Assembly (NCBI RefSeq): GCF_030294985.1
Contig: NZ_AP024718.1
Location: 124,001 to 188,000, forward strand
Source of the DNA: Methylomarinovum tepidoasis
GTDB taxonomy: Bacteria > Pseudomonadota > Gammaproteobacteria > Methylococcales > Methylothermaceae
Direction: 5' to 3'
DNA length: 64,000 nucleotides
Shown here piece after piece: positions 1-64,000 of the stretch (position 1 is the stretch's first letter; the number at the start of each line of letters is the position of its first letter). The notes under the pieces were generated by a model, which was not told the origin of the DNA, did no database searches, and saw nothing but the letters and a program-made list of their open reading frames with translations. Made by a program: the position numbers and the translations under genes.

Positions 1-122
1 ACGGTCAGCCTGACGGGCAGTACGATGGATGCGGCGCGGGGGATGATGTTGTTTTACTTCACGGTACTTTGTGCCATAGTTGTCAAGACAGATCCACCAG
101 AAGCAAGAAGGAGGTCCGACAA

Positions 123-527
123 ATGAAACTCTCCACACACATAGCCCTTCTGTTCACCGCTTTGTCTTTGGGCGGACTGGCCTTTACCGCGTCCGCCGAT
201 TGCGCCTCTCCGCCAGTAGGCGATGCCGCCACCGTGCTTCGCGGCAAAACGATCTGTGTGACGGATAGCAGCACCGGGGAAAAATGGCAGGAATACCACG
301 CTCCCAGCGGTGCTTTGATCGACTACAAAAAAGGACCCTCCGATCCGGTGGATCCTTCCAAAACGGTGGGCAGCTGGAGCACATCCGGCGCACAAGTGAC
401 ATACACATACGGCCAAGCTTCTTACAGCTATACCGTCACAGGCGATGCAACGAGCGGCTATAGCCTCTGTGGGGCAAAAAATTTCACCAACGTAACCCTA
501 CTGTCGGGCCAGCAGCCTTGTCCATAA
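123..527 (+). CDS. Small secreted protein of unknown function
   Basis: 134 residues. The ATG at 123 is preceded by an AAGGAGG ribosome site and followed by a clear Sec signal peptide (Lys near the start, then a hydrophobic stretch ending in a TASADC-like cleavage region at about residues 20-23), so the mature part is exported. The mature chain is about 110 residues, rich in Ser, Thr, Tyr and Gly, with four Cys that could pair. No catalytic motif is visible and I do not recognise a family. It stands alone between the window edge and convergent murJ. An alternative in-frame start at 69 lacks a ribosome site and would bury the signal peptide. Confidence 0.7.
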   Translation: MKLSTHIALLFTALSLGGLAFTASADCASPPVGDAATVLRGKTICVTDSSTGEKWQEYHAPSGALIDYKKGPSDPVDPSKTVGSWSTSGAQVTYTYGQASYSYTVTGDATSGYSLCGAKNFTNVTLLSGQQPCP

Positions 528-544
528 TTGAATTTTGCACCGAT

Positions 545-570
545 CGGCCTCCAGCTTCAGCTGGAGGCCG
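545..570. terminator. Bidirectional terminator-like hairpin between the secreted protein and murJ
   Basis: A perfect 11-bp inverted repeat (545-555 with 560-570) has a TTCA loop. It sits 18 bases after the stop of the plus-strand gene and overlaps the murJ stop codon, so it could end both convergent transcripts. There is no long T-run on either side, so intrinsic termination is only probable. Confidence 0.55.
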
Positions 571-2101
571 AGGATTCTCCCTTTAGATGCCGGAATCGCA
601 ATCCAACAATCCACAAACCGCTGCCGTAAACAAGCACCCCCAGCCCGATCAACCCCGCCAACTGCAACAAGCGAATCTCCAGCAGCCCCTCCCAGGAAAA
701 TTCCCGGGCGGCGTAATACAAGCTGGCCGCCATCATTCCATTGACAACCACCACCCGCAGCAACAATCCCCACCACCCCGGCCCGGCCCGATAAACCCCC
801 AACCGCCTCAGCCGCATCAACAACAGCCCTCCGTTGACACAGGCCGCCAGGGACGTCGCCAGGGCCAGGCCGGCGTGGGCCAGCCAGCCGATCAGGCCCA
901 GGTTCAATACGATGTTGACCACCATCGCCGCCACCCCGAAGCGTACCGGGGTGCGGGTGTCCTGGCGCGCGGTGAAACCGGGCACCAGGATCTTGACCAG
1001 GATGAAACCGATCAGACCCACGGCATAGGCCGTCAGGCTCAGACTGGCCATGTGAACGTCGTGGGCGGTGAAGGAACGGTACTGGAACAGGGTCGCCAGA
1101 ATGGGCCTGGCCAGCACCGCCAGGCCCACCGCCGCCGGCAGGCCGATCAGGACCACCCAGCGCAGCGCCCAGTCGATGGCGCGGGAGAAATCCTCCCGGC
1201 GGCCGGCGGCCCAGTCCTTGGACAGATTGGGCAGGATCACCGTCGCCAGGGCGATGCCGAACACCCCGAGGGGAAATTCCACCAGGCGGTCGGAATAGTA
1301 TAGCCAGGAGATGCTGCCGTGGGGCAGGAACGAGGCCAGCAGAGTGTCGATCAGCAGGTTGATCTGGGTCACCGACACCCCGAACAGCGCCGGCAGCATC
1401 AGCTTGAGGATCTTGCGCACGCCGGGATCGTGGAAGCCCCAGCGCAGTCTGGGCAGCAGTTTCAACCGCCACAGCGCGGGAAACTGGAACAGCAGCTGCA
1501 GGCTGCCTGCGGCGAACACCCCCCAGGCCAGGGCGGTGACCGGCTGCGGCAGCTGCGGCGCCAGCCACCAGGCGGAAGCGATCAGGCACAGATTGAGCAG
1601 CACCGGGGTGAAGGCCGGCACCGCGAAGCGGTTGAAGGTGTTGAGAATCGCTCCGGCCATGGCGGTGGAGGCGATGAAGAACAGATAGGGGAAGGTGATC
1701 CGCAACATCTGCACCGCCAGCGCGTACACCTCCCCGGAACGGGCGAAACCCGGCGCGAACACCAGGATCACCCACGGCGCGCCGATCACCCCGAGCACCG
1801 TCACCGCCATCAGCACCAGGGCCAGGGAACCGGCGGTACGGTCGAGGAAACGCTTGAGCTCGACCCGGCCCCGCTGTTCCTTGTACTCGGCCATCACCGG
1901 CACGAAGGCCTGGGAGAAAGCCCCCTCGGCGAACAGGCGGCGAAGAAAGTTGGGGATCTTGAAGGCGACGAAAAAGGCGTCGGTGGCGGCGTTGGCCCCG
2001 AACAGATAGGCGATGACCACGTCGCGGACGAACCCCAGCACCCGCGAGATCAGGGTCATGCCGCCGACGACGGCGGTGGAACGGAACAAACGGCGGCTCA
2101 A
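557..2101 (-). CDS. murJ: Lipid II flippase MurJ (MviN)
   Basis: Flips the peptidoglycan precursor lipid II across the inner membrane. About 514 residues with many hydrophobic helices. The N-terminal block reading SRVLGFVRDVV, then FFVAFKIPNFLRRLFAEGA and FSQAFVPV, is the MurJ signature of the MATE/MOP superfamily. The preferred start is a TTG at 2101, because AGGGGAA lies 5-6 bases upstream and the resulting N-terminus aligns with known MurJ; a TTG at 2119 is also possible. It is divergent from the exopolysaccharide operon that starts near 2.3 kb. The usual partner rpsT is not visible upstream. Confidence 0.93.
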   Translation of the reverse strand: MSRRLFRSTAVVGGMTLISRVLGFVRDVVIAYLFGANAATDAFFVAFKIPNFLRRLFAEGAFSQAFVPVMAEYKEQRGRVELKRFLDRTAGSLALVLMAVTVLGVIGAPWVILVFAPGFARSGEVYALAVQMLRITFPYLFFIASTAMAGAILNTFNRFAVPAFTPVLLNLCLIASAWWLAPQLPQPVTALAWGVFAAGSLQLLFQFPALWRLKLLPRLRWGFHDPGVRKILKLMLPALFGVSVTQINLLIDTLLASFLPHGSISWLYYSDRLVEFPLGVFGIALATVILPNLSKDWAAGRREDFSRAIDWALRWVVLIGLPAAVGLAVLARPILATLFQYRSFTAHDVHMASLSLTAYAVGLIGFILVKILVPGFTARQDTRTPVRFGVAAMVVNIVLNLGLIGWLAHAGLALATSLAACVNGGLLLMRLRRLGVYRAGPGWWGLLLRVVVVNGMMAASLYYAAREFSWEGLLEIRLLQLAGLIGLGVLVYGSGLWIVGLRFRHLKGESSASS

Positions 2102-2293
2102 GCGATTCCCCTGGCGCAATATGGATCAACGGCACAGCCCACTATACCCGAAATCCTGACATGCCCGGTACCGCTGCAGCAGGTACTGGCCGACGGCCCG
2201 GACCGGGTCACTGGCCACACAGCGCTTGCGATAACGACGTTTGTTTTGCAAGATACAGCGGCCAACCGATCGAACAACTCCACACCCCGAAAA

Positions 2294-3493
2294 GTGTTCA
2301 GCAATTTTCATCGGCGTACCTGCCTGTTTTTTCTGCTGTTTCCCGTAGCCTTTAACGGCTTGGCGATTGATACACAACAGCTGAATCCCGGCTTCTATCC
2401 AGCACTACAGATCGGCTATGCCTGGCTGGACAATGTGTTACGAAGCGAGAAGCGGGAAAAAGCCGACACTATGTTCCAGGCCCGTCCCATGCTACACTGG
2501 AAAGCAGGCACAGTCGTTTATGACCTCAATGTACGCTATGAGGGGGATTATGGGGTCTATCGCGTGCTGGACGAGCAGGATTACATGGACCACGCCATGT
2601 CCATCGGCTTCGGCTTCCATCCCACGGAAAAAATGGGGCTGGAACTGAGCGATCGTTACAAAATCGGGCACGATCAACCCGGCGTATCGGGAACCCAGGT
2701 GTTTGCCCCCCCAAAACCCAACCGCTGGCACGACAATCACTTCCGCGCCCAGTTCACCTATGGCCGCCGGATCGCTACAGCCCAGCTGCAACTGGCCTAC
2801 GAGGAGATCTCCCGAAGATTCCAGAACAATCAACGCGAATTCTCTGACAGAAATCGACACATCGGTACCGCCACCTGGCTCTATCATGTACTGCCAAAGA
2901 CCTGGCTCGTAACCGAATTCCAGTACCAGATCAATGACTTCCAGATGAACAAAACCTTCGACCAGGATTTCGACCAATGGCACGTCTTCCAAGGAGCCAG
3001 TTGGGAAATCAGCGCTGTCACCCAAGGCGAGATTCTTCTGGGCTACATCCGCAACACCCCCAAGGACCAGCGATTCTTCAAGCCTTTTTCCGGATTTGGC
3101 GCCCGCGTGTCGATCAATTGGCAGCCCAGACCTTATTCCAGAGTCACCTTGAGAGCCAAACGGATGCCCCAATTGAGCAGCACTGCCAGCACCCTTTTCC
3201 TGGCCAACCGGATCGGCCTGACCCTGCAACACGAACCTACCGAACGCATCCGCATCCGAACCAGCGCAGGTTACGAAAAGGATGACTATACCTTCAACAA
3301 GTTCGGCCCGAAACGGCGGGACCGTTTCCTCAATTTCGGGTTTGAGATAGACTATGCGATGCTGCACTGGCTGAATCTCGGCCTGAGATACCGCCACGAT
3401 ACCCGTGATTCGTCTTTGCGGCTGAGTGACTATGCCGCCAACATCATAAGCTTCCATGTTCAGATACTGCCCGAATATGCCCGTAATCCTTAA
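2294..3493 (+). CDS. Outer-membrane beta-barrel protein of the exopolysaccharide operon (EpsL-like)
   Basis: About 399 residues. A GTG at 2294 gives a basic N-terminus followed by a hydrophobic signal peptide ending near FNGLA, with a mature sequence of alternating polar/aromatic strands typical of outer-membrane barrels. The last residues form a barrel-like closing strand. The frame stays open far upstream, but that part is antisense to murJ and is not credible coding. The gene overlaps the start region of the Wza-like gene and probably forms the exopolysaccharide outer-membrane channel or porin, as EpsL-type proteins do in exosortase-associated loci. The start is uncertain because no good ribosome site is seen. 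Confidence 0.65.
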   Translation: MFSNFHRRTCLFFLLFPVAFNGLAIDTQQLNPGFYPALQIGYAWLDNVLRSEKREKADTMFQARPMLHWKAGTVVYDLNVRYEGDYGVYRVLDEQDYMDHAMSIGFGFHPTEKMGLELSDRYKIGHDQPGVSGTQVFAPPKPNRWHDNHFRAQFTYGRRIATAQLQLAYEEISRRFQNNQREFSDRNRHIGTATWLYHVLPKTWLVTEFQYQINDFQMNKTFDQDFDQWHVFQGASWEISAVTQGEILLGYIRNTPKDQRFFKPFSGFGARVSINWQPRPYSRVTLRAKRMPQLSSTASTLFLANRIGLTLQHEPTERIRIRTSAGYEKDDYTFNKFGPKRRDRFLNFGFEIDYAMLHWLNLGLRYRHDTRDSSLRLSDYAANIISFHVQILPEYARNP

Positions 3494-4010
3494 GATCATT
3501 GGCTTTCTTTTCGCTTTCCTTCTGCTCGATCCGCTGCTGGCAGGAGAGGACGACGAAAGTTACCAGGTCGCCCCTGGTGACGTCCTGACCATCCGGGTGT
3601 TCGGTGAACCGGATCTCAGCTTCAATGAGATACCGATCAATCCAAACGGCATACTCTCGTTTCCTCTGATCGGGGATGTCGAGGTTGCCGGTCTGTCCAC
3701 CAAAACGATCGAAAAGGAGATCGAACGGCGCCTTGCGGACGGATACCTGAAGAAACCCATCGTCACCGTCTCCATCAAGCGCTTTCGCAACATTTATATC
3801 CGCGGCGAAGTCAAAAGACCGGGGGCCTACCCTTACGAGAAAGGCCTGACGGTGGAAAAAGCCATCTCCATGGCCGGCGGCCTGACACCCAGGGCTTCCA
3901 AAAGTGCCATCACCCTGAAGCGGGAAAAGGGCCAAAAAGAAATCGATGCGGACATGCAAACCCCGTTGCGCCCGGGTGACATCGTCACCATCGGCCAAAG
4001 TTTCTTTTGA
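3477..4010 (+). CDS. Polysaccharide export protein (Wza/KpsD family)
   Basis: About 177 residues from the ATG at 3477 (an ATG at 3456 is also in frame). A signal peptide is followed by the Poly_export domain, with the family motif YQVAPGDVLTIRVFGEPDLS, and then one SLBB domain beginning around IYIRGEVKRPGAYPYEKGLT. This is the short, single-SLBB type; there is no lipobox Cys and no long C-terminal helix like that of E. coli Wza. It should act in the periplasm as the export conduit between the Wzc-like copolymerase and the outer membrane. It is directly followed by the tyrosine kinase gene. Confidence 0.9.
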   Translation: MPVILKIIGFLFAFLLLDPLLAGEDDESYQVAPGDVLTIRVFGEPDLSFNEIPINPNGILSFPLIGDVEVAGLSTKTIEKEIERRLADGYLKKPIVTVSIKRFRNIYIRGEVKRPGAYPYEKGLTVEKAISMAGGLTPRASKSAITLKREKGQKEIDADMQTPLRPGDIVTIGQSFF

Positions 4011-4039
4011 TTCAACCACACGTTAACGCAGATTGCCCT

Positions 4040-6319
4040 ATGCAGTATCCGGTCCCGAAATTGACGCCATTGCCCGCCGACACCCGGTCAAACACCGCCT
4101 TGTTGCCTCATCCCATTCCAGACGAGGAGGAAGAAATCAGCCTCCTCGACTACTGGCTGATTCTCAAACGCCACAAATGGGGCATCCTTGCCTTCGTTCT
4201 GCTTGGGTTCTTCATCGCCTTTCTGATTGCTTTCAATGCACAACCCCTTTACAAGTCCCGCGTCCGGCTCATCGCCGAACCGGTCATGCAGCGTGTTGCC
4301 GACCAAGTCGGTCCTTACCAATCGGTCAACACGGCCTGGGTGTTCTACAAGACCCAGTACGAACTGATCGCCAGCCGCGCCATCGCCGAAAAGGTCATTC
4401 GCCAGCTGGATCTGGTCCATAATCCCACCTTCACCGGCGCCAATCGCAAAAAACTGTTTGAACTGCCAAAAATCGACTGGCGTGCCTGGATTCCCAAAGC
4501 CTGGCTGCCGGAAACGCCGGAAAAAGAGGGGGCGGAAATCCGGGAAATGGACCCGCTGGCGCCTTATGTCGATCTGCTGCTTTCCAACCTCAAGGTGACG
4601 GGGGATGAGGAAAGTGCCGTCATCACCGTCGAATACACCGCCCCGGATCCGGTTTTGGCCGCCCAGATCGCCAACGCCATCGCCCAGGCCTATATCCAGT
4701 TCTCGGTCGAATCCCGAATGGAGACCACCCAAGCGGCGACTCAGTGGCTCAAAGATCAGCTCAAAGAGGTGCGAAACAAACTGAAGGCCTCCGAAGAAGC
4801 CCTGCAGCGTTTCCAGGCCCAGGAAAACCTTATCGATACGGAAAACTCCCAGAGAATCGCAGCAACCAAGCTGGCATCCCTTTCGGCTGAATTGGTCCGG
4901 GCCCAGGCACAGCGCAGCGAACTGGAAGTCCGCTACCGCCAGGTCAAAGCGATTCTCGACAGCGGCACCAGTCTGGAATCCGTCAGTTCGGTCCTCAACA
5001 ACCGGGTGATCGAACAGCTCAAGGCCCAGTTGGTCCAGAGATTGCAGGCAGTCCGCGAAATGTCGGAGCGCTACGGACCCAAACACCCCAAAATGATCGC
5101 GGCCAATTCCGCCCTCGAGGAAGCCCGTAAAGCCCTACGTCAGGAAATCGACAAGATCGCCGCCAACTTGCGCAAGGAACTGGAGGTAGCGCGGGCGCGA
5201 GAGCAGGAATTGAAACGATTGATCGCAGACCAGGAGAACGCCATCATCCGCTATCAGGACAAAAGTTTCAAGCTGGCCCAACTGGAACGCGACGTTCAGA
5301 CCCAACGGGAACTTTATGAAAACCTTCTGGAGAAAGCCCGCCAGCTGGAAGCCCAGCACAATTACAACCTCCCCAACATCACCGTGATCGAAAAGGCACA
5401 CCCGGCCCTAAAGCCATTCAAGCCGAAGAAAGCCCAGATCCTTTTTGTCGGTTCCGTGCTGGGGGGATTTTTGGGGGTATTGATCGCATTCCTGAGGGAA
5501 TATCTGGACAACACGGTCAAAACGGAAGAAGACGTCGAGAAAAAAATCGGGGTGCCACTGCTCGGCGTCACCCCCCTGCTCGACAACAAAGAATTGCATG
5601 GCTCGCCTCCAGAGTGCGTTTACCGCAGCGGCCAGCCGCATAAATTCGTCGAGGCAATCAACTATATAAGAACCGGGGTGCTGTTTTCCAATCTTGACCG
5701 CCCCCCACAAACCATCATGATTACCTCCTCCGTACCCAACGAAGGAAAAACCACGCTGGCGTGCAATTTGGCCATGGCCTTCGCCAAGCTGGACACCACC
5801 TTGTTATTGGAAACCGATCTGCGCAAACCCAGACTGGGGGAACTCATAACCAAGGCGCCCAAAGGCCTGACCGAGGTCCTCCTGGGGGAGGCCCGCCTGG
5901 AAGAAGTACTGGTTCAGGACAAGCAGGAAGGCAACCTTTATTATCTGGCCGCCGGAATGACCCCGCCACACCCCCTCGAAGCGCTGTCGTCCCATGCCTT
6001 CCAGGAACTGGTAGCGAAACTGAAACAACGATTCGCCCATATCGTCTTCGACACCCCGCCCATCAACGCGGTCAGCGATCCGTTGGTCATCGCGCGCCTG
6101 AGCGATGCCATCGCCATGGTCGTCAAAGCCGACGATACGCCGATCAATTCAGTGATGGCCGCCCTGAAACGGCTACAAACCGTGGAAAAACGGCCGACCG
6201 GTATCATTCTCAATCAGTTGGATCTGGAAAAAGCCGCCTATTACGGCTACCACGGCTACTACGGCGGGACCTACGGGGATTATCAATACGCCCGGATCAC
6301 CCCCTCTGGCAGTGCCTGA
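4040..6319 (+). CDS. Polysaccharide copolymerase / bacterial tyrosine kinase (Wzc/GumC-BY-kinase)
   Basis: About 759 residues. An N-terminal Wzz-type domain has membrane helices near residues 35-60 and 470-490 around a long periplasmic coiled coil. A C-terminal cytoplasmic BY-kinase follows, with Walker A (SSVPNEGKTTLA, about 562), Walker A' (LLLETDLRKPR, about 587) and Walker B (HIVFDTPP, about 666). The end carries a Tyr cluster (YYGYHGYYGGTYGDYQY), the autophosphorylation tail. It controls polymer length and export. The ATG at 4040 is preferred; a TTG at 4007 overlaps the preceding gene. The phosphatase gene overlaps its stop. Confidence 0.92.
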   Translation: MQYPVPKLTPLPADTRSNTALLPHPIPDEEEEISLLDYWLILKRHKWGILAFVLLGFFIAFLIAFNAQPLYKSRVRLIAEPVMQRVADQVGPYQSVNTAWVFYKTQYELIASRAIAEKVIRQLDLVHNPTFTGANRKKLFELPKIDWRAWIPKAWLPETPEKEGAEIREMDPLAPYVDLLLSNLKVTGDEESAVITVEYTAPDPVLAAQIANAIAQAYIQFSVESRMETTQAATQWLKDQLKEVRNKLKASEEALQRFQAQENLIDTENSQRIAATKLASLSAELVRAQAQRSELEVRYRQVKAILDSGTSLESVSSVLNNRVIEQLKAQLVQRLQAVREMSERYGPKHPKMIAANSALEEARKALRQEIDKIAANLRKELEVARAREQELKRLIADQENAIIRYQDKSFKLAQLERDVQTQRELYENLLEKARQLEAQHNYNLPNITVIEKAHPALKPFKPKKAQILFVGSVLGGFLGVLIAFLREYLDNTVKTEEDVEKKIGVPLLGVTPLLDNKELHGSPPECVYRSGQPHKFVEAINYIRTGVLFSNLDRPPQTIMITSSVPNEGKTTLACNLAMAFAKLDTTLLLETDLRKPRLGELITKAPKGLTEVLLGEARLEEVLVQDKQEGNLYYLAAGMTPPHPLEALSSHAFQELVAKLKQRFAHIVFDTPPINAVSDPLVIARLSDAIAMVVKADDTPINSVMAALKRLQTVEKRPTGIILNQLDLEKAAYYGYHGYYGGTYGDYQYARITPSGSA

Positions 6320-7049
6320 GCGACTGATTGACATCCACAGTCACATTCTCCCCGGTGTGGACGATGGAGCGTCCACAACCGAAGAGGCACTGGCCATGCT
6401 TGAAACGAGTCAAAGGGAAGGCATCGGGATTCAATGGCTCACCCCCCACCTGGGACGCCCACCCTTCGATCTGCCATGGCCGGACCTGCAACAGCGTTTT
6501 CGGGCTTTCCGGCAACAGGTCGTCCAGCACGGACTGGCCATCGAGATCCGTTTGGCCGCCGAAGTGCATATAGGCCCGCATATCCTGACATTGGCCCGGC
6601 AAAACGCCCTGCCCTGTTGCGGCCAATGGGAAGGGGAACCCGCCTTTCTTCTGGAACTGCCTTTCGAGCGGATTCCCCATGGCACGATCAATCTGATTCA
6701 CTGGCTGACCCGCCAGGGTATCCGCCCGATTCTGGCGCACCCGGAACGCCTGCGCCCGTTGCAAACCGATCCGGGCAGACTCGAAGCCTTTATCGAGGCC
6801 GGCTGCCTGATTCAGGTCACGGCGGCCAGCCTGACCGGAATCTTCGGTGCCCACACTTATGAAGCGGCCAGGATCTTCCTGCAAGCAGGTCAGGTCCACT
6901 TTCTGGCCAGCGATTGTCACAATCTTCAGCGGCGCCCCCCGGGACTGCGCCATGGACTTGCCGTCGCCACGGATCTGATCGGAGAAACCGCAGCCAGACG
7001 CCTGGTAAGCGACAACCCTGCCCGGCTGTTGTCTTCCGTGTGCGCGTGA
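6312..7049 (+). CDS. PHP-type tyrosine-protein phosphatase (CpsB/YwqE-like)
   Basis: 245 residues starting at a GTG that overlaps the kinase stop. The N-terminus LIDIHSHILPGVDDGA is the metal-binding start of the PHP fold, with later metal ligands in AEVHIGPHI, LAHPER and SDCHN. Members dephosphorylate the Tyr tail of the neighbouring BY-kinase and thereby cycle polymer assembly. This is the CpsB type best known from Firmicutes rather than the low-molecular-weight Wzb type. It is followed without a gap by the ABC transporter. Confidence 0.88.
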   Translation: MPERLIDIHSHILPGVDDGASTTEEALAMLETSQREGIGIQWLTPHLGRPPFDLPWPDLQQRFRAFRQQVVQHGLAIEIRLAAEVHIGPHILTLARQNALPCCGQWEGEPAFLLELPFERIPHGTINLIHWLTRQGIRPILAHPERLRPLQTDPGRLEAFIEAGCLIQVTAASLTGIFGAHTYEAARIFLQAGQVHFLASDCHNLQRRPPGLRHGLAVATDLIGETAARRLVSDNPARLLSSVCA

Positions 7050-8708
7050 ATGTCCCGTCCGATAATGCGCCTTGCCCCTTTACGACGCTGGTTCCCCTTT
7101 CTGCGTCCGGTATGGCCGCACATCGCCCTGGGAATCGGATTGCAAGGCCTCGCCCAGGGCGCACTCCTGGTCGCCCCCTGGATCGCAGGACGCATCACCG
7201 ATGAATTGCTGCAGCCGCAAACAGCAGACGCCATCCCCTGGCAATCCCTTGCCCTGTTCCTGGCGCTGCTCCTGATTCGAAACCTGCTGAGTTTCTTCGC
7301 TTCCTGCCTCATCGGCACCGCCCACGAAAACCTGCTGGCCCGGCTGCAGGAAAAGATCCATGCCCATTTGCTGTCACTGCCCCTGGGTTTTTTCCATCAG
7401 CATTCACGGCGCGATCTGAGCGTGCTGCTCCACCACGAAGCCGCCCATGTCGCCGGTTTTCTGGCGCTCACGCTCCCTCCCCTGCTGCCTCATACACTTC
7501 TCTTGCTGGCGATCATCGGCATACTGACCGCTTTGGCCCCACTTCCAGGACTGGCATTGGCCCTCTTGTTACCAACAGGTTATGGAATCAGCCGCTGGTT
7601 CGGAGGAAAACTGCACCGGCTGGCCGACCAAATCCTTACCAGCTACGACGAAGCCCTCACCTGCGCCCGCGACAACCTGGCCCGCATTCAGGAAATCAAG
7701 GCTTTCCATCGCGAAACTTTCGAAAACGTTCGTTTCCGCGATTGCTTACAGCAGGTCTTCCAGCGCAGTCGCCGTTACGTAATCGGGCAGGCATTATTCA
7801 CCCTGGCGATCCAGAGCGCCATCGCCGCCGCCCTGGTGGCAGCCGTTGCCTGGAGCGCTCTGGAAACGGTCAACGGGCGGCTGAATACGGCCCGGCAATT
7901 CAGCTTCCTGATGTATGCCCTGCTGCTGTTCTATCCCCTCAATTCCCTCAGCGGCATTTACGGCAAATTGCAGCAGGCCAGCGCCGCCGCCCGGCGGCTG
8001 AACGCGATCCTGGAGACCCCACCGGAGAGACATCACGGTTACCGGCTCCGGCGCCGGGACGCCGAAGGCGACATTCTCTTCAACCGGGTATCCTTCGCTT
8101 ATCCCGGTCAGACGCCAGTCCTGAATGACCTGACGCTCTCCATCGAGGCGGGAACCACCGTCGCCCTCGTCGGCCCCAACGGCAGCGGCAAAAGCACTCT
8201 GGTGGCCCTGTTGCTGCGCTTCTACGATCCTGACAGCGGCATCATTACCATCAACGGCCGCAGTCTGACCTCATGCAGCCCGGCAAGCGTCCGCCAACAA
8301 ATCGCCTATGCCGGCCAGCACACCCGTCTGTTCCATGACACCCTGTTCGCCAACATCCTGTACGGCAATCCGGAAGCGGATCGCAGACAGCTGGAAGCCG
8401 CCTGTGCGGTCGCTCAACTGGACGCGCTGATCGCCTCGCTGCCCAGGGGAGGCGAGACCGAAATCGGCCCCGATGGCGTACGATTGTCCGGCGGGCAGCG
8501 TCAGCGCGTCGCCCTGGCCCGGGCATTGATCAAGGACGCCCCCATTCTGGTATTGGACGAGGCCACGTCCCAGTTCGACCCCGAAGGGGAACGCCGTTTC
8601 CTCCAGGCGGCACGCGAGCGCTTCGCCAAAAAAACCGTGATCCTCGTCAGCCATCGCCCCCATAGCCTGGAAATCGCCGACCGGGTGTTTCGGATGGGAA
8701 AACCATGA
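7050..8708 (+). CDS. ABC exporter, fused permease and ATPase (MsbA-like); candidate RiPP or glycan exporter
   Basis: 552 residues. An N-terminal exporter-type membrane domain (about 1-310, six predicted helices) is followed by a nucleotide-binding domain with Walker A (GPNGSGKST, about 374), signature LSGGQRQRVALARAL (about 479) and Walker B (ILVLDEATS, about 498). No peptidase domain precedes the membrane part. The start abuts the phosphatase stop and the end overlaps the B2-like gene by 4 bases. A fused exporter next to a B2 protein is the usual arrangement in lasso-peptide clusters (LanT/McjD role), so peptide export is the leading inference. Glycolipid export is the alternative. Confidence 0.85.
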   Translation: MSRPIMRLAPLRRWFPFLRPVWPHIALGIGLQGLAQGALLVAPWIAGRITDELLQPQTADAIPWQSLALFLALLLIRNLLSFFASCLIGTAHENLLARLQEKIHAHLLSLPLGFFHQHSRRDLSVLLHHEAAHVAGFLALTLPPLLPHTLLLLAIIGILTALAPLPGLALALLLPTGYGISRWFGGKLHRLADQILTSYDEALTCARDNLARIQEIKAFHRETFENVRFRDCLQQVFQRSRRYVIGQALFTLAIQSAIAAALVAAVAWSALETVNGRLNTARQFSFLMYALLLFYPLNSLSGIYGKLQQASAAARRLNAILETPPERHHGYRLRRRDAEGDILFNRVSFAYPGQTPVLNDLTLSIEAGTTVALVGPNGSGKSTLVALLLRFYDPDSGIITINGRSLTSCSPASVRQQIAYAGQHTRLFHDTLFANILYGNPEADRRQLEAACAVAQLDALIASLPRGGETEIGPDGVRLSGGQRQRVALARALIKDAPILVLDEATSQFDPEGERRFLQAARERFAKKTVILVSHRPHSLEIADRVFRMGKP

Positions 8709-9109
8709 GGAGAGCGCAAAAACTGCGCTTCGTTTTGCACCAACTGCCCTGGATCGCCGAAGCCTGGGGGCGGTTGCTGCTGGCCCGCTTCCGCCGGCGG
8801 CCGTTTCCTCCCCCGGCACCCCGGGGAAAATCCCCTTCCCTGGATGTCCTGGTACGTTGCTTTCAGATCGCCGCCGCCCATCATATTTACCGTCCCACCT
8901 GCCTCCCCAGAAGCATTGCGCTGCATCATTTCCTGAAACGCCACGGCCACCCGGCGGTATTGCGGATCGGGGTCCGCAAGGAAAAGAAAGGCATCAAAGC
9001 CCACGCCTGGGTCGAGGTCGATGGGCGGATCGTGGACGACGATCCGCTGAACACCCAACGCTATCAGCCTTTACGAACCCGCCACGATGATCCGACGGAA
9101 CCGGAATGA
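8705..9109 (+). CDS. Lasso-peptide B2-type transglutaminase-like protein (PF13471)
   Basis: 134 residues. The core PTCLPRSIALHHFLKRHG and later AHAWVEVDGR match the transglutaminase-like domain of lasso B2 proteins (McjB C-terminal half), whose Cys-His-Asp triad cleaves the leader peptide. Cys66 and His100 are present and Asp106 is the candidate acid. The protein is free-standing, so the RRE/B1 function must come from elsewhere, and a PqqD-like gene lies at 15364. It overlaps the ABC exporter gene by 4 bases and the next gene by 23, implying coupled translation. Related proteins also occur in exosortase-type exopolysaccharide loci without a defined substrate. Confidence 0.85.
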   Translation: MRRAQKLRFVLHQLPWIAEAWGRLLLARFRRRPFPPPAPRGKSPSLDVLVRCFQIAAAHHIYRPTCLPRSIALHHFLKRHGHPAVLRIGVRKEKKGIKAHAWVEVDGRIVDDDPLNTQRYQPLRTRHDDPTEPE

Positions 9110-10135
9110 CCCTTTGTATGCGGCCTTCCTGGCCCTGGTTTTCTTGCTGCCGTTACCCATGGGGGGCAACCGCATTCCTTTCCGCAGCGTGTTGGCAGGT
9201 GCCGTTTTTCTGCTGGTCGCGGTCTGGTTGTGGCAATGGTACCGGGGAAACCGGCCCCTGACGCCAGCCCTGCGGGCGGCCAGGCCCGCCCTGATCACAT
9301 TGGCGTTATGGTCCCTTTATGTGGCATTGCAGCTATTGCCTCTGCCTGTCTCGGTTTTGGCGCGGATTTCACCAGAGGCGGCCAAAGCATACCTTGTCCT
9401 CCATCAATCAACCGCCCCGCTCACCCTGGAAAACCACGCCACCCGACTGGGATGGTTGCAAACCTTGGCCTACACCGGCATCTTCCTGTTGACCCTGGCG
9501 CTCATCGACAGCCGTAAGCGGGTGAAAACCCTGGTCTTGGTCCTGGTGACCGCCGGAACCCTGCAAGCGCTTTATGGCACCTTCATGGTGCTCTCCGGAT
9601 TGGAATGGGGGTTTCCAGGACCCAAGCCAACTTTCTGGCACCGCGCCACCGGCACTTTCGTCAGCCGGAACAACCTGGCCAATTACCTGGTGTTATGCCT
9701 CTCCGTCGGCCTGGGACACCTGCTGGCTCAAAGCGCTCCGAACCCCTTCCGCCGATCCTGGCGCCAACGTCTGCGGCACCTGTTGGACTGGTTCCTCGGC
9801 CCTGGCATGCGCCTGCGACTGATGCTGTTGGTCATGACCGTGGCATTGGTCATGACCCGTTCGCGGATGGGCAACGCCTCGTTCTTTTTCGCCCTGCTGT
9901 CGACCGCATGCCTCATGCTCTTTTTCGGCAAACGCCGAGTTTCGCCCGCGGTATTGATTCTGATCTCCAGTCTGTTGATTGTGGATGTCTTTTTCATTGG
10001 CTCCCTGGTCGGATTGGACAAGGTCGTCCACCGCCTGGAACAGACGGAAAACATGGGGGAACGCGGCATCCTCGATACCTGTTCCCTCCGTTATTGGCAG
10101 GATTATCCCTGGTCCGGTTCCGGACTGGGAAGTTA

Positions 10136-11125
10136 CTATGTGTCAAGCCCCGTGAGATTATATACACGTTTTTTGAAGAGCTCCGGCCGCTTCTTCTGCC
10201 AGTCTTTGAGGGCCTGTACTGGTGAGATGTGTCCCAGGGCCTTCTGGGGGATCTGATGGTTGTAGACGCTGGCATACTGCATCAGGGCCCGATCCAGATC
10301 CTGGCTGCTTTGGAAGCGAGTGGTTTTGAGGATTTCGGCGATCCGACCGTTGAAGCGTTCTACCATGCCGTTGGTCTGGGGGTGTTTGGGCGGGATGAGG
10401 CGGTGCTCGATGCCATGGCATTGGCAGACCTGGTCGAAAAGGTGTCGGCCGGTCGGTTCGCGCTCCCCGGTGGCACAGAAGCGGTCGGTAAACTCTTTGC
10501 CGTTATCGGTCAGGACCTTGGTGATTGTGAAGGGGGCCTTGGCGATCAGGCGCTCGAGGAAGGCGGCGGCGACCCTGGCTTCCTTGGTGGGATGGATTTC
10601 CAGGTAGACCCAGCGGGTGGCCCGATCGATGGCGACGAAGAGGTAACGGCCCCGGCTCTCGTCGGGCATCTTAGGCAGGTACTTGATGTCGATGTGGACA
10701 AACCCGGGCTCGTAGTCCTTGAAGCCCTTCTTCTTGCCCTTGGAAGGGGCGTTCTCTCCTTCCTTGGCGGCGATCAGTTCTTTGAGGTTGGAAACCCCAT
10801 GGCGGCGCAGCAGCCGGTCCAGAGCCGAGCGGGACATCTCGGGATAGATGAAGCGATGAACGACCGCCAGCAGGTCATCCAGGGGCAACAGCAGGGTTTC
10901 GCGCAGACAGACGACGATCGCTTCCTGCTGCGGGGTCAGGGTGGCATGGATGCGATGGGGCCGGTGCGAGGCGTCCTCGACCGAATCGCGCTGGCGCCAC
11001 TTGCGGATGGTATGACGATGAACCCCGTATTTCCTGGCCAGAACCGTGGCCGGCAGCTTGGAGTTCTGGATCTCCCGGCGGATCTCGGGCGTGGTGCGGG
11101 CTTTCTTGTGGAGACGGATGACCAT
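10136..11125 (-). CDS. IS481-family transposase
   Basis: About 329 residues. An N-terminal helix-turn-helix (LARKYGVHRHTIRKWRQR) is followed by an rve-type DDE integrase core, with catalytic Asp in FVHIDIKYL, Asp in VLTDNGKEFT and Glu in MVERFNGR. The ATG at 11125 gives a family-like N-terminus; the frame is open further upstream, but the extra part looks non-coding. The last sense codon contains the first base of the element and the TAG stop is read from the target duplication (10136-10138), so the stop is supplied by the host DNA. It appears intact and may be active. Confidence 0.93.
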   Translation of the reverse strand: MVIRLHKKARTTPEIRREIQNSKLPATVLARKYGVHRHTIRKWRQRDSVEDASHRPHRIHATLTPQQEAIVVCLRETLLLPLDDLLAVVHRFIYPEMSRSALDRLLRRHGVSNLKELIAAKEGENAPSKGKKKGFKDYEPGFVHIDIKYLPKMPDESRGRYLFVAIDRATRWVYLEIHPTKEARVAAAFLERLIAKAPFTITKVLTDNGKEFTDRFCATGEREPTGRHLFDQVCQCHGIEHRLIPPKHPQTNGMVERFNGRIAEILKTTRFQSSQDLDRALMQYASVYNHQIPQKALGHISPVQALKDWQKKRPELFKKRVYNLTGLDT

Positions 11126-11256
11126 GACTTCCTCCTCGTCCATCAAGCTTGAGTCGTCTTTCCGGCCTGGGACTCTGCCATCAGCTCGCTCAGAACATCC
11201 CAAGCACGGAACAAAGGATAGCTCCTCTTGGGAATATGATCACACGGGACCCAACA
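10141..11256. mobile_element. Complete IS481-family insertion sequence (1116 bp)
   Basis: The ends form imperfect inverted repeats. The left end starts TGTCAAGCCCCGTGAGAT; the reverse complement of the right end starts TGTTGGGTCCCGTGTGAT. About 17 of the first 23 positions match, with TGT...ACA termini. It is flanked by the direct repeat ACTATG (10135-10140 and 11257-11262), a 6-bp target duplication resembling the NCTAGN target known for IS481. A single transposase gene on the minus strand fills the element. The intact ends and exact duplication suggest a recent insertion. Confidence 0.93.
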
Positions 11257-12390
11257 ACTATGCCGTCGTCCCCCGCTACTTCCAGGCCGAAATTTCAGGC
11301 ATCTGGAGCCACGCGCACAACGATTACCTGCAGTTCCTCAATGAAGTCGGTATCCTTGGCGTCGCCTTGCTCGGCGCTTTTCTGTTATTTTGTCTCAGAC
11401 AGGCCTGGCAGGCGATCAGCTCTCCTTCCCCTTGGCGCCGCGGCTACGGATTCGGCATCCTGATGGCGTCCATCGCCACTTTGATGCACGCCACGGTCGA
11501 GTTCAATCTGCAGATTCCCGCCAATACGGCCACCTGGCTGACCCTATTGGCCCTGGCCTGGATCGTATCCAACGAACGGGATGAAAAATGCAGTCACCGG
11601 GCACAGCCTCCTTACTCCCCCGATCATACCCATGACCGCTCCCGGATGGCTACCACCCTCGCCCTGACCGCAATCGGACTTTGTCTCGCCCTGGCTTTCA
11701 CTGCCCTGCGTTGGGGAACCGCCGACCTGCTCACCGAGATCGACGAAGCTGCACTGGACGAGTCCTCGCCCGAACAAATCCTCCCACGCCAACGACTGGC
11801 CACCCGGCTCGATCCGGCCAACCATCACGCCTGGTTCACTCTGGCCAGGGTCCATTTGTATCAGGCCGACACTACGGGCCAACATTCCGGGCCTCTGGCC
11901 AGCGCCCGGAAATATTCCCGCCAGGCGCTGAGGCTCGCCCCCAGCGAGGCCGGAAACTGGCTGCTTCAGGCAGCGACGCTCGCATTTCAAGGACAATTCG
12001 GCCCGGATTTCAGCATCGCCCTCCATCGAGCTTTTCACCACGCCCCCTGGAAAACCAAAATCCTGTTGGGCATCGTCCACTTGGGGGAATCGAGCTGGCC
12101 CAGGCTGACCCAACGGGACCGGCGGGTCGTCACCGAAGCGGCCCTGCACGCCCTGATCCGCCGCCGTCACCGCAAAGGTATCGCCATCCCCGGCGGGGCC
12201 ATGTTGCTGTCGCAGTTCTGCCGTACACACCGTGACGAATACGCTGAGCTCGCCAAGGCATGCCGGAAGCTCAAATCATCGTCTTCCGATCCGAGGCCTT
12301 TTTCCATCCTGAGGATTCCGAGTACCCGACCGTTGGACGGTTTTTCCGGCTTTACGCCTCACAGAGCACTAAACTATTGAGAGGGGGAGA

Positions 12391-14439
12391 ATGAGCAGAC
12401 CGATTTCCAATTGGTCGTTCCATTGCTTCCTCGCCCTGCTGGTGTGGATTCCCCTGCCCCGGGCCAGCAACCGCCCGGAAGCATGGGGTCTGCTGGAGAT
12501 GCTCACTTTTCTTCTGCTCCAGGTCTGGCTGTGGCACCAGCTGCGTCACCGCCAGCCTCTGCCTGCCGCGATCCGGACCGCAAAACCGGCTTTGTGGCTT
12601 TGGGGGGCATGGCTGGTCTGGGGACTGATCCAGCTGATTCCCCTCCCCCCCGAACTGTTATCCCGGCTGTCTCCCAAGACCGCCGAACTGCAGTACCTTC
12701 CACCGCTTGCAGCCGAACGCTGGGCATCCCTGTCCCTTTCCCCCCACGACACCTTCGTCCAATGGCTCAAGGGCCTGTGCTACGCCACCTGGTTCTTTTT
12801 GACCCTGGCCCTGGTCAACTCCCGGCGCCGCTTGCGCCTGCTGGCTGGCGTCATCGCCGCCAGCGCCGCCTTGCAGGCGGTGTACGGAACGGCGATGACG
12901 CTCACCGGCCTGGAACTGGGATTTCTGATCCCCAAATTCGCCTATGTCGGCACCGCTACCGGCACCTTCGTCAACCGCAACCATTTCGCCAATTACCTGG
13001 CTCTGGCCGCCATGGTGACCGTAGCCGCGATCCTGGCCCAGTTGGAGGACAGGCAGCGGCCGGTCTCCTCCCGCATTCGCTGGCGCAATCTGTTGAACTG
13101 GCTGACAGGCAACAAAATCTGGCTGCGCCTTGCCCTTCTGGTCACCGCCATCGGCATCGTGGCCTCCCGCTCCCGCATGGGCAACGGCATTTTTTTCCTC
13201 GGCCTGCACCTGGCGGGAATCCTGGCCTTCATCCGCTGGCCCCGCCCGACCCGGCCGGCCATCCTGATTCTGATCGCCAGCATGATCATCCTGGATGTTT
13301 TCATCATCGGCTCACTGGTGGGCCTGGAGCGGGTCGCCCAACGGATGGAACAGACATCCCCAGCCAGCGAAGGACGTGACGAAATCGCCCGCGACACCCT
13401 GCACTACTGGCGGGACTTCCTCTGGACCGGCTCCGGCCTCGGTACCTACGCCGTCATGCTGCCGGCCTACAAACAGGGCGATGTCAAAGGATTTTACGAC
13501 CATGCCCACAACGACTATCTGGAGCTGGCCGCCGAGGCCGGATTGACCGGCATGGCGATTCTCGGATCGCTGGTCATCCTTTCCCTGTGGCAAGGCTGGA
13601 TCGCCTTACGGCGCAGCCGCCATCCCTGGAAACGGGCCATGGCGCTGGCTTCGCTCACCGCGATCCTGATGATGCTGTTGCACGCCACCGTGGATTTCAG
13701 CCTGCAGATCCCCGCCAACGCGGTCTTGTTCACCCTCCTGCTGGCGCTGGCATGGATCTGCGCCACTCCCGCTTCGGCCGAACCGGCATCCCCCCTGCCC
13801 CGTCCGTTGTGGGCGCTCCTCCTCCCCGGCCTGACCACCCTGCAGGTGCTGGCGTTCCGTCTGTCAGCCTCCGATTACATCAGCAACGAATCCCACGCCC
13901 GAACTCAAAGCTGGCAGGCCGCCGGAACCGTCCCCCGGAGCACATGGCAGCGAACCTACCGCCTGCAACAAAAGGCCGTTGCGCTCGCTCCCGGCAACGC
14001 CTGGGCCTGGGTCAACCTGGCCCGGCTCAATCACTGGCGGCACGCTTTTACCAACGGGCCAAACCCAAAGATCGACCGGGTTTCCCTGCAATGGCTGCTC
14101 CGCGCGGCGGCGGCGCAGCCTGCCGACGCCAGGATCTGGCTGGCCATCGCCACCATCCGGATCGCCCAGGGACGGATGGACGCGCTGTTCCGCCACTCGG
14201 TGCACCACGCTTTCCAACTGGCTCCCTGGGAATCGAAAATCCAATGGTCCCTGCTCCGCCTGCTCCTGGCGGTCCACCCTCATCTGCAGGGCCCCGAGAG
14301 GAACCTGCTGTATGAAACCTTGCGCCACAACCGGCAGCTGCAACCGGAGCGCATCCATCGCCATCTCCCCGACAGCGACATTCCGGCCGGACTGTGTGCA
14401 GAAACCACCGCCGGGGCCACACATCCCGATGTCTCCTGA
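12391..14439 (+). CDS. O-antigen ligase / Wzy-type polymerase-like membrane protein
   Basis: 682 residues, starting at an ATG behind GAGGGGGAG. About ten membrane helices in the first 440 residues contain the Wzy_C/O-antigen-ligase region (GTFVNRNHFANYLAL and later YDHAHNDYLELAAE in the large periplasmic loop), followed by a soluble TPR-like C-terminus. Proteins of this shape polymerise or transfer undecaprenyl-linked glycans, or glycosylate proteins, on the periplasmic face. It is a tandem paralogue of the IS-interrupted gene just upstream and may cover its function. The choice between ligase and polymerase cannot be made from sequence alone. Confidence 0.85.
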   Translation: MSRPISNWSFHCFLALLVWIPLPRASNRPEAWGLLEMLTFLLLQVWLWHQLRHRQPLPAAIRTAKPALWLWGAWLVWGLIQLIPLPPELLSRLSPKTAELQYLPPLAAERWASLSLSPHDTFVQWLKGLCYATWFFLTLALVNSRRRLRLLAGVIAASAALQAVYGTAMTLTGLELGFLIPKFAYVGTATGTFVNRNHFANYLALAAMVTVAAILAQLEDRQRPVSSRIRWRNLLNWLTGNKIWLRLALLVTAIGIVASRSRMGNGIFFLGLHLAGILAFIRWPRPTRPAILILIASMIILDVFIIGSLVGLERVAQRMEQTSPASEGRDEIARDTLHYWRDFLWTGSGLGTYAVMLPAYKQGDVKGFYDHAHNDYLELAAEAGLTGMAILGSLVILSLWQGWIALRRSRHPWKRAMALASLTAILMMLLHATVDFSLQIPANAVLFTLLLALAWICATPASAEPASPLPRPLWALLLPGLTTLQVLAFRLSASDYISNESHARTQSWQAAGTVPRSTWQRTYRLQQKAVALAPGNAWAWVNLARLNHWRHAFTNGPNPKIDRVSLQWLLRAAAAQPADARIWLAIATIRIAQGRMDALFRHSVHHAFQLAPWESKIQWSLLRLLLAVHPHLQGPERNLLYETLRHNRQLQPERIHRHLPDSDIPAGLCAETTAGATHPDVS

Positions 14440-14460
14440 GTGTCAGTTTTTTTTACACTC
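14438..14460 (+). terminator. Weak terminator-like inverted repeat after the ligase gene
   Basis: GAGTGT (14438-14443) and ACACTC (14455-14460) flank a run of eight T at 14447-14454. The T-run lies inside the loop rather than after the stem, so it is not a canonical intrinsic terminator. It marks the end of the exopolysaccharide operon, just before a new sigma-54-type promoter. Confidence 0.3.
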
Positions 14461-14519
14461 GAAAGCCCGACAACAAGCCCTCCGATACAGTTCAAAATAA
14501 AATCACCGACATATGCAAA

Positions 14520-14535
14520 CGGCGTTAAAATTGCT
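14520..14535 (+). promoter_or_regulatory. Candidate sigma-54 (-24/-12) promoter for the metalloprotease-PqqD-HprK operon
   Basis: CGGCGTTAAAATTGCT has GG at 14521-14522 and GC at 14533-14534, separated by exactly 10 bases, with a full TTGC at the -12 element. It matches the RpoN core GG-N10-GC. The predicted transcript start is near 14546, about 36 bases before the ATG at 14582. A similar element precedes the PEP-CTERM gene at 17404. Confidence 0.6.
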
Positions 14536-14581
14536 TGTGTATGTTCATGCCGCTGTTACTGAATCTGGAGGTAACAAGATC

Positions 14582-15367
14582 ATGCGCCGACAGCTTCTGA
14601 CCGTCACCCTGACCCTGGCCCTGACCCGACCGGCGGCCGCGTTCGACATCGCTTTCGATTACACCTACGGCGATTCCTTTTTCGATGCCTCCATCCAGAA
14701 CATCCTCGACAGCGCCGCCGCCGTGTACGAAAGCCGGATCACCGACACCCTGGCGGATACATCGGGTCTAAGCGCATCCATCGCCAATCCTTCCGACCCT
14801 AACCAACAGGTAACTGTCCAGGCATCACCGGCGGACACGCTCACCATCTATCTCGGCGCCCGGGACCTGGGATCCGGCACTCTGGGCCTGGGCGGTCCTG
14901 TGTGGTTCGAAGGCGACAATCTTCCAAGAACCGTCTCCGACAGCGAATTCGAGCCTGCATTTGGAACCATCACCTTCAACAACGCCTTCAACAACTGGTA
15001 TATCGACCCAGATCCCAGCACCACCGAATCGTTCAGCGGCTACGATTTTTACTCGGTCGCCCTGCACGAGATCGGACACGTCATGGGCATCGGCAGCGCC
15101 CCATCCTGGGATGCTCAGATCCAGAACGGTACGTTCACCGGACCGGCCGCCACGGCTGCCAATAACGGCGCGGCGCCAAACGTCACCAGCGACGGCGGTC
15201 ACTGGGCCGAAGGCACCCAAAGCACGGTCAACGGCCAGCCCCAGGAAGCGGCCATGGATCCCACCATCGGCAACGGCCAGCGCAAACAGTTGACCGATCT
15301 GGACTGGGCCGCCCTGGACGATATCGGCTGGGACGTACAAAGCAATTCAGTGAGCCCGAACTCATGA
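14582..15367 (+). CDS. Secreted zincin metalloprotease (leishmanolysin/matrixin-like)
   Basis: 261 residues with a signal peptide ending near PAAA-F (about 20). The zinc motif is LHEIGHVMGIGS (His162, Glu163, His166). The usual third ligand of matrixins (HExxHxxGxxH) is replaced by Ser172. A later GGHW (His208) followed by the AMDP Met-turn (Met226) suggests a leishmanolysin-like third ligand, as in bacterial HEIGHVxGIG proteins. No sorting tail is present; the chain ends shortly after DDIGWDV. The ATG at 14582 has GGAGGT upstream. Its stop overlaps the PqqD-like gene by 4 bases, so a role in processing the peptide or PEP-CTERM proteins is possible but unproven. Confidence 0.8.
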   Translation: MRRQLLTVTLTLALTRPAAAFDIAFDYTYGDSFFDASIQNILDSAAAVYESRITDTLADTSGLSASIANPSDPNQQVTVQASPADTLTIYLGARDLGSGTLGLGGPVWFEGDNLPRTVSDSEFEPAFGTITFNNAFNNWYIDPDPSTTESFSGYDFYSVALHEIGHVMGIGSAPSWDAQIQNGTFTGPAATAANNGAAPNVTSDGGHWAEGTQSTVNGQPQEAAMDPTIGNGQRKQLTDLDWAALDDIGWDVQSNSVSPNS

Positions 15368-15642
15368 ACCGACACCAGCGTTACCACATCCCCGATCACG
15401 TATTGTTCCAAAAACTGGAAAACGAGACCGTCCTGCTCAACCTGGAAGACGGCCATTACTACGGCCTCGATGACCTGGGAACCCGGATCTGGCAGATGTT
15501 GAAGCGAGGCGACAGCCTGGGCGAATGTCTGGAATGGATTCTGGAAAACTATGAGGTCTCCCCCGAGCAGGCCGAAAAGGATCTCAATGCGTTGATCCGG
15601 CACATGACCGAAAAGGGGCTGATCGAACCCGCCGGCCCATGA
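15364..15642 (+). CDS. PqqD-family RiPP recognition protein (lasso B1 / HPr-rel-A system type)
   Basis: 92 residues: the small winged-helix PqqD fold, with LLNLEDGHYYGLDDLGTRIW as the typical strand-turn-helix core and a C-terminal helix ending LIRHMTEKGLIEP. Such RREs bind leader peptides and present them to modifying enzymes. In lasso systems the B1 protein recognises a leader with YxxPxLxxxG, the pattern found in the peptide encoded at 16511-16684. It overlaps both the metalloprotease gene and the kinase gene by 4 bases, indicating translational coupling. The pairing of a PqqD-like protein with an HprK-related kinase is known as the HPr-rel-A arrangement, of undetermined function. Confidence 0.88.
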   Translation: MNRHQRYHIPDHVLFQKLENETVLLNLEDGHYYGLDDLGTRIWQMLKRGDSLGECLEWILENYEVSPEQAEKDLNALIRHMTEKGLIEPAGP

Positions 15643-16466
15643 CGCCCCACTTCCATTCACTTTACGGTCTGAACCTGGCCAGCGACTTCGACCTCGGCCT
15701 GCCCCCCGCCCGGGGAAAAACGGATCTGTGGATCTATCGCGGCGAAGGCCGCGGGGCACGCCTTCAGCTGACGACCGGACGGGCCTGGCTCGACCCGCAG
15801 GCCGGAACGATCCACTTCCAGCCCGGACCACGGCTGGACGCCGAAGCGATCCGGCAGGTCATCCTCAACGTCCTGCTGCTGGAAATGCTGCCCCGGCTCG
15901 GTTACGTCTGCCTGCACGGCAGCGCCGCCACCCGCGACGGCTGCACCCTGGCGGTGCTCGCCCCCCAGGGCACCGGCAAGTCCACCTACGCCGCCGCCCT
16001 GGCGTCCCAAGGCTGGCGACTGCTCAGCGACGACCTGCTGATCATCGAGGCGGAGAAGCTGACCATTCAGCCTGGCATTCCCCAGATCCGCCTGTGGCGG
16101 GACAGCATCGAAACCCTGGGCTGGCAGCGCCGCCCCCGGGATCCCGACCGTTACCGGCCCGGAAAGTTCGCCCTGCCGCTGCAGACCGACCCGCACCCCC
16201 GACGCCCCGACGCCATGATCGTGCTGGCGCGGGGACAAGGGGAGATCAGGCGGCTCGCCCCCGCGGAGGCCTTCTTCAGCCTGCTCAACAACAGCTTTCC
16301 CCTGCAGATTCCGGACCGCCGGGCCGAGGCCCTGCGCTTTCAGACGCTCAGCCGCCTGAGCCGCGATCTTCCGGTTTACCGCCAGTCCCTGACGCCCCGC
16401 ATCCTGGAAAACGCACGCCGGGCGCTGGACGCCGTCGTCCCGGCAAGCGCGAAAACGACTCCATAA
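15639..16466 (+). CDS. HprK-related kinase (HprK-rel-A type)
   Basis: 275 residues. The HPr-kinase-like nucleotide-binding core is clear: LHGSAA, P-loop APQGTGKST (about 108-116) and LLSDDLLII (about 129-136). The N-terminal regulatory domain of true HprK is absent or very divergent and no PTS genes are near, so HPr is unlikely to be the substrate. In the paeninodin lasso cluster a related kinase phosphorylates a C-terminal Ser of the precursor; the peptide encoded opposite this gene has Ser56 as its penultimate residue. It forms an operon with the PqqD-like gene and its stop codon is part of a terminator hairpin. Confidence 0.85.
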   Translation: MTPHFHSLYGLNLASDFDLGLPPARGKTDLWIYRGEGRGARLQLTTGRAWLDPQAGTIHFQPGPRLDAEAIRQVILNVLLLEMLPRLGYVCLHGSAATRDGCTLAVLAPQGTGKSTYAAALASQGWRLLSDDLLIIEAEKLTIQPGIPQIRLWRDSIETLGWQRRPRDPDRYRPGKFALPLQTDPHPRRPDAMIVLARGQGEIRRLAPAEAFFSLLNNSFPLQIPDRRAEALRFQTLSRLSRDLPVYRQSLTPRILENARRALDAVVPASAKTTP

Positions 16467-16496
16467 AGAATCCCGCTCTTGGAGCGGGATTCTTTA
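16464..16496. terminator. Bidirectional terminator between convergent operons
   Basis: A perfect 15-bp stem (16464-16478 with 16482-16496) has a 3-base loop and ends in TTCTTTA on the plus strand and in the same sequence on the minus strand. The left arm includes the kinase stop codon. On the minus strand it lies 14 bases past the peptide gene stop, so it serves both operons. Confidence 0.85.
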
Positions 16497-16510
16497 TACT
16501 GGGCTTCTTT

Positions 16511-16684
16511 CTAGGGAGAGGGCGGCTGGAACCCGCCGCCTCCGCCAGAGCCGATATCGCCCGGCCCCGGCGGGTTACCGGCGGGAATGGAAGTACGCCC
16601 CAGGGTCAGATGGGAGACCTCCCCAAAATCGGTCAACTTGGGAGGTTGATAGGCCTGTTTCTTAGCTTGCTGATCCATTTTCAT
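16511..16684 (-). CDS. Candidate RiPP precursor peptide with a lasso-type leader (57 aa)
   Basis: Starts at an ATG with TGAGGT about 6-9 bases upstream. Residues 12-29 fit the lasso leader consensus exactly: Tyr12, Pro15, Leu17, Gly21, Thr27, Gly29 (YxxPxLxxxGx5TxG). Leader cleavage after Leu28, next to the penultimate Thr, would give a 29-residue core starting at Gly29. The core is Gly/Pro-rich, with five Gly at 47-51 and an end of FQPPSP. Its only acidic residue is Asp43, core position 15, so the usual 7-9-residue isopeptide ring cannot form. It lies 21 bases downstream of the PEP-CTERM gene on the same strand. Leader match, ribosome site and neighbouring RRE, B2, kinase and transporter genes together support it as the substrate. 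Confidence 0.8.
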   Translation of the reverse strand: MKMDQQAKKQAYQPPKLTDFGEVSHLTLGRTSIPAGNPPGPGDIGSGGGGGFQPPSP

Positions 16685-16705
16685 CGTCGATACCTCACAA
16701 AAAAC

Positions 16706-17404
16706 TCATCCGATTTTCAGTATGGCACATTTGCCCCTGTGCCGCACGATCAGTCCGAGCAGCCCGACACCCACCAAAAAGAGGCTGCCCGGCTCCGGCA
16801 CGGTGAATTTCCAACCCTGGATAAAAACACCGTTGACGTAGGAATCCACCTGCCACTCACCCCGCTCGTCCAGCACCACAGGGTCGGTGAAGAACTGCCA
16901 TCCGGGACCCAAAGAGCTGGAAAGACTGCTCCATGGCACCTGGACATCGTTGTGGTATTTGCTGGTGTCAGGATCGGCCATGGTGGAAGGGGCGTTCCAC
17001 ACCACGGTCCAAACCAAGGTATCAACTAAAGATGATCCCCAGTTGCTCAAAGCGACATTGAGAGCTGTTTGAGTCAAGTAGGTGAAATCGAACAGCTCAC
17101 CCGCCCGGACCGTATCGCCAAAGGAAAACGCGTCCAAAGCCGCCGGACCGCCGCTTTTCTGCGGCACCGGCGTTCCAGAGCCGGTATCGAGATAAGTCAC
17201 GATCCCTGGCGGGACCGCGTTTTCCGAGATGGTGATGACGTCGGTCCCGTCCGGCACCCCGGCCACCCCACTGGCCCCTGTCGCCGCACTCCCATCGATG
17301 TCGCAGTAGGGATAACTCCCTCCGCAATTTACAGGGGTCGCCCCCGCAAAACTGCCGGCCAGCAGCAAGGCCAGCCCAAAACATAAACGCATTATCTTCA
17401 TCAT
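16706..17404 (-). CDS. PEP-CTERM sorting-domain protein
   Basis: 232 residues. It has an N-terminal signal peptide (about 1-22, ending FAGA) and a C-terminal sorting signal from about residue 202: VPEPGS, a hydrophobic helix (LFLVGVGLLGLIV) and a basic tail (RHRGK). Exosortase recognises this tail, and the mature protein should be processed and linked to surface or exopolysaccharide. The middle is a Gly/Ser/Thr-rich beta-type domain of no recognised family. The ATG at 17404 has AGGAGA 7 bases upstream; a GTG at 17407 is less likely. No exosortase gene is in the window. It is the first gene of an operon with the candidate RiPP precursor. Confidence 0.9.
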   Translation of the reverse strand: MMKIMRLCFGLALLLAGSFAGATPVNCGGSYPYCDIDGSAATGASGVAGVPDGTDVITISENAVPPGIVTYLDTGSGTPVPQKSGGPAALDAFSFGDTVRAGELFDFTYLTQTALNVALSNWGSSLVDTLVWTVVWNAPSTMADPDTSKYHNDVQVPWSSLSSSLGPGWQFFTDPVVLDERGEWQVDSYVNGVFIQGWKFTVPEPGSLFLVGVGLLGLIVRHRGKCAILKIG

Positions 17405-17444
17405 CACTGATTCTCCTTATAGGATCAAACCCAGATATCACTAT

Positions 17445-17459
17445 GCAACAATCAGACCT
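17445..17459 (-). promoter_or_regulatory. Candidate sigma-54 (-24/-12) promoter for the PEP-CTERM-peptide operon
   Basis: On the minus strand the sequence reads AGGTCTGATTGTTGC (followed by A), with GG at 17458-17457 and GC at 17446-17445 separated by 10 bases and TTGCA at -12. The predicted start near 17433 leaves a leader of about 29 bases that includes the AGGAGA ribosome site. PEP-CTERM genes in floc-forming bacteria are known to depend on RpoN and PrsK/PrsR, which fits. Confidence 0.5.
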
Positions 17460-17550
17460 TAATAGAAAAATATATTACATTCAATCTCTTGAACACCCTC
17501 TGACGATTCCCAACACGCAACCACAGCCGAATTGTAAAAAATTCTGACAG

Positions 17551-18735
17551 CTACAACCGCTCCCGCTTGGAATCATAATCCGGATCGCCCCAAGCTTTCA
17601 ATCCCGCAGGCAACTTGCGCAGCAGACAGACCACCCGGGCCGGGAGATTTTGCCAGCCCGGCGCATAACAGATGTTGCGCCAGGCCCAGGGCAGCATGTT
17701 CAGGCGATAATAAGCCGTCAGCGTCATGCGCCATAGCGATTCGCCCCAACCGGCCGTTTCCACCGGTACCGAAAACCGCAGCCCCATCAGCAGGCGCCGC
17801 GCGTTCCAGCGCACCCGACGCCCGGCCTGTCCCGTCAACGGCGTTTCCGTCCCGAACAGCTCCCCGGCCAACACCGCATACGCCAACAGCGGGGTGCGAA
17901 AACCCTGGCGTTCGCACAGGGAAAGCAGCGCCTGCCAGTCGATCCATTCCCGGTAACGCGCCACCAGCCAGGCGAATTCCGCCATCTGCATCAGATTGAT
18001 CCGGGATGTCAGATACTCCTTTTTGAGGGCATGCACCACATTGTGCAACACCCTTTCGGTGGGGGCCGGAATGGCCGTCCGCTGTCCCTCCCAAAGTACC
18101 GTCTGCCGACGTCCCCAGACCCGCGCCGTCGGGAGAATGCGATTCCCCTGGCCGTAACAGACCCGGTAGTGGAGCTCGATCACCACCTGATGGCGGGCAT
18201 CGTAGAACGGCGGCAGGTGATGGTGGCGACGGTCGAACACGTCCCCCGCCAACACCGCCGCCGGCGGGCATTCCTCGCGGAAACCGTTCTCCAGCAACAC
18301 CCGCCGGGCCCGCTCCTTTTGGGACTCCGGCACCAGAATGTCGAGATCCCCCATGGCCCTGGCGCCGGAATCGCCATACAGATCGTCGCAGAAGGTCGCC
18401 GCCCCCTTGAGCAACAGGGTCTCGATCCCCGCTCGTTCGAACAAGGCCAAGATCTGCCTGAGGCAGTGACGGTGACGCAGATAGCGCACCGTGTCACGAC
18501 GGTAGGCCCCCTTCAGCGCAACCGCCATCTCTGTAGGCAATCGCGCCAGCAGCCCGTGGCGTTTGAGATTGACATACAACAAGGAAGCACAACCGTGGGC
18601 CTGTGCATAGGCAAGCCCCAGGGGTGACAACAGCGCGGAATCAGGATTGAGCCCCCCAGACAGATCAGGGGCCAGCAACCTGGACAACGACCTCACCGCG
18701 CCACCACCGGGCATCTCAGGTAAAAAATCACACAT
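17551..18735 (-). CDS. Nucleotidyltransferase family protein (PF14907 type)
   Basis: 394 residues. The segment TLLLKGAATFCDDLYGDSG and then ARAMGDLDILVP (Asp130, Asp132) is the pol-beta-type nucleotidyltransferase core; the rest is a helical C-terminal region. This family recurs next to PqqD-like and HprK-like genes in lasso (paeninodin-type) and exosortase-associated loci. The chemistry is unproven; transfer of a nucleotide to the peptide or to its kinase product is a guess. It lies upstream of the PEP-CTERM gene on the same strand with about 145 bases between, which contain that gene's own promoter. The start at 18735 is not backed by a clear ribosome site. Confidence 0.8.
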   Translation of the reverse strand: MCDFLPEMPGGGAVRSLSRLLAPDLSGGLNPDSALLSPLGLAYAQAHGCASLLYVNLKRHGLLARLPTEMAVALKGAYRRDTVRYLRHRHCLRQILALFERAGIETLLLKGAATFCDDLYGDSGARAMGDLDILVPESQKERARRVLLENGFREECPPAAVLAGDVFDRRHHHLPPFYDARHQVVIELHYRVCYGQGNRILPTARVWGRRQTVLWEGQRTAIPAPTERVLHNVVHALKKEYLTSRINLMQMAEFAWLVARYREWIDWQALLSLCERQGFRTPLLAYAVLAGELFGTETPLTGQAGRRVRWNARRLLMGLRFSVPVETAGWGESLWRMTLTAYYRLNMLPWAWRNICYAPGWQNLPARVVCLLRKLPAGLKAWGDPDYDSKRERL

Positions 18736-18788
18736 CAGACGGATTTGCTATCATGCCCGAAGCCCAATGACAGAACCTTGCCAAAATC

Positions 18789-19202
18789 ATGCATGTCCCC
18801 ATCGAAATCTACCAACTCCTGGAAGACCGGCTCGGACGGGAGGAAGCCAAAAAAGTCGCCGAATCGATCGAGGTCAGCCTCGCCCATCTCGAGGAGCGCA
18901 GCCGTGAAATCGCCGCGCAGCGCAAGCTCGAAGCCAAGGAAGAGCTCAAGCACGAACTGCGCAACGAACTGGCCACCAAGGAAGACCTGGCCAACCTGCG
19001 CACCGAACTCAAGGAAGACATCGCCAATGTCCGTACCGAACTAAAAGAAGACATCGCCAACCTGCGCACCGACGTAATCCGCATGGAAGCCCGCCTGGAG
19101 CGTAAATTCACCATTCTCTGGCTGATCACCCTGTTCACCATCGTCTTCCTCAACCAGAACGCCCTGCACTTTCTGGCGCGTCTGCTGGGCCTGCTGAAAT
19201 GA
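18789..19202 (+). CDS. Coiled-coil protein with C-terminal membrane anchor (DUF1640-like)
   Basis: 137 residues, ATG at 18789. A long charged helix (about 25-107) is followed by one membrane helix (about 109-128) and a short tail. Residues 69-79 and 80-90 are near-identical 11-residue repeats (NLRTELKEDIA / NVRTELKEDIA), followed by a partial third, an 11-mer coiled-coil pattern. It resembles the small bacterial DUF1640/CCDC90-like proteins of unknown function, probably an oligomer anchored in the inner membrane. It is divergent from the nucleotidyltransferase gene and convergent with the next gene. No link to the peptide system can be shown. Confidence 0.7.
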   Translation: MHVPIEIYQLLEDRLGREEAKKVAESIEVSLAHLEERSREIAAQRKLEAKEELKHELRNELATKEDLANLRTELKEDIANVRTELKEDIANLRTDVIRMEARLERKFTILWLITLFTIVFLNQNALHFLARLLGLLK

Positions 19203-19211
19203 GGCTCCCCA

Positions 19212-19634
19212 TCAGCCACCAATCCCAAACTCCGCCTTGAACCAACCCCAGATCCCCAGGGAAAACCCCGGAATCAGGTCGATCCCCAGAGCCGATTTGA
19301 CCAGATACAGCACCAACAACCCGAACAACGTCGCCACTGTCACCAAGACTCCCAGAAACACCGCCTCGGTCCAACGCATCGCCCGCTCGATCCGACGCGG
19401 CAGACGCCGGCGCTCGCGCCCGAGCAGGATCACGTAGTAAAAACGCCACCGCCACAGGGAAATCGTGCCGCGCAAATCCACCGGATGGAGCTTCCACCGC
19501 CGCGCCCCCAGGGCAATCTTGAGGCCAAGGAGCTGGTCGTCGCTGAAGCTGTCGCGCAGTTCCGTCGGCAGACGGGACAGCAGACCACGGATGAAGGGAT
19601 CGTTGCGGATATCGGCAGGATCAGGAACGTTCAT
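19212..19634 (-). CDS. Hypothetical membrane protein
   Basis: 140 residues. The soluble N-terminal half (helical, with SDDQLLGLKIALGARRWK) is followed by a basic stretch (GRERRRLPRRIERAMRW) and one or two membrane helices (about 88-120). I do not recognise the family with confidence. Its start overlaps by 14 bases the end of the decayed WecG/TagA remnant, suggesting that the two were once a coupled pair at the end of the polysaccharide operon. Confidence 0.6.
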   Translation of the reverse strand: MNVPDPADIRNDPFIRGLLSRLPTELRDSFSDDQLLGLKIALGARRWKLHPVDLRGTISLWRWRFYYVILLGRERRRLPRRIERAMRWTEAVFLGVLVTVATLFGLLVLYLVKSALGIDLIPGFSLGIWGWFKAEFGIGG

Positions 19635-19911
19635 GGAGCAACTGCTTTCCGGCCAGCAACAGAAATCTGGGATTCAGAAGCAAATACCGCCGCCACAGCC
19701 GCCGCGGCTCACACATCAACCGGAACGACCATTCCAACCCCACCACCTGCATCCAACGCGGAGCATGGGGCTTGACACCGACGAGAAAATCGAAAGCCGC
19801 CCCCACACCCAGCATCACCGCCTGCACCTTGCCTTTCTGCCCCGCCATCCAAGGCTCCTACTTGGGACATCCCAGGCCGACGAACAAACGGTCTCCGTCG
19901 CCCGAGGTAAA
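19621..19911 (-). pseudogene. Remnant of a WecG/TagA/CpsF-family glycosyltransferase (C-terminal end only)
   Basis: The minus-strand reading from about 19911 gives GDRLFVGLGCPK, then a TAG stop where the family has Gln (CPKQE), then PWM and the open frame VMLGVGAAFDFLVGVKPHAPRWMQ and on to ELLHERS-like residues, the C-terminal half of WecG/TagA N-acetylmannosaminyltransferases. A TGA lies a few codons further upstream and no N-terminal part is found before the next gene at 20007. This is a truncated remnant with a nonsense mutation. From 19912 to 20006 I see nothing coding. Confidence 0.8.
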
Positions 19912-20006
19912 GATCAGTCTTCAACTCAAGAACACGCACTCTCTCGCGCATCTATAGGCTCTTGGGAGAACCGTCTTGGCAAGGCCATGAATGCGCAGTC
20001 GACACT

Positions 20007-21206
20007 TTATCGGCTAAACAACGCTTCATAGGCCCTCAGAAGCTTTGGGGCCTCATACTTCCACTCAAGCTCATTTTCAATACGCTTCTTTCCATATTCG
20101 CCCATCTCTTTCCGAAGATCTGGGTTATCCAAGAGATGGAGTATTTTTTCCGCCATATCCTCTGGGGAATTCCATTTTGCATAAAGCGAAGCCTTTTGTG
20201 CCGAGAATTTTCCCTCTGTTAAATCAAACTGCACGATAGGCTTGCCAAGCGCCATATACTCCATAATTTTATTCATTGTCGACTTGTCATTCATTTCATT
20301 GCCAACGTCCGGATTGACGCATACGTCTGCCGTATTCAGCATCTCAAGCATTTCCTTGTCCGGCACCCGACCTGTGAAGGTCACGTAATCCGATATTCCC
20401 AACTCCTTTGCTAATGCCTGCATATCGCTAAGAGCCGGTCCAGAACCAACAATCCCAAAATGCACGTCCTTACGACCTTTCTTGTTGATAATGTAGTTTG
20501 CGGCCTGCAGCAAATAGTCGATGCCCTCTTGGTTTCCAATGACACCTACATAACCCACCAGATATTTCCTGCCATTCTTGAGCGTTTCCACGGGTGGCAA
20601 TATTTTCAACCGATCTAGAGTGGGGCCGCTTCTGACAACGAACACATCCTCTGGATTCATTCGCCCACGCTCTATCGCAATCTTTTTATATGATTCATTC
20701 GTAGCAATTGATATGTCGGCTGTCATAAAGGTCAGACGCTCCCACCATCTTATGATGTGGTAGAAGAGGTCTCGTTTACCAAACTTTGCCTCATACAGTT
20801 CAGGGTTTATATCATGATGATCGAAAACAAACTTCTTTCCTAGCAGTTTGAATATCAACCCTATCAAGAAGATATTGTCCGGAGGATTACATGCATGAAT
20901 AACGTCAAACCCCCTGGTGAAGAAAACCTTCCAGGCTAAAATAAATTCCCAAAATAAGGCTATAGAATACTCGACCAGATAACCGAAAGCACCTTTTGCC
21001 TCCACTGGCAAGGGATGCCGATAAATATGAACCCCCTCCAATATTTCATATCGTTTATCGTAACCCTTGCCTACCGGACATATAATGGAAACCTCGTAAC
21101 CATTCTTCTGCAGAGTCGTTGCCTCCTGCCAAACCCGCCTATCAAAAGGACAGGGCAAATTCTCCACAATAATCAATATACGTCGACGGGATCGTTTATT
21201 CTTCAT
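20007..21206 (-). CDS. Glycosyltransferase family 4 (WbuB-like)
   Basis: 399 residues. Both GT-B halves are present: the N-terminal NLPCPFDRRVWQEA acceptor-side block and the C-terminal donor site, with YVGVIGNQEGIDYLL and the late EYMALGKPIVQFD segment. This is the WbuB/WcaI-like GT4 type that adds sugars to lipid-linked repeat units on the cytoplasmic face. The ATG at 21206 is 5 bases after the stop of the dehydrogenase gene. The stretch from here to about 22.5 kb is visibly richer in A and T than the rest of the window, suggesting later acquisition. Confidence 0.9.
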   Translation of the reverse strand: MKNKRSRRRILIIVENLPCPFDRRVWQEATTLQKNGYEVSIICPVGKGYDKRYEILEGVHIYRHPLPVEAKGAFGYLVEYSIALFWEFILAWKVFFTRGFDVIHACNPPDNIFLIGLIFKLLGKKFVFDHHDINPELYEAKFGKRDLFYHIIRWWERLTFMTADISIATNESYKKIAIERGRMNPEDVFVVRSGPTLDRLKILPPVETLKNGRKYLVGYVGVIGNQEGIDYLLQAANYIINKKGRKDVHFGIVGSGPALSDMQALAKELGISDYVTFTGRVPDKEMLEMLNTADVCVNPDVGNEMNDKSTMNKIMEYMALGKPIVQFDLTEGKFSAQKASLYAKWNSPEDMAEKILHLLDNPDLRKEMGEYGKKRIENELEWKYEAPKLLRAYEALFSR

Positions 21207-21211
21207 AAGAA

Positions 21212-22522
21212 TCACCAACAAATCCCGTCATAATTACCGGCAGATGACCGATCAACGATCCTAACCAAATCGATGATAACCTGACCATCTGAGATCATTT
21301 TAGGAACGTCCCGAAACTCTTCGGAGGTATTGCCAATTACAATGACATCCGCATGTTGTAATACCGCATCGATATCATCCACCATTAGCTTGGAAATGTG
21401 AGATATGTGATTGAGTATGTAGTCTCTGTTGGCGCCAATCAGACTGGCGATCTTGACATTCCTATCGTAAATACGCACATCGTAGCCCTTTCCTATCAAT
21501 CGCTCGATGATCTCAACTAAAGGGCTTTCACGCAAATCATCGGTACCAGCCTTGAAACTAAACCCAAGGATGCCTATCTTCTTGCGGCCCTTTTCAGTGA
21601 TCATGGACAGTCCCTTCTCGATCTGCCTCTGGTTACTAGGCATAATGGCGTTGAGAATAGGCACATCCAGATCCAGAGACTTCGCCTTGTAGGTCAAAGC
21701 CCGCACATCTTTGGGAAGACAGGAACCACCAAACGCAAATCCAGGCTTCAAATAACAAGGAGACAAATTCAGCTTCCTATCCTGACAAAAAATCTCCATC
21801 ACCTCATGGCCATCAATACCTACCGCCTTACATATGTTACCGATTTCATTGGCGAACCCAACCTTCAACGCATGCCAGACATTGTCCGCATATTTAACCA
21901 TCTCGGCCGTTTCTATACTGGTTCTTATCAGCGGGGCATCCAGCCTATCATAAATATTCACCAACAGGTCTCCGGCCTTCGCGTCCGTTTCCCCGATCAC
22001 AATTTTTGGGGGATGATAATAATCATATACGGCGGTTCCCTCCCTCAGAAATTCCGGATTATTGCATACCCCAAAGTCAGTGCCTGCCTGTTTTCCAGAA
22101 TATTCCTCGAGCGTCGGGATCACTATGGAGCGCATGCTTCCAGGCAGCATGGTGCTGCGAACAACCACCACATGAAAGTCATCCTTGTTCTGCAAAGCCG
22201 TGCCGATCTCCTCACATACCCTTCTGACGAACTTGAGATCAAGGTTACCATTGGACTGGCTGGGCGTCCCCACGCAGATCAGGGACATATCCGATGCCAA
22301 AACAGCTTCCTCGGCGTCCTGCGTAGCACGCAACAGTCCCTTGGAAACCGCTTTTTCTATAAGCCTATCGATATCCTTTTCAACGACGGGGCTCCTTCCC
22401 GAATTGATCAAGCCCACCTTGGTTTCATTTGGATCAACTCCGACAACCTCGTGCCCCTCGTTCGCAAGACATCCTGCCGACACGGCACCCACGTATCCAA
22501 GACCAAATATACTAATCCTCAT
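21212..22522 (-). CDS. GDP-mannose / UDP-glucose 6-dehydrogenase family (AlgD-like)
   Basis: 436 residues from the ATG at 22522, the same length as Pseudomonas AlgD. The start MRISIFGLGYVGAVSAGCLA is the AlgD-type Rossmann motif, and FAFGGSCLPKD carries the catalytic Cys near residue 268. It makes a uronic-acid nucleotide sugar, by closest resemblance GDP-mannuronate, for an acidic polysaccharide. No other alginate genes (alg8, alg44, algE) are near, so the product is probably a heteropolymer. It overlaps the preceding heparinase-like gene by 11 bases. Substrate choice between GDP-mannose and UDP-sugars is inferred from the N-terminal resemblance only. Confidence 0.85.
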   Translation of the reverse strand: MRISIFGLGYVGAVSAGCLANEGHEVVGVDPNETKVGLINSGRSPVVEKDIDRLIEKAVSKGLLRATQDAEEAVLASDMSLICVGTPSQSNGNLDLKFVRRVCEEIGTALQNKDDFHVVVVRSTMLPGSMRSIVIPTLEEYSGKQAGTDFGVCNNPEFLREGTAVYDYYHPPKIVIGETDAKAGDLLVNIYDRLDAPLIRTSIETAEMVKYADNVWHALKVGFANEIGNICKAVGIDGHEVMEIFCQDRKLNLSPCYLKPGFAFGGSCLPKDVRALTYKAKSLDLDVPILNAIMPSNQRQIEKGLSMITEKGRKKIGILGFSFKAGTDDLRESPLVEIIERLIGKGYDVRIYDRNVKIASLIGANRDYILNHISHISKLMVDDIDAVLQHADVIVIGNTSEEFRDVPKMISDGQVIIDLVRIVDRSSAGNYDGICW

Positions 22523-24491
22523 AGCTACTACCATCCTTTATCTGAATAATGGTTTTTATTTCAACAGGCGGTACAACATGATAATGACCACGAAGCGTGA
22601 TGGCCGGTTGTTTCATACCCAACCCAGACGAATACCATCCACCAATAGGGTTCTCCCTACCCCGCACCGTCCACCATTCTCCATCCTCGGGCCGAATCAC
22701 AAGTCGAGTATTCTTTCCTGGCCAAAACGCCAACCACCCTCCCTCCACTGGACGCACCTCAATCTGGGGAGCGAAATGAAAATGCAGCGAGACCGATTGC
22801 TCCGATCGACCCACCAGCCGATCCCAAATCTCTAACCGGCGGCTTGCTACATCCAACCTGACAGTCCGGCAATGCTTCCAACCCAACCTTGAATAACCGT
22901 CATGACAGCCACCGCACCATTGAACATCCCCTTCCCGACCCACTTCCTCAAGCCAGGCATTCGCCTTCCGCAGCCACAGGAAAGGACCGCCGATGACAGA
23001 TTGATCCCTACCGGCCACCTGAACCGTGTTATGCGCTGCCGTACCCCGGAAATAATTCCGCCATTCGGGTTCACCGTGATAGGAATAGGTTCCCGGGTCC
23101 ACCAACCACCAGTCGCCATCCACAGCCAGACAGAAACTCAAGGCATCGGCATGGCCGTGAGCCGCAATGCTCAAATAGCCAAGCGGTCCCGCATCGAACA
23201 CCAGGTGCAGTCCGTTGCCCCCCAGGACGACATACCCCCCTTTCCGGTAGGAAACGGGATATTTCCTTTGCCATATCTCCGAGCGTTCCCTCTCATCACT
23301 ACGCTTTCCGGCAATCGCCGCATACCAGAAGCTTTTTTGCCAAGATGGCTGGGCATTTCCGAACACCACATCGACTGCCTCCAACACCTGGCGATAAGGA
23401 TGCCGGGGCCAAAACGGATCGAACCGGGCGACACAGCCGTCGTCCGAATCCCCGACATGAGGTGGATCACCTCCCGGGGGGGATATATCCCGCAAAAAAT
23501 TGCTCATGGCGATCATCCGGTCCCGGAACCGTCGGGAAAACGATTGCCCCGAACGCGCACCCACGACCCAGGAAAAAAGAAAGTATTCCAACACTTCCAG
23601 ATGGTAATGGAAGGCCTGTTCCTTATTGACACCATCTTCGTAAACCTGACGGAACATTTCCCGCTCCAAGCCCCGCCGGGCCTCTTCACGCCATAATTCG
23701 CCTTCCCTGCCAAGCTCGAAAACAGTCGTGGCCACCCATAGACCGCACAACTCACCGATCAGATGATTGTTAGCGGAAGAAAATAGGGAAAAGTAATGAC
23801 GTATGAACCAGGCCTGCTGAAAGATCGACTGCCCTATCGCTTCGGGCACAGCACTTGCCGCGAAGATCCCCTGGGCACCATCCCGGAGGGCAAACAAACT
23901 GTGAATCAATGCCCAGGAAATCAGTCGCAACGCCACTTCCAGCGAACTGCACCAATGAATTCCCACCGCAAAGGGATTCTGGGCGATCCAGGCTTCGATC
24001 TGCTCCAATACCGCCGTCCGGTAGGATTCATCGCCGGACACCGCATAGGCCACGGCAAGCGGCACCAGGTGCTGATGGCGCCCGAGTTCCCAGACGAACT
24101 TGATATTGCCAACCTGCGACTCGTCACGGTAATTAATATATTTGCCAAACTCCAGTGGCGAAGTGATCCCAGTCAGGGGATCCCGGTGCCACTGCACCGG
24201 ATTACCCACATCCATGGGCTCATGGGCAAAAAAGTCGATCCGGCCCTGCCGATAAGGCTCATACGCATCCGGATCGAACCGAAAACAGGCATGCCAGCGC
24301 TCGATCAAAGAGCAATCCAGGTCAAACAGCAAAGTTCGGGGGGCAACCGGTCGCTCCGGCAAGGGTTCCCAGCCTTGTCGTACCCGCCATCTTTCCCATC
24401 TCTGCATCAACGCCCGCCGAGTGCGAAATCCCACTTCCCGTATGGACATCGTTCGCAAACGGTTTATTTTCCAAAGCAATCCACCCGTCAT
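22512..24491 (-). CDS. Heparinase II/III-like protein (alginate lyase superfamily)
   Basis: 659 residues. The N-terminal alpha/alpha toroid (Hepar_II_III_N type; SSANNHLIGELCGLW and NKEQAFHYHLEVLEYFL) is followed by the C-terminal beta domain (Hepar_II_III; SIAAHGHADALSF, WWLVDPGTYSY, RGTAAHNTVQV). Family members cleave uronic-acid-containing polysaccharides by beta-elimination. Inside synthesis loci they commonly trim or release the polymer. No obvious signal peptide is seen at the chosen start, so the cellular location is unclear. It lies between the sulfotransferase and the uronate-forming dehydrogenase, consistent with an acidic, possibly sulfated polymer. Confidence 0.88.
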   Translation of the reverse strand: MTGGLLWKINRLRTMSIREVGFRTRRALMQRWERWRVRQGWEPLPERPVAPRTLLFDLDCSLIERWHACFRFDPDAYEPYRQGRIDFFAHEPMDVGNPVQWHRDPLTGITSPLEFGKYINYRDESQVGNIKFVWELGRHQHLVPLAVAYAVSGDESYRTAVLEQIEAWIAQNPFAVGIHWCSSLEVALRLISWALIHSLFALRDGAQGIFAASAVPEAIGQSIFQQAWFIRHYFSLFSSANNHLIGELCGLWVATTVFELGREGELWREEARRGLEREMFRQVYEDGVNKEQAFHYHLEVLEYFLFSWVVGARSGQSFSRRFRDRMIAMSNFLRDISPPGGDPPHVGDSDDGCVARFDPFWPRHPYRQVLEAVDVVFGNAQPSWQKSFWYAAIAGKRSDERERSEIWQRKYPVSYRKGGYVVLGGNGLHLVFDAGPLGYLSIAAHGHADALSFCLAVDGDWWLVDPGTYSYHGEPEWRNYFRGTAAHNTVQVAGRDQSVIGGPFLWLRKANAWLEEVGREGDVQWCGGCHDGYSRLGWKHCRTVRLDVASRRLEIWDRLVGRSEQSVSLHFHFAPQIEVRPVEGGWLAFWPGKNTRLVIRPEDGEWWTVRGRENPIGGWYSSGLGMKQPAITLRGHYHVVPPVEIKTIIQIKDGSSYED

Positions 24492-24583
24492 ATCGCCAAT
24501 CCATACCTTGGGATGTCAGTTTCCAGGTTGAACAAAATCGGAAGCAGAGCAGCTTTTTCCATGCCGGCAACATACATTTCAGT

Positions 24584-25615
24584 TCAACTCGATGCAACCA
24601 AGGAACCAAGCCGGCGGACCAGGTAAGGCACAATTGGCCCCCGAACAGCCCGGTTGGCCCGAAGTGCCCGCCACAGCGCAAAAGGGGTCGATGCAATACA
24701 GACAGCAACCTTTAGCTGCGACACTTTAATGGATTCCAACCGGTAGCCGAGTTGCTCCAGCTCAGGGCCGGCGATGGCCTGAGCGATGGCGATTTCCTCC
24801 GGAGCAAGATCAGTACGCCAACGGTCGATGGAGGAAGAAAATATTCCCTTGGCAGCAAGCGCATTGGAACTGTTGTGACTATCCACCTCCAACATGGCCG
24901 GTTCAAATTCTTCTTCGACAGTGCGGCAAAGCCGACGGACCGAGGCTTCAGGATCTCTCACCAGATCCTCGTAACGCATGATGAGGAGGTTCTTTTGCGG
25001 AACCGCCTTCTGGATGGCCGGAAGCCGTCTCATACTGGATTTCCATAGAAACGAAGTAATGACCGGATGATACAGGGCCTTCAAACGATCCACATTCTCT
25101 CGACGGGTAATTCTCCATTTACCTTTGTAGGAAAGCAGAAATGCCCGGATGTCACGAACGCAGACGATAAACTTGGCATCAGGAAAGAAACGGAGAATTT
25201 CCTCGACCCAGAACAGATCCCGGGGCACATTATTGCCCCACCTCGATTTCCCTTCACGGTCACATTGAATCTCCATGAAGCGGGCAAACAGATCGCCATA
25301 GGACTGACAACCTACCAGCGCTTTCTCCAAGGCATCGGGTGTCGGGAAAATTCCCTCGATTCGCTTTTGGTCGAACGGTTCATTGTAACGCTCATAAAGG
25401 TTGAATAAGCGTTGGCTGATCTTTTTCACTGCTTGCGGGCTATCCAGTAGTCCTAATTCTTCTGCCCGTGAGTAAATGTCCTCGAAGAAATGAGTCTCCC
25501 CCGGCATGAACAGCTTGGAGTGCCGACCAAGGATTCTAGCCGTCAGGGTAGTACCGGATCGGGGAGTTCCAACAACGAAAATCGGTCGATCGGATTTACA
25601 CTGAGTTTTGGTCAT
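24584..25615 (-). CDS. Sulfotransferase family protein
   Basis: 343 residues. The N-terminal PAPS-binding loop FVVGTPRSGTTLTARILG is intact, and the 3'-phosphate region FIVCVRDIRAFLLSY follows in the right order. This is a Sulfotransfer_3-type fold that moves sulfate from PAPS to a sugar hydroxyl. The ATG at 25615 overlaps the stop of the glycosyltransferase gene and has AAGGA about 6 bases upstream. With the second intact sulfotransferase at 32543 and a third remnant, it suggests sulfation of the exopolysaccharide. No PAPS synthesis genes are in the window. Confidence 0.87.
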   Translation of the reverse strand: MTKTQCKSDRPIFVVGTPRSGTTLTARILGRHSKLFMPGETHFFEDIYSRAEELGLLDSPQAVKKISQRLFNLYERYNEPFDQKRIEGIFPTPDALEKALVGCQSYGDLFARFMEIQCDREGKSRWGNNVPRDLFWVEEILRFFPDAKFIVCVRDIRAFLLSYKGKWRITRRENVDRLKALYHPVITSFLWKSSMRRLPAIQKAVPQKNLLIMRYEDLVRDPEASVRRLCRTVEEEFEPAMLEVDSHNSSNALAAKGIFSSSIDRWRTDLAPEEIAIAQAIAGPELEQLGYRLESIKVSQLKVAVCIASTPFALWRALRANRAVRGPIVPYLVRRLGSLVASS

Positions 25616-26724
25616 GACCATCCTTCGCCACGGTAAAGCCGCTCAAAACGTCTTGCCACCTTTTCAGCCTCGTATTTTTCCCATGCTTCCTTCCGGTTCA
25701 GCTCACCCATACGTTTCCGAAGCTGCGAATCTGTGACCAAGCGCCTGATCCCGTCAGCGATATGCCAAGGCGTCACTTCCGCCAGAAGGAAACCGTGCTT
25801 TCCGTCCTCAACGATATGGGGAATTCCCCCCACCGGCGTGGTGATCACCGGCAGCCCGGCAGCCATGGCCTCCAACAGGGAGACCGGACAGCCCTCACCA
25901 TAGGATGATGGGAGTAAAAAAATATCGGAACTGTAAATCAATTTCCATTTGTCCCCCCCCCGGCAATAACCGGGAAAACGCACCCGACCTTCAAGACCCA
26001 GTTCGACGACGCGCTGTCTTACGACATTTTCTTCCGATCCAGTACCAGCTATTACCAATTCGAGACGACCATCTTCTCTGCTCAAGGTAGAGAATGCCTC
26101 CACCAATTCAAAAATGCCTTTTTCACGAATAATCCGTGAGAGATATAAAAGTCTGATTGTATCTCCTGAAGGGTCAGTAGAGTCAACAGCCGACTTGGCT
26201 TCATCGCCATCAAACATGGTGGTAAAGCGGTGAATCCGTTCGGCGGGCAGGCCCTGCGCTACCAACCAATCTCGGAAGCTGTCAGCCAGCACCAAAATAT
26301 GGTCGGGCCAGCCGAAGACCGTCCTGAACAAGAATCGAGACAAATGATTGTTTTCGATCGCCCGAGCGGTTGACGGTTCCCAACCGTGAAAACTCACGAC
26401 AACGTTACGCGCCTTGAAGCAGCGCAGAATCAACAAAAACAATCCATCCCGAATCAGAGATGCAGGATTCAGGGAAGGATTCACATGATAGGAATCAAAA
26501 CGCTCCCGGAAAATTAGCGTAGTCAAGCAAATCGCATCCACCAAAGGAGTCAGATACTTGGAAATGGGCAGCGGATTGCCTGGCCGTTGCCCAATGGTAA
26601 AATTATAATATTCTACGGTTTTCTTCGTCTCCTTCTGAAGAGCAGCGAGAAAATTGACGACACCACCAAACCATGCCGGATCACGCCCAAAAAGCAAGAT
26701 TCGAGGTCTTAAAAACATCTCCAT
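25612..26724 (-). CDS. Glycosyltransferase family 4
   Basis: 370 residues from the ATG at 26724, one base after the stop of the upstream hydrolase gene. The N-terminus RILLFGRDPAWFGGVVNFL and the donor-site block YLSRIIREKGIFELVEAF, then SSYGEGCPVSLLEAMAAGLP with EGCPVSLLE as the EX7E region, identify a retaining GT4 of the GT-B fold. It should add one sugar to the repeat unit; the sugar cannot be predicted. A longer ORF start upstream is antisense noise inside the neighbouring gene. It overlaps the sulfotransferase gene by 4 bases. Confidence 0.9.
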   Translation of the reverse strand: MEMFLRPRILLFGRDPAWFGGVVNFLAALQKETKKTVEYYNFTIGQRPGNPLPISKYLTPLVDAICLTTLIFRERFDSYHVNPSLNPASLIRDGLFLLILRCFKARNVVVSFHGWEPSTARAIENNHLSRFLFRTVFGWPDHILVLADSFRDWLVAQGLPAERIHRFTTMFDGDEAKSAVDSTDPSGDTIRLLYLSRIIREKGIFELVEAFSTLSREDGRLELVIAGTGSEENVVRQRVVELGLEGRVRFPGYCRGGDKWKLIYSSDIFLLPSSYGEGCPVSLLEAMAAGLPVITTPVGGIPHIVEDGKHGFLLAEVTPWHIADGIRRLVTDSQLRKRMGELNRKEAWEKYEAEKVARRFERLYRGEGWS

Positions 26725-26725
26725 A

Positions 26726-28717
26726 TCACTGTATAGATACATGAAGCCTACTATATTCATACATAGCCGGTGTCGGCTCCAACCCTGCGTCAAACAAAGA
26801 TTCCCGCACACGACTACGAGCAATATTCTGCGTACCTGGAAACCAGTTGAACCAGAATACCCTTTTCACTCCTTGTGACCGGGCCTGCATATAGATCTTC
26901 GGCATCTGCCGGGCCGGCTCAAATAGATTAAATGGTTTCAACCAGGCTACCGGCCCCCCATCAGCACCAAGCCTGTCCAACCTGCCATCATCACTGGACC
27001 AGGGCACACCCCGTTCCGTATCCCACAGCGGCAGGTTCTCATAACCCGTTTTGTTTAGCAGCTTCCTAATGCGCACAGCGTAATCTGTCAATGGATCAGA
27101 CCAATCCTCCTTACCTAAGAAATTAAAAGCATGCCTGCTATGGTAGGAAATTACATCGACATGTTTTCCACCACCAAGACGCAACATATCCTCTAGAAAC
27201 CCCGGAAATTCCCCCCTCCGGCGGCCATGCCCAAACATCGGATAAGCCGTACTGCTGAACCCCACCAAACGGCTATCTGGAGCATATCGCTTCTGAATTT
27301 CCCGGGTAATCCTGACGATACGAATGAAATCCTCCGGGAGGAATTTGTGACCGGGCTCATTCCAGATCTCAAAATTTTTTACCCTGCTACCAAGATGGGC
27401 AAACAATCGCTCCAGGTAACTACGGTATTTTTCCAAATCCAAATAGGGAGTCTTGTCATAGCCCTTCTCCTCGAACGCTTTCCTCTGATAATCGAAGCGC
27501 ATTCCTTTCCGCAAATCGATGGTTTCCTCCCCAGGATGGCTGGTCAACAACCACTTGGGCAGGCGCGACAAACGATTAGAACCCAATTCCAAAAGAATTT
27601 CCATACCGTACTTATGAGCGGTCGTTATGGCTGCATCCAGAGCATGAAAATCATAATGAACACCATCCTCAGATAATTCATTCGGCATTGCCGGATTGAA
27701 CATCCTTACACTGCCCACACCAATATCGCGCATCAGGCGGTACAGGTCATCCGCCGTGGCCACCGCCGGCACAAAATCGGTCAAACCCTCTTCCTCCGTA
27801 CACATACCGAAGAATCTGCGCCGCTTTGGAGGGAGCCGAACCGGCTCGACGACCACATAAGCCCGCTTGACATATTCTTCCTTACCATCCTGATCCCGCA
27901 ATCGTACCAGTATCCGGAAATATCCGGATTGCCCGGTCGGCAGAGGAATGCGCCAAACCTGAGAAGGGGTTCTCTCACCATCCAATGGAGAAACCTTCAC
28001 GATTTCCCCAGACACATCCTCCACCCTGTAGTCTACCGGTATTTGATCTGGCGCGGGCAACAATCTCATCTGTCCTTGCTGGCCCCGGCGATAGACACCC
28101 AAGGCGACATCGGGTAACAACAGGGCGCGATGACCGGAAACCACTGAATGGCCTTTATCATCCAGCAAAGCAATTCGGTTTATCCAAACATTCTGCTTGC
28201 TACGGACCCACAGCTTCAGTACATGAACCGCCTTCTGACCGTTCACCCACCGTCTCAGAACATCAATGACCCCGCCACCTCCAGGTACCGGTTGGTCATC
28301 GGCTTCAAAGACCAGCTCAATTTTGCCGCTATCGATTATGCTGGCATATTCAGAGGCCAGTTTCTTAGTCCCGGCGAACACTTCGGCGGTCACCCCCACT
28401 GTTCCCGTGGAAGTCAAAGAAACGGCAAAACGATAGACACGGCCGGCTCGCAGTGCCAAAGGCTCGAAGGTGATGCGGTAGCCTCCTTCCGGAAAGCCAG
28501 GCAATACGAGCGTGCGGGAACGGTCCTGGTTTACCAACAACCGTGGAAAAGCTCTAACGTGATCATGTGGATAGCGGGGATAACGCTGAATCTCGAATCT
28601 GGCATCGAAAACGCAGCATTGCCCCAGGGGAACGGGATTGATCACGGTATTCCCGGCGATGGCACATCCTTCCAGGCAAAATAGCAAGGAGAAAACGATA
28701 AAAAATGCCCTAGGCAT
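26726..28717 (-). CDS. Secreted glycoside hydrolase-like protein (clan GH-A, PslG/GH39-like)
   Basis: 663 residues with a Sec signal peptide (about 1-21; LLFCLEGCAIA, whose Cys could be a lipobox Cys). A beta-sandwich-like N-terminal half is followed by a TIM-barrel half from about residue 300. VKNFEIWNEPGHKF supplies the acid/base Glu of the NEP motif and LPLWDTERGVPW a candidate nucleophile Glu, as in clan GH-A enzymes. Pseudomonas PslG is a comparable periplasmic hydrolase inside a polysaccharide synthesis operon that clears misplaced polymer. Family assignment within the clan is uncertain. It overlaps the sulfotransferase remnant upstream by 8 bases. Confidence 0.78.
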   Translation of the reverse strand: MPRAFFIVFSLLFCLEGCAIAGNTVINPVPLGQCCVFDARFEIQRYPRYPHDHVRAFPRLLVNQDRSRTLVLPGFPEGGYRITFEPLALRAGRVYRFAVSLTSTGTVGVTAEVFAGTKKLASEYASIIDSGKIELVFEADDQPVPGGGGVIDVLRRWVNGQKAVHVLKLWVRSKQNVWINRIALLDDKGHSVVSGHRALLLPDVALGVYRRGQQGQMRLLPAPDQIPVDYRVEDVSGEIVKVSPLDGERTPSQVWRIPLPTGQSGYFRILVRLRDQDGKEEYVKRAYVVVEPVRLPPKRRRFFGMCTEEEGLTDFVPAVATADDLYRLMRDIGVGSVRMFNPAMPNELSEDGVHYDFHALDAAITTAHKYGMEILLELGSNRLSRLPKWLLTSHPGEETIDLRKGMRFDYQRKAFEEKGYDKTPYLDLEKYRSYLERLFAHLGSRVKNFEIWNEPGHKFLPEDFIRIVRITREIQKRYAPDSRLVGFSSTAYPMFGHGRRRGEFPGFLEDMLRLGGGKHVDVISYHSRHAFNFLGKEDWSDPLTDYAVRIRKLLNKTGYENLPLWDTERGVPWSSDDGRLDRLGADGGPVAWLKPFNLFEPARQMPKIYMQARSQGVKRVFWFNWFPGTQNIARSRVRESLFDAGLEPTPAMYEYSRLHVSIQ

Positions 28718-29006
28718 AACCGTAACGGTCCAACTCCGAACGCATGACCTCGGTAATCCTGTCTACCGTTTCTTCCCCCAAGTTGGTCAAATACTTATCT
28801 CTGAAATCCAAGATGGGAACCTTTCCCAAGGCACGCTCCATCAACCCAGGGTATACCTCCAAACCTGCAAATTCATATATTTCCCAATAATCACCAAGCC
28901 ATACAAGTGCCCGGTGAGCAGCGAAAGCCTCGAAAATGATAGTCGTTCCGCTTCTCGGAATACCGACTAGCTTCTTCAGGCAGGAGCCCTGGTCACTTCT
29001 TTGCAC
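28710..29006 (-). pseudogene. Sulfotransferase remnant with internal deletion
   Basis: A frame of about 98 codons from a GTG at 29006, overlapping the end of the preceding glycosyltransferase gene. It carries the PAPS loop LVGIPRSGTTIIFEAF, then passes directly to a typical sulfotransferase C-terminal helix (EETVDRITEVMRSELDRYGY). The 3'-phosphate motif and most of the fold are missing; family members have roughly 250-340 residues. It is most simply an in-frame deletion derivative, unlikely to be active. A genuine small protein is the alternative. Confidence 0.7.
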
Positions 29007-30123
29007 TAGCCTCCTCCACGACTTGACAGAGCAGATCGGCAGTCCGGGCAAGCATCTGGCTTTCGGTAAAACGCTCGGCCACCCATTCCTGAGCCATTTC
29101 CCCCATATCCGAAGCCTGGTCGGGATCATCCACGATCCGTTGCATTCTCTCAGTCAAAGCACTGACATCTCCAGCCGGAAACAACAACCCGGTCCGGCCC
29201 TGAATCACCGCCTCCGGTAAGCCGCCAATTTCCGGGGCAATGACTGGAACCTCCATGGCCATGGATTCCAGCATGGCCATAGAAAAAGTTTCCACCGCCA
29301 CGGAGGCCAACACCGTAGCATTACAGGCGGCGATGACCGGACGACTGTCTTCCACCTGCCCTAGAAAAACGATCCGCGCAGCCTTTCCAACCCTGGACGC
29401 ACGCGCTTCCATCTCCGCTTTCAACGGTCCGTCGCCTGCCAGCAGCAACCAGGCATCCCCCTCGATCCGGTCGAAGGCTTGCAGCAGCAGATCATGGGCT
29501 TTCTCGGGGCGAAAGCCGGCGATGCAACCAAAGACCACCGCCTGTTCAGCGATACCGTACCGATCCCGCAACGTCTTTCCCGCCGAAACAAACTGGCTCC
29601 TCCGGAATCTCTCAGGGGGTATGCCATTATGAATCACCCAGGAACGGTCCCTGAGTTCAGGGAATCGGGAAAGCCAATACCCGCGCTGATTGTCACAGAC
29701 AAAAATCACCCTCGCGCAGCGCCGCAGCAAACGTCGGTACAGCAAACAGGTTTGCCACTCCTCCTTGGCATTACGGCTGACCGTGGTATGCAGGGAGGCC
29801 ACGAGGGGCGGCTTCCGACGGGCCCGGAGGCGTCCCAGCCACCCGGCCAGCAGGGCAAACTGCAACGTGGTGTGGATGAGCTGGATACCGTATCGATCGA
29901 TCACCCGGGCGATCTCCCGGGTATAGCCGAAATCGAACTTCCAGCGGCGGCGGGCAACATGATGGTGAACCCTTTCATGCAGCCGCCCAGCCTGATCCAG
30001 ATGGCGTTCAAAGGTCAGCAGATGGACTTCATGCCCCCGAGCCGCCAGGCCGTTGACCAGGGCCACCACCTGGGTTTCGGCTCCCGCCCGCCTGAGCGAG
30101 GGCACGATGAACAGACAGCGCAT
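28993..30123 (-). CDS. Glycosyltransferase family 4
   Basis: 376 residues. The ATG at 30123 shares one base with the stop of the preceding gene (TGATG). MRCLFIVPSLRRAGAETQVV is the typical N-terminal GT4 loop; the donor half has GCIAGFRPEKAHDLLLQAFD and ETFSMAMLESMAMEVPVIAPE with the EX7E-type Glu pair. The preceding part of the long open frame is not coding. It has a GC-rich composition like the housekeeping genes, unlike the GT4 gene at 20007. Confidence 0.9.
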   Translation of the reverse strand: MRCLFIVPSLRRAGAETQVVALVNGLAARGHEVHLLTFERHLDQAGRLHERVHHHVARRRWKFDFGYTREIARVIDRYGIQLIHTTLQFALLAGWLGRLRARRKPPLVASLHTTVSRNAKEEWQTCLLYRRLLRRCARVIFVCDNQRGYWLSRFPELRDRSWVIHNGIPPERFRRSQFVSAGKTLRDRYGIAEQAVVFGCIAGFRPEKAHDLLLQAFDRIEGDAWLLLAGDGPLKAEMEARASRVGKAARIVFLGQVEDSRPVIAACNATVLASVAVETFSMAMLESMAMEVPVIAPEIGGLPEAVIQGRTGLLFPAGDVSALTERMQRIVDDPDQASDMGEMAQEWVAERFTESQMLARTADLLCQVVEEASAKK

Positions 30124-31241
30124 CAGTTCCGCTCCAGAAGCGGTCTGAACAAGGCCTCGTAGCGGTCGACCACCCCAGGACCATGATGGGCCAAGGCATA
30201 CGCCCGCACTTTCCGGCTCAGCCGCTGCCAACGCTCAGGCTGCGACAACAGATCCCGAATCACTTCGACCGCTTGCGGGACACTCGAGACCACGACCCCT
30301 AAACCTTCCCGTTCGATGATGCCGTCGGGATCGAAAAAGGCCACCACCGGGGTTCCCGCCATCCAAGCCTGCAGATAGGTGTTGGGAAAACCCTCGCTGT
30401 CGGAAGTGGACAGCAGCAACTTCGCCCTAGCAAACATTCCCCGGCTTTGGTGATAAGGCAGGAAACCACTCCACTCCAGGTTACTGAGGGTTTGTGCCTG
30501 ACGTTGCAAGTCCGCATACAGTTTTTCACTCCCAGGACAAGCACCACCTATCACCCGGAAACTCAGATCAGGCAACCCCGCAGCGATCTCCAGCACCCGC
30601 TGCGGGCATTTGACCGGGCGGATGTTGTTGACCCACAAAACGTCCAAGTGCCGTGCTTCCAACCCTGTAGACCTTTCCAACTCCTCCACCAGCATCCCAG
30701 CCATTTCACTATCAAGTCCATAATGCCGGCGCAGCAACGCCTGCTGTTGGCAGCTTTGGGCCACGATCAAATCGGCCTGTCTCAGCCCCCATTCGTAGAG
30801 CTTACGATCACGCCAATAACGGATGAGCTGCCGACCGGGAATGCAATCCGTATCGCTGGCCACTCGGTAGACAAACGGACGCCGGTGACGCCGGCAATGC
30901 CAGGCGGTCAGCGCCGTGGCCACGCCGGCACAGGACTGGTAATACAAGTCGGCATCGGCGCGCGCCAGCGCCGCCAACAGACCGGTGGCGCGGGGATGAA
31001 CGAACCGCAGCACCGAGATCCCGGCCTGGGGGGAAAAGGCCTTCCACAGGCGGATGCCGTCGATGACTTCCCCATCGGGCTGGCCATGGTCCAGTACGAC
31101 CATGTGGACCTCGTAACCGCGCCGGACGAAAGCCCGGGCCAGCAGGGCCTGCTGGACACCTTCGCCCCCATGATGCCCCCCCTTTTCAGGATTGAATACT
31201 GGATAGGCCTCCAGCCCCACGAAACAGAGTCGTTTTTTCAT
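30123..31241 (-). CDS. Glycosyltransferase family 4
   Basis: 372 residues from the ATG at 31241; a TTG at 31256 is possible. KKRLCFVGLEAYPVFNPEKG with GGHHGGEGVQQALLARAF forms the N-terminal acceptor half. The donor half has LWVNNIRPVKCPQRVLEIA and STSDSEGFPNTYLQAWMAGTP, where EGFPNTYLQ gives the EX7E region. It overlaps the polymerase gene end by 56 bases, an unusually long overlap that makes the exact start less certain. Sugar specificity is unknown. Confidence 0.88.
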   Translation of the reverse strand: MKKRLCFVGLEAYPVFNPEKGGHHGGEGVQQALLARAFVRRGYEVHMVVLDHGQPDGEVIDGIRLWKAFSPQAGISVLRFVHPRATGLLAALARADADLYYQSCAGVATALTAWHCRRHRRPFVYRVASDTDCIPGRQLIRYWRDRKLYEWGLRQADLIVAQSCQQQALLRRHYGLDSEMAGMLVEELERSTGLEARHLDVLWVNNIRPVKCPQRVLEIAAGLPDLSFRVIGGACPGSEKLYADLQRQAQTLSNLEWSGFLPYHQSRGMFARAKLLLSTSDSEGFPNTYLQAWMAGTPVVAFFDPDGIIEREGLGVVVSSVPQAVEVIRDLLSQPERWQRLSRKVRAYALAHHGPGVVDRYEALFRPLLERN

Positions 31242-32541
31242 GGCGCTTTTTTCCAATTGCGTGTTTTTTTCCTGTCATTGGCACCATCCCGGCATGCCTC
31301 TGCTTTGGCAACCGTCCCAGAGCCAGGCACAAGGCCGGAACGAACCAGAAAAGAACGATGTAATTGAGGGAATGAAAGAAGGCCACGGGAAGGGTGGCCA
31401 CCAGCGCCCCCGCTAAGGCCGTCCCTTCCTGGCGATAGCCCCGGTGGATGGCCCGCACTGCGGAAAAATAGGCGCGCCCGAGGACAGTCAGGAAGACCCC
31501 CAGACCGACCACCCCGGTTTCCGCCAGGACATTGACGAAGGTGTTATGGGGGTCGGCAGGAAATCCCACATGGCGATCCACCGCATTCGGCCCCCCACCC
31601 AGAATGGGTGATTCCTCCCAGGCGGCCAATCCCATCTCCGCCAGCCTGGGCCGATTCCTGGCGGAATCATCGATGGTCGTGGCATGGGTCAGCATCGCCA
31701 GGGCCGCCTCGTGCAAAGGGGGAATCACGACGGTCAGCACCAGGCTCAATACCAGCATGGCCCCCACCGCTGACAGAGTCCGGACGCTCCGCCGGCGCCA
31801 CAAAACATCGATGCCCCCCAGGACCGCCCCGATCAAGGCGGCACGCAACACGGCAAACACCACCCCCGCCAGGCCGATCAAGCCCAAAACCACCGCCAAA
31901 ATCCTCTGACGCAGATTCCCCGCAAACACGAACAGGGTCGCCGCGATGGGAAAAACGACCACGGCGTACAATCCCGCCATGGCAAAATGGCCAGAAAGTC
32001 CAACCCCACGGACAAAGCCCCCCGCCTGAGCCACCTCCAGCTCACTGGGCAGATAGGCCCACATGAAACCAGCGCGCTGCAGTCCCTGTACAATGGTGTT
32101 GACCAGAATCAGAAGGACATACACCCATAACAGCCGATAAAGCGCCGGCCGGGAATGGATGCTGAGATAGATGAGCAGGGCGAAAAAAACCGGCACAAGA
32201 GCCGATTTTACCTCCCAGAACGAAAGGCCATTGACGAGAATGGCCATGGCGATGCAGGCGGCGTAGGCCAACAGCAGGGCCACGTCAACGAGTTTGACGA
32301 TGGTTTTCCTGATCAGCATGGACGCCAACAGCGGCGGGCCGAAAATCAGCAGCGTCAACTGCCCGGTGGGAATCTTTTTACCGCCGAACGCCAGATCCAC
32401 GAGGGCAGGCATGAAAAAGAAAAAAGCTAGCACCAAGGCGGCGATCCATTCAGGATGCTTCACCAACCAGTAGAAGCCCAGCAGCCACAGCAGCAAGGCG
32501 GCGACGAGATAATGGAGGGGAATATTGAGGATGACTTCCAT
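31186..32541 (-). CDS. O-antigen polymerase / ligase (Wzy-like)
   Basis: 451 residues with about eleven membrane helices. The periplasmic loop with ESPILGGGPNAVDRHVG and PADPHNTFVNVLAETGVVGL is the O-antigen ligase/Wzy signature. Within a Wzx/Wzy-type cluster it is the most likely repeat-unit polymerase for this locus. The ATG at 32541 follows the sulfotransferase stop by one base. The C-terminal 45 residues are basic and cytoplasmic and overlap the next gene. Confidence 0.87.
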   Translation of the reverse strand: MEVILNIPLHYLVAALLLWLLGFYWLVKHPEWIAALVLAFFFFMPALVDLAFGGKKIPTGQLTLLIFGPPLLASMLIRKTIVKLVDVALLLAYAACIAMAILVNGLSFWEVKSALVPVFFALLIYLSIHSRPALYRLLWVYVLLILVNTIVQGLQRAGFMWAYLPSELEVAQAGGFVRGVGLSGHFAMAGLYAVVVFPIAATLFVFAGNLRQRILAVVLGLIGLAGVVFAVLRAALIGAVLGGIDVLWRRRSVRTLSAVGAMLVLSLVLTVVIPPLHEAALAMLTHATTIDDSARNRPRLAEMGLAAWEESPILGGGPNAVDRHVGFPADPHNTFVNVLAETGVVGLGVFLTVLGRAYFSAVRAIHRGYRQEGTALAGALVATLPVAFFHSLNYIVLFWFVPALCLALGRLPKQRHAGMVPMTGKKHAIGKKRHEKTTLFRGAGGLSSIQS

Positions 32542-32542
32542 T

Positions 32543-33301
32543 TCAACGCGTGACTTGAGCAAGCTGGCGGTTTCTTTCTTGTTCGAGAGCCTTCCTCACC
32601 GCATCCGGGGAATAGGGACCACAGCTATCCATCAAGAGCCGGACACCACGGAACAGAAGGTCGCCTTTGTTCCTGACCCGGTACATGGCCGGGTCGCGCC
32701 GGTCCACCATCGGCCTGGCGGTGAAGCGACGCAGGCGTTCCAGCTCTTCATCCCCTTGCATGAGGCGCTCGTAGTTCAGTAGTAGAAAATCCTTCCCCAA
32801 CGGTCTGCCAAAATTCAGTATCGCCGTGTTGTACTCACACCACTGGCGCAAATGAACGAACGCCCGCCAGCCGTTGACATAACGGCGCCGGTATCCCCGC
32901 CAGCGGTGCCGGGGCCAGTTGCCGGCCGGATCGCGGTAAACCGCGATCAGCCGATGCGGTGGCAACAGATTCTTCCAGAGCGGATAGGTGACCACGGTCC
33001 GCGGGTCCTTGAACCCCCAGTCCTGATACCTCTCCTGTTGATTTGCGATCAGTCTTCGCATGCTTTCCTGCTGGTCAGGCGATAACGCTTTGGGACAATG
33101 GCGGGGACGCAGATGCCTGACCTGGTCGTCGGCCAACCCAAGCAGGGCCTTGTTGACCGCCTGGAAGGCCGGATGCTCGTACTTGCCCCCCGCGTCGTAG
33201 TTGTCGTCGTCCACATCGATCATGCGAATGCCACTATGATGGAGCAATTCGCTCACCAAAGTGGTCCCGGAAAATCCCACCCCCAAAACGACGTAAATCA
33301 A
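32543..33301 (-). CDS. Sulfotransferase family protein
   Basis: 252 residues. The start is a TTG at 33301 with AGGAGGT seven bases upstream, overlapping the flippase stop. LIYVVLGVGFSGTTLVSELL is the PAPS loop (GFSGTT in place of PRSGTT) and LIAVYRDPAGNWPRHRW supplies the 3'-phosphate-binding Arg. It is smaller than the sulfotransferase at 24584 and only distantly similar, so the two probably sulfate different positions. Confidence 0.83.
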   Translation of the reverse strand: MIYVVLGVGFSGTTLVSELLHHSGIRMIDVDDDNYDAGGKYEHPAFQAVNKALLGLADDQVRHLRPRHCPKALSPDQQESMRRLIANQQERYQDWGFKDPRTVVTYPLWKNLLPPHRLIAVYRDPAGNWPRHRWRGYRRRYVNGWRAFVHLRQWCEYNTAILNFGRPLGKDFLLLNYERLMQGDEELERLRRFTARPMVDRRDPAMYRVRNKGDLLFRGVRLLMDSCGPYSPDAVRKALEQERNRQLAQVTR

Positions 33302-34578
33302 GTTTCCACCTCCTGTACTCGAGCGATCGTTCCCAGCTTCGGAGCTCCTGCAACCACGGCCATGTATAGGATCAGACCGAGGAGCATGATCCCCCGGGCC
33401 AGCGCACAGCCCCACAACAGCGACAGGACATCCCCCCCCAGGTAATATCCCAAAGCCATGCCCCCCAGTTGCATCGCTAGGATTCCGTGCTGGAACAGCA
33501 ACCAGAAACGCTGCCTGCGCAGAGTGACCACCAGAGCGGAAGCCGGAACCGCCGTCCACTGCATCAGCAACCAGGGCATCAGCGCCGCCGCATAGACACC
33601 AGCCTCGGCCCATTTTTCCCCCAGTACGACAGCGAACAACCATTGGCCATACACCATGACCAGAGCCACCGGCCCCGCTGCAACTAGAAACATCAATGCG
33701 GTCACGGTGAGAAAATCCTTTCTCAATTTCCCTTCAAGTCCCCCTTGCGTCGTCCGATGCAGATAAGAGCGGCGGACCGACTCGCCGATCACCGTCAATG
33801 CCGTCACCAGCAGAGCATTCACCATGGCATACTGCCCCGCCTCGCGAGCGGTGAACAGCCAGGTGATCACCAGCAGCGGCAATTGGGTATTAAAGGCGCG
33901 CAACAAGGCCGCCGGGGTATTATACAGGGGAAAGTGGCGGTATTCCGCCACCATCCGGCGTAGGTCAATCCACCTCAAGGAAACAGCCTGCCGGACGATA
34001 CGAACCACATGAAAACTATAAATGAGGACCCGCAGCAACTGGCCGGCCAGTACGCTGGCCATCAGCGGCCACAATTGCGCTCCCAACAGGTAACCGCCCC
34101 CCACGCGCATGCCGCTGGTGGTCCCGGACTGCAACACGTCCCCCAGGGAACTGAGGACGAAACGGCGCCGGCGGGTCATCCATCCCTCGCAACCCATGAT
34201 GATGCCTTGCAGCAGCACCCCCAGCGGCAACAGCCACAACCAGTCGCCCAGTTGCGGCAATATTTCCATGCCGAAACAGGTGGAGACGCCAATCACCATC
34301 CACAACAGGATCGAGAAAACCATAACCGCAAGGAAGGCAAAAAGCGCCAGCCCCACCGCTTCCTGTTCTTCTTTCGGCAGGACGATGGCCTGGGGAAAGG
34401 AAAGAACGGCAACCGGAACCAGAATGCCGACCAAAGAAACGAACAAGGCTGCGATTCCATATTGATCCGGCAGATAGATCCGGGAAACGATGGGTACCAA
34501 GCCGATACGAAGCCCCGTGGAGACAGCCTTGCCACCACTGAGAATTACGATGTCTTTGAGAAATCTCTTCCTGCTCAC
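33298..34578 (-). CDS. Polysaccharide flippase (Wzx / Polysacc_synt family)
   Basis: About 426 residues with twelve predicted membrane helices. The opening FLKDIVILSGGKAVSTGLRI and following LVPIVSRIYLPDQYGIAALF are typical of Wzx-type translocases, which flip undecaprenyl-linked repeat units to the periplasm. The GTG at 34578 has GGAAG upstream and is preferred; a GTG at 34602 lacks a ribosome site. It is the first gene of the minus-strand cluster after a 244-base gap that follows the priming transferase gene. I see no convincing promoter motif in the gap (34579-34822). Confidence 0.87.
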   Translation of the reverse strand: MSRKRFLKDIVILSGGKAVSTGLRIGLVPIVSRIYLPDQYGIAALFVSLVGILVPVAVLSFPQAIVLPKEEQEAVGLALFAFLAVMVFSILLWMVIGVSTCFGMEILPQLGDWLWLLPLGVLLQGIIMGCEGWMTRRRRFVLSSLGDVLQSGTTSGMRVGGGYLLGAQLWPLMASVLAGQLLRVLIYSFHVVRIVRQAVSLRWIDLRRMVAEYRHFPLYNTPAALLRAFNTQLPLLVITWLFTAREAGQYAMVNALLVTALTVIGESVRRSYLHRTTQGGLEGKLRKDFLTVTALMFLVAAGPVALVMVYGQWLFAVVLGEKWAEAGVYAAALMPWLLMQWTAVPASALVVTLRRQRFWLLFQHGILAMQLGGMALGYYLGGDVLSLLWGCALARGIMLLGLILYMAVVAGAPKLGTIARVQEVET

Positions 34579-34822
34579 AAAAACTTCCAGGCAAACCGGC
34601 ACAAGGGTCAGATGCGATTTAGCATCAGCCCTGGCGCTGGCTTAACTTTCTTTGGTCTTTTTGCAACCCACAACGACTTCCCTGATTTATGCAAGCACCG
34701 CAGCTTTTAGCACTCTTGCAAAGTCCACAAATTACCGGACACCATTTTTAAGCAAAAGGCAAAATCCATGCTGCTTCTGCGACCGATTGACAGCTGTCAC
34801 ATTGTGCTCCTTGATTTTCGAC

Positions 34823-36229
34823 TCAGTAGGCATTGGGCGAACGGAATCCCTTGAAGATCGTCAGAAAAATGATCTTTAGATCCAACCATAAAGACCAGTG
34901 GCGGATATATTCGATATCGTGGCGTACCCGCATGGCCATTTTATCCAGCGTGTCGGTCTCCCCCCGGAAGCCGTTGATCTGCGCCAACCCGGTGATGCCG
35001 GGTTTGACTTTGTGGCGCAGCATGTATCCTGGAATCAGCCTGCGATACTGTTCGTTGTGGGCCACCGCATGGGGCCTTGGGCCGACGATGGACATGGTGC
35101 CCTGGAGGACGTTGATGAACTGGGGCAGTTCGTCCAGCGACGTGCGGCGCAGGAAAGCGCCGAAGCGGGTCACCCGCGCATCGTTCTTCTTGGCCTGTTT
35201 CACGTCTTCACCATCTTCGCACACCGTCATGGTACGGAATTTCCACACGATAATTTCCTGGCCGTTGAAACCGTAGCGGCGCTGCTTGAAGATGACCGGC
35301 CCGGGAGACGACAGCTTCACGCCAATGGCAATGATCAACATGGGCAGGCTGATCAGCAACAGAATCAAACTCCCCAACACCAGATCTTCCGCCCGTTTGA
35401 GCGCCCCCTCCACGCCACGGAAGGGCGTATCGTAGACGCTGATCACCGGGATCCCCTGCAGCATGTCCCAGCGGGACTGGATCAGATCGAAAACGAAAAA
35501 GTTGGGCACGTAGAAAACCGAAATGGTGCTGTCGCCCAGATGGGAAAGGATACTGCGGATACGCTTCTCGGCACTCATGGGCAGCGTGATGAAAAGACAG
35601 TCGATGCGGTTGTGGCGGGCATCTTCATAGAGACGCTTCAAATCGCCCAGTAGGGGAGTGCACGATTGCAGCAGCCGGCCCGGTTCCCGGTCGTCATAGT
35701 ACCCGACGAACTGGTATCCAAGCCAGGGCATTTCCGCAATGGCTGTCTGCAAACGCTTTCCCAAAGCATTCGCCCCGACGATCGCCACGGTTTTCCTGTT
35801 CCTGCCCCGGTTGCGAAAGAAGGCAAGCAGCAGACGCCGCCCGCCATATAAGCCGATGAGCAATACCAATGCGGTCACGAACCATAAAAGAACCACCTTA
35901 CGGGAAAACAGAGTGGCGGTCTTGGTAAGAAACAAGACGGCGATCAGGACCGCAATGGCGCAAATCCAGGCGAAGGCCAGCCTGCGCGCCTCCCGGTAAA
36001 AGGAAGAACCGCGCCAGGACTGATATACCTCCAAAGCTTCGGCAAAAAATCCGAAGAGAAAGCTTCCGCCTATTCCAAGCCAGATATAGGGGGAGGTAAC
36101 AGGCGTTTCCGTCCATTCCAAAAGGAAAAGTAAAGACAAGAATATGGCAGCATTATCCAACAACCGGACCAGTGCGGTCAGCTTGGAATGGTGCGGACGA
36201 ATGACACGGTTTACTGAGCTTTCATTCAC
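34823..36229 (-). CDS. Undecaprenyl-phosphate sugar phosphotransferase (WcaJ family)
   Basis: 468 residues. Four N-terminal membrane helices are followed by a CoA-binding-like domain (VAIVGANALGKRLQTAI), then a fifth helix and the catalytic bacterial sugar transferase domain: FKQRRYGFNGQEIIVWKFRT, RRTSLDELPQFINVLQG and MSIVGPRPHAVAHNEQY. It starts polymer assembly by moving hexose-1-phosphate, usually glucose, from UDP-sugar to undecaprenyl phosphate in the inner membrane. It overlaps the tatD end by 4 bases, so it is transcribed from the housekeeping operon. The EPS genes at 2.3-14.4 kb may act on the same polymer. Confidence 0.93.
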   Translation of the reverse strand: MNESSVNRVIRPHHSKLTALVRLLDNAAIFLSLLFLLEWTETPVTSPYIWLGIGGSFLFGFFAEALEVYQSWRGSSFYREARRLAFAWICAIAVLIAVLFLTKTATLFSRKVVLLWFVTALVLLIGLYGGRRLLLAFFRNRGRNRKTVAIVGANALGKRLQTAIAEMPWLGYQFVGYYDDREPGRLLQSCTPLLGDLKRLYEDARHNRIDCLFITLPMSAEKRIRSILSHLGDSTISVFYVPNFFVFDLIQSRWDMLQGIPVISVYDTPFRGVEGALKRAEDLVLGSLILLLISLPMLIIAIGVKLSSPGPVIFKQRRYGFNGQEIIVWKFRTMTVCEDGEDVKQAKKNDARVTRFGAFLRRTSLDELPQFINVLQGTMSIVGPRPHAVAHNEQYRRLIPGYMLRHKVKPGITGLAQINGFRGETDTLDKMAMRVRHDIEYIRHWSLWLDLKIIFLTIFKGFRSPNAY

Positions 36230-37035
36230 TGGAGTTCCAGTTCTTGTGTTTTTTCACTCAATGCGAGTGGAAACAAACGATAAAAATTATCCCGGCTGGT
36301 TTCACCCACCCGTTCCAAAGTCGTTCCCCGCAGCTCGGCGATCTTCTCCGCCACTTTGCGGACGTAGAAAGGATAGTTGGGCTTGCCGCGGTAGGGAACC
36401 GGCGCCAGATAGGGGGAATCGGTTTCGATCAGGAAGCGGTCCTCGGGCACCTTTTGCGCCGCCTCCTGGATGGCCTGGGCGTTTCTGAAGGTGACGATGC
36501 CGGAAAAGGAGATGTAGAGGTTCAGGTCCAGGGCCCGGCGGGCCATGTCCCAGTCCTCGGCGAAGCAGTGGAGCACGCCACCGACCTCCATCGCCCCCTC
36601 CTCCTGCCAGATCCTGAGGGTGTCCTCTTTGGCGGCGCGGCTGTGGACGATGAGGGGTTTGTTCAGCGTTTTGGCGACCTGGATGTGCTGGCGGAAACGT
36701 TCCTGCTGCCAGGTCAGTTCCCCCTCGCTGCGGAAATAGTCGAGACCGGTCTCGCCGATGGCCACCACCTGTCGGCGGCGCCCGTATTCCAACAGCCGCT
36801 CCACGTCCAGAGGCTGGCCCTTGCTGTCGTTGGGATGCTCACCGGCGGAAAGGGAGATTTCCTCAGGATGACGGGCCGCCAGTTCGGCGCAGCGCTCGAA
36901 GGTGGACAGGTTGATGCCGACGCAGAGCATGTGGCCCACCCCTTCCTCCCGGGCCCTGGCCATGAAGCGGTCGAAATCGCCTTCGAAAGGCTTGAGGTCG
37001 AGACGGTCGAGATGGCAGTGGGAATCGATCAGCAC
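36226..37035 (-). CDS. tatD: TatD-family metal-dependent hydrolase / DNase
   Basis: 269 residues. LIDSHCHLDRLDL opens the amidohydrolase-type metal site, with later ligands in GEHPND, GETGLDYF, LIVHSRAA, HCFAEDWD and ETDSPYLAP in the expected order. The family acts as a divalent-metal 3'-5' exonuclease in DNA turnover. Placement after holB and a PilZ gene matches the E. coli holB-ycfH arrangement. It is followed by the WcaJ-type gene with a 4-base overlap. Confidence 0.93.
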   Translation of the reverse strand: MLIDSHCHLDRLDLKPFEGDFDRFMARAREEGVGHMLCVGINLSTFERCAELAARHPEEISLSAGEHPNDSKGQPLDVERLLEYGRRRQVVAIGETGLDYFRSEGELTWQQERFRQHIQVAKTLNKPLIVHSRAAKEDTLRIWQEEGAMEVGGVLHCFAEDWDMARRALDLNLYISFSGIVTFRNAQAIQEAAQKVPEDRFLIETDSPYLAPVPYRGKPNYPFYVRKVAEKIAELRGTTLERVGETSRDNFYRLFPLALSEKTQELELQ

Positions 37036-37066
37036 CGGTCGGCCGGCCTCCAGTATCCAAAACGGG

Positions 37067-37417
37067 CTACATGGTATGGGTTGGCTTCTCGGATTGCAAG
37101 GTTCCGGCGAGATGGGTTTCGATCTTGCCGCGGGTCCTGCCCTGGTCCTCGTCGCTGAATTCGACCCCCACCCCGGCGCTGCGGTAGCCTTCCGCCCCTT
37201 TGGGGGTGATCCACACCACCCGACCGGCCACGGGGATCCGCTCCGGTTCGTCGAGTAGGCTCAGCAGCATGAAGACTTCGTCCCCCAGCTGATACTCGCG
37301 ACTGGTGGGTATGAACAGGCCGCCGTTGTTCAGAAACGCCATGTAGGCGGCGTACAGAGCGTTCTTGTCCTTGATGGAAAGCGACAGGATGCCTTGTTTG
37401 GGTTTCGGTTTGGTCAT
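37067..37417 (-). CDS. PilZ domain protein
   Basis: 116 residues from the ATG at 37417, overlapping holB by 4 bases. The segment GGLFIPTSREYQLGDEVFML and later GRVVWITPKGAEGYRSAGVGV is the short PilZ type seen between holB and tatD in many gammaproteobacteria, where it supports type IV pilus formation. The c-di-GMP-binding RxxxR is not apparent, as in Pseudomonas PilZ itself. The longer open frame upstream is a shadow of holB. Confidence 0.88.
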   Translation of the reverse strand: MTKPKPKQGILSLSIKDKNALYAAYMAFLNNGGLFIPTSREYQLGDEVFMLLSLLDEPERIPVAGRVVWITPKGAEGYRSAGVGVEFSDEDQGRTRGKIETHLAGTLQSEKPTHTM

Positions 37418-38379
37418 GATCGGAGCCGATGGATTTCCAGAAACAGCGCTTCCACCTGCAGGGTCTGGTTGAGTGGCGCCTCTACCCTTTGGTGCAAGGT
37501 CAACAGCCGCTGCCAGAAAGCGAACAGCTGCTCTAAGTCTAGTCGCTGGGCCCAGGTCTGCAACCAGTCGCGGCGGTCGGGATTGCGCAGCCTTTCGCCG
37601 ACGCCCTGGCGCAGACAGATCCAGTCGGCGGCGATCGCCGTCAGGTGCAGGAGCAGGGTATCGAGCGGGCTTTCCTGCCAGGCGGCCACCAGCATCACCG
37701 GATCGCGGCGGCCGCCAAGAATAGCCTCCAGGGTTTTGAACAGCCGCTGGCGCAGCTCGAAGGCCTCGCCTTGAAGCCAGGCCAGCGCCGCCAGAGGGGC
37801 GTCGGCGTTGAGGGCCAGGGCCAGTTCGGCCCGGTTCCGGTCGATCCCCTGCGCCGCCAGCCAGGCGATTCCCGCCGGTGGCGGAGGCGGGCACAGGCGG
37901 AAATGCTGACAGCGGCTGACGATCGTCGCCGGCAGGCGGGCAGGCTGCTCGCACAGCAGCCACAGACTGGTATCGGGAGCCGGTTCCTCCAGCGTCTTGA
38001 GAAAGGCATTGGCGGCGGCCGGATTCATGCGCTCCGCCGCCTCGACGATCACCAGCCGCCCGCGGTCGTATTGGGGGGTCAGGGTCAACTGCCCGCTGAG
38101 CTGGCGGATCCGCTCGACGGTCAACGGCTTGCCCGGTTCCGGGGCGATACGGCACAGATCCGGGTGACTGTCAGCGGCCAGCAGGCGACAGGCGGCACAG
38201 GTCCCGCAGGCGCTGCGCGTTTCACACAACAGCTTCGCGGCAAAATCATGGGCCAGCCGCCCCTTGCCCAGGCCGCGGGGACCGCTGAGCAGCACGGCCG
38301 GGGGCACCCGTCCCTGCCTCAGTCCCGCCATCAGCCGGCGCCAGACCGGCTCGTGCCAGGGATAGCGCGGCAGGCTCAT
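37414..38379 (-). CDS. holB: DNA polymerase III delta-prime subunit
   Basis: 321 residues. The clamp-loader AAA+ domain has LLSGPRGLGKGRLAHDFA, a zinc module (CETRSACGTCAACRLL) and the AAERMNPAAANAFLKTLEEP segment typical of delta-prime. It works in the clamp loader with DnaX and HolA. The zinc-site Cys are present. It overlaps tmk upstream and pilZ downstream by 4 bases each. Confidence 0.95.
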   Translation of the reverse strand: MSLPRYPWHEPVWRRLMAGLRQGRVPPAVLLSGPRGLGKGRLAHDFAAKLLCETRSACGTCAACRLLAADSHPDLCRIAPEPGKPLTVERIRQLSGQLTLTPQYDRGRLVIVEAAERMNPAAANAFLKTLEEPAPDTSLWLLCEQPARLPATIVSRCQHFRLCPPPPPAGIAWLAAQGIDRNRAELALALNADAPLAALAWLQGEAFELRQRLFKTLEAILGGRRDPVMLVAAWQESPLDTLLLHLTAIAADWICLRQGVGERLRNPDRRDWLQTWAQRLDLEQLFAFWQRLLTLHQRVEAPLNQTLQVEALFLEIHRLRS

Positions 38380-38996
38380 CGCTCACCCAGCAACCGTTGC
38401 AGTTCCGCCGCGATCGCCTGCTGGACCTGCGCCAGCGGCAGGGTGGCGTCCACCCGGCGGATGCGCTGCGGCGCCTGACGCCAACGGCGCAGATAGGCCT
38501 GACGCACCCGTTCCAGAAAGGCCACGGTTTCCTCCTCGAAGCGGTTGGTGTCCCCCCGGGCCCGGGCCCGGGCCAGACCCACCTCCACCGGCGCGTCGAG
38601 CAGCAGCGTCAGGTCCGGCTGGCGGCTTACCAGCCAGCGCTCCAGATATTCGATCCGTTCCCAGTCCAGTCCCCGGCCGCCTCCCTGATAGGCGTAACTG
38701 GCATCGACAAAGCGGTCGCACACCACCCAGCGTCCGGAGGCCAGGGCCGGTTCGATGAGATCGCGCAAATGCTGGACCCTGCCGGCGAAGATCAACAGCA
38801 GCTCCGCCTCCGCCGCCAGCCCCTGCGTCTCCAATACCAGCGTCCGCAGGGTTTCGGCCACCGGCACCCCCCCGGGCTCGCGGGTGATAACCGCCTCGAT
38901 CCCCCGCTGCCGGAGGAAATCCCGGATGAAGGCCAGATTGGTGGTCTTCCCCACGCCCTCGCCCCCCTCCAGGGTGATGAAACGGCCACGCTTCAC
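38376..38996 (-). CDS. tmk: Thymidylate kinase
   Basis: 206 residues, the normal length. FITLEGGEGVGKTTN is the P-loop, EPGGVPVAETLR the dTMP-binding segment and CDRFVDASYAYQGGGRGL the DR(Y/F) motif; a lid with Arg-rich ARARARGD follows. It phosphorylates dTMP to dTDP. Operon position between mltG and holB matches E. coli. Confidence 0.96.
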   Translation of the reverse strand: MKRGRFITLEGGEGVGKTTNLAFIRDFLRQRGIEAVITREPGGVPVAETLRTLVLETQGLAAEAELLLIFAGRVQHLRDLIEPALASGRWVVCDRFVDASYAYQGGGRGLDWERIEYLERWLVSRQPDLTLLLDAPVEVGLARARARGDTNRFEEETVAFLERVRQAYLRRWRQAPQRIRRVDATLPLAQVQQAIAAELQRLLGER

Positions 38997-39997
38997 CGGC
39001 GCCTCAGCTGGTAACGGGCCACGGCGCGGTTGTGCTGGCGCAAGGTGGCGGAAAAATAATGACTGCCGTCCCCCTTGGCGACGAAATACAGCGCATCTCC
39101 CGCCGCCGGATGCAGGGCCGCCTCGATGGCGTCGCGTCCCGGCAGGGCGATGGGCGTCGGCGGCAGACCGGGATGGACATAGGTGTTGTAGGGGGTGTCG
39201 GCCTTGAGATCACGACGCCGCAGATTGCCGTCGAATCTGTCCCCCAGACCGTAGATCACGGTGGGATCGGTCTGCAGTTTCATGCCTTTCCGCAGGCGGC
39301 GGATGAAGACCCCGGCGATCTTCGGCATTTCGTCCCGGCGGGCGGTCTCCTTCTCGACGATGGAAGCCAGAATCAAAGCCTCGTAAGGGGTCTTGAGCGG
39401 CAGATCGGAAGCGCGACCGGCCCAGGCCCCGGCCAGCACCTGTTCCATGCGCCGGTAGGCGCGGCGCAGGATGTCGCGGTCGCTGGCGCCGCGGGTGAAA
39501 AAGTAGGTGTCGGGGAAGAAGCGCCCTTCCGGATGTCCCGGCGGCAGCCCCAGTTCCGCCAGCAGCCGTGACAGGGGAACGTCATTCAGGGTATGGCGCA
39601 GGGCCGGTTCCGCCGCCAGGGCCTGCAGAGCCTGCCGCACCGTCCAGCCCTCCACCAGGGTGAGGCGGTGCTGGGCGACCTTGCCGGATACCAGCAGCGC
39701 CAGCAGGGACTTGGGCGTCAGCCCCGGGGTCAGGCGGTATTCGCCGGCGCGGACGGCGGCCGCCTCCCCCCGCTGGCGGGCCCACCACAGCAGCCAGCGG
39801 GGCTGGGGCAGGATACCCTCACGATGCAGACGCTCGGCCACCGAGCGCAGGGATTCCCCGCGCCGCACCTCGAAACGCAGCGGCAGCTCCAAGGCCAGAG
39901 GGCGCTCCAGGGCCTGACGGTAGCTGCGCCATACCCAGGCGGCCCCGCCGGCCGCCACCAGGCTCAACACGATCAGCCCCCACACCAGCCGCTTCAT
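38993..39997 (-). CDS. mltG: Endolytic murein transglycosylase MltG
   Basis: 334 residues from the ATG at 39997. A single N-terminal membrane helix is followed by a LysM-like domain and the YceG catalytic domain with ILASIVEKETARRDEMPKIA (catalytic Glu in the VEKE region) and LQTDPTVIYGLG. It cuts nascent glycan strands in the periplasm. The long upstream extension of the frame is antisense-like noise. It overlaps pabC and tmk by 4 bases each. Confidence 0.94.
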   Translation of the reverse strand: MKRLVWGLIVLSLVAAGGAAWVWRSYRQALERPLALELPLRFEVRRGESLRSVAERLHREGILPQPRWLLWWARQRGEAAAVRAGEYRLTPGLTPKSLLALLVSGKVAQHRLTLVEGWTVRQALQALAAEPALRHTLNDVPLSRLLAELGLPPGHPEGRFFPDTYFFTRGASDRDILRRAYRRMEQVLAGAWAGRASDLPLKTPYEALILASIVEKETARRDEMPKIAGVFIRRLRKGMKLQTDPTVIYGLGDRFDGNLRRRDLKADTPYNTYVHPGLPPTPIALPGRDAIEAALHPAAGDALYFVAKGDGSHYFSATLRQHNRAVARYQLRRR

Positions 39998-40809
39998 GAC
40001 GACCACACCCTTTGCAATCTGCGCGTCGTCTCCCCCACCGGCCAGTCCCGTGCATCCTGCCAGCGGATCACCGGGACGATGCCGATGACGCTGTTGGTCA
40101 AAAACACCTCCTGCGCCTGCAGCAGAGCCTGCGGATGCGCGCGCACCTCCAGGACTTGGAGGCCCCAGGCTCGCAGGCGATCCATCACCCAGCGCCGCAC
40201 CACACCGGCCACCCCGCAACGGTCGAGACGGGGGGTCAGGACACGTTCTTTCTCACGCCAAAACAGGTTGGTCATCACCCCCTCCACCAACCGGCCCTCG
40301 GTATCGCACATCAGCCCTTCGTAAATGTCCGGGTCGCGCCACTCCCGCCGGGCCAGAACCTGTTCCAGGCGGTTGCAGTGTTTGAGACCGGCGAGCGCCG
40401 GATTGATCCCCAACGGGGTATGGCAGAGGCGTACCGCCACCCCCAGGCGGCGTCTCTCTTCCAGTCCGGCAGGAAGCGGGTGCAGGCTGAACACCCGGGT
40501 GGGGCGGGGATCGGCGGGCGGGGCATAACCGCGGCCGCCGCAGCCGCGGGTCAATTGCAGCTTGAGCACGCCGGCAGCGACGCCACGGCAGGCGGCCAGG
40601 GCCTCCCGCCACAGGGTTTCCGGCGCCGGCAAGGGGATGCCCAGACGTTCGCACCCCAGGCGCAGCCGCGCCAGATGGGCCTCCCAGAGGCAGGGGCGTC
40701 GATCCCGGATCAGAAAGGTCTCGAACAGAGCGTCGCCGTACTGGAAGCTACGGTCACAGACGGAGACGCTGTCTTCCCTGCGACCGTCGATCCAGACCGG
40801 ACCGGCCAT
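39994..40809 (-). CDS. pabC: Aminodeoxychorismate lyase
   Basis: 271 residues, fold-type IV PLP enzyme. DRSFQYGDALFETFLI is the family opening and AGLKHCNRLEQVLARRE contains the PLP Lys. It releases pyruvate from aminodeoxychorismate to give p-aminobenzoate for folate. D-amino-acid or branched-chain aminotransferase is excluded mainly by the fab-pabC-mltG context. Confidence 0.93.
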   Translation of the reverse strand: MAGPVWIDGRREDSVSVCDRSFQYGDALFETFLIRDRRPCLWEAHLARLRLGCERLGIPLPAPETLWREALAACRGVAAGVLKLQLTRGCGGRGYAPPADPRPTRVFSLHPLPAGLEERRRLGVAVRLCHTPLGINPALAGLKHCNRLEQVLARREWRDPDIYEGLMCDTEGRLVEGVMTNLFWREKERVLTPRLDRCGVAGVVRRWVMDRLRAWGLQVLEVRAHPQALLQAQEVFLTNSVIGIVPVIRWQDARDWPVGETTRRLQRVWSS

Positions 40810-40819
40810 GGCGGAAGTC

Positions 40820-42064
40820 TCAACCGTCGAAGCGCTTGAAGACGAGGGTGGAATTGGTACCGCCGAAGCCGAAGGAATTGGAAATGGCGATATCGACCTT
40901 GGCCTCGCGCGCCGTGTGCGGCACGTAGTCGAGATCGCACTCCTCGTCCGGTTCGTCCAGGTTGATGGTGGGCGGCAACACCTGGTCGCGCAGCGCCAGG
41001 ATGGTGAAGATCGCCTCGATCCCCCCGGCGGCGCCGAGCAGATGCCCGGTCATCGACTTGGTGGAACTGACGGGGATGCGGTAGGCCGCCTCGCCGAAAG
41101 CCTGCTTGATCGCCCGGGTTTCGGCCAGATCCCCGGCCGGCGTCGAGGTGCCGTGGGCGTTGATGTAATCCACCGCCTCCGGGGCGATGCCGGCGTTGTG
41201 CAGCGCCCGGCGCATGCAGCGGGCGGCCCCGTCGCCGTGGGGCGGCGGCTGGGTCATGTGATAGGCGTCGGCGCTGGCGCCGTAACCGATCAGCTCGGCG
41301 TAGATGCGGGCGCCGCGGGCGCGTGCGTGCTCGAGGGATTCGAGCACCACCACCCCGGCCCCTTCCGACAGCACGAAACCGTCGCGGTCCTTGTCCCAGG
41401 GGCGGCTGGCCCGCTGGGGATCGTCGTTGCGCCGCGACAGCGCCCGGGCGGCGGCGAATCCCCCTAAGCCGGTCGGCGAAATGGGATATTCGGCGCCGCC
41501 GGCGATCATCACCTCGGCATCACCGGTGCGGATGATACGGGCGGCCTCGCCGATGTTGTGGTTGGAGGTGGCGCAGGCCGAAACTACCGCGAAGTTGGGG
41601 CCCTGCAAGCCCTTCATGGTGGCGAAGTTGCCGGAGATCATGTTGATGATGTTGGCCGGCACGAAGAACGGGGAAATGCGCCGCGGCCCGCCCTTGAGAA
41701 AGGCGCTGTGGCCGTTCTCGATCCCGGTGATGCCGCCGATGCCGGCGCCGATGGCCACCCCGATCATCTCGGCGTCGGCCTCGCGCACCTCCAGCCCGGC
41801 ATCGTCGAACGCCTGGCAGGCGGCGGCGATGCCGTAATGGATGAAGGGATCCATCTTACGGGCTTCCTTGGCCGGGATGTATTCGGTGACGTCGAAATTC
41901 TTCACCGTTCCGCCGAAGCGGGTGCTGAACTGGCTGACGTCGAAATACTCGATCGGCCCGATGCCGCTTCTGCCGGCCAGGATGTTCTCCCAGGCCTCGG
42001 CGACGCTGTTTCCCACCGGGCAAAGAATTCCCAGCCCCGTAACGACGACCCTTCTCTCGCTCAA
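40820..42064 (-). CDS. fabF: Beta-ketoacyl-ACP synthase II
   Basis: 414 residues. The thiolase fold has the Cys-His-His triad in [25 protein letters not shown] and [17 protein letters not shown] at 42064 preceded by AGGTGAG yields the family-like N-terminus [10 protein letters not shown]; the GTG at 42073 is the alternative. It elongates acyl-ACP chains. It follows acpP by about 50 bases. Confidence 0.96.
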
Positions 42065-42114
42065 TGCTCTCACCTGGATATGAAAGCCCGCAGGAGGTGC
42101 CTGCGGGCGGAGAC

Positions 42115-42351
42115 TCAGTGATTCAGATGCTTTTCGATGTAGTCGATGGCTTCCTGAACCGTGGTGATCTTTTCGGCTTCCTCGTCGGGAATTTCGCAGT
42201 CGAACTCCTCTTCCAGCGCCATCACCAGCTCCACGGTATCGAGGGAATCGGCCCCCAGATCGTCGACGAAAGAGGCGTCGTTGGAGATCTCTTCCTTCAC
42301 GCCCAGCTGTTCTGCCACGATCTTCTTCACACGTTCTGCCACGTCGCTCAT
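42115..42351 (-). CDS. acpP: Acyl carrier protein
   Basis: 78 residues, acidic, with phosphopantetheine Ser36 in [18 protein letters not shown]. It carries fatty-acid intermediates for the surrounding fab enzymes. The 258-base gap upstream of it contains a large branched inverted repeat (42479-42572). Confidence 0.98.
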
Positions 42352-42478
42352 GAATGATTACCTCGGTCGGTTTTGTTGTCGTTGATCCAAAAACCAGGAA
42401 GCGGGCATTTTAATGGCCACCTCCGGCAAACACAATGTTTATGGGCCGCAGTCTTGGCACCTCTCAATTTGCACTTCC

Positions 42479-42572
42479 GGGGGCCGGGAAGGGTCTGCCG
42501 GGCCGAAATTCGTCCGTAAATTTAGGCCCGGCGCGGCCTTCCCTGGCCGCTGACAGACCCTTCCCGGCCCCC
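42479..42572. repeat. Large branched inverted repeat between fabG and acpP
   Basis: A perfect 19-bp outer stem (42479-42497 with 42554-42572) encloses two further hairpins: 42498-42510 with 42519-42531 (12 of 13 paired) and 42533-42538 with 42545-42550. Together they can fold as a cruciform in DNA or a three-way junction in RNA. It lies in the untranslated gap before acpP. It may be a dispersed repeat (REP/MITE-like), an attenuator or an RNA-processing site raising acpP expression. Confidence 0.8.
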
Positions 42573-42609
42573 TCCGATAGAGGGAAAACAGGTACTGAAG
42601 GCCGAGGTC

Positions 42610-43344
42610 TTAAGGCATGTACATGCCGCCGTTCACATGCAGGGTTTCGCCGGTGATGTAGCCGGCCCGGTCGCTGCACAGGAAGGAAACCGCATGGGCG
42701 ATCTCCTCGGCCTCGCCCAGGCGCCCCAGGGGAATCGCGCCCAGCAACGCCTCGCGCTGGGCCTCGGGCAACGCCCGCGTCATGTCGGTGTCGATGAAGC
42801 CGGGCGCGACGGTGTTGACGGTGATGCCCCGCGAGCCCACCTCCTTCGCCAGGGACTTGGTGAAACCGACCATGCCGGCCTTGGCGGCGGCATAGTTGGT
42901 CTGACCGGAGTTGCCGGTCGCCCCCACCACCGAACCGACGTTGACGATCCGCCCCCAGCGCGCCTTCATCATGCCGCGCAGGCAGGCCTTGCTGAGGCGG
43001 TAGACCGAGGTCAGGTTGGTGTCGAGGATCGACTGCCATTCCTCGTCCTTCATCCGCATCAGCAGATTGTCCCGGGTGATACCGGCGTTGTTCACCAGCA
43101 CCAGAGGGGCGCCGAATTCCTCGTTGATACGCTCGACGATCTGCTGCACCTGAGCGGCATCGGTCACGTCCAGCACCATGCCGGTCCCTTCCCCCACCTC
43201 ACGGAGGGCGGCGGCGATGCGCTCGGCACCGGCCTGGCTGGTGGCGGTTCCCACTACGGTGAGTCCGTCGCGGGCCAGTTGCAGGGCGATGGCGCGGCCG
43301 ATGCCGCGGCTGGCACCGGTCACGAGGGCGACTTTGGCGGTCAT
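42610..43344 (-). CDS. fabG: 3-oxoacyl-ACP reductase
   Basis: 244 residues, short-chain dehydrogenase. VTGASRGIGRAI binds NADPH; the catalytic Ser is in VVGATGNSG and Tyr/Lys in NYAAAKAGMVGFTKS. The ATG at 43344 with GGAGGAAA upstream overlaps the fabD stop by 4 bases. The longer upstream frame is a shadow of fabD. Confidence 0.96.
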   Translation of the reverse strand: MTAKVALVTGASRGIGRAIALQLARDGLTVVGTATSQAGAERIAAALREVGEGTGMVLDVTDAAQVQQIVERINEEFGAPLVLVNNAGITRDNLLMRMKDEEWQSILDTNLTSVYRLSKACLRGMMKARWGRIVNVGSVVGATGNSGQTNYAAAKAGMVGFTKSLAKEVGSRGITVNTVAPGFIDTDMTRALPEAQREALLGAIPLGRLGEAEEIAHAVSFLCSDRAGYITGETLHVNGGMYMP

Positions 43345-44300
43345 ACGATTTCCTCCAGGCTTGCGGCCAGCGTGGCCGGATCGAACACCGGCAACGTCCG
43401 GCATTCCTTGACGATACGTTTGTTCAGGCCGGTGAGCACCTTGCCCGGCCCGGCCTCGACGAAGCGGATGACTCCCTGGTCGCGCAGGAAACGGATGGTG
43501 TCGCTCCAGCGCACCGGTGAATACAGCTGCTGAGCGAGCAGGGCGCGGATGACTTCCGGGGCCGCATGGGTGCCCACGTCCACGTTGTGGATCACGGCGA
43601 TCTTCGGCATCTCCACCGGAACCGCTTCCAGCAGCGCCGCGAAGCGTTCGGCCGCGGGCTTCATCAGCTCACAATGCGACGGCACGCTGACGGCCAGTTT
43701 GAGGGCGCGCTTGGCACCCGCTTCCCTCGCGGCCTCACAGGCGCGCTCCACCGCGGCCGTTTCCCCGGCTATCACCACCTGGCCGGGGGCGTTGAAATTG
43801 GCCGCCGCCACCCGCTGTCCGGTCTCCTCGCTCACCTTGCGGCAGAGCCCGACCACCACATGGTCTTCGAGCCCCAGAATCGCCGCCATCGCCCCCTCGC
43901 CTTCGGGAACGGCGGTCTGCATCAGGCGGCCGCGCTCGGCCACCAGCTTGACCGTATCCGGGAACGGCAGCGAGCCGGCACAGACCAGGGCGGTGTATTC
44001 CCCCAGGCTGTGACCCGCCATCCAGGCGGGACAGGCGTCCGTCTGCGACTGCCACACCCGCCATACGGCGACACCGGCCGCCAGCAGCGCCGGCTGGGTG
44101 TTGACGGTCTGATCGAGCTTTTCTGCAGGGCCTTCCTGGACCAGACGCCAGAGATCGAAGCCCAGCGCCTCGGAGGCCTCGGCGAAGGTTTCCCGGACCT
44201 GTGGGAAGGCGGCGGCCAGATCCTGCAGCATGCCGACCGCCTGCGACCCCTGACCGGGGAACAGGAATGCCAAATCGGGACGTTGTCTTTCTTCTTCCAT
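43341..44300 (-). CDS. fabD: Malonyl-CoA:ACP transacylase
   Basis: 319 residues. FLFPGQGSQAVGML opens the acyltransferase fold, the nucleophile Ser lies in GHSLGEYTALV and the catalytic His in VSVPSHCELM. It loads malonate on ACP. Order fabH-fabD-fabG-acpP-fabF is as in E. coli. Confidence 0.96.
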   Translation of the reverse strand: MEEERQRPDLAFLFPGQGSQAVGMLQDLAAAFPQVRETFAEASEALGFDLWRLVQEGPAEKLDQTVNTQPALLAAGVAVWRVWQSQTDACPAWMAGHSLGEYTALVCAGSLPFPDTVKLVAERGRLMQTAVPEGEGAMAAILGLEDHVVVGLCRKVSEETGQRVAAANFNAPGQVVIAGETAAVERACEAAREAGAKRALKLAVSVPSHCELMKPAAERFAALLEAVPVEMPKIAVIHNVDVGTHAAPEVIRALLAQQLYSPVRWSDTIRFLRDQGVIRFVEAGPGKVLTGLNKRIVKECRTLPVFDPATLAASLEEIV

Positions 44301-44303
44301 CTT

Positions 44304-45263
44304 TCAATACCTGATCAAAGCGGAACCCCAGGTGAATCCCCCGCCGAAAGCCTCCATCAACAACACCTGACCCCGCTGGATGCGGCCGTCGCTGACCGCC
44401 TCGTGCAGCGCCAGCGGCACCGAGGCCGAGGACGTGTTGCCCTGACGCTCAATGGTGACCACCACCCGCTCCATGGACATCTTGAGCTTGCGAGCGGTGG
44501 CGGCGATGATGCGGATGTTGGCCTGATGGGGCACCAGCCAGTCCACGTCGGACTTCTCCAGACCGTTGGCCGCCAGAGTCTCGTCCACGATCCGCCCCAG
44601 GGTGTTGACGGCGATCTTGAACACGTCGTTGCCCTGCATCCTGATGTAAGGTGGCTCGCCGCTGATCCCCATCTCGGGGTTGGGGAGATAGAGCAAGTCG
44701 TGGAAGTGGCCGTCGGCATGGATGTGGGTAGAGAGGATGCCGGGGGAGTCAACGGCTTCCAGCGTCACCGCGCCGGCACCGTCACCGAACAGGATGCAGG
44801 TGGCGCGGTCGCTCCAGTCCACTAGGCGGGAGTTGATCTCGCTGCCGACTACCAGGGCCCGACGGGCGCTGCCGGCGCGGATGAACTGGTCGGCGATGCT
44901 GAGGGCGTAGATGAAGCCGGCGCAGGCGGCCTGAACGTCGAAGGCGGGACAGCCGCGGATTCCCAAACGCTGCTGCAGCAGGCAGGCGGCGCTGGGGAAG
45001 ATCCGGTCCGGGGTGCTGGTGGCCATGATCACCAGATCGACCGTCTCCGGTTCCCAGCCGGCGGCCTCGATGGCCTGGCGGGCGGCGACCTCCCCCATGC
45101 TGGAGGCGGTTTCCTCCGGGGCGGCGATGCGGCGCTCGCGGATCCCGGTGCGTTCCACGATCCAGGCATCGGTGGTGTCCACCATCCGGGAGATGTCGTC
45201 GTTGGTGCGGACCGTGGCGGGCAGGTAGCCACCGGTGCCGGCGATGCGGGCGTAACGGTTCAT
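44304..45263 (-). CDS. fabH: Beta-ketoacyl-ACP synthase III
   Basis: 319 residues. The Cys in [15 protein letters not shown], His in [12 protein letters not shown] and the C-terminal [13 protein letters not shown] give the initiating condensing enzyme that joins acetyl-CoA and malonyl-ACP. It overlaps plsX by 4 bases. Confidence 0.96.
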
Positions 45264-46330
45264 GCGCGATTCATCCGGGTGGTGTGGGGGGCATCTTCGT
45301 GAATGCCGGCCCCATTGGCGAAAATGGTGGCCACCCGTTCACCGATCCGTTCGGGAACGGCCTTGTCGATCTCCAAAAGCGCCATGCGAATGGCGTTGGC
45401 GAAGGCGGCGCGGTCGGCGTTGCCGTGGCTCTTGATCACGATGCCCTGCAACCCCAGCAGAGTGGCGCCGTTGTAACGCCGCGGGTCGAAACGTTGCTTG
45501 AAGCCACGCAATACCGGCAGCGCCATCAGCCCCACCAGCCGGGCGTAGAGGTTCTTCTGAAAACCCTCCCTGAGCGCCTGGCCCAGCAGCCGCGCCAGCC
45601 CCTCGATGGTCTTGAGGGCGACGTTGCCGACGAAACCGTCGGTCACCACGATGTCCACCTGGCCGGTGAAGATGTCGTCGCCTTCCACGTAACCGATGAA
45701 GTTGAGATAGGAGCTGGAAAGCAGACGGGCGGCCTGCTTCACCTGTTCGTTGCCCTTGATCTCCTCCTCGCCGATGTTGAGGAGTCCGACCCGGGGGGAA
45801 TCGACGTTCTCCACCGCCCGTACCAGCTCGTAGCCCATGACGGCGAACTGGTACAGATGTTCGGCGCTGCAATCGACGTTCGCCCCCATGTCGAGGATAT
45901 GAGTACAGCCATTGGCCGCCGGCAGGGTGACGATGATGGCGGGGCGGTCGATGCCGGGAATCGTCTTCAGCACGAACCGCGCCGTGGCCATCAGGGCGCC
46001 GGTGTTGCCGGCGCTGACACAGGCGTCGGCCTCACCGTCGCGCACCAGATTGAGGGCGACGCGCATGGAGGAATCCCGCTTGTTGCGAAGCGCCCGGGAG
46101 GGAAGATCGTCCATTGCCACCACCTCGGAGGCATGGTGGATCCGCAGGCGGGGGTGGTCCGACCGGCCGTGGGCGGCCAGGCTTTCCCGCAACACGGCGT
46201 CCTGACCCACGAGGATCAGCTGCAGCTGCGGGTACTGGCGCAGGCAATCGAGCGCCGCGGGCACGGTCACCTCAGGACCGTGATCGCCGCCCATGGCGTC
46301 GATGGCGATCACAGGCGCCTGTTTAGACAT
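45260..46330 (-). CDS. plsX: Phosphate acyltransferase PlsX
   Basis: 356 residues. [19 protein letters not shown] is the family opening, with [16 protein letters not shown] and [15 protein letters not shown] further on. It makes acyl-phosphate from acyl-ACP for phospholipid synthesis at the membrane. The link rpmF-plsX-fabH is conserved in gammaproteobacteria. Confidence 0.96.
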
Positions 46331-46385
46331 GAACGAACCCCCTCCCTGACCGCTTCATCATCGTGACCGTGTTTTCCCGCCGAGC

Positions 46386-46580
46386 TTATTCTTCTTCCAC
46401 CTCTTCCTGTCTGACCGCGATCACCTGGCGGCCGCGGTAGTAGCCATCGGGACTGACGTGATGGCGCCGGTGGGTTTCCCCGGTCAGCGGATCCTGGGAC
46501 AGTGCCGGGTTCTTCAGGCTGTCGTGGGCGCGGCGCATGCCGCGCTTGGAACGGGTCTTGCGATTCTGTGGTACCGCCAT
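46386..46580 (-). CDS. rpmF: 50S ribosomal protein L32
   Basis: 64 residues from the ATG at 46580. [20 protein letters not shown] is the L32 start; no zinc-binding Cys pairs are seen, the Cys-free form. It lies directly after the YceD gene (2-base gap). The upstream extension of the frame is not coding. Confidence 0.96.
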
Positions 46581-46582
46581 CT

Positions 46583-47107
46583 CTAACCTCTCTGTCGGTC
46601 TTGCTTTGTCTTCAACCGGGCCAATGCCGCGAACGGATCGTCGGCCGCCACTGCTTCCTCCACACCGGCATCCGCCGAACAGGTCTTGGCAGGCTGGCAA
46701 TGGGCGTGCTTGGGGATGTCGGGAATCGCCAGGATCAGCTCGTCCTCGACGATGTCGGAGAAGGGAATCCGATCTTCCTCCAGCAACAGCGGCTCGAACG
46801 CCTCCGGAAGCCGGTCACCCTCTTCGATGGAAGTGACCACGCCCAGACTGACCGGACTGTCCACGGCGATCCGAAGCGGCGCCAGACAGCGCTGGCAAAT
46901 CACTTCCAGTTCGCCACGCACAAAACCGGTGACGGCCGCCACCCGGTCCCGGCGCTCGAAACGCAGATCCACCGTCACCACCTCGTCGGGATTGGTGATC
47001 ATCCCTACCAACCGGGGCAGCCGAGCCAGCGGCAACCTACCCACCCAGCGACGCCCTTTGGCGACACACTGAAGCGGGTCGATCAATTCCGGCAAACGCA
47101 TTGGCAT
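46583..47107 (-). CDS. yceD: YceD / DUF177 family protein
   Basis: About 174 residues. The central [12 protein letters not shown] with the CxxC motif and the acidic [15 protein letters not shown] define the DUF177 family, which is linked to 23S rRNA maturation and always sits before rpmF. The ATG at 47107 is chosen (ATG at 47101 possible); no strong ribosome site. It is divergent from maf. Confidence 0.92.
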
Positions 47108-47177
47108 AATTTGGGAATGATACCGATTTTGGCAAAAACCTGTCAAAATAATATCTTTAGTCCACCTGGATGAAACG

Positions 47178-47762
47178 ATGCCGCCGCTGGTCCTCGCCTC
47201 CGGTTCCCCCTATCGCCGCAGCTTGCTGGCCAGGCTCGGGCTGCCCTTCGAATGGGCCGCTCCGGAAATCGACGAAACCCCACACTTCAACGAGGCCCCC
47301 GAGCAGCTGGCGAGCCGGCTGGCGGCCGCCAAGGCCCGGGCCCTGGCGGCGCAGTTTCCCGAACACCTCATCATCGGTTCCGATCAGGTCGGCCTGCTCG
47401 GGGGCCGCAAACTCAGCAAGCCCGGCGATTTCGAAACCGCCCGGGAACAGCTGCTGGCCGCCGCCGGCCGCACCCTGAGCTTTCACACCGGCGTCAGTGT
47501 CCTCAACAGCCGCAGCGGCCGTCAGTTAAGTGCGGTGGATACCTGCCGGGTCCATCTGCGGCCGCTGACCGCCGCCCAGATCGAAAATTACCTGCGCCGC
47601 GAGCAGCCTTACGACTGTGTCGGCGCCTTCAAGTCCGAAGGGCTCGGCATCGCGCTGATCGCCCGCATCGAAGGCGATGACCCCAATACCCTGGTGGGCC
47701 TGCCGCTGATCCAGCTGATCTCCCTGCTGCAACGCTTCGGCATCGACGTGCTGGCGGCATGA
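47178..47762 (+). CDS. Maf-family nucleotide pyrophosphatase (YceF type)
   Basis: 194 residues. LVLASGSPYRRSLLARLGLP and later SDQVGLLGGRKLSKPG, with CVGAFKSEGLG near the C-terminus, place it in the YceF branch, which hydrolyses 7-methyl-GTP to the monophosphate. Its position divergent to yceD-rpmF matches E. coli yceF. Its stop overlaps the Smr gene by 4 bases. Confidence 0.93.
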   Translation: MPPLVLASGSPYRRSLLARLGLPFEWAAPEIDETPHFNEAPEQLASRLAAAKARALAAQFPEHLIIGSDQVGLLGGRKLSKPGDFETAREQLLAAAGRTLSFHTGVSVLNSRSGRQLSAVDTCRVHLRPLTAAQIENYLRREQPYDCVGAFKSEGLGIALIARIEGDDPNTLVGLPLIQLISLLQRFGIDVLAA

Positions 47763-48268
47763 ATATCGACGACGAAGACATCGAACTGTTCCGCCGTGCG
47801 GTGGCCGGCATCGAGCCGCTGCCAGCCGGCAAGCGGGGCCGGGCCGTGCCGGTGACCAAACCGGCAAGCCGCCGGCAACCGTCTCCAGAAGCGGGGACGG
47901 AGGCGGAACCGGCCCTGTCTCTGGGCGACACCCTGCGCTATCTGCGCCCGGGCGGCGACCAACGCCTGCTGAAACGCCTGCGGCAGGGCCGTATCCCGCC
48001 ACGGGCCGAACTGGATCTCCACGGCTGCACCCGCACCCAGGCCAAGCCGCTGCTGGATCATTTCCTGGCCGAATGCCTGGCGGACCGCATCCGCTGCGCC
48101 CTCATCGTCCACGGCAAGGGCTGGCGCTCCCCGGACTTCAAACCGGTGCTGAAAAGCGCCCTTGACCAATGGCTGCGCCAGCATCCCCAGGTGACCGCCT
48201 TCTGCAGCGCCAGGCCGAAAGACGGCGGCAGCGGCGCCCTCTACGTGCTGCTGGGCCAGAAGAAGTAG
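47759..48268 (+). CDS. Smr-domain protein (SmrA/YdaL-like)
   Basis: 169 residues. A basic, low-complexity N-terminal half is followed by the Smr domain: PRAELDLHGCTRTQAKPLLD, LIVHGKGWRSPDFKPVL and FCSARPKDGGSGALYVLLG. The LDxHGx and HGxGxGxLK-type motifs bind or cut nucleic acid; the cellular role is unclear. It is convergent with uppP and overlaps its end by 28 bases. Confidence 0.9.
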   Translation: MNIDDEDIELFRRAVAGIEPLPAGKRGRAVPVTKPASRRQPSPEAGTEAEPALSLGDTLRYLRPGGDQRLLKRLRQGRIPPRAELDLHGCTRTQAKPLLDHFLAECLADRIRCALIVHGKGWRSPDFKPVLKSALDQWLRQHPQVTAFCSARPKDGGSGALYVLLGQKK

Positions 48269-49050
48269 AGCAGCACGCCGCCGAGCAGCAGCCGGTAGAG
48301 GACGAACGGCATCATGCCGACCCGTTCGAGCAGACGCAGAAACCAGCCGATGCAACCGTAGGCCGCCAGTGCCGAGGTGGCGACCCCGAGCAGCAGCAGA
48401 TCCCAGTCCACCGTATCGCCGGACTGGATGAGATCCACCGTTTTCACCCCACCGGCCAGGAGGATGACCGGAATCGACAGCAGAAATGAGAAACGCGCGG
48501 CACTGAGGCGGTCGTAGCCCAGAAACAGGGCCCCGGTGATGGTGATGCCGGAACGGGAGGTGCCGGGGATCAGGGCGACCGCCTGGAACACGCCGACGAT
48601 CAGGGCGTCGCGCCAGGTCAGCCGGTCCAGACTGCGCCGCCCCCGGTGCCAGCGTTCGGCGATTCCCAAAAGCAGTCCGAAGACGAGGGTGGCGGCGGCG
48701 ATCACTTGCGGGGTGCGTAGATACGCTTCGATCCCGTCCTTGAGCAGCAGCCCCGCCAGCCCGACCGGCACGGTGCCGATGAGAACGCCCCACCCCAATA
48801 CCGCATTGGGGTTGGAACGGCGCGTCTTCAGCGCACGCAGCCAGTCCGAGGCGATGGCCGCGACCTCGCGCCGAAAGTAGACCAGCACTGCGATCAGGGT
48901 GCCCACATGCACCGCCACATCGAAGGCCAACCCCTGATCGGCCCATCCCAGCAGCCTGGGCACGAGAATCAGATGGGCCGAACTGGAAATCGGCAGAAAT
49001 TCGGTCAAGCCTTGGAGCAGCGCCAGCCAGAAGGCATGGGTACAGGTCAC
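48241..49050 (-). CDS. uppP: Undecaprenyl-diphosphatase
   Basis: 269 residues with seven or eight membrane helices. LTEFLPISSSAHLILVPRLL and IPGTSRSGITIT are the BacA/UppP signature loops with the catalytic Glu/Arg/Ser. It recycles the undecaprenyl carrier used by both peptidoglycan and exopolysaccharide assembly. It overlaps truD by 4 bases. Confidence 0.96.
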   Translation of the reverse strand: MTCTHAFWLALLQGLTEFLPISSSAHLILVPRLLGWADQGLAFDVAVHVGTLIAVLVYFRREVAAIASDWLRALKTRRSNPNAVLGWGVLIGTVPVGLAGLLLKDGIEAYLRTPQVIAAATLVFGLLLGIAERWHRGRRSLDRLTWRDALIVGVFQAVALIPGTSRSGITITGALFLGYDRLSAARFSFLLSIPVILLAGGVKTVDLIQSGDTVDWDLLLLGVATSALAAYGCIGWFLRLLERVGMMPFVLYRLLLGGVLLYFFWPSST

Positions 49051-50072
49051 GGTATCTCCTCCCCGGTTTCGATCAGTTCATGAACCAGCCCGGTAGCGTA
49101 ACTGCCGGCCGGCAGGGTAAACGACAGCCGCAACGCCGCCGGTTCCTCCCATTCCCAGCGCAAATCCCGCACCCGCACCCGCAGGGGCCGCCGCTGCATC
49201 TTGGCCTCCCGCACCAGCGCCGCGGCCAGATCCGGCCACAGGGAAACGGCCCGGTGCTCCCAGGCGCCCGCCTCTCCGACGGCGCCCTCCCCCTCGCCCC
49301 ACAGGGGACCTGTGGGATGCAGCGCCAGGCGGGCCATCCGCGCTTCGATTTCGGCATCGATCCCTTCAGCCCGGAAAAAGGCGCCGCCGCCGTCGAACAT
49401 GAGCAGGTCGCCGGGCAGCGCCCGGTCCCAGCATCCGGCCTCGACCCGCAGGGCCAGCACCTGGTTGAAGATCACCGCCCGCGCCGCCGACAGATACAGG
49501 CCCCGGTGGTGGCGGCTGCGGACCTTCTCTCCCTGCAGCATCGCCACCGCCCTTGCCAGATTGCCGCCCCCGTGACCGAAGCGCTGGGGGCCGAAGTAAT
49601 TGGGCATTCCCCGGCGGGCGATCTGTTGCAAGCGGGCTTCGAACGCGGCCCTGTCGCCATCGAAGCCCTGCAATCGCAGGCGGAAACGATTACCCTGCAA
49701 AGCGCCTTTGCGCAGCCGCCGGCGGTTGCGGGTCCAGCGCAGCACCGCAAAACCGTCCCCCCGGCAGCCGTCCCACGGCAATTCCCGTCTGCCCGGCAAG
49801 TGGACGCAGAACCACTGCCAGGTCAGCGCGTGACGGTCCTTGAGACCGGCATAGGACACCTGCCGCCGCGGCACACCGGCGAAACGGGCCAGTTCCATGG
49901 CCACGTCCTCGGTGTTGCGGCCGCGCTTTTCCACCCACAGGAAAACGTGTTCCCCTTCCCCTGAAGGCGTGAACCCCAGGATTTCCTCCACCTGGAAATC
50001 CTCCGCCGCCTGCTTGACCTGGGCCCGGCCCAAAGGCGGCCCGAAGGTGCGGGGACAGGTGGGCGGTTTCAA
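49047..50072 (-). CDS. truD: tRNA pseudouridine(13) synthase TruD
   Basis: 341 residues from a TTG at 50072 that overlaps the ispF stop. [15 protein letters not shown] has the catalytic Asp; EDFQVEEI and [10 protein letters not shown] are further TruD motifs. It modifies U13 of tRNA(Glu). The family usually starts around this point; longer upstream reading is a shadow of ispF. Confidence 0.94.
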
Positions 50073-50548
50073 CGGCCTGCCAGCAACGCCACCGCCTGGG
50101 CGGAAATTCCCTCCCCCCGGCCCTCGAAGCCCATCTTCTCGGTGGTGGTGGCCTTGACATTGACCGCCTCCGCCTCCAGCCCCAGATCGGCGGCGATGTT
50201 GGCCTGCATCTCGGGGATGTGGGGCACCAGCCTGGGGGCCTGGCAGACGATGGTGAGATCCACGTTGACCGGCCGCCAGCCCTTTTCCGCCAGCAGCGCG
50301 CGCACCCGCCGCAACAACAGGCGGCTGTCCACCCCCTTGTACGCGGCGTCGGTATCGGGAAAGTGACGGCCGATGTCGCCCAGGGCCGCCGCCCCCAGCA
50401 GGGCGTCGCACAGGGCGTGGAGAGCCACGTCGCCGTCGGAATGGGCCGCCAGGCCCCTGTCGAAGGGAATCCTGACGCCGCCGAGGGTGACGTGATCGCC
50501 GGGCTGGAAGCGGTGGGCGTCGTAACCTTGTCCGACTCGGAAGTTCAT
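50069..50548 (-). CDS. ispF: 2-C-methyl-D-erythritol 2,4-cyclodiphosphate synthase
   Basis: 159 residues. [20 protein letters not shown] and [19 protein letters not shown] carry the zinc ligands, and [18 protein letters not shown] closes the active site. MEP pathway of isoprenoid synthesis. It overlaps ispD by 4 bases. Confidence 0.97.
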
Positions 50549-51237
50549 GTCTGTTGCCTCAGATAGAACTCGGCCAGAGGCAGATCCTCCGGCCGGGTGA
50601 TCTTGATGTTGCCTGGATGGCCCTCGACGATCTTAGGGCGGCGCCCGGCCCATTCCACCGCGCTGGCCTCGTCGGTGATCGTCGCCCCGGCCGCCAGCGC
50701 CCGTTCCAGGGACTCGGTCAGCGGCCGGTAGCGGAACAGTTGCGGCGTCAGGGCGCGCCAGATGCGGCTGCGGTCCACGGTGGCGACGATGTCGCGACCC
50801 TCGACCTCCTTCAGGGTATCCACCGACGGCAACGCCAGGATGCCGCCGACCGGATCGCCCTCCAGCTCGGCCAGCAGCTTCTCCACATCGTCCGGGCGCA
50901 GGCAGGGACGGGCAGCGTCGTGGACCATGACCCAGTCGTCAGGCCGCGCTTCTGCCGCCAACGCCCGCAACCCGGCCAGCACCGAGTCGGCCCGCTCGGC
51001 CCCACCGATCGCGGTCATCACCCTGGGATCGAAGGCCGCCGGCAAGGCAGGCCAGCGCGGGTCGTCCGCCGCCAGGGCGACGACGATGCGCTCGACCGCC
51101 GCCACCGCCAGCAGGCGTTCGATCGTATGCTGCAGCACCGGCTTGCCAAGCAGGGTCAGATACTGTTTGGGAATCGCCGCCCCCATCCGTTTGCCGCTGC
51201 CGGCAGCGGGAATGACGGCGAAACAGCGAGCCTTCAT
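50545..51237 (-). CDS. ispD: 2-C-methyl-D-erythritol 4-phosphate cytidylyltransferase
   Basis: 230 residues. [20 protein letters not shown] is the CTP-binding loop and [16 protein letters not shown] the metal-binding segment; the C-terminal [18 protein letters not shown] fits. It is separated from ftsB by 165 bases that hold a large inverted repeat. Confidence 0.96.
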
Positions 51238-51282
51238 GTCTCTTTCACGAATCCGTTGCTATGGGCGCCGTGGCAACCCTGC

Positions 51283-51390
51283 GATGGTCGTGGGAGACGG
51301 ATTCCGGGGACGCCATGAACCCATCCCTGGGGGCTCGGTACTCGGCCATCCAGGCCAAGTACGCCCCTCCATCCGTTTCCCACGACCATC
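51283..51390. repeat. 108-bp long inverted repeat (nested hairpins) between ftsB and ispD
   Basis: The outer arms 51283-51302 and 51371-51390 pair at 19 of 20 positions (GATGGTCGTGGGAGACGGAT). An inner hairpin pairs 51338-51347 with 51353-51362 (9 of 10). The rest is GC-rich. It fills most of the gap and looks like a dispersed intergenic repeat or small non-autonomous element, or a transcript-stabilising structure. Copy number elsewhere is unknown. Confidence 0.75.
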
Positions 51391-51402
51391 CTCCCGCAAG
51401 GC

Positions 51403-56168
<4,766 letters not shown>

Positions 56169-56179
<11 letters not shown>

Positions 56180-57092
56180 AGCCAGCCATCTTTACCGCTT
56201 CTACGGCAACACCTGCGCCGTGGCCGACCTGTCCCTGACCCTGGAGAAAGGGGAGATCCTCGGCTTTCTCGGCCCCAACGGTGCCGGCAAGTCCACCACC
56301 ATGCAGATGCTGTGCGGCACCCTGGCCCCCAGCGCCGGGGAGATCCGCATCAACGGCATCGACCTGCTCGACCGCCCCAAGGAGGCCAAGCACCATCTGG
56401 GCTACCTGCCGGAGCTCCCGCCCCTGTACCGGGAGCTGACGGTGGACGAATACCTGAACTACTGCGGCCGTCTCCACGGCCTGCGCGGCGCCGCGCTGAT
56501 CCGCGCCCGGGACGAAGCCAAGGCCCGCTGCGGCTTGGCGGAGGTGGGCGGACGCCTGATCGGCAACCTGTCCAAAGGTTACCAGCAGCGGGTCGGCATC
56601 GCCCAGGCGATCCTGCATTCGCCGCCGGTGGTGGTGCTGGACGAGCCCACCGTCGGCCTCGACCCGATCCAGATCCGCGAGATCCGCAGCCTGATCCGTG
56701 ACCTGGGGCGCGAGCACGCGGTGCTGCTGTCCACCCACATTCTCCCGGAGGTGCAGGCGGTTTGCAGCCGGGTGATGATCGTCCATCAGGGCAAGGTGGC
56801 CCTCAACGCCCCCATCGACGAACTGGAACGTCACATGCGCGCCTCCAGCCTCGTCCTGGTGACCGAAGCCCCGGCGGATCCGGCTGCCCTGCAGGCTGTC
56901 GAGGGCGTCCACGACGTCCGCCCCCTGGAAGGCGGCCACCGTTACGAGGTCTTCCACGACAAGGACCGCAACCCCGCCCCGGCCCTTGCCGCTTTGGTGG
57001 TGGAAAAGGGCTGGGGGCTTTTGGAGCTAACGCCGGTGCGCCATTCCATCGAGGAAATCTTCGTGGACATCACCCGGCAGGAGGCCGCATGA
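56169..57092 (+). CDS. ABC transporter ATP-binding protein (GldA-like)
   Basis: 307 residues. Walker A FLGPNGAGKSTTMQML, signature LSKGYQQRVGIAQAIL, Walker B VVVLDEPTVGLDPIQ and switch His in LLSTHILPEV. A C-terminal extension of about 80 residues is typical of the NatA/GldA group. It works with the next two genes as a gliding-type (GldAFG) transporter, common in proteobacteria without gliding; substrate unknown. The start lies inside hflD. Confidence 0.9.
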
Positions 57093-57844
57093 ACACCCTG
57101 GTCATCGCCGCCCGCGAACTGCGCAGCCTGTTCCTGTCGCCGCTGGCCTGGTCGATCCTGGCGGTGGTGCAGTTCCTGCTCGCCTATCTGTTCCTGGCCC
57201 AGCTGGAATACTTTCAGCAGATCCAGCCCCGTCTGGCGATGCTGCACGAGGCCCCGGGGGTCACCGACCTGGTGGTCGTCCCCCTCTACGGCAACGCCGG
57301 GGTGATCCTGCTGCTGGTCACTCCCCTGCTGACCATGCGCCTGATCGCCGAGGAACGCCGCAACCGCACCTTGAGCCTGTTGCTGGGCGCCCCGGTCTCG
57401 GTCACCGAGATCATCCTCGGCAAATATCTGGGAATCCTCGGCCTTTTGGGGGTCATGGTCCTGCTGACCACACTGATGCCCCTGTCGCTGGCCTTCGGCA
57501 CCCATTTGGACTGGGGCAAGCTGGCCGCTTGCGTCCTGGCCCTGAGCCTGTTGCTGGCCACCTTCGCCGCCATCGGCCTGTATCTGTCCACCCTGGCGAG
57601 CCAGCCCACGGTGGCGGCGGTGGGCAGTTTCGGCGCCCTGCTGCTGCTGTGGATCATCGACTGGAGCGCCGCCATCGGCACCGAGAAGGGTGAACTGCTC
57701 AGCGCCCTGTCGCTGCTGCACCACTACGAGAACCTGCTCAAGGGGCTGGTGAGCAGTGCCGACCTCAGCTATTTCGCCTTGCTGATCGCCGCCTTCCTGA
57801 CCCTCAGCGTCCGCCGTCTCGACTACGATCGGCTGCAGAAATGA
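57089..57844 (+). CDS. ABC transporter permease (GldF-like)
   Basis: 251 residues with six membrane helices. ARELRSLFLSPLAWSILAVV and LLTMRLIAEERRNRTLSLLL are hallmarks of the ABC-2 GldF type. The ATG overlaps the ATPase gene by 4 bases and its end overlaps the GldG-like gene by 4. Confidence 0.9.
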   Translation: MNTLVIAARELRSLFLSPLAWSILAVVQFLLAYLFLAQLEYFQQIQPRLAMLHEAPGVTDLVVVPLYGNAGVILLLVTPLLTMRLIAEERRNRTLSLLLGAPVSVTEIILGKYLGILGLLGVMVLLTTLMPLSLAFGTHLDWGKLAACVLALSLLLATFAAIGLYLSTLASQPTVAAVGSFGALLLLWIIDWSAAIGTEKGELLSALSLLHHYENLLKGLVSSADLSYFALLIAAFLTLSVRRLDYDRLQK

Positions 57845-59208
57845 AGCTCGACCGCCATCTCCACCAGCAAATCCGCCTGCAGAACTGGCTGTTCACTATT
57901 TTGTTCCTGGTGCTGATCGGCCTGCTGGGCTGGCTGTCGCAGCATTACGCGACCGCGTGGGACTGGACCGCCAGCGGCCGCCACACCCTGTCCGAGGCCA
58001 GCCGCAAGGTGCTCGACACTCTGAAGGGGCCGGTGACCATCACCGCCTACGCCCGGGAGGAGAACCAGGAGGTGCGTGAGCGCATCCGCGACCTGGTCAC
58101 CCCCTACCAGCGCCGCAAGCCGGATCTGACTCTGGTGTTCGTCAATCCGGACCTTCATCCCGACAAGGTGCGGGAGCTGGGCATCACCATGGACGGTGAG
58201 CTGGTGATCGAATACCAAGGGCGCCAGGAAAAACTCACCGATCTCAGCGAAGCCGGCCTCACCAACGCCCTGCTGCGCCTGGCCAGCAGCGAGCAGCGCA
58301 CCCTGGTGTTCGTCACCGGCCACGGCGAGCGCGATCCCCTCGGGGACGCCAACTTCGACCTGGGCCAGTTCGGCCACGCCCTGCAGCAGCGCGGCTTCAA
58401 GATCGAAACCTGGAATCCGGTCCAGCATCCCAAGCTGCCGGAGGGCGTCACCGCCCTGGTCATCGCCAGCCCCCAGACCGCCTACCTGCCCGGCGAGGTG
58501 AAGCTGCTGCGCGATTACCTGGAGAAAGGCGGCAACCTCTGGTGGCTGCTGGAACCCGGCGACCTCAAGGGGCTCGAACCCCTCGCCGAACAACTGGGGA
58601 TCGAGCCCCTGCCCGGCACCATCGTCGATCCCAGCGGCCAGATCCTGGGCATCGCCGATCCCACCTTCGTGCTGGTGGCGCAGTATCCGCCGCATCCGAT
58701 CACCCGCAACCTGCGCAACCTCAGCCTGTTCCCGGGGGCGCGGGCGCTGGAGAGCGGCGGCGAATCCGCGTTCCACCCCACCCCCTTCCTCGAAACGCTG
58801 CCGCGCACCTGGACCGAGACCGGCCCCCTGGAAGGAGAGATCCGCTTCGATCCCGACCAGGGCGAGCGCGAGGGCCCCCTGACCCTGGGCCTGACCCTGA
58901 CCCGTGAATTCCAGCGTGAGGGCGAGAAGGAACCGGTGCGCCAGCGCATCGTGGTCGTCGGCGACGGGGACTTTCTCACCAACACCTATCTGGGCAACGG
59001 CGCCAACCAGGACCTGGGGCTGAACACGGTCCAATGGCTGACCCATCAGGACCGTTTCATCGACATCCCCGCCCACACCGCCCCGGACACCCAACTGAAC
59101 CTCTCGCCCCTGGCGCTGACCCTGATCGCCTTCGGCTTCCTGCTTCTGCTGCCGGTAGGGCTGCTGGCCTGCGGCGGCATTCTCTGGTGGCGGCGCAGGA
59201 GGGCCTGA
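57841..59208 (+). CDS. Gliding-type ABC auxiliary protein (GldG-like)
   Basis: 455 residues. An N-terminal membrane helix (about 16-38), a large periplasmic DUF-type domain (PVTITAYAREENQEVRERIR; LVFVTGHGERDP) and a C-terminal helix before a basic tail (WWRRRRA). This is the ABC_transp_aux family paired with GldF. Probably senses or passes substrate at the periplasmic face. Overlaps both neighbours. Confidence 0.88.
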   Translation: MKLDRHLHQQIRLQNWLFTILFLVLIGLLGWLSQHYATAWDWTASGRHTLSEASRKVLDTLKGPVTITAYAREENQEVRERIRDLVTPYQRRKPDLTLVFVNPDLHPDKVRELGITMDGELVIEYQGRQEKLTDLSEAGLTNALLRLASSEQRTLVFVTGHGERDPLGDANFDLGQFGHALQQRGFKIETWNPVQHPKLPEGVTALVIASPQTAYLPGEVKLLRDYLEKGGNLWWLLEPGDLKGLEPLAEQLGIEPLPGTIVDPSGQILGIADPTFVLVAQYPPHPITRNLRNLSLFPGARALESGGESAFHPTPFLETLPRTWTETGPLEGEIRFDPDQGEREGPLTLGLTLTREFQREGEKEPVRQRIVVVGDGDFLTNTYLGNGANQDLGLNTVQWLTHQDRFIDIPAHTAPDTQLNLSPLALTLIAFGFLLLLPVGLLACGGILWWRRRRA

Positions 59209-60053
59209 TGCGCCACGGCTGGCTCACCATCGCGGCACTGTTCCTGCTCGTCGCCGGGCTCGGCGGCTGGGTGTGGTGGCTGCAACACCAACCGCAGGAG
59301 AAGAGCAAACCGGCGCTGGCCGACATCGATCCTGAAACCGTCCGCCACATCACCGTCCGCCACAGGGAGACGGAAATCGTATTCGAACGCAGCGACGGCG
59401 GCTGGCGGATGCGCCAACCCTACGAAGCCCGGGTCGACAGCTACCGTATCGAGCAGGTGCTGGCGCTGCCCAAGACCGAAAGCCAGGCCAGCTACCCGGT
59501 CAGCGGGGATGGTTTGCGCAAGTTCGGCCTCGAGCCCCCGCGGGCGGAAGTGGTGCTGGAGAAGGTGCCTTTCCGCTTCGGCAATCAGAATCCCATCGAC
59601 TTTCGCCGCTACGTCCAGACCGCCGACGGCCGGGTCCATCTGATCGAAGACACCCTGTTCCATCTGCTGACCTCCCCCCCCACCGACTGGATCGACACCC
59701 GCCTGCTGCCCGAAGGCGAACTGCAGGAACTCGTGCTGCCCGGCTGGCACCTGTCCCGGACCAAGACGGGCGGCTGGCGCGCCGAACCGGAACTGGCCCC
59801 GGAGCGCCTGCAGCACTGGATCGATGAATGGCGGCTGGCCCGCGCCATCCAGATCACCCCCTTCGAAGGCCCGGTGCCCGCAGACAAAGCGGAAATCCGG
59901 ATCCGGTCGGTGGGCCGGGAGATCCGCTTCCTGGTGCTGCAACGGGAGCCGGAGCTGATTCTGCTGCACCCGGAGCGGAAGCTGCGTTACCACTTCTACG
60001 GCCGGATCGGCCACCGGCTGCTGCAACCGCCGGAACCGGCATCCAAGGACTGA
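59208..60053 (+). CDS. DUF4340-like membrane-anchored protein
   Basis: 281 residues. One N-terminal membrane helix (about 5-24) is followed by a periplasmic beta-rich domain with ITVRHRETEIVFERSDGGWR and WIDTRLLPEGELQEL. DUF4340 proteins regularly follow gldG-like genes, as here, sharing one base with the previous stop. Function unknown; likely part of the same complex. Confidence 0.82.
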   Translation: MRHGWLTIAALFLLVAGLGGWVWWLQHQPQEKSKPALADIDPETVRHITVRHRETEIVFERSDGGWRMRQPYEARVDSYRIEQVLALPKTESQASYPVSGDGLRKFGLEPPRAEVVLEKVPFRFGNQNPIDFRRYVQTADGRVHLIEDTLFHLLTSPPTDWIDTRLLPEGELQELVLPGWHLSRTKTGGWRAEPELAPERLQHWIDEWRLARAIQITPFEGPVPADKAEIRIRSVGREIRFLVLQREPELILLHPERKLRYHFYGRIGHRLLQPPEPASKD

Positions 60054-60865
60054 TGCCGGAACTGCCGGAGGTCGAAACCACTCGGCGTGGTCTCGAGCCT
60101 CACCTGTGCGGGCGTCGCATCGTTTCCGCCCAGGTGCGCCAGCCGCGGCTGCGCTGGCCGGTTCCGGAAGATCTGGCCGGGCAGGTCTGCGGCCGGACCG
60201 TCCGGGCGCTGAAGCGGCGGGGCAAATACCTGCTGTTGCAGCTGGAAACCGGTCACCTGATCGTTCATCTGGGCATGTCCGGCAGCCTGCGCCTGACCGA
60301 CACATCCACCTTCGGCAGACACGATCACGTCATTTTCACCCTGGACGATGACCGCCGTTTGGTGCTGCGCGATCCGCGCCGCTTCGGCGCGGTGCTGTGG
60401 TGGCCGGGCCCGGTTGAAGCGTACCCGCTGCTTCGGGATCTGGGGCCGGAACCGCTGGGTGCGGACTTCGACGGCGCCTGGCTTTATCGCCGTTCCCGCG
60501 GCAGCCGGCGCGCGGTCAAGCAATTCCTCATGGACCAGCACGTCGTGGTGGGGATCGGCAACATCTACGCCAACGAGGCGCTGTTCGCTGCCGGCATCGA
60601 CCCCCGCCGCCCGGCCGGCCGCATCGGCCGCCGGCGTTACGACCGTCTCGCCGCGGCGGTCAAGGCGGTCCTGGAACGGGCCATCGACCAGGGAGGGACG
60701 ACCCTGCGGGATTTCGTCAACGACAAAGGCCAGCCGGGTTACTTCCAGCTGGCCTTGCAGGTATACGGGCGCGAGGGGCAATCCTGTCCCTGTTGTCACA
60801 CGCCCATCGAGCGCATCACGCTGGGGCAGCGGGCCACGTATCTGTGCCCGCGCTGCCAGCGCTAG
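60053..60865 (+). CDS. mutM: Formamidopyrimidine-DNA glycosylase
   Basis: 270 residues. PELPEVETTRRGLEPHL gives the catalytic Pro/Glu, GIGNIYANEALF the helix-two-turn-helix and the C-terminal CPCCHTPIERITLGQRATY segment plus CPRC the zinc finger. It excises oxidised purines. The stop overlaps by 4 bases the end of the convergent secreted-protein gene. Confidence 0.97.
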   Translation: MPELPEVETTRRGLEPHLCGRRIVSAQVRQPRLRWPVPEDLAGQVCGRTVRALKRRGKYLLLQLETGHLIVHLGMSGSLRLTDTSTFGRHDHVIFTLDDDRRLVLRDPRRFGAVLWWPGPVEAYPLLRDLGPEPLGADFDGAWLYRRSRGSRRAVKQFLMDQHVVVGIGNIYANEALFAAGIDPRRPAGRIGRRRYDRLAAAVKAVLERAIDQGGTTLRDFVNDKGQPGYFQLALQVYGREGQSCPCCHTPIERITLGQRATYLCPRCQR

Positions 60866-61698
60866 AGGTTCAGCTCCTCCTCCAAATCGAGCGGTTCCTC
60901 CCCGGACGGCGCCGTCTCCTTGGAGGACCCGACGCCCGGCACTTCGATGCCCTCCTCCATTTCTTCCAGCTTGTCCTCAAAGCGGGAGCCGGTATCGATG
61001 CTGACCGAGGCCCGCGGGGACAGGGTCAGCTTCTGGCCCACGGCGGCGAACTGAAAACTCAGTTTGGCCTTGAGGGTCCGGGGACCGGCGATCAGATACC
61101 GTTTCTTGGCCTTGTTGTCGAACAGGGCCGAATCCATCGCTTCTCCCACGGTGTACTCGAAAGGCCCGGCGATCGTATCCTCACCGCCACCCTGGATGAA
61201 CAGCCCCTCGTAACGAAGCCGGCTGCCGGTGGCCACACCGACCCCGTCGGCAGTGGCGAAGAAACCGCCGATCTTGGCCCGCGCCATGACCCGCCCGTTG
61301 GGTCCCGGGGGGAAGGTGTGCTGAAATTCGATCACCACTTCCGGCTGCAGGGAAACCGGTTTTTGCGCCTCGTCACCGGTTTCGGCAAGCGGTCGGGTTT
61401 CGGCTTCTTCCACCGGAGAAACCGCCGCTGTGGCCTCCGGTTGCGCCAAAGCCACGAAAGTCACGTTGTGGATGCTGAGAATGTCTCGCTTGGCATCGCT
61501 GTAGCAGACCTGCGGCACTTTGCCTACTTCGCTGGCTTCGATCCTGACACCGGGATACTCACCGGCGATTTCGATGCAGGTCTGACTGTCTTCCTCCGGC
61601 ACCAGACGCTGCCCTTGAATCACCACTTCAAAGCCGTTCCCGGCCAGGCTCCAGCCCAATACCAGCAGCGCCCCCGTACGGGCGACGAATCTCGACAT
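60862..61698 (-). CDS. Secreted protein of unknown function
   Basis: 278 residues with a signal peptide (about 1-22). Mature protein beta-rich in the middle (GGFFATADGVGVATGS, RLRYEGLFIQGGGEDT), with a Pro/Glu-rich linker near residue 100 and a very acidic C-terminal tail (DKLEEMEEGIEV, EEPLDLEEELNL). Two Cys lie near the N-terminus. I do not recognise the family. Convergent with mutM; upstream is the terminator of the SQR gene. Confidence 0.65.
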   Translation of the reverse strand: MSRFVARTGALLVLGWSLAGNGFEVVIQGQRLVPEEDSQTCIEIAGEYPGVRIEASEVGKVPQVCYSDAKRDILSIHNVTFVALAQPEATAAVSPVEEAETRPLAETGDEAQKPVSLQPEVVIEFQHTFPPGPNGRVMARAKIGGFFATADGVGVATGSRLRYEGLFIQGGGEDTIAGPFEYTVGEAMDSALFDNKAKKRYLIAGPRTLKAKLSFQFAAVGQKLTLSPRASVSIDTGSRFEDKLEEMEEGIEVPGVGSSKETAPSGEEPLDLEEELNL

Positions 61699-61775
61699 AG
61701 CGACAATCCCCCAACTTTATTCGTTAGTCCGTTCGAAAACTATAGCCGATGCCGCCTGGATCCGCACCCCCAAAC

Positions 61776-61805
61776 GCAGATGCCGGGCATGATCCCGGCA
61801 TCTGC
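61776..61805 (-). terminator. Terminator hairpin after the SQR gene
   Basis: A perfect 12-bp stem (61776-61787 with 61794-61805) with a 6-base loop lies 21 bases past the SQR stop. On the minus strand it is followed by a short GTTT, so the U-tract is weak. It also precedes the start of the unknown secreted protein gene. Confidence 0.65.
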
Positions 61806-61825
61806 AATCCCCTTTATGAGATTTC

Positions 61826-63040
61826 TCAGGCCAAGGGCCACATCGGCGTGTCGCCACCCTTGAGGAGCACGTTCCAGTAGTACCAGGGCAGGAAGTACTT
61901 TTTGAACCAGTACATGCTGCGGCGTTCCTTGCTCTGGTCGATGGGGAAGGTCTCCTTGGGCTTGAGGTTGTAGTCGAACTCCGCCAGCACCAGCTTGCCG
62001 TAACCGGTGATCAGGGGGCAGGAGGCATACCCGTCGTAGGCGGCGATGCCCTGCCCGCCTTCGAGATCGGTGACCAGATTGCTGACCACCACGTAGGTCT
62101 GGCTGCGGGCGGCGGCGGCGGTCTTGGAGTTGGGGGTGTTGGTGCAGTCGCCCAAGCCGTAGACGTTGGCGTATTTGACATGGCGCAAGGTGTGCTTGTC
62201 CACGTCGACCCAGCCACCTTCGCCTGCCAGGGGCGAGTCCTTCAGGAAGGCCGGCGCCCGCATCGGCGGGGTGACGTGGAGAAAATCGAAAGCGTGGGTC
62301 TGGCGGTCGCCGCTGGCCACGTGCTCGAAGGTCGCTTCCTTCTTCTCCGGATCGACGGCCACCAGATGGTGCTGGAAGTGGGTTTCGATCGCCTTGCGCT
62401 TCAGCACCTCGTTCAAGGTCTTGGAATAACGCTTGACCGGGAAAATGCCGGGGGCGGCGGCGAAGAACATCAACTTGGTCTTGCCGCGCACGTTGCGTTT
62501 GCGCCAGGCGTCGTCGGCCAGATAGGTGATCTTCTGCGCCGCACCGGGACATTTGAAGGGCGGCTTCGGCTGGGTGAAGATGGCCGTCCCGCCGCCAAAG
62601 CCCTTGATCGCCTCCCACACCCGCGGCGCCAGGTCGAAGTCGTAGATGGACTGGGCGACGTTGGCATTGAGGGCCTCCTGCAGGCCGGGAACCGCATCCC
62701 AGGCGATCTCGATGCCCGCGGCGATCACCAGGTATTCGTATCCGACCGTCTTGCCCGTGGCGGTGGTCAGACGGTTGTTGTCCGGATCGAAGCTCGACAC
62801 CGCCTCCTGGATCCAGACCACCCCCTCGGGCACGACTTCCTTCATCGGCCGCCAAGTGGCCTTGGGTTTCATCTCCCCGGCACCGACCAAGGTCCAGCCG
62901 GGCTGGTAGTAATGCACGTCCTTGGGCTCGAGGACGGCCACGTCCAGGGTTTCGTCGTATTTCTTCAGATGGGATGCGACCGCCAGCCCGGCGGTGCCGC
63001 CGCCGACGATGACGATCTGATGGGAAAGGGTATCCGCCAT
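61826..63040 (-). CDS. sqr: Sulfide:quinone oxidoreductase (type II, SQOR-like)
   Basis: 404 residues. The FAD-binding start HQIVIVGGGTAGLAVASHL, the redox Cys164 in PPFKCPGAAQK and Cys341 in YASCPLITGYG, and YGLGDCTNTPNSKTAAA match the human SQOR/bacterial type II group. C-terminal amphipathic residues (FKKYFLPWYYWNVLL) would dock it to the membrane. It oxidises sulfide to sulfane sulfur with quinone as acceptor. No persulfide dioxygenase or rhodanese lies within the window. It follows regBA on the same strand. Confidence 0.9.
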   Translation of the reverse strand: MADTLSHQIVIVGGGTAGLAVASHLKKYDETLDVAVLEPKDVHYYQPGWTLVGAGEMKPKATWRPMKEVVPEGVVWIQEAVSSFDPDNNRLTTATGKTVGYEYLVIAAGIEIAWDAVPGLQEALNANVAQSIYDFDLAPRVWEAIKGFGGGTAIFTQPKPPFKCPGAAQKITYLADDAWRKRNVRGKTKLMFFAAAPGIFPVKRYSKTLNEVLKRKAIETHFQHHLVAVDPEKKEATFEHVASGDRQTHAFDFLHVTPPMRAPAFLKDSPLAGEGGWVDVDKHTLRHVKYANVYGLGDCTNTPNSKTAAAARSQTYVVVSNLVTDLEGGQGIAAYDGYASCPLITGYGKLVLAEFDYNLKPKETFPIDQSKERRSMYWFKKYFLPWYYWNVLLKGGDTPMWPLA

Positions 63041-63094
63041 ATTTTCAAGCCTCCAGATTCTTGTTTTCGATACCGAAGCAATCGGCCGTATTAT

Positions 63095-63119
63095 CTATGC
63101 TTTTACGCTATCTGCATAG
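63095..63119 (-). promoter_or_regulatory. Palindrome in the SQR upstream region, possible operator
   Basis: CTATGC (63095-63100) and GCATAG (63114-63119) form an inverted repeat with a 13-base spacer, about 55-80 bases before the SQR start. The region is A/T-rich and contains GATAAT-like -10 candidates but no clear -35. The binding protein is unknown; RegA or a sulfide-responsive regulator are candidates. Confidence 0.35.
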
Positions 63120-63164
63120 AACGATAAGCGATCAAAAACGACGCCGCTTATTCCGCTCCCATGG

Positions 63165-63701
63165 TCATTCCCGCACCGGACGCTTGTCAAGCTTGCGTTG
63201 TAGGGTGCGGCGGTGCATCCCCAGAGCGCGGGCGGCGGCGGAAATGTTGCCGCCGTGTTCCATCAGCACCTTCTGCAGATATTCCCACTCCATGCGTTTG
63301 ACCGACAGCGGCTTTTCCTTGATCTCCACACTGGGATCGCCGGATTCCTTGTACAGCGCAGCGACGATCTCGTCGGCATCCGCCGGCTTGGTCAGGTAAT
63401 GGACGGCACCCAGCTTGATGGCCTCCACCGCAGTGGCGATGCTGGCGTAGCCGGTAAGCATGACGATCCGGGTGTTGATGTCCAGCGCCTTGAGCTTCTG
63501 CACCAGGACCAGGCCGGAATCGTGGCCGATACGCAGGTCGATGACGGCGTATTCCGGCGTCAGGCGGGTCGCCTGGGCCAGCCCCTCCTCCAGGGTGCGG
63601 GCAACGATCACCTGGAAGCCGCGCTTGCCCAGGGCCCGTTCCAGCACCTCGCAGAACACCTCGTCGTCATCCACGAGCAACAGTCGCGGCAGGTCAGTCA
63701 T
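63165..63701 (-). CDS. regA: Two-component response regulator, RegA/ActR/PrrA family
   Basis: 178 residues. Receiver domain with acidic pocket LLVDDDEVF (Asp11, Asp12), phospho-site Asp55 in YAVIDLRIGHDSG and Lys in YLTKPADADE. A Fis-type helix-turn-helix follows (GGNISAAARALGMHRRTLQ). RegA types control redox- and respiration-linked genes. The start overlaps the end of the sensor kinase gene by 8 bases. SQR lies 124 bases downstream. Confidence 0.93.
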   Translation of the reverse strand: MTDLPRLLLVDDDEVFCEVLERALGKRGFQVIVARTLEEGLAQATRLTPEYAVIDLRIGHDSGLVLVQKLKALDINTRIVMLTGYASIATAVEAIKLGAVHYLTKPADADEIVAALYKESGDPSVEIKEKPLSVKRMEWEYLQKVLMEHGGNISAAARALGMHRRTLQRKLDKRPVRE

Positions 63702-64000
63702 GGGAATCCTCCTCGACCGGCGTCAACAAAGGCAGGCGGATCCGGGTGCAGGTGCCCTGATCCGGCATGGGTTCCATCAGGATCTCGCCACCGAGGCGCT
63801 CGACCGTGGCATAGGCCAAAAACAGCCCGACCCCCAGACCGCGTTTCTTCGAGGCCACCGGCCGCCGCCCCAGCACCTCCCGCAGATCGGGGGTGATACC
63901 GGGGCCGCGGTCGATGATCGCCAAATCGAGCCAGGCGTGGTTCCAACGGGCCTGCAGCAGCACCGGCTCGGTCGAAACCTCGGCGGCGTTGTTGAGGATG
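63694..64000 (-). CDS. regB: Sensor histidine kinase, RegB/PrrB type (partial, C-terminal end)
   Basis: Only the last 101 or so residues are in the window; the frame runs off the right edge. ILNNAAE is the N box of the HATPase domain, IIDRGPGITPDL the G1 box and KRGLGVGLFLAYATVERLGG the G2 region, ending near LLTPVEEDS. RegB kinases sense quinone redox state and phosphorylate RegA, encoded next. Confidence 0.9.
   Translation of the reverse strand, partial: ILNNAAEVSTEPVLLQARWNHAWLDLAIIDRGPGITPDLREVLGRRPVASKKRGLGVGLFLAYATVERLGGEILMEPMPDQGTCTRIRLPLLTPVEEDSHD

Follow-up and report, generated by a model that had tools for sequence, protein, structure and literature searches.

The window (the whole 64,000-nucleotide stretch that was analysed) contains on its minus strand a 57-codon open reading frame, from 16684 to 16511, whose product is MKMDQQAKKQAYQPPKLTDFGEVSHLTLGRTSIPAGNPPGPGDIGSGGGGGFQPPSP. 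Regarding its translation start, the Shine-Dalgarno sequence GAGGT is spaced 7 nt from the ATG; the ORF and the good ribosome site before it, both proposed in a preliminary description of this DNA, were recovered, with the gene on the minus strand and the ribosome site conserved in a congener (G003). That description had also fitted residues 12-29 to the pattern YxxPxLxxxGx5TxG, and the match is exact: when the window is translated in all six frames the pattern turns up once, and a set of 200 first-order Markov sequences of window length gave no occurrence. The product reaches 24.3 bits on the NCBIfam model NF033521 (lasso_leader_L3), with a cut-off of 19, and is the sole above-cut-off match of this model in the whole 2.44 Mb genome; its leader has the features of lasso-peptide leaders (YxxPxL...T(-2)). 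The precursor gene and the features that surround it are collected in Table 1.

Table 1. Features of the precursor locus (positions in the window)
Feature	Position	Strand	Evidence and remarks
MsbA-like ABC exporter	7050..8708	+	MsbA_lipidA 344 bits, the best NCBIfam match, below cut-off 602; PF00005/PF00664
B2, lasso-type cysteine leader peptidase (predicted)	8705..9109	+	NF033537 78.7 bits, cut-off 33; PF13471 88 bits
Secreted matrixin-like metalloprotease gene	14582..15367	+	NF038122 65.6 bits, below cut-off 80; syntenic in G003
B1, discrete PqqD-like RRE, lasso type	15364..15642	+	PF05402 67 bits; lasso_PqqD_Bac 56.7; PqqD_rel_X 19.1; TbiB1 E 1.3e-12
K, HprK-like peptide kinase (predicted)	15639..16466	+	P-loop APQGTGKST, H93, D131-D132; outside HprK-rel-A clade
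Hairpin between kinase and precursor genes	16463..16497		dG -28 kcal/mol, z -6.4; also in G003
Precursor peptide gene	16511..16684	-	NF033521 match; ortholog L018:15648-15842; leader ~residues 1-28, core from G29 (GRTSIPAGNPPGPGDIGSGGGGGFQPPSP)
Predicted core, 29 residues	16514..16600	-	By sequence; Thr at position 3, no D/E at 7-9
Leader recognition motif, residues 12-29 (YQPPKLTDFGEVSHLTLG)	16598..16651	-	Exact YxxPxLxxxGx5TxG
Shine-Dalgarno GAGGT of precursor gene	16692..16696	-	Conserved in G003 together with the start codon
PEP-CTERM protein gene	16706..17407	-	PF07589 28.8 bits; syntenic in G003
N, NTP-transferase, family of phosphorylated-lasso clusters	17551..18735	-	PF14907 165 bits; syntenic in G003

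As for the processing genes, the RRE and the cysteine leader peptidase expected of a lasso system are both predicted in the window (B1 and B2, respectively); C66 and H100 of B2 are invariant in the alignment, and a comparison of B2 with solved structures gave no match. The B1 and K genes overlap by 4 bases, and so do the exporter and B2 genes. The precursor gene stands tail-to-tail with the PqqD-like/HprK-like pair, as described earlier: the kinase gene is convergent with it, and the PqqD-like gene lies directly upstream of the kinase gene. Since B2 is 7.4 kb away from the precursor gene, and B1-K are on the strand opposite to it, these genes cannot all share one transcript, and they were grouped into a set by proximity and synteny. 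The PEP-CTERM gene lies on the same strand, with 21 bases between it and the precursor gene downstream, and the two probably form one transcript; the hairpin between the kinase and precursor genes is probably a bidirectional terminator.

Polysaccharide export, chain-length and O-antigen-ligase-type genes flank the set. At 9087-12380, an insertion that carries an rve-type transposase (minus strand, 10136-11203) interrupts an O-antigen-ligase-type gene, and the split halves of this gene cover positions 2-105 and 108-148 of PF04932. The metalloprotease gene overlaps the start codon of B1 both in the window and in G003, and is associated with the set.

The neighbouring pair had been taken for HprK-rel-A/PqqD, and the peptide for a direct candidate substrate of that system; neither assignment was supported. 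Against cut-offs of 200 for TIGR04352 and 35 for TIGR04353, the window kinase reaches 58.3 bits and the PqqD-like protein 19.1; the corresponding scores of a true pair, from congener G006, are 382.9 and 61.7 bits. Congeners G004, G008 and G009 carry matches to the window-kinase query or NTP-transferase genes of the type accompanying HprK-rel-A. In a maximum-likelihood tree of 48 kinases, rooted at the midpoint, the HprK-rel-A branch forms one clade (100/100) with the window kinase outside it; the window and G003 kinases are also outside the lasso-type set (93/85), and with this midpoint root they fall between the two sets. The identity of the window kinase to the Bacillota paeninodin-type cluster kinases compared is ~24%. 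Alanine in place of the first P-loop Gly is usual in common P-loops. The window kinase has this Ala; of the residues listed for such kinases (PMC10368454), it retains the Gly, Lys and Ser of the P-loop as well as the His and both Asp.

Finally, the search for leader-bearing ORFs proposed along with that assignment came back empty: among 3,433 small ORFs lying no further than 6 kb from 25 HprK-rel-A-branch kinases, the exact leader is absent, and a loose, random-looking version of it is seen in 8. Membership of the HprK-rel-A/PqqD family is ruled out by the curated cut-offs, the tree, and the lack of leader ORFs at that branch. That the peptide is nonetheless a substrate of this system would agree with the adjacency of a kinase and a PqqD-like protein, and an NTP-transferase gene is also found beside HprK-rel-A pairs; however, with both proteins below the family cut-offs, the kinase outside the clade and no leader ORF at the 25 loci, this reading is largely refuted and we regard it as extremely unlikely. 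Because the window pair is not HprK-rel-A/PqqD, the peptide tells little on the substrate of HprK-rel-A.

The suggestion that the PqqD-like neighbour is of the leader-binding type fared better. Its closest full-length solved structure is TbiB1, a lasso B1 (E 1.3e-12), which is nearer than PbaB1 (9X90, 6.4e-6) or LppB (9X8Z, 2.3e-5), and its 56.7 bits on the Bacillus lasso PqqD model are themselves below the cut-off of that model (80). Being a lasso-type B1 by sequence, it is the obvious predicted binding partner of the leader.

The core is where the resemblance to a lasso peptide ends. Ring closure in a lasso needs an acidic residue, Asp or Glu, at one of core positions 7-9 (PMC10368454); counted from G29, the window has A-G-N there and G003 has A-G-G, and the whole G003 core is devoid of acidic residues. 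The core C-terminus is ...PPSP, so the C-terminal Ser of the paeninodin type is absent. Most other distinct NF033521-type precursors read have D/E at core 8-9, and the exceptions are the cores of G012 and G024, from a cluster with a cyclase gene.

The genome is 99.9% complete (two contigs, 2.44 Mb), and a search of the whole of it with PF00733 found no macrolactam cyclase gene. Two Asn-synthase proteins exceed 100 bits on PF00733, both full-length: the XrtA amidotransferase, identified by 1041 bits against a cut-off of 817, and a paralog whose gene lies no more than a few kb away; on the lasso-cyclase model, with a cut-off of 525, they have 250.5 and 100.8 bits, respectively. G003 likewise has no lasso cyclase above the NF033535 cut-off; a third Asn synthase, 7 kb from its precursor gene, was considered as a cyclase and rejected, since at 409 bits (cut-off 267) it belongs with the ordinary asparagine synthases. 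With no cyclase gene found and no Asp/Glu at core 7-9, a lasso peptide identity is ruled out, and because the ring-forming enzyme and its required residue are both missing, the product is probably linear. A macrocycle might still be formed in trans by one of the two XrtA-type proteins, given their partial scores on the lasso-cyclase model, but such pairs occur in most congeners, including G001 and G002, where the window-kinase query gave no match, and the G003 core offers no Asp or Glu at all; we consider this very unlikely.

In G003 the precursor has an ortholog at the same place, with the same gene order, and the two peptides are 82% identical, with 26 of the 29 core residues unchanged. The Shine-Dalgarno sequence, ATG, frame and stop are all kept, and similarity falls past the stop. 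Over 44 synonymous and 127 replacement sites the two genes differ by 16 and 14 changes, respectively, giving a dN/dS of 0.24 (Fisher p 0.0004), similar to B2 (0.28), the kinase (0.28) and the NTP-transferase (0.31); the values for B1 and the exporter are 0.08 and 0.12. Judging by these substitutions, the precursor gene is under purifying selection, and the RiPP precursor candidate of the preliminary description can be taken, from the leader model, the ortholog and this selection, for a genuine gene. The conservation check that it had proposed, in relatives with the same kinase/PqqD pair, lost its premise together with the HprK-rel-A identity; the ortholog itself is present in the one congener sharing the locus. 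The carriers of the precursor are two genomes of one genus, and it is absent from most congeners; two scans of named genome contigs, one using the kinase alignment and the other the precursor alignment, gave no match.

The B1, B2, K, N and exporter genes are all present in G003, syntenic and in unchanged order, and since they are intact with dN/dS of 0.08-0.31, the pathway appears to have been kept without the cyclase. This bears on the possibility of a decaying lasso cluster, whose precursor and enzymes would be relics left after loss of the cyclase: the cyclase and the ring residue are indeed both gone, and most congeners have no precursor, but the whole set, precursor included, is intact in two species at these dN/dS values, with the core nearly unchanged, and decay is unlikely. 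Of the preliminary reading, the RiPP precursor with a lasso-type leader stands and the HprK-rel-A/PqqD identity falls; B2, the exporter, the NTP-transferase, the absent cyclase and the absent ring-closing residue had been overlooked.

Other loci with lasso leaders offer further points of comparison. A near-invariant core, GFAGS[VI]PDEQGGQTKRNPF[QL]G, is found in L040:1523-1672, L078:9380-9571 and L203:1459-1617 (L203 being the L209 locus), in three bacterial families, a constancy that is unusual for a lasso core; each of these precursors has a secreted PEP-CTERM-type gene before it and an HprK-like kinase gene adjacent, and two of the PEP-CTERM-type proteins are 39% identical. These clusters are like the window in the NF033521 leader, the adjacent HprK-like kinase and the PEP-CTERM-type gene directly upstream, and unlike it in that their cores keep D8/E9 and that cyclase and B2 are present in G934 and G428. 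Lasso genes of polysaccharide loci are dispersed: in G428 (L231-L232), the distance to the precursor is ~26 kb for B1/B2 and ~35 kb for the cyclase-like gene, and in G378 (contigs C18/C37) the best cyclase match and B1/B2 are on different contigs. L081, from G378, was rejected as a second cyclase-less case, its absence being local only, with a lasso-cyclase-like gene on another contig. In congener G007 a kinase gene adjoins a precursor whose ring acceptor is intact; the assembly of G007, in 460 contigs, yielded neither B2 nor a lasso cyclase, which may be an assembly gap. The precursors L019:11670-11843 (GSLVLSVVTPLTATLADVAGG) and L020:12216-12581 (GALALSVITPLTATLVDI) have a lasso leader and a core without D/E at 7-9; a radical SAM protein, closest to the YydG epimerase family, is encoded beside them together with B2 and a cyclase-like gene, and these precursors are possibly another non-lasso use of lasso leaders.

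Among known systems, the nearest are the linear polyphosphorylated peptides (LPPs), which are described from Bacillota only and come from cyclase-less clusters in capsule loci with an RRE, an HprK-like kinase, an NTP-transferase and an MsbA-like exporter (PMC13381572). The window has this whole gene set, with a lasso-like YxxP leader, a discrete RRE, no cyclase, and a polysaccharide locus as its setting. The differences concern the leader and its removal: the LPP leader is YxxPxVLxHQxIxFETxxS, whereas the window has a classical lasso leader with only YxxPx in common; the LPP leader peptidase is of the SpI-like serine type, whereas the genes identified at 7050-18735 include no SpI-like peptidase and hold a canonical lasso B2; and the window B1 is nearer TbiB1 than LppB in sequence.

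The phosphorylated lassos (paeninodin, pseudomycoidin, Bsf) share with the window the precursor, B1, B2, kinase and exporter, and some of their clusters also have the NTP-transferase; the Priestia paeninodin cluster L179 has all the gene types of the window, NTP-transferase included, plus a cyclase gene. Unlike them, the window has no cyclase gene, no ring acceptor and no paeninodin C-terminal Ser, and its leader has Y in place of the paeninodin W. The HprK-rel-A/PqqD_rel_X cassette (TIGR04352/TIGR04353) is similar in that a PqqD-like gene stands beside an HprK-like kinase gene and has a PF14907 gene close by; it differs in that both window proteins are below its cut-offs, its loci have no leader ORF, and B2 was not found there. 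Taken by its genes, the window system appears LPP-like in its working and lasso-derived, and on genes alone it is assignable to neither class.

The ORF is thus best read as the precursor of a lasso-derived linear RiPP, no longer made into a lasso, that is phosphorylated and exported, and we hold this reading to be likely. We infer the reactions, the phosphosite, the product and its role from sequence, as follows. B1 would bind the YxxPxL leader and present the precursor to the HprK-like kinase, which would phosphorylate one of the hydroxyl-bearing core residues, Thr3 (G-R-T-S) being the most likely. Regarding this site, LPPs are phosphorylated at core Ser3, and LppK rejected Thr at position 3 (PMC13381572); BsfK acts on core residue 3, whether this is Ser or Thr, and B1 speeds the phosphorylation (PMC10368454); PadeK phosphorylates the C-terminal Ser, and PsmN attaches a hexose to phosphorylated Ser in pseudomycoidin (PMC9266682). 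The window core has Thr at the position of the LPP Ser3, a residue accepted by BsfK and not by LppK; as it ends in Pro rather than Ser, and has Thr at 3 where BsfK takes either residue, Thr3 is, by analogy, our best guess for the phosphosite. B2, helped by B1, would then cut after leader residue 28 (T at -2), between L28 and G29, to leave a linear 29-residue Gly/Pro-rich peptide starting at G29; the phosphate may then receive a hexose or a nucleotidyl group from the NTP-transferase, and secretion by the MsbA-like exporter would bring the product to the cell surface.

For this product, the polysaccharide/PEP-CTERM setting points to a possible role in the matrix. The modified peptide might even stay cell-associated, for instance joined to polysaccharide via its phosphate or a sugar rather than freely secreted, which would suit the polysaccharide locus, the PEP-CTERM gene directly upstream and the NTP-transferase; the exporter, however, points to secretion, and we rate this alternative as improbable. 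To return to the exported linear phosphopeptide, a broader proposal, offered only tentatively, is that the system represents a separately evolved cyclase-less phospho-RiPP lineage outside Bacillota, probably in Gammaproteobacteria, in which a canonical B2 frees a linear phosphorylated, perhaps glycosylated, Gly/Pro-rich peptide for a polysaccharide/PEP-CTERM matrix. If true, lasso machinery would have been converted to linear-peptide machinery at least twice, and LPP-like peptides would extend to another bacterial group, with a different leader peptidase. With cyclase and acceptor absent and the rest of the phosphorylated-lasso pathway intact, the locus is a natural test of how the kinase, the NTP-transferase and B2 work without the knot.
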